Origin: an uncultured Pseudomonadota bacterium
GTDB lineage: Bacteria; Pseudomonadota; Gammaproteobacteria; Burkholderiales; Methylophilaceae
Assembly (NCBI GenBank): GCA_903854305.1
Contig: CAINWC010000311.1
Location: forward strand, 1-15,233
DNA: 15,233 nucleotides
Reading direction: 5' to 3'
Within the stretch, counting starts at the first letter, position 1, and every line of letters starts with the position of its first letter. Position numbers and translations under genes: made by a program. Positions 1 to 15,233 of the stretch are shown piece after piece. Below the pieces are notes generated by a model. The model made no database searches and was not told the DNA's origin. It worked only from the letters and a program-made list of their open reading frames with translations.

Positions 1-695
1 AATGGAAGATATGAAAAATCTTCGTTGCCTTTAGGCAGAAAAGTGAAAAGAATTCTTGTCGATAGTAGAGAATCCAAAACCACAAGCACAATTAATAAAG
101 TTGCAATCCGCTTTTCAATTAACCCAACTAAACAAATTGCAGCAAGAAAAATATATGCATAAACCTCGACCACAAGTGACCATAGCGAGGCGTTTATATT
201 ATCTTTGTATGGATTATCACTAAACACACCTGGAAGATTGTAATAGCCTAAACTTTGTGTTCCCCAACTCTGCATAAAGATATGATGCTTAATGTAAAGA
301 TACGTGTTGTGGTTGCTAAAATAATCGCTAAGAGAAAGGCTTGTACAAATTGGCCCAATAATGAGAGCTGATATTGTCAAAACAAATGCTAAAGCGGGCA
401 GTATTCTAAATGCTCGTGCTATTACATATTCAGAAACAGATTTTTTTTCAAGTAGACTATTAGTAACAAGCAGTCCACTCAAAAAGAAAAATATTTTGAC
501 TGCCATGCCAGCTGATGCATAACCAGTCAATGAAAGCAAAAAATCTTGCTTTCCCACTTCTGGCACTATCGAAAAAGAATGCCCATAAATCACCAACAAA
601 GCTGCGATGAGCCTGACTAAATCAAAATTATTTTGATTACGAACCAGCGCGTCTGCAATAGTATTAGTTGAGCGTACTTGATAAGGCATATTCAT
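1..695 (-). CDS. Acyltransferase family 3 (OafA/YrhL-like) membrane protein, partial
   Basis: Likely O-acyltransferase that adds acetyl or another acyl group to a surface sugar at the inner membrane. The reading frame stays open from the ATG at 695 to the window edge, giving 231 residues; the 3' part lies outside. Visible family marks are the FDLVRLIAALLVIYGHSFS segment (residues 24-42) with the conserved His39, the FFFLSGLLVTNSL segment (69-81), the ARAFRILPA motif with Arg94 and Arg97 (93-101), and the NASLWSLVVEVYAY motif with Glu177 (168-181). Several hydrophobic stretches fit the multi-spanning fold. The start lies 3 bases after the stop of the upstream fucose-synthase-like gene, which suggests translational coupling. 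A second in-frame ATG at 689 is better spaced from a weak AGG and may be the true start. The family is confident; the acceptor sugar and acyl group cannot be told. Confidence 0.88.
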   Translation of the reverse strand, partial: MNMPYQVRSTNTIADALVRNQNNFDLVRLIAALLVIYGHSFSIVPEVGKQDFLLSLTGYASAGMAVKIFFFLSGLLVTNSLLEKKSVSEYVIARAFRILPALAFVLTISALIIGPICTSLSLSDYFSNHNTYLYIKHHIFMQSWGTQSLGYYNLPGVFSDNPYKDNINASLWSLVVEVYAYIFLAAICLVGLIEKRIATLLIVLVVLDSLLSTRILFTFLPKGNEDFSYLP

Positions 696-698
696 CGC

Positions 699-1646
699 CT
701 ATTTTCTAGCCGTTTTTGAATTTTCTGCATACCACTCATAGGTTCGTCGCACGCCCTCTGCCAAGCCGACCTTAGCTTTAAATCCTGTGCTATCAAGCTT
801 ATCAAGATTGTAATAGCGGACTAACTGACCATCGGGCTTATTTGAATCCCATTCAACGGAAACATTAGTCAATTTCTGCAACGTATCAACAATATCGCGG
901 ATTGGGTGGCGCATACCACTCCCCATATTCACCGATCCTTCTAGGTTACGTAGAATCGCAATCAAGGCAGATGCTGTATCATCTGAATACGAGAAGTCAC
1001 GAATTGCAACACCAGTGCCCCATACTTTTACTGGCTTGCCTTCACGAGCGGCATCAAAAAATTTTGCAACTAATGACGGGATAACGTGCCCCTCCTCTGC
1101 ATTAAAACCGTCGTGGGGGCCATACAAATTACCGCTAATTACAAAAGCTGATGACAACCCATACTGCTCTTTAGCTGCATTTAGCTGTGCCAACATCAAA
1201 CGTTTAGAGTGAGCATACGAATCCTCAGAGGAATGTGGCGGTCCTATCCATACCTGATCCTCAAAAAGCTCTTCCTGCCCCTTGAGTTCTGGATACACAC
1301 AACCAGAACCCATCGCCACAATTTTCTTCACCCCAGCACGGCGTGAATACTCTACTACATTGGTATTAATAAGCACATTGTCGACTAAAATATCTGATTT
1401 ATAACGAGTATTACCTCCAATTCCATGTACGCGTGCAGCTAAATGAAACACATAATCTGGAGCTATTTCTGATATAAATCGTGAAACTGCTGCACTATCG
1501 CGTAAATCACAATCGCGACTGCCAACACTGGTAATATTACTAAAACCTTCATTGGCTAGAGCGCTAGAGAGCGCACGACCAACCAAGCCCGTGCCGCCCG
1601 TAATTAAAATGCGCGAAGATGTTTCAATGTGGATTGTGTTACTCAT
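699..1646 (-). CDS. fcl: GDP-L-fucose synthase-like NAD(P)-dependent epimerase/reductase
   Basis: Short-chain dehydrogenase/reductase-fold enzyme expected to epimerise and reduce GDP-4-keto-6-deoxy-mannose to GDP-L-fucose in the cytoplasm. The 315 residues match the family length. The Rossmann motif GGTGLVG is at 17-23. Ser114 and Cys116 in the MGSGCVYP stretch, Tyr144/Lys148 (YxxxK) and His187 in the GHVIP motif line up with the catalytic Ser, Cys, Tyr, Lys and His known for E. coli GDP-fucose synthase. NLYGPHD (173-179) is also typical. Its ATG overlaps the stop of the GT2 gene as ATGA, and its stop is 3 bases before the acyltransferase start, so it sits inside the operon. No gmd (GDP-mannose 4,6-dehydratase) is visible, so the substrate must come from elsewhere. 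A related 4-keto-sugar epimerase/reductase activity is the main alternative. Confidence 0.88.
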   Translation of the reverse strand: MSNTIHIETSSRILITGGTGLVGRALSSALANEGFSNITSVGSRDCDLRDSAAVSRFISEIAPDYVFHLAARVHGIGGNTRYKSDILVDNVLINTNVVEYSRRAGVKKIVAMGSGCVYPELKGQEELFEDQVWIGPPHSSEDSYAHSKRLMLAQLNAAKEQYGLSSAFVISGNLYGPHDGFNAEEGHVIPSLVAKFFDAAREGKPVKVWGTGVAIRDFSYSDDTASALIAILRNLEGSVNMGSGMRHPIRDIVDTLQKLTNVSVEWDSNKPDGQLVRYYNLDKLDSTGFKAKVGLAEGVRRTYEWYAENSKTARK

Positions 1647-2626
1647 ATATTGTTAAACCCTTTTGCGTGCTTATAACGTTCTCTAAATTTATAAATGATG
1701 TTTGTATTTTTGCAAGTTGAGATAAAAAGTAATCCCGTGAATTTTATGGAATCGACCCAAGAGACCTGAATCAGTGCTTTTGTTACTTCCCACCAGCTTG
1801 CTGGTTCATATAAAAAACGAATAACATCGGATGCCATAAGCGTCGCAAACTGCCCTATTGGCTGGCCAGCTTGGCTAAACATTCGGTATTTAGTCAAAAT
1901 AAATTCAGCCTGCGAGCGAGCCGATTTTACACGGGCACGTGACGTTACTTCATGTTTACGAAAGCGACTCAAAGTGTCTGTACTAAAAATTACTCGCCCA
2001 TGCTTCATTACATCACCGATAAATAACCAGTCCCCTGTCAATCGAAGTCGTTTCAAAAAAGGCGTAAAAGCTGCCTTGAATGCATTGGTTTTAATCAGTG
2101 CAGAACTCATATTGGGTACCGTTTGACCGCGCAGTTGAAACCGTAAAAGCTCTTCGCGACCATCTACAACGAAATCCTCATCCCAGCGTTGTTCCTTCCA
2201 AATGTCGTGAAAATAATCGTTGGTGTGCCCAATAATTTCGCTTAACTCATTAATAATATGTGAGTTGCTGTAAAACAATACTGCATCTGGCTCTTCAATA
2301 AGGTGTGCAACGGCTTTTTCTAAAAAACACGACTCAGCAACATCATCGCTTTCACATACCCAAATATAATCACCAGTTCCTAATGTGCAAATTCGCTCCC
2401 ATGCTGCAAAAGGCGTCCCTGAATTTTGCTCGTTTAGCAGATACTGGAATCCATAACGAGCCTGTAACTTACTAATCTCATCATGTGAATTGTCGTCAGA
2501 ACAATCATCAATCACGATTAATTCAATATTCGGATAGGTCTGGTTGATGATTGATTCGATTCGCTCATGAATGTAGCGTCCATGATTATAAGACGGTACC
2601 ACTACGGTCACTTTAGGTTGCATCAT
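1643..2626 (-). CDS. Family 2 glycosyltransferase (GT-A fold)
   Basis: Transfers a sugar from a nucleotide donor to the growing polysaccharide on the cytoplasmic membrane face. From the start chosen here it has 327 residues. The N-terminal signature VTVVVPSYNHGRYI (6-19), the nucleotide-binding acidic run IDDCSDD (39-45) and the metal-binding ESDD (92-95, the DxD equivalent) are present in normal order. The C-terminal third (FRKHEVTSRAR and beyond) is family-typical and variable. The frame is open further upstream to 2737, but the paired ATGs at 2626 and 2623 directly follow a perfect AGGAGG (2633-2638). The GT2 domain also begins exactly there, so the longer start is rejected. It overlaps the 3' end of the upstream fusion gene by 14 bases and the downstream fcl-like start by 4 bases. 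Donor and linkage cannot be deduced. Confidence 0.9.
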   Translation of the reverse strand: MMQPKVTVVVPSYNHGRYIHERIESIINQTYPNIELIVIDDCSDDNSHDEISKLQARYGFQYLLNEQNSGTPFAAWERICTLGTGDYIWVCESDDVAESCFLEKAVAHLIEEPDAVLFYSNSHIINELSEIIGHTNDYFHDIWKEQRWDEDFVVDGREELLRFQLRGQTVPNMSSALIKTNAFKAAFTPFLKRLRLTGDWLFIGDVMKHGRVIFSTDTLSRFRKHEVTSRARVKSARSQAEFILTKYRMFSQAGQPIGQFATLMASDVIRFLYEPASWWEVTKALIQVSWVDSIKFTGLLFISTCKNTNIIYKFRERYKHAKGFNNI

Positions 2627-5087
2627 GCACAACCTCCTCTTTGCTAAGATTGTATATTTTGCTAATAGTCGGCCACTTTGATTGCCATGAGTAGGTGGCC
2701 AAACATAACTCACGTGCGGCTTGCCCCATTCGGTCATTCAACTCAAAGTCAGCCAATAGCCGAATACATTGAGCAGCAAATATCTCGGGCTTCTCAGCAA
2801 CAAAAATATTCTTAGAATCCTGATATGCTAAGCCCTTGTGGGCTATAGGTGACACCACGCTTGGCACGCCAAGAATGGCGTATTGATTGACTTTGCCACG
2901 GAGTCCTGACCCAGCCAATGCGGGGGCAATGCCGACTCTAGCTTCTTGAATGTATGGTGCGATAGCAATGACTTCTCCCACGAATTCAATGGACTTGTCT
3001 TGATCATTTAAGAAAGCAGACAAATCGCCCCTGCCAACTACAGTCAGCATATAATCGGGTACGTTAGCCTTCACAATAGGATGAACGTTATCAAGATACC
3101 AACGCAAAGCCAACACATTAGTTTCTGACCCAAAATATGCAACATACAGAATATTGCAACGTCGGTTTTTTGCACTAGTACAAACGAAGTTGGGAGCGAT
3201 CGCTTCAGCAAACTCAAATTGTGACACCCCTGTATCCACGCCTAGTATATGCCTAGAAAATGTCACCGCTCTTAAAAAACTCGCATCCGAACGTGAAACA
3301 CAGACCACCTCGTCTGCTTTTAATGCGAAACGTATCTCTTCAGCTGCCGAACGAAATGATGCAACTGTTTTATGTAAACGAGACCTATCTACGGTCAAAA
3401 AGTTAGTTCGTAAATTAATAAACGCTACTTTTGCAAGAGACTCCATCGGAGTGAAAATAATTTTTGATCCTATGAGCCTAAAAGCATCTATTTGATAAGC
3501 TGACTGATGAAATTGCAAATCAATAACATCATAGTGCAATGGCGAACCACGCGTTATAACTAGCGTTTCCGGTGTCAACTCTTCTGTAGGCGACAGATAC
3601 ACATTATCAAATATCTCATTTACATCATCTAGCGTCCAATCTATCGATGGCCTGTGAAAAGTAAAAAGATCTATCTGAACATTCGGACATTGGTGACGAA
3701 TGAGGTCATATATATCTAAAATTCTTAGCCCGCCAGCATGTGCACGAGTTGGGCAATAATAACTCACAAGCAATATACGAAACTTAGCGTTGTTGTTTTC
3801 TGCATATGCATTTTTTTCAACTTCCATGTTCACAATAGCTTGCTCATTTCGGCTGGATTTCAGTCGTAAATTTGCATACCTGTTATTCTTGATAACACTC
3901 TCGACTCTAGAAAAATTCCTAATCAACCAGCGCAGTGGGGATGTCAAACGCCATGACTTGGATTTATACACAGCAGTTAACTCCGATTCGAATTTCTCGA
4001 TCTGGTTATCGCGCTCAGCAACCACACTGTAAAGTTGCGACACTTGTTCATCACGCTCGCGTGATAACTTATCCAAGGCGACTTGTAATTGCGCAACCAT
4101 TGCTTTATGTGAATCACGGTCTATAATTAGCGACTCGGCCGTCTGCCCCAAATTCCCAATCAATGCATCGCGCTCAGCAACCACACTGTAAAGTTGTCCT
4201 AAATTCTCATCATTCTCCTGCGTCATCTGCTCAAAAGAATTTTGAAGCAGACCTATCCCAGCCTTCTGCGAATCTCGGTCTATAATCAGCGATTCGACCG
4301 TCTGGCTTAAACTCACAATCCATTCATCACGCTCAACAATCTCTTTTATACTCAATAAGTCCTGATCAAGCAGCCCTACTTTAACATCTGGTATAGCTCC
4401 ATTGGTTGCAATCGCAATCAGGTAAATTGAATTGGAAAGCCCAGGAACAGGCTCCATACGGCTGTCTGCCAAACGGTAAGTTTCACTGAGGCAAACTTTA
4501 TCTTCTTGAAAAATAAGCGATCCATAAGCCGCTCTTTGGCCAAAGACAGTATGACAGGTAAAATGACTTTCCAGAAGTTGTACGAACTCATCACGGTACA
4601 GCTCTTTAACATGGTATTCATTGTTGTAGGCTGGCTTATCAGTGTATTCCAACTTATCTGGACACGAAATCACCAACAATCCATTAGGCTTCAACACTCT
4701 TTTTATCTCAAGCATCATAGCTTCGTGTTCGTCATGATGTTCAATAGTTTCGAAGCTCACAACAATGTCAACACAAGCATCTGGAAGCGGAATTGCAGCG
4801 CAGGATCCTTCTAAAAACTCAAGATTATCAGCTTTGTATTTTGCTTTAGCATGAAATACGGCTTCGGAGGAAATATCAACGCCAGTGACATGCGCTGCAG
4901 ATCGAGCAAGCATAGCGCTGCCGTAACCTTCTCCGCTGGCAATATCCAGCACTTGCTTACCTGATGTAACCTGCACTGCGAACAAATAACGATGCAGATG
5001 TTCCAACTCTACACTGCCGTGTATATCTGGCAGATAACGCTCTCCAGTCCACGGCAAAGATTGCAAATTAGTATCGCCTTCACTCAT
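2613..5087 (-). CDS. Fusion: SAM methyltransferase, coiled coil with tandem repeat, GT4-type glycosyltransferase
   Basis: An 824-residue three-part protein. Residues about 15-200 are a class I SAM methyltransferase (Methyltransf_11 type): VLDIASGEGYG (46-56) binds SAM, GVDIS (69-73) ends strand 2, and SFETIEHHDE (111-120) is the post-II motif. Residues about 240-375 are charged and heptad-like, probably a coiled coil, built from two 53-residue repeats plus the start of a third. A basic KSWRLTSPLRWLIRNF stretch (377-392), common at the end of such coiled coils in polysaccharide enzymes, follows. Residues about 435-815 are a GT-B glycosyltransferase (group 1/GT4), with the sugar-nucleotide region around GSGLRGKVNQYAILGVPSV (727-745). 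The canonical Glu of the EGxG motif is not obvious there, so activity is uncertain. The start ATG has a fair AAAGGTG site. The architecture suits a bifunctional chain-modifying enzyme; a length-control role is inference. Confidence 0.85.
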   Translation of the reverse strand: MSEGDTNLQSLPWTGERYLPDIHGSVELEHLHRYLFAVQVTSGKQVLDIASGEGYGSAMLARSAAHVTGVDISSEAVFHAKAKYKADNLEFLEGSCAAIPLPDACVDIVVSFETIEHHDEHEAMMLEIKRVLKPNGLLVISCPDKLEYTDKPAYNNEYHVKELYRDEFVQLLESHFTCHTVFGQRAAYGSLIFQEDKVCLSETYRLADSRMEPVPGLSNSIYLIAIATNGAIPDVKVGLLDQDLLSIKEIVERDEWIVSLSQTVESLIIDRDSQKAGIGLLQNSFEQMTQENDENLGQLYSVVAERDALIGNLGQTAESLIIDRDSHKAMVAQLQVALDKLSRERDEQVSQLYSVVAERDNQIEKFESELTAVYKSKSWRLTSPLRWLIRNFSRVESVIKNNRYANLRLKSSRNEQAIVNMEVEKNAYAENNNAKFRILLVSYYCPTRAHAGGLRILDIYDLIRHQCPNVQIDLFTFHRPSIDWTLDDVNEIFDNVYLSPTEELTPETLVITRGSPLHYDVIDLQFHQSAYQIDAFRLIGSKIIFTPMESLAKVAFINLRTNFLTVDRSRLHKTVASFRSAAEEIRFALKADEVVCVSRSDASFLRAVTFSRHILGVDTGVSQFEFAEAIAPNFVCTSAKNRRCNILYVAYFGSETNVLALRWYLDNVHPIVKANVPDYMLTVVGRGDLSAFLNDQDKSIEFVGEVIAIAPYIQEARVGIAPALAGSGLRGKVNQYAILGVPSVVSPIAHKGLAYQDSKNIFVAEKPEIFAAQCIRLLADFELNDRMGQAARELCLATYSWQSKWPTISKIYNLSKEEVVHDAT
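2633..2638 (-). promoter_or_regulatory. Consensus Shine-Dalgarno deciding the GT2 start
   Basis: On the minus strand AGGAGG is followed after 6 bases by the first ATG (2626) and after 9 bases by the second (2623). It lies inside the last codons of the upstream methyltransferase/glycosyltransferase gene, as expected for a ribosome re-initiation site in a tightly packed operon. It is the strongest ribosome-binding site I saw in the cluster. Confidence 0.85.
4014..4331 (-). repeat. Tandem 159-bp (53-codon) repeat inside the coiled coil
   Basis: Two adjacent in-frame units, residues 253-305 (4173-4331) and 306-358 (4014-4172), are identical at 30 of 53 positions by my count, and a third unit begins with RD at 359. 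The ESLIIDRDS and QLYSVVAERD segments are nearly invariant. At DNA level a 30-base stretch at 4008-4037 recurs exactly at 4167-4196, and 4111-4145 is close to 4270-4304; both pairs are offset by exactly 159 bases. This shows duplication within the gene. Confidence 0.92.
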
Positions 5088-5129
5088 TTACAGACACCTT
5101 TGTTGCCAGCCTCGCTGGACAATAAAAAT

Positions 5130-5861
5130 TTACTTTTCTGCATATACAACAACTCGATGACCGCGAACAAATTGTTCATAATCGCTCAGCTCTGGCGTGT
5201 AAAAATCAACTGTTTTGAAGCCAAATTGCTTTAGCAGAAATTCAAGAGCCTGCCTTGATGGCACTAAAGCCACATCAGTCAAACCACCTTCTGGGCTATG
5301 CGAGTAGTCAACACATAAGCCGAACAGACCATTAAGTTCACGCTGCCACAGGTAACTTCCATCCTCTATTGATCCAGTAAGATTATACGGAAGCACCTGT
5401 GTTTCAATGCAAAGTGCTTTTTTCGTAAGTGTTGCCAGCTTTCTCATGATTTGAATTGGGTTCTCTACGTGATATAGCAATCCAAAACATAATACAAAAT
5501 CACCACACCGCTTATCATCCCAAAGTTCAACTGATGAGTTCTCAAAACAAATTTCAGGATGGCCTAAAAGAGTTGCAATCTGCTTAGCTTTTCCCAAAGA
5601 TTCCGCGTTCTTGTCCAAGCCTGTAACATTTTTGAAATAATCAGCAAGAACAAGAGAGAAAAACCCCTCATGGCATGAAATATCTAAGGCTGTGGAATAG
5701 TCTCCACTCAATGCACTCAAATATCGACGAAGCGCATTTTCTCTTGTAACATGGATTTGTCTTGCGACTTCATCTAAATAACTTTCTGTCTTAGTTCCAT
5801 CCGGTAAACAAAACTCATAGAACCATTTTTGGCTTTTAACCAGATCTAATTCATTGCTCAT
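5130..5861 (-). CDS. Class I SAM-dependent methyltransferase
   Basis: A 243-residue cytoplasmic protein with a single methyltransferase domain. ALDISCHEGFFS (58-69) is the SAM-binding motif I, with SCHEG in place of the usual GxGxG. GLDKN with Asp83 would hold the SAM ribose, and CFGLLYHVENP (125-135) is the post-motif II loop, resembling that of CmoB/DUF1698-like enzymes. The context between export, glycosyltransferase and another methyltransferase gene argues for sugar or chain-end methylation, not tRNA modification. The ATG is preceded by AAGGAAG at good spacing. The gene is separated by 42 bases from the downstream fusion gene and by 167 bases from the upstream CmcI-like gene. The substrate is unknown. 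Confidence 0.82.
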   Translation of the reverse strand: MSNELDLVKSQKWFYEFCLPDGTKTESYLDEVARQIHVTRENALRRYLSALSGDYSTALDISCHEGFFSLVLADYFKNVTGLDKNAESLGKAKQIATLLGHPEICFENSSVELWDDKRCGDFVLCFGLLYHVENPIQIMRKLATLTKKALCIETQVLPYNLTGSIEDGSYLWQRELNGLFGLCVDYSHSPEGGLTDVALVPSRQALEFLLKQFGFKTVDFYTPELSDYEQFVRGHRVVVYAEK

Positions 5862-6028
5862 ATCATTCTTCCTTATTGCGCTTAATTATAGTTACCTTCA
5901 TAAAACTACTATCTATACTTGGTAAATTTGACTCGCGCATACCAATCCTTTAAGTACATATCCATTTTTCATTGTGCGAAAAAACCAATTACAAAGCTTC
6001 GTCATTTTTGCAATAGATGACGGACATA
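5862..6028 (-). promoter_or_regulatory. AT-rich 167-bp intergenic gap, possible internal promoter
   Basis: This is the longest gap inside the operon. On the minus strand a perfect TATAAT lies at 5890-5885, about 24 bases before the methyltransferase ATG, but I see no good -35 hexamer at the right distance. A 6-bp hairpin (CGTCAT at 6000-6005 with ATGACG at 6017-6022) follows the CmcI-like stop, but without an immediate U-run. I counted 18 G+C in the 60 bases 5881-5940, clearly lower than nearby genes. An internal promoter is possible but weakly supported. Confidence 0.3.
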
Positions 6029-6685
6029 CTAATTCTCTCTTTTCAAGTATCCTTTGGGGTTCCATGTAATAAGAAATGGTTCTTTTTTTCTGTCAGAATA
6101 GAAACTTGTGTTGTTCTCTAGAAAATCCGAAATTGCTTCATAAGGCCCAGGGTTCGGTCCTACGTTTAGACCATGATGACAGATGCTGTCTTCAACAATT
6201 AGGTAGCTTCCTACGGTTACAAGTTGCGAATATTTCATTAGCACATTAAGAGTATTCTGGTATTCATGAGAACTATCTTCAATTACCAGAATAGTCGTAG
6301 CTTCGCTACATTTCGCCGCCACAACATCAAAAACTTCGCATGCATCACCCGTAATAAAGGATATTCTAGGGTGATTCTTGGCTGTTTGATCAACACGAGA
6401 GTGATCAATATCCACCGCAATGACTCGCCCCTTATTTAGATGATCACATAAATGCGCCAAAGAAAGAGCACTTCCTCCATGATAGTTACCAATTTCCACA
6501 ATAACATCAGGCTTCAATGCAAAAATTATCTCTTGATATATCCAAAAATCCATGGGACTGCGAAGGCACGAAATTCCAAAATATGTTGAGTCTGTTACAA
6601 CCCTTTCTTGGATAACTTCAAGCACTTCACCAAGCGTCTTTGTTAGCGCATCTTCCATGTAAATTTGTTCATCAGGCGTATTCAT
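6029..6685 (-). CDS. CmcI/rhamnosyl O-methyltransferase family protein
   Basis: A 218-residue member of the family named for cephalosporin hydroxylase CmcI, whose relatives in polysaccharide and glycolipid clusters are O-methyltransferases. VEIGNYHGGSALS (63-75) is the SAM-binding loop and VDID (91-94) follows strand 2. The acidic Asp137 (IEDSSHEY) and the Glu165-Asp166 pair (VEDS) match the metal site described for CmcI. The tail carries the family's GPYEAISDFL (180-189) and FLITWNPKGYLKR (204-216) segments. AAGGA precedes the ATG at proper spacing. It lies 82 bases after wzt. Together with the two other methyltransferase domains it suggests a methylated polymer. The acceptor hydroxyl cannot be predicted. 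Confidence 0.85.
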   Translation of the reverse strand: MNTPDEQIYMEDALTKTLGEVLEVIQERVVTDSTYFGISCLRSPMDFWIYQEIIFALKPDVIVEIGNYHGGSALSLAHLCDHLNKGRVIAVDIDHSRVDQTAKNHPRISFITGDACEVFDVVAAKCSEATTILVIEDSSHEYQNTLNVLMKYSQLVTVGSYLIVEDSICHHGLNVGPNPGPYEAISDFLENNTSFYSDRKKEPFLITWNPKGYLKREN

Positions 6686-6767
6686 TTTTGTTCCTTATTT
6701 GAATTTGATATAAGAAAAAGTCGTTCTAGCTTTCCTTAATTCCTAAGCTTTTCATCGACCTCATTGA

Positions 6768-8099
6768 TTAAATCTTATTGAGTGAAACTGATTGAAATGG
6801 AATGCCGACCAAGCCATAACGAAGTTTATTTGAAGCAACCTTAAACACAATGGCATCATGTAACCAGTGATGTTGTTTGTGCTCAACAGGATTACCTTCA
6901 GCAATAGAAACCGTAATTGTGTATTCCCCATTTGACAATAAAGGAATTTGGAATTTAAATGAGGCTTTAATCATTTCATTGGCATTGACTAACAAAGGAA
7001 CATTCACATAAGTATAGGTATGCTCACCAAATAGTGGTTGCCCTAAACGATCTTTAACAAACCAACCTAATATAGGACTATAAATACTTTCTTTGGCTTC
7101 CGCAATAATTTCAAGATTCACCAGCTCTCCACCAAGTAGCGTAGGTATTTCTTGCCCATCTATATTTAATATCCTCACAGATATAATCTGTGCTTTACCA
7201 GACTCCCATCCAGCAGACCCATCAAGTTGGGTGAAATAGGTAATTGAAGTTTCTTGGTCAATTTGGTTACTTTCAACCTCTTGTTTTGAACTTTTATTAG
7301 TGTCGACACTTCTTAATTGAAGTTGATCGCCATAAATTTCTTGCAAAGTAAATTGTGTGTAAGCTTCTACAACTTCTTTTGTGATCCCAGCCTGAGAAAC
7401 TTTACCTTTATCAAGCCAAATGGCATGTTGACAGAGATTTACAACGCTTCCGCTATCATGGCTGACGAATAAGACTGTCCCACGCTCCATAAATTTGCGC
7501 AGAAACCTCATGCATTTTTGAGTAAATACTGCATCACCCACCGCCAACGCCTCGTCAACGACCAGAATATCTGCATCTACATTGGCAATAACGGCAAAAG
7601 CAAGTCGCAGCATCATCCCACTTGAGTAGGTTTTAACAGGCTGCTCAATAAACTCGCCAATGTCAGCGAAGACTAATATGTCGTTAAAACGTGCATCAAT
7701 CTCATCCTTGCTTAAACCAAGCACAGCAGCATTCATATACACATTCTCACGCCCAGTAAATTCTGGGTTAAATCCAGAGCCTAGTTCCAGCAGAGCAGCA
7801 ACACGTCCATTGGTTTGAATGCTGCCACTGGTAGGAGTAAGCGTTCCACAAATCATTTGTAATAAAGTAGATTTTCCAGAACCGTTACGTCCAATAATGC
7901 CGACAGTTTCACCTTTTTTAATTTCAAATGAAACGTCTTTGAGTGCCCAGAATTCACGAAAATATTGTTTTTGCCGCTTACCTGCTATACGCCTTATTCT
8001 CGGCATGACAAACTGCTTAAGCCGATCTCGCGGAGTATCGTAGATTTGATAGCACTTACTTAGATTATTTACGCGGATAGCTATATCGTTAGAGGACAT
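6768..8099 (-). CDS. wzt: Polysaccharide ABC transporter ATPase with C-terminal carbohydrate-binding domain
   Basis: ATPase half of the ABC exporter that moves completed, lipid-linked polysaccharide across the inner membrane. The protein has 443 residues. Walker A GRNGSGKST is at 70-78, the ABC signature YSSGM at 158-162, Walker B ILVVDE at 178-183 and the H-loop His at 214. Residues about 285-443 form a Wzt C-terminal beta-sandwich domain, which in E. coli O8/O9a-type systems binds the modified non-reducing end of the chain. The frame extends upstream to 8150, but the ATG at 8099 is chosen because a ribosome site (AGGG, 7-base spacing) precedes it and MSSNDIAIRVNNLSK is the normal family start. 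It overlaps the wzm stop by 11 bases. The extended domain, with methyltransferases next door, fits export gated by chain capping. Confidence 0.93.
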   Translation of the reverse strand: MSSNDIAIRVNNLSKCYQIYDTPRDRLKQFVMPRIRRIAGKRQKQYFREFWALKDVSFEIKKGETVGIIGRNGSGKSTLLQMICGTLTPTSGSIQTNGRVAALLELGSGFNPEFTGRENVYMNAAVLGLSKDEIDARFNDILVFADIGEFIEQPVKTYSSGMMLRLAFAVIANVDADILVVDEALAVGDAVFTQKCMRFLRKFMERGTVLFVSHDSGSVVNLCQHAIWLDKGKVSQAGITKEVVEAYTQFTLQEIYGDQLQLRSVDTNKSSKQEVESNQIDQETSITYFTQLDGSAGWESGKAQIISVRILNIDGQEIPTLLGGELVNLEIIAEAKESIYSPILGWFVKDRLGQPLFGEHTYTYVNVPLLVNANEMIKASFKFQIPLLSNGEYTITVSIAEGNPVEHKQHHWLHDAIVFKVASNKLRYGLVGIPFQSVSLNKI

Positions 8100-8934
8100 C
8101 AGCAAACCCTTTTCTGGTTTTTTGGAACAAAGCATAACCAGCCCAAGCAACTACGGTAGCGGCAACGGTATAAGTACCTAACCCAATCCAATTGGGCAAA
8201 TGCCCCCATATCAGTACCTCACGTGCTTGCTCAATAATAAAGGTGAGCGGGTTAGCCATGATGAAGGGACGGAACTTTTCTGGCACTGCGGTCACGGGGT
8301 AAAACACCGGGGAAAGGAACATTAACACTGTGGTGATAATGCCAATAGTTTGACCAACATCACGGAGAAATACACCTAATGCAGCCAGCATCCACGAGAT
8401 ACCTAGCGTCACAATAACTAACGGCAGTAGCACCAATGGCGTGAAAATCACCGTCCAGTGCAAGTAGCCATTAAACAATACAAAGGCAACCAGCAACACA
8501 CCAAGGCTTATTAGGCTATGGAATAACGCCGCGCCCATGGCAATGACTGGCAGTATTTCAATGGGAAACACTACTTTTTTGACGTAATTAACATTGGAAA
8601 GAATAAGTGAAGGTGCACGATTGAGCACCTCACTAAACAAGCCTAATACAATCATGCCCACAAATAGCACTGCTGCGAATAGCGTTCTACTATCGTCACC
8701 ACCCCAGCGTGATTTAAAAATCATAGAGAATACAAAGGTATATACCACAAGCATAAATACTGGGTTGAAAAACGACCATGCCAGACCCATAACCGAGCCT
8801 TTGTAACGGCCAACAACTTCACGCTTGGTCATTTGTACAATGAGCTGGCGGTTGCGCCACAGGCTTTTAGCCAAGGCTACGAGCGATGTGGGTTGAGCTG
8901 CATGTGGGTTAATTGTTGTTGATGTGTGGGTCAT
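8089..8934 (-). CDS. wzm: Polysaccharide ABC transporter permease (ABC-2 type)
   Basis: Membrane half of the polysaccharide exporter, partner of Wzt. The 281 residues fit the family. An amphipathic N-terminus with the LIVQMTKREVVGRYKGSVMG stretch (31-50), typical of Wzm/TagG proteins, leads to about six hydrophobic helices, near 51-72, 85-103, 120-154, 162-184, 194-213 and 250-270. The RDVGQ stretch (191-195) and SPVFYPVTAVPEKFR (208-222) are family-typical. The start overlaps the rfbC stop as ATGA, and the stop lies inside the wzt start region. The presence of wzm/wzt, with no wzx or wzy seen here, indicates ABC-dependent rather than Wzy-dependent assembly. Confidence 0.93.
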   Translation of the reverse strand: MTHTSTTINPHAAQPTSLVALAKSLWRNRQLIVQMTKREVVGRYKGSVMGLAWSFFNPVFMLVVYTFVFSMIFKSRWGGDDSRTLFAAVLFVGMIVLGLFSEVLNRAPSLILSNVNYVKKVVFPIEILPVIAMGAALFHSLISLGVLLVAFVLFNGYLHWTVIFTPLVLLPLVIVTLGISWMLAALGVFLRDVGQTIGIITTVLMFLSPVFYPVTAVPEKFRPFIMANPLTFIIEQAREVLIWGHLPNWIGLGTYTVAATVVAWAGYALFQKTRKGFADVL

Positions 8935-9476
8935 GCAAAGTGTTCCGCTGTTGCTAATGTTTTGGCTTGTTGATCTTTTGCGGACAAAATGGGTTCACCG
9001 TTAATCGGCCATTTTATATTAATTGTAGGGTCATTCCAAACAATACTGCGCTCGTATTCCGGTGCGTAGTAATCTGTGGTTTTGTAAAGAAACTCCGCAG
9101 CTTCCGAAAGCACCACAAAACCATGGGCAAAACCTTCTGGCACCCATAGTTGTTTTTTATTGTCGGCAGATAGCACTTCACCCACCCACTTGCCAAAGGT
9201 AGCCGAACTTTTGCGAATATCCACTGCTACGTCGAACACTTCACCTTGCACCACACGCACCAACTTACCTTGAGGTTGCTGAATTTGGTAATGCAAGCCA
9301 CGCAATACGTTTTTAGCTGAGCGACTGTGATTATCTTGTACGAAATTTACTTGTCGACCGATAAACGATTCAAACTTTGCTTGATTGAAGCTTTCAAAAA
9401 AGAAGCCACGCTCGTCGCCGAATACTTTAGGCTCTATCACAAGCACATCTGGAATTGCTGTTGGGGTGATTTTCAA
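8931..9476 (-). CDS. rfbC: dTDP-4-dehydrorhamnose 3,5-epimerase, TTG start
   Basis: Cupin-fold epimerase that converts dTDP-4-keto-6-deoxyglucose to dTDP-4-keto-L-rhamnose. The 181 residues match RmlC/RfbC, as do [14 protein letters not shown] (19-32), RGLHYQ with catalytic His62 (59-64), [14 protein letters not shown] (111-124) and Tyr131. The start codon is TTG, read from the bases 9476-9474. It is placed just where the family N-terminus (M-K-I-T-P-T-A-I-P) begins, 7 bases after GAAGGGG, and it overlaps the rfbA stop as TTGA. No ATG fits as well. The next pathway enzyme, RfbD, is not in the window. Confidence 0.95.
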
Positions 9477-10360
9477 GGCTGAACCCCTTCTTTCAGCAAG
9501 CGTTGCAAGTATTGTCCGTAGCCATTTTTAGCCAGTGGTTGCGCCAGTTTCTCCAATTGCTCGGCATTGATAAAACCTTTGCGATAGGCAATCTCCTCTG
9601 GGCAAGATACTTTTAAGCCTTGCCTATGCTCGATGGTTTGAATGAAATTACTCGCTTCAATTAAACTCTCGTGGGTGCCAGTATCTAACCATGCATAGCC
9701 ACGCCCCATGACTTCTACTGTGAGTTGTTGACGCTCAAGGTACATACGGTTTAAGTCAGTAATTTCTAGCTCACCACGTGCTGATGGCTTAAGGTTGGCG
9801 GCCATCTCTACCACCTGATTGTCATAAAAATATAGGCCCGTCACTGCATAATTGCTCTTAGGGCTAGTAGGCTTTTCTTCTAAACTGGTCGCTTGGCCTT
9901 GTTTATCAAAAGCCACCACACCATAGCGTTCAGGGTCTTGCACGTGGTAAGCAAACACTGTTGCTCCTTGATCCTGCATCATGGCTTTTTCAAGTTGAAT
10001 TTGTAGGTCATGGCCGTAGAAAATGTTGTCGCCCAGCACTAAAGCACTTGGGTCGTTGCCAATAAAATCTTTACCAATAATAAACGCTTGGGCAAGGCCA
10101 TCGGGGCTGGGTTGTACCGCATATTGCAGGTTAAGACCCCATTCATTGCCATCACCAAGCAGTTGCTCAAAACGTGGTGTGTCTTGTGGCGTAGAGATAA
10201 TTAAGATATCGCGTATTCCAGCCAGCATAAGTGTGCTGAGCGGATAGTAAATCATCGGCTTATCGTAAATAGGTAACAGTTGTTTTGATACCACCTTAGT
10301 CACTGGATATAGACGAGTGCCAGAGCCTCCAGCAAGGATAATGCCTTTACGTTGAGTCAT
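9473..10360 (-). CDS. rfbA: Glucose-1-phosphate thymidylyltransferase
   Basis: Makes dTDP-glucose from dTTP and glucose 1-phosphate, the first step to dTDP-rhamnose and related deoxysugars. At 295 residues it is full length. GGSGTRLYP (11-19) is the nucleotide loop, [12 protein letters not shown] (26-37) the sugar-phosphate region, [10 protein letters not shown] (83-92) the base-recognising stretch, and LGDNIFYG with Asp111 (109-116) the metal site. The ATG overlaps the stop of a 26-codon ORF as ATGA and has only a weak ribosome site of its own, so it may depend on translation of that ORF. rfbB, the next step, is absent from the window. Confidence 0.96.
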
Positions 10361-10437
10361 TGTTGTTTTTCCAGAATCTCAGTAAGCATACGAGTAACGC
10401 CGCTTTGCCCATGGCGCGTGTGCTTGTTTTTTCTCAT
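10357..10437 (-). CDS. Unrecognised 26-codon ORF, translationally coupled to rfbA
   Basis: A short reading frame starts at ATG 10437, six bases after a good AAGGGA (10444-10449), and ends in a TGA that overlaps the rfbA ATG. The peptide begins [12 protein letters not shown] and ends [11 protein letters not shown]: a basic, His-containing N-terminal half and a helix-prone C-terminal half. I do not recognise it. The strong ribosome site and the ATGA coupling argue for translation. It could be a leader peptide that sets rfbA expression, a small protein, or the 5' remnant of a gene fused to rfbA by past deletion. Confidence 0.5.
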
Positions 10438-10443
10438 GGTGAT

Positions 10444-10449
10444 TCCCTT
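10444..10449 (-). promoter_or_regulatory. Shine-Dalgarno of the 26-codon ORF
   Basis: AAGGGA on the minus strand lies 6 bases before ATG 10437. It is better than anything directly before the rfbA ATG at 10360, so it may serve both reading frames through coupling. Confidence 0.55.
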
Positions 10450-10509
10450 GTTTATCGGAACGCTGCCGATAGCTTGGCTATGATGTTGATTATGGATTGT
10501 TTAGGTGGG

Positions 10510-10515
10510 ATTATA
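10510..10515 (-). promoter_or_regulatory. Candidate -10 element directed toward rfbA
   Basis: A perfect TATAAT on the minus strand lies about 73 bases upstream of the 26-codon ORF. The best -35 at 18 bases is TAATCA, matching TTGACA at only three of six positions, so it could be weak or activator-dependent. If the IS extends this far, it may be an outward-reading promoter supplied by the element. Confidence 0.3.
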
Positions 10516-10608
10516 TAACCAATAGCAATCAACTGATTAAGGATTGGTTGCCTTTTATGTCCACATGCCAGAGTATTCAGCTTTCTCAACAAACGATTAA
10601 GAACAGCC

Positions 10609-11943
10609 ATGCCTACCAATATACTGAACCTGGTCAATTACGCCGTGTTATCCGTGGAAAATACTGACTACGATTATCACATCAAGGCCGAAACAAAAAC
10701 CATACCTAGCCAATGCCCTACCTGTAATTCAAAAGCCATTGTCAGCTTTGGCCGCCGTGAGCAGTTGATTAAAGACTTACCCATGCATGGCAGACGCGTT
10801 GGTATCTACGTCAGCACTAGACGTATGAAGTGTACTGCCTGTGCTAAAACATTCAGTGAAATATTGCCTGATGTTGATGATAAGCGTGCCATGACAAAAC
10901 GATTGCTTGAGTGGATTGGCAAGCAGGCTATTAAGCGTACATTCTCCAGTATTGCTGAGGAAGTCGGCATTACAGAAGGAACTGTGCGCATCGTCTTTAA
11001 TGACTACATCAATGTGCTTGAAAAGACCATCAGATTTGAAACTCCTACATGGATGGGTATAGATGAAATCTACCTGATTAAACCGCGCGGTGTCATTACC
11101 AATATCCGCAACAATACCGCAGTTGAAATACTCAAAGACCGCAACAAGAAAACGGTGGCTGATTACCTGTACCGTCTTAAAGACCGTGACGATGTGCAAT
11201 ACGTGGCGATGGACATGTGGAAGCCATACCGAGATGCGGTTGGTGACGTCCTTCCACAAGCCAAAGTTGTGGTTGATAAATTCCATGTAGTACGCATGGC
11301 GAATGATTCAATGGAGCGTGTTAGAAAGTCAATGAAAGCAGACCTGACGCTTAAACAGAAGCGCGGCCTGATGCATGACCGCTTTGTATTATTACGCCGA
11401 GAAAGCGAACTAACAGACCAAGAGAGCTTTAATTTGGATGGGTGGTCTAAGAATTACCCACTGCTAGGTGAGGCATACAGACTCAAGGAAGCGTTTTTTG
11501 GTATCTATGACGCAAAGACACAGCAGGAAGCAATGCAACGCTACGAGGCGTGGCGCAAGAGCATTCCAGCCGAGTTATACAGTTACTTTCTGCCAGTCGT
11601 TACAGCATGGTCAAACTGGCAGCCTTGCATCGTTGAATATTTCAATCATCCAGTGACCAATGCTTACACCGAATCACTGAACAACTTAATAAGGGTGACA
11701 AATAGGCTTGGACGAGGCTATTCGTTTGAAGCTTTGAGAGCCAAAATATTGTTTAGCGAAGGCGCACATAAAGTCATTCAGTCAAGACCTAAATTTGAGC
11801 GAAGAGACGAATCGATGAGTATGAATTACGCAATGTTCTCACTGGGCGATTCACTGCCATCAACACGAACGGTAGAAAAGGCAAAAAACTATGGTGCTGA
11901 CTTATCAACACTGGCACGTATGATTGAACGTGGTGAGATTTAA
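10609..11943 (+). CDS. ISL3-family transposase
   Basis: A 444-residue DDE transposase that cuts and rejoins the element's ends. It has an N-terminal zinc-finger-like pair, Cys36/Cys39 and Cys75/Cys78, and a helix-turn-helix around residues 113-128 (SSIAEEVGITEGTVRI). The catalytic core carries Asp152 in MGIDEIYL, Asp223 in VVDKFHV and Glu355 in NAYTESLNN, in the order and spacing of the DDE_Tnp_ISL3 family. GRGYSFEALRAKILF (369-383) is the usual C-terminal motif. No frameshift or stop is seen and the length is normal, so it appears intact. It is the only plus-strand gene in the window, opposed to both neighbours. Confidence 0.95.
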   Translation: MPTNILNLVNYAVLSVENTDYDYHIKAETKTIPSQCPTCNSKAIVSFGRREQLIKDLPMHGRRVGIYVSTRRMKCTACAKTFSEILPDVDDKRAMTKRLLEWIGKQAIKRTFSSIAEEVGITEGTVRIVFNDYINVLEKTIRFETPTWMGIDEIYLIKPRGVITNIRNNTAVEILKDRNKKTVADYLYRLKDRDDVQYVAMDMWKPYRDAVGDVLPQAKVVVDKFHVVRMANDSMERVRKSMKADLTLKQKRGLMHDRFVLLRRESELTDQESFNLDGWSKNYPLLGEAYRLKEAFFGIYDAKTQQEAMQRYEAWRKSIPAELYSYFLPVVTAWSNWQPCIVEYFNHPVTNAYTESLNNLIRVTNRLGRGYSFEALRAKILFSEGAHKVIQSRPKFERRDESMSMNYAMFSLGDSLPSTRTVEKAKNYGADLSTLARMIERGEI

Positions 11944-11976
11944 TGGGTTATCAACCACGTATTACGGATACCCATT
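11942..11976. repeat. Inverted repeat at the IS right end
   Basis: AATGGGT (11942-11948) and ACCCATT (11970-11976) form a 7-bp perfect inverted repeat spanning the transposase stop and the element tip. The similarity continues imperfectly inward. Its outer two to three bases belong to the host gene, so part of the symmetry may be chance or may reflect target choice. Confidence 0.5.
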
Positions 11977-12663
11977 TAATTCAGCCAACATGATGGCTGG
12001 TTGGCTGAAATCTACTACGCGACCTACTTCTGCCGAGCCACTTTGAATTAAATAATAGTAATCACCCTCGCCGCCTTGCCGAACAATCACCTGTCCGGCT
12101 GACACGGTGATGCTAGTCATACGCCTAAACATCTCATCAACATTGGCAGCAGGTAAGCGGCTAAACATGCCGCTCTGCAGACTAACTGCACTAAAAACCC
12201 CAGTATTATTCGTCCAATCACCCGCACTGCGCGCTAGTTTTAAACTTTTGGCACCAACTGGTTTGATTGCTGTTTTTTCTAGGCTTGATTGCGTTAGTTT
12301 GTCGTGACTGGATAACTGATCCCACGTCATCATAATATCAAGCAGATCAATATCAATGCGCAAAATATCGATATCTGTTAGCGCGATGGTGTCTTTGATT
12401 TTGTTGTTGCTATTGACCGGATGCTTAGCTGCAGGGGAGCCTCCACGCAATACTATCTTTTGATCATCGTCGAACCTTAACCTCAAATGACCATTCAACA
12501 GATAAAGAGCTTGTGCCGATTTGGCTACATTCATCCGTAGCGGATCCATATCTTTATTTACTTTTTCTACGAAACATAACGCCGCAAGCTCTTGTTTACG
12601 TCCGGCAGAAAGCCTTGAAATTGGCTCAAGCTGGTCTAATATCGCGGTGATGGATACTGCCAT
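11962..12663 (-). pseudogene. Cyclic-nucleotide-binding-domain protein truncated by the IS
   Basis: The remaining frame of 233 codons holds two domains resembling cyclic-nucleotide-binding (CNB) beta-barrels. The first, about 8-112, is degenerate: it keeps the LYLLNGHLRLRF strand pattern but has no GE...R.A phosphate-binding cassette. The second, about 165-230, has the clear start VSAGQVIVRQGGEGDYYYLIQSGSAEVGRV (187-216). It stops at LAELN just before the cassette, which normally follows. Asn230 (AAT at 11976-11974) is the last host codon; Gly-Tyr-Pro and the TAA come from the IS. The intact protein was surely longer and may have carried an effector domain. The ATG has AAGG at usual spacing, 32 bases after the phosphodiesterase gene. 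The remnant cannot bind cNMP by the usual mechanism. Confidence 0.8.
11980..12009. repeat. Perfect 10-bp inverted repeat beside the IS insertion point
   Basis: TTCAGCCAAC (11980-11989) pairs perfectly with GTTGGCTGAA (12000-12009) around a 10-base loop. A second CAGCCA/TGGCTG pairing (11982-11987 with 11994-11999) is possible. It starts 6 bases outside the IS tip, within host coding sequence. It could have been a structured insertion target; a terminator is unlikely because no U-run follows. Confidence 0.6.
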
Positions 12664-12695
12664 AATAAAAGCCTTAAATGAGATAGCCTTGGTGG

Positions 12696-13475
12696 TTACA
12701 AATCAAATATTTGATGATTTTTAAGCGCTTGCACAGGCAGGGTTAAATAACTCTCAGCAATCTCTTGCATGATATTCTCACCTTCTCCTGGTTTCAGGTG
12801 TGTGATAAAGATTTCGATGGGTGGATTATTTTCAGAAAAATTTAGCTTACCTAGCTCAGTCACTAACATCGACGGGCATAGATGCTTAGACAGCCTTGCC
12901 AGCTCAAACTCACTATTACTGAATGCAGTTTCTATAATAAGGTAGTTAAGATTTTTAATCTTATTCACTTCAACCCATAAGGCATCACATTCAGTGGTGT
13001 CGCCAGTAAATATCAAGCTGGCTTCCCCACTATCAACATGATAACCAACGGCTGGCACTACGTGATTGACGGGCAAAGGCGTAATTTTTCTACCGTTAAA
13101 ATCTTGTGTCTCACCTAACTTAACTTCGTTATAAAGTAAAAATGGATTGGTGGCGTCTGGAATCGCATTAAAATCTGGCCATATTTTCCAGTTGAAAATA
13201 TGGGTGCGTAAGGTGGAAATGGTTTCTTTACTGGCATGTACGGTAACAGGCTCCGCGCGAATACCCATGACGGTATCAAGCAGCAATGGAATAGAGGTAA
13301 TATGGTCTAAATGTGAGTGCGTAATAAAAATATGATCAATCGCCAGCAGCTCATCCATAGACAAGTCGCCAACGCCAGTACCAGCGTCAATTAAAATGTC
13401 GTGATCCACTAGCAATGCAGTGGTGCGTAACTCACCACCTATGCCGCCACTACAACCGAGTATTTTGATTTTCAT
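12696..13475 (-). CDS. MBL-fold class II-type 3',5'-cyclic-nucleotide phosphodiesterase
   Basis: Metal-dependent hydrolase expected to cleave cAMP or cGMP to the 5' nucleotide. The 259-residue metallo-beta-lactamase fold has HSHLDH (53-58) followed by ITSIPLLLDTVMG, the wording typical of the PDEase_II (yeast PDE1/CpdP-like) family. His138 (PVNHVVPAVGY), Asp159 (FTGDTT) and His226 (ITHLKPG) complete a two-metal site, and Glu182 (IIETAF) is also family-like. It sits 36 bases after the adenylate cyclase and 32 bases before the cNMP-binding gene, which supports a cyclic-nucleotide substrate. No strong ribosome site precedes the ATG. Another small-molecule MBL hydrolase is possible but less likely. 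Confidence 0.8.
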   Translation of the reverse strand: MKIKILGCSGGIGGELRTTALLVDHDILIDAGTGVGDLSMDELLAIDHIFITHSHLDHITSIPLLLDTVMGIRAEPVTVHASKETISTLRTHIFNWKIWPDFNAIPDATNPFLLYNEVKLGETQDFNGRKITPLPVNHVVPAVGYHVDSGEASLIFTGDTTECDALWVEVNKIKNLNYLIIETAFSNSEFELARLSKHLCPSMLVTELGKLNFSENNPPIEIFITHLKPGEGENIMQEIAESYLTLPVQALKNHQIFDL

Positions 13476-13511
13476 ATTGTTATAATAATTCGTTAATGTT
13501 GTTTTATTGAC

Positions 13512-15233
13512 TTATTTTGTTTCGTAATTAAAAAAGCCATCCCAATCGCCTACAGGTGGATTTTGCTTAAAATAGGCAATACGCTTAATATACATTTCAT
13601 AAAGGAAACGCTGTGGTTCAATTTTTTGCAGCTTGATAAATTGCATTTCAGCAAGATCCCAACTTTGGCTGCGATAAAGCTTGAGCGTTTCACGATACAG
13701 TTTTAAATCGTCTTTTGTCGTTTTATCTAATTCAATTTCTGCACAAATCGGTTCAAAAATAGCCACAGGCTTATCTTTACCTTTTACCCGCACGATGTCT
13801 AGCTCTCTATAAGCAAACTCCGGCACTTGCGCTTTGGTAAATTCACTGACTATGATGTGCACACCGTAATTTTTAGTCAGACTTTCTAGCCTAGATCCTA
13901 AATTTACCGCATCGCCCATCACGGTATAGGCCATGCGAAACTCTGAACCCATGTTGCCCACTGTCATTAAGCCAGAATTAAGCCCAACGCCAATATTGAT
14001 AGGTGGCCAGCCTTTGGCGGCAAAATCTTGTTGCAGTTTAACCAAAGCAGTTATCATGCCAATGGCTGCTTGTAGCGCGTGTTTTGCATGGTCTGCATCG
14101 TGCAACGGCGCGCCCCAAAACGCCATAATCGCATCACCCATATATTTGTCAATCGTACCGCGATTATGGTGAATAACGTGCGTCATTGGGGTTAAAAATT
14201 CGTTCATCAATTGCGTTAGCTGCTTTGGATCGAACCCTTCAGAAATAGTCGTGAAGCCGCGAATATCTGAAAAAAGTACGGTCATTTCACGGCTCTCGCC
14301 TTCTAAACTAAATGACTCTGGATTTTTAGCCATTTCATCGACCAGCTCAGGTGGCACATATTGACCAAACAACCTTGCCAACTGGCGCTTGCCGCGTGTT
14401 TCGATAAAAAATCCATAGGACATATTGATAAAATAAATCGAGGCGATCATCACCAACAACGAAGCTAATGGCAACACCAAATTAGCATATTGCCATGCGG
14501 ACAGGTTAAATAGTATCACAACAACTGACGTCACTAAGGTCAATACCGTCGCCCATAGCGGGCTTAAAATAGGCAACATTATCGCCAATAGCAATCCGAC
14601 TAACAGCAGCAATAAAAACTCTGCGCCTAACGTATAAGCGGGATGCTCCTTGATATTATTATCGAGAATACCCGCAATGATATTGGCATGTACCTCGACA
14701 CCAGCATAGATATTTTGCACGGGCGTTGCACGTAAGTCCAACAGACCTGCTGCGGTGGTACCTAGCAACACGATTTTATTTTTCAAAATCGCTGGATTCA
14801 CTTTATTATTCAGCACATCGGTGGCTGAGATATATGAAAAACTGCCTTGAGGGCCACGGTATGGAATGAGCACAGAGACATGCTCATCTACAGGAATACG
14901 ATGATTGCCTAACTTAAGCCATTCAAGCCTTGAGTATTGTTTGCCCCCATCTAAATCCTCAGCGAAGCCTGCCTCTATTTTTTCTGCCCCTAGCGCCAGT
15001 CCTACAACGGCCAATGGCAATGACTCGTACATATTGCGATCATATTTAATTAACAAAGGGACTTTACGCATAATGCCATCTTCATCTGGGTCTATATTAA
15101 AATGTCCCGCTGTTTTAGCATTTTTTTGCAGCACGTCTAAATTTGCAGCAAAACCCGCGGCGTTTTTAAATTCAACATTCTTGCCTTTAAAACTACCTTC
15201 AACAAATGATGGTAGTGGCAGAGCGCCGCTACC
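13512..15233 (-). CDS. CHASE2-domain class III adenylate/guanylate cyclase, 5' partial
   Basis: Membrane-bound receptor cyclase making cAMP (or cGMP) in response to an extracytoplasmic signal. The frame is open to the window edge; 573 residues are visible and the N-terminus is missing. The first about 190 visible residues are the periplasmic CHASE2 sensor, with the GHFNIDPDEDGIMRKVPL stretch and the IVLLGTTAAGLLDLRATP end motif. Three hydrophobic helices follow, at about 200-224, 229-243 and 249-270. The cyclase domain (about 310-495) has the metal aspartates Asp323 (LFSDIRGFT) and Asp367 (YMGDAIMAFWG). Lys363 (DKYMGD) and Asp441 (YTVMGDAVN) fit purine recognition and favour ATP, and Arg448 (NLGSRLE) is the transition-state arginine. 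All catalytic residues appear present. A GTG at 15134 is internal, not the start. Confidence 0.92.
   Translation of the reverse strand, partial: GSGALPLPSFVEGSFKGKNVEFKNAAGFAANLDVLQKNAKTAGHFNIDPDEDGIMRKVPLLIKYDRNMYESLPLAVVGLALGAEKIEAGFAEDLDGGKQYSRLEWLKLGNHRIPVDEHVSVLIPYRGPQGSFSYISATDVLNNKVNPAILKNKIVLLGTTAAGLLDLRATPVQNIYAGVEVHANIIAGILDNNIKEHPAYTLGAEFLLLLLVGLLLAIMLPILSPLWATVLTLVTSVVVILFNLSAWQYANLVLPLASLLVMIASIYFINMSYGFFIETRGKRQLARLFGQYVPPELVDEMAKNPESFSLEGESREMTVLFSDIRGFTTISEGFDPKQLTQLMNEFLTPMTHVIHHNRGTIDKYMGDAIMAFWGAPLHDADHAKHALQAAIGMITALVKLQQDFAAKGWPPINIGVGLNSGLMTVGNMGSEFRMAYTVMGDAVNLGSRLESLTKNYGVHIIVSEFTKAQVPEFAYRELDIVRVKGKDKPVAIFEPICAEIELDKTTKDDLKLYRETLKLYRSQSWDLAEMQFIKLQKIEPQRFLYEMYIKRIAYFKQNPPVGDWDGFFNYETK

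Follow-up and report, generated by a model that had tools for sequence, protein, structure and literature searches.

Coiled coils which set chain length have been described for the K. pneumoniae O12 system and the E. coli O9 group (PMC11231755), while E. coli O8 WbdD represents a terminator with a methyltransferase only (PMC3482155). The coupling of extension and termination within one protein is known from WbbB and Klebsiella O7 ORF6 (PMC11231755) and from WsaE, the methylation of which was independent of length in vitro (PMC2943079). As regards export, the cap-binding domain (CBD) of Aquifex Wzt binds 3-O-methyl-mannose (PMC9445017).

The window, that is, the whole stretch of 15,233 nucleotides analysed, contains the following genes:

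9473..10360, minus strand: rmlA-like dTDP-sugar gene, named from sequence reading
8931..9476, minus strand: rmlC-like dTDP-sugar gene, named in the same way
8089..8934, minus strand: wzm, ABC-transporter permease (Pfam ABC2_membrane, E 3.5e-25)
6768..8150, minus strand: wzt, ABC-transporter ATPase with C-terminal CBD (Pfam; PDB match to the Aquifex Wzt CBD)
6804-7211, minus strand: Wzt_C domain of wzt (Pfam, E 2.4e-30)
6029..6685, minus strand: third methyltransferase gene, rhamnosyl O-methyltransferase/CmcI family (Pfam RMNT_CmcI, E 7.1e-46)
5130..5861, minus strand: second methyltransferase gene (Pfam)
2613..5087, minus strand: fusion gene for methyltransferase (MT), coiled coil and GT-B, 824 aa, stop codon included (ORF, Pfam, 431 related proteins)
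1643..2737, minus strand: GT2 glycosyltransferase gene, longest ORF, probable second polymerase module (Pfam; fused module of relatives)
699..1646, minus strand: NAD-dependent epimerase gene, GDP-L-fucose-synthase-like (225 bits, under the model's cut-off of 500)

A Wzm/Wzt pair with a C-terminal CBD, as expected for a chain-terminated polysaccharide exported by an ABC transporter, is present. The preliminary description had placed this pair beside the fusion gene; both do belong to the same gene run, but two methyltransferase genes lie between them and they are not immediately adjacent. Within the fusion gene, the following parts can be distinguished:

4383..5087, minus strand: MT domain, residues 1-235, predicted chain terminator (Pfam, alignment, AlphaFold2)
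4668-4949, minus strand: Pfam core of the MT domain, residues 47-140
3966..4346, minus strand: predicted continuous helix, residues 248-374, putative ruler (AlphaFold2 model m1c567262eeb2, block pLDDT 47-75)
4173..4331, minus strand: 53-residue coil unit 1, residues 253-305
4014..4172, minus strand: 53-residue coil unit 2, residues 306-358
3879..3959, minus strand: SWRxTxPLR motif and cationic amphipathic segment, residues 377-403, predicted membrane anchor (amphipathicity scan; low-confidence part of the AlphaFold2 model)
2637..3785, minus strand: GT-B glycosyltransferase domain, residues 435-817, GT4-like fold (Pfam, structure model)
2880..2912, minus strand: G-S-G-L-R-G-K-V-N-Q-Y, residues 726-736, at the EX7E place of GT4 enzymes (alignment with PimA)

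The single 824-residue chain of MT, repeat-built coil and GT-B first described is borne out by a real ORF on the minus strand, the Pfam domains, the 53-residue repeats and the AlphaFold2 helix. Methyltransf_11 matched residues 47-140 (E 3.6e-23) and Glyco_trans_1_4 residues 645-780 (E 3.4e-15), with no kinase family found in the protein by Pfam at E<=0.01. In the MT, the residues of the SAM site are invariant in 45/45 aligned sequences, an alignment which took in 45 of the 64 listed proteins with this MT. A putative terminator, a predicted coil and a putative polymerase module follow each other as domain order in the monomer model (MT 1-235, helix 248-374, GT-B 435-817), only some 12 residues separating the MT from the helix. 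The earlier idea that a glycosyltransferase replaces the kinase partner had to be abandoned: a kinase is indeed missing, yet the glycosyltransferase is placed at the other end of the rod.

Among the known systems, K. pneumoniae O7 ORF6 likewise joins an N-terminal methyltransferase, a central coil and C-terminal glycosyltransferases in one chain, in a wzm/wzt cluster, but it includes, besides its two GT2 modules, a kinase and a CBM-like domain, whereas the fusion has no kinase, one GT-B and the GT2 in the next gene (PMC11231755). WbbB of Raoultella terrigena and K. pneumoniae O12 shares the plan of terminator, coil and two-GT polymerase, although it caps with Kdo and uses families GT99, GT102 and GT103, against the methyltransferase and GT4-like GT-B of the fusion (PMC11231755; PMC9587256); its N-terminal GT99 Kdo transferase is absent from the fusion, where a methyltransferase stands instead. 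The WbdD proteins of E. coli O8 and O9a share the methyltransferase terminator, but WbdD recruits a separate polymerase, WbdA, and the O9a form has a kinase between methyltransferase and coil, whereas the fusion lacks the kinase and carries GT-B in the same chain (PMC3482155). The fusion departs from O8 WbdD, the polymerase of which is a separate protein, in this last respect. The WbdD coil has, like that of the fusion, a membrane-proximal amphipathic region (PMC11231755). Solved WbdD was absent among the PDB sequence matches listed for the MT and the best 50 Foldseek rows, lists crowded by other methyltransferases and glycosyltransferases. WsaE of Geobacillus stearothermophilus also combines an N-terminal 2-O-methyltransferase with glycosyltransferases in one chain, with wzm/wzt in the cluster, but serves an S-layer glycan and has two rhamnosyltransferase domains, the available part of the source mentioning no coil, where the fusion has one glycosyltransferase and a coil (PMC2943079). 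The proposal that extension and termination may be coupled in one protein stands in part: terminator, ruler and polymerase module appear, by comparison, to lie in one chain, but such coupling is already known from WbbB, ORF6 and WsaE.

The reading preferred here, with a probability of about two in three, is that a coil acting as a ruler separates a methyl-capping terminator from a polymerase close to the membrane, the fusion protein being the chain-terminating subunit and one part of the polymerase for a surface polysaccharide exported by an ABC transporter. The cationic amphipathic segment would anchor the GT-B domain to the membrane; there, GT-B would extend a lipid-linked chain together with the GT2 encoded by the following gene. 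As the coil would space the MT from both, the MT would be reached only by a chain grown across the gap; it would then O-methylate the non-reducing end directly, without a kinase, and growth would halt. The Wzt CBD would recognise the methyl cap and the chain would be admitted to Wzm/Wzt. Gain or loss of whole repeats would shift the allowed chain length.

The structure prediction called for earlier gave an extended helix between two confident domains, a single one of 127 residues (248-374) in the AlphaFold2 monomer model, which would have a length of some 19 nm if each residue adds 0.15 nm and may form the rod of an oligomer; its pLDDT is 47-75 over 10-residue blocks, lowest beyond about residue 340. 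The two 53-residue units are identical at 30/53 positions and show 74-80% identity in DNA at a spacing of 159 nt, Tandem Repeats Finder reporting no array. The ten most amphipathic of the 807 18-residue windows of the protein start at 377-386, and pLDDT in the segment 377-403 is about 45-50.

A search at E<=1e-3 gave 431 proteins, and the analysis covers the best 120 of these, which were listed and have the protein of the window among them. In the 64 listed proteins with this MT, the linker between the conserved end domains ranges from 106 to 566 residues (sd 104.5), the end domains being steadier (sd 21.5 for MT and 40.4 for GT). Strong internal repeats were found in 22/64 linkers, vs 0 in all ten heptad-class shuffle rounds, and the unit length is 0 or 4 mod 7 in 19 of these 22, so that the coiled-coil register is kept, although these residue classes were picked after the repeat results were known. 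The linker of the window falls outside the 22, with a best score of 18/28, and in a plain hydrophobic-periodicity test it gave p=0.02, p<=0.01 being reached by only 38/64 linkers. In close relatives with matching flanks, the 53-residue unit occurs once (P0003, P0004), twice (the window) or four times (P0002). The cleanest length pair, P0028 and P0040, with MT and GT 100% identical and coils differing by one perfect 63-residue unit, was set aside, since such an exact repeat may have been collapsed when short reads were assembled; the units of the window, P0003, P0004 and P0002 are diverged, and hence mostly escape that objection.

The N-terminal enzyme found on the same coil and GT-B also varies. 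Among the 120 listed proteins it is this MT in 64, a sulfotransferase-like domain in 27, other heads (GT2, PIG-L+GT2, DUF4915) in 10, and a GT99 of the WbbB type in two, P0079 (E 2.9e-63) and P0097 (E 1.2e-60). GT99 is the N-terminal, Kdo-adding module of WbbB. The proposed ruler is supported by comparison of sequences, through linkers that differ in length, among close relatives by a whole number of repeats, and through GT99 on the same coil and GT-B in two relatives.

The same material can be read otherwise, the coil being a mere scaffold or tether which keeps the enzymes together and recruited to the membrane, with the MT decorating the polymer or its terminal sugar and coil length setting nothing. 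The many N-terminal enzymes, some of them (the 10 other heads) not obviously terminators, the wide differences in linker length even among close relatives and the length-independent methylation by WsaE would fit such a role. Nevertheless, a GT99, the family of the WbbB terminator, at the same position, repeats gained mostly in register-keeping units, and the coils already known to set length in the O12 and O9 systems argue against it, and it is considered unlikely.

The polymerase end poses a question of its own. The C-terminal domain of the fusion belongs to the GT-B fold, and EX7E is the defining motif of GT4-type retaining GT-B enzymes. At the position set by alignment with PimA, however, both glutamates are replaced in 120/120 listed proteins (best 120 of 431), position 727 carrying S, A or G and position 735 Q, and GT4-type membership is not supported by this motif. 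This would fit an inactive GT-B, serving as a glycan-binding or docking module while the GT2 gene polymerises with other enzymes, an explanation given about one-fifth of the weight. Under the preferred reading of a polymerase held at the membrane, the GT2 of the next gene probably completes it together with GT-B, as judged from the relatives: its product matches the C-terminal module of P0011 with 88% identity and that of P0013 with 87%, GT2 is joined after the same GT-B in six relatives, and MT, GT-B and GT2 form one chain in P0086. The likelier start of the GT2 gene is at 2626, still overlapping the fusion gene.

With respect to cap recognition, the nearest solved relative of the window CBD is that of Aquifex aeolicus Wzt (6o14; 8dky has the same sequence in the alignment), at E 2.1e-11 vs 0.01 for 2r5o in the PDB match; the pocket Trp is kept and other pocket residues differ. 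The Aquifex pocket is hydrophobic and made up of Leu300, Thr346, Ala348 and Trp362 (PMC9445017). In the aligned Wzt proteins, with positions transferred by hand, Trp362 is found in 6/7, position 348 is Ala or Ser, and Leu300 and Thr346 are not conserved. In five of nine related loci, wzm-wzt lies directly upstream of this MT, wzm being 50-75% identical there; no Wzm/Wzt match was found by tblastn in one of the nine, L021. That the cap is added instead by the methyltransferase of 5130-5861 or of 6029-6685, the fused MT having another role, is suggested by the position of both genes between wzt and the fusion gene and by the rhamnosyl O-methyltransferase/CmcI family of one of them, but is very improbable, since neither had a tblastn match at E<=1e-6 in the nine loci with this MT, wzm-wzt directly precedes this MT in five of them, and the CBD Trp is retained in those five and in the window.

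As for the loci and genomes surveyed, L008 (30% over 100 residues) was left out of L004-L008; among the genome matches L010-L016, larger regions were taken for five (G250, G727, G165, G427, G425), with L013 and L014, short MT matches, left out; and candidate scoring was limited to <=2 per genome. Separate MT-coil forms occur in L004, L006, L007 and L020. NCBIfam searches of seven relatives left the picture unchanged, the viral library search added nothing, and in the plasmid search none of the 161 matching records covered 80% of the query at any one place, the top match, a Pseudodesulfovibrio plasmid, being left out of the comparison.

The sulfotransferase-like heads carry RSGTS and RxPxxVxxSL, presumably the 5'- and 3'-phosphate loops, in 27/27 cases, counts which are not independent because the heads were grouped by similarity. 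P0011 and P0059 are among the relatives with such a head. Sulfotransfer_3 was weakly matched in 20/27 (Pfam, E<=0.01), both proteins with scores viewed in detail, P0059 and P0045, lying under Pfam's cut-off. No sulfotransferase appeared in the PDB profile search of the head (E<=0.01). A fold search with model mc6d324ad07e7, which hardly probes the head domain, gave only GT-B-type or glycosyltransferase matches among its first 50 rows.

A broader reading, held tentatively and at somewhat less than even odds, is that of a modular family in which a conserved rod and an EX7E-less GT-B bear exchangeable capping enzymes (for methyl, Kdo, and predicted sulfate and pyruvate caps) swapped by recombination, with register-keeping repeats stepping chain length. 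Such chains ending in sulfate or pyruvate were not found in the retrieved literature; a terminator role of the sulfotransferase-like heads, if real, would predict a cap without a description there. The natural domain swaps, with methyl-, Kdo- or sulfate-type enzymes on the same polymerase end, and the length variants, with the 53-residue unit present once, twice or four times, would allow the ruler and cap-recognition models to be tested on natural proteins. The swap of the N-terminal enzyme, the variation in linker length and a Wzt CBD closest to the Aquifex methyl-cap binder seem to be the new aspects of this comparison. Among the sugar genes, the epimerase gene is 73% identical, with order kept, in L017, and the rmlC-like and rmlA-like genes are 71-74% and 75-78% identical, respectively, in two related loci.

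The window is the entire contig C311 of a 2.5 Mb draft genome (445 contigs), and two of its features are considered here, the second lying in the GT-B domain of the first:

2613-5087, minus strand, fusion gene
2880-2912, site replacing the EX7E motif, read as an invariant GxGxRGKxNQY in 120/120 listed proteins

The preliminary description had proposed an 824-residue chain with a methyltransferase (MT), a coil and a GT-B glycosyltransferase, an architecture on which Pfam domains, AlphaFold2 domain order and coil repeats now agree. Pfam assigns residues 47-140 to a methyltransferase and residues 645-780 to a group-1 glycosyltransferase, and no kinase family was found in the protein (E≤0.01). In the AlphaFold2 monomer model (45-sequence alignment, mean pLDDT 82.3, pTM 0.51), the predicted order is MT domain, uninterrupted helix 248-374, short helical segment to 399 and GT-B from approximately residue 435. 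The extended helix was modelled as a monomer and with low pLDDT in places (47-75 per block along helix 248-374, with the minimum beyond approximately residue 340, and about 45-50 in segment 377-403). The SAM-site residues of the MT are also in place: D48, G52, G54 and D71, which we take to be SAM-site motif residues, and others are present in the window and invariant in 45/45 aligned sequences.

The window coil is built from two 53-residue units (30/53 identical), spaced by 159 nt in the DNA with 74-80% identity. There were 431 related proteins, the best 120 of which were listed, the window's own included, and 64 of those listed combine an MT of the fusion-gene type with GT-B. In these 64 the linker joining the two domains spans 106-566 residues (sd 104.5) and is more variable than MT length (sd 21.5) or GT length (sd 40.4, with extra C-terminal modules counted in). 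Where flanks match in the alignment, the unit occurs once in the relatives P0003 and P0004, twice in the window and four times in P0002; the linker difference in other close pairs lies between 0 and several hundred residues and does not always equal a single repeat. Two further relatives, P0028 and P0040, have identical end domains and coils differing by one perfect 63-residue unit; this difference reflects either true variation in length or a repeat collapsed during assembly.

Strong internal repeats (at least 20/28 residues identical) were found in 22/64 linkers and in none in each of ten heptad-class-preserving shuffle rounds; the window linker, with a best value of 18/28, lies outside these 22. 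Ten linkers have a smallest repeat unit of 0 mod 7, nine have one of 4 mod 7 and three fall into other classes, and since lengths of 53 and 39 correspond to heptads plus one 11-residue step, the coiled-coil register is kept in such units. Compared with a uniform chance of 2/7, 19/22 units in classes 0 or 4 gives p=2.7e-8 and 8/11 distinct units p=0.003, both values being flattering because the 22 linkers are non-independent and the classes were picked post hoc. Testing simply for hydrophobic periodicity, with 200 shuffles per linker, gave a weaker result: p≤0.01 in 38/64 linkers and p=0.02 for the window.

C-terminal to the coil lies a SWRxTxPLR motif, whose SWR is present in 51/64 proteins with MT and whose full pattern is found in 35/64 of these and in 39/56 of the remaining listed proteins. 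It is followed by the most amphipathic stretch of the fusion protein: the ten best of 807 18-residue windows start at 377-386, with net charges of +2 to +5, and the median charge of the 18 residues after the motif is +4 (103 listed proteins with motif). None of the 120 listed proteins retains either glutamate of the GT4 EX7E motif in its GT-B.

In 56/120 listed proteins the GT-B is kept and the fusion-gene MT is absent. By N-terminal similarity, their heads, meaning the enzymes ahead of coil and GT-B, are sulfotransferase-like (27), mostly GT2-headed (5), another methyltransferase (5), PIG-L+GT2 (3), DUF4915 (2), GT99 (2), polysaccharide pyruvyl transferase (1) or other single cases (3), the remaining 8 having under 150 residues ahead of the GT. 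Naming relied on Pfam for all 27 sulfotransferase-like and both GT99 heads, and on one member plus Pfam annotations for the rest of the small groups; Sulfotransfer_3 matched 20/27 (E≤0.01), and GT99 matched P0079 (E 2.9e-63) and P0097 (E 1.2e-60). GT99 is, we assume, the Kdo module of WbbB, and the head swap puts a terminator family exactly at the position of the window's methyltransferase. The closest listed GT-B domains (P0011, 88%; P0013, 86%) carry sulfotransferase-like heads, whereas the closest MT relatives have a less similar GT-B (P0002, 81% MT and 68% GT; P0003, 79% MT and 80% GT). For this reason the swap resembles, at the level of sequence, a recombination event at the rod that preserved the coil, the P0011 coil being 62% identical to that of the window. 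The sulfotransferase-like heads on coil and GT-B (P0011, P0059 and 25 more listed proteins) suggest sulfate-capped chains, and the DUF4915/TIGR03032-type domain heading P0057 and P0109 may, by its position there, hint at what this domain does.

Regarding the exporter, the wzt of the window encodes a Wzt_C domain, whose best PDB matches are the Aquifex aeolicus cap-binding domain (8dky, E 2.1e-11; 6o14, E 2.7e-11), with only E 0.01 for 2r5o, presumably the E. coli O9a CBM. Pocket positions were transferred by hand from the PDB-match alignment. The Trp362 equivalent is present in the Wzt of the window and of the related loci L004, L005, L007, L017 and L019, all six having Ala or Ser at position 348, and absent in L020; Leu300 and Thr346 are not conserved in the aligned Wzt proteins. 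The Aquifex domain (6O14) is described as a binder of 3-O-methyl-mannose that does not bind mannose itself, and its Trp362 stacks against the methyl group (PMC9445017). Among nine loci carrying the fusion-gene MT, wzm-wzt lies directly upstream of it in the same five (tblastn), a divergent pair adjoins it in L020, Wzt matches are weaker and farther away in L006 and L018, and L021 gave no wzm-wzt match. When the two extra methyltransferases of the window were used alone as tblastn queries, none of the nine loci gave a match, and this favours the fused MT as the probable capping enzyme. L017 keeps the window's order wzm-wzt-fusion-GT2-epimerase without these two genes in between.

MT-coil proteins without GT occur in L004 (363 aa), L006 (609 aa), L007 (309 aa) and L020 (299 aa), with a C-terminal end similar to SWRxTxPLR, and the MT family therefore includes both separate and fused arrangements. 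In L007 (7597-10766), the 309-aa protein overlaps a gene of 747 aa that encodes GT2 and GT-B-type domains, on sequence grounds a split form of the MT-coil-GT-B system.

Coil-borne terminators that set chain length are reported as established in both K. pneumoniae O12 and the E. coli O9 group (PMC11231755), and in E. coli O8 a methyltransferase alone terminates (PMC3482155). The coupling of extension and termination in one protein, as initially proposed, is right in kind but not new, since terminator and polymerase already share a chain in WbbB, whose N-terminal terminator adds Kdo and which has GT99, GT102 and GT103 family modules, in O7 ORF6 (PMC11231755) and in WsaE (PMC2943079; PMC3898925). 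Passages of open-licence papers, to which the search extended, gave no description of the kinase-less MT-coil-GT-B form, of a GT-B lacking EX7E, of heads exchanged for sulfotransferase-like or pyruvyl-transferase ones, or of the 1-2-4 repeat series, which with this coverage is weak evidence of novelty.

The same-strand gene run comprises rmlA-like and rmlC-like genes (named from reading of the sequence), wzm, wzt, two methyltransferases, the fusion gene, GT2, a GDP-fucose-synthase-like epimerase and an acyltransferase truncated by the contig end. Elsewhere in the genome the respective cut-offs were exceeded by gmd, by rmlB and by a gene of the Wzy_C family, so that dTDP-rhamnose- and GDP-fucose-type donors are plausibly available for the predicted polymer. 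The module is rare and scattered, which fits horizontal transfer of polysaccharide clusters: the C-terminal part matched 2/369 genomes of the class, own included (E≤1e-20), the full-length query 0/36 other genomes of the genus (E≤1e-20), and in a phylum sample 4/398 genomes matched, own included (E≤1e-60), the three others covering the MT and coil part only; in a second draw of 378 genomes the sole match was the centre genome, G250, itself.

An ISL3-family transposase on the opposite strand (10609-11943, plus; DDE_Tnp_ISL3, E 1.1e-58, Pfam) separates the polysaccharide genes from the next block. There, at 11962-15233 (minus), a CHASE2-adenylate/guanylate cyclase, a metallo-lactamase-fold/class-II cAMP phosphodiesterase-like gene and a third protein with a weak, below cut-off cyclic-nucleotide-binding match stand in a row, possibly as a small cyclic-nucleotide signalling unit.
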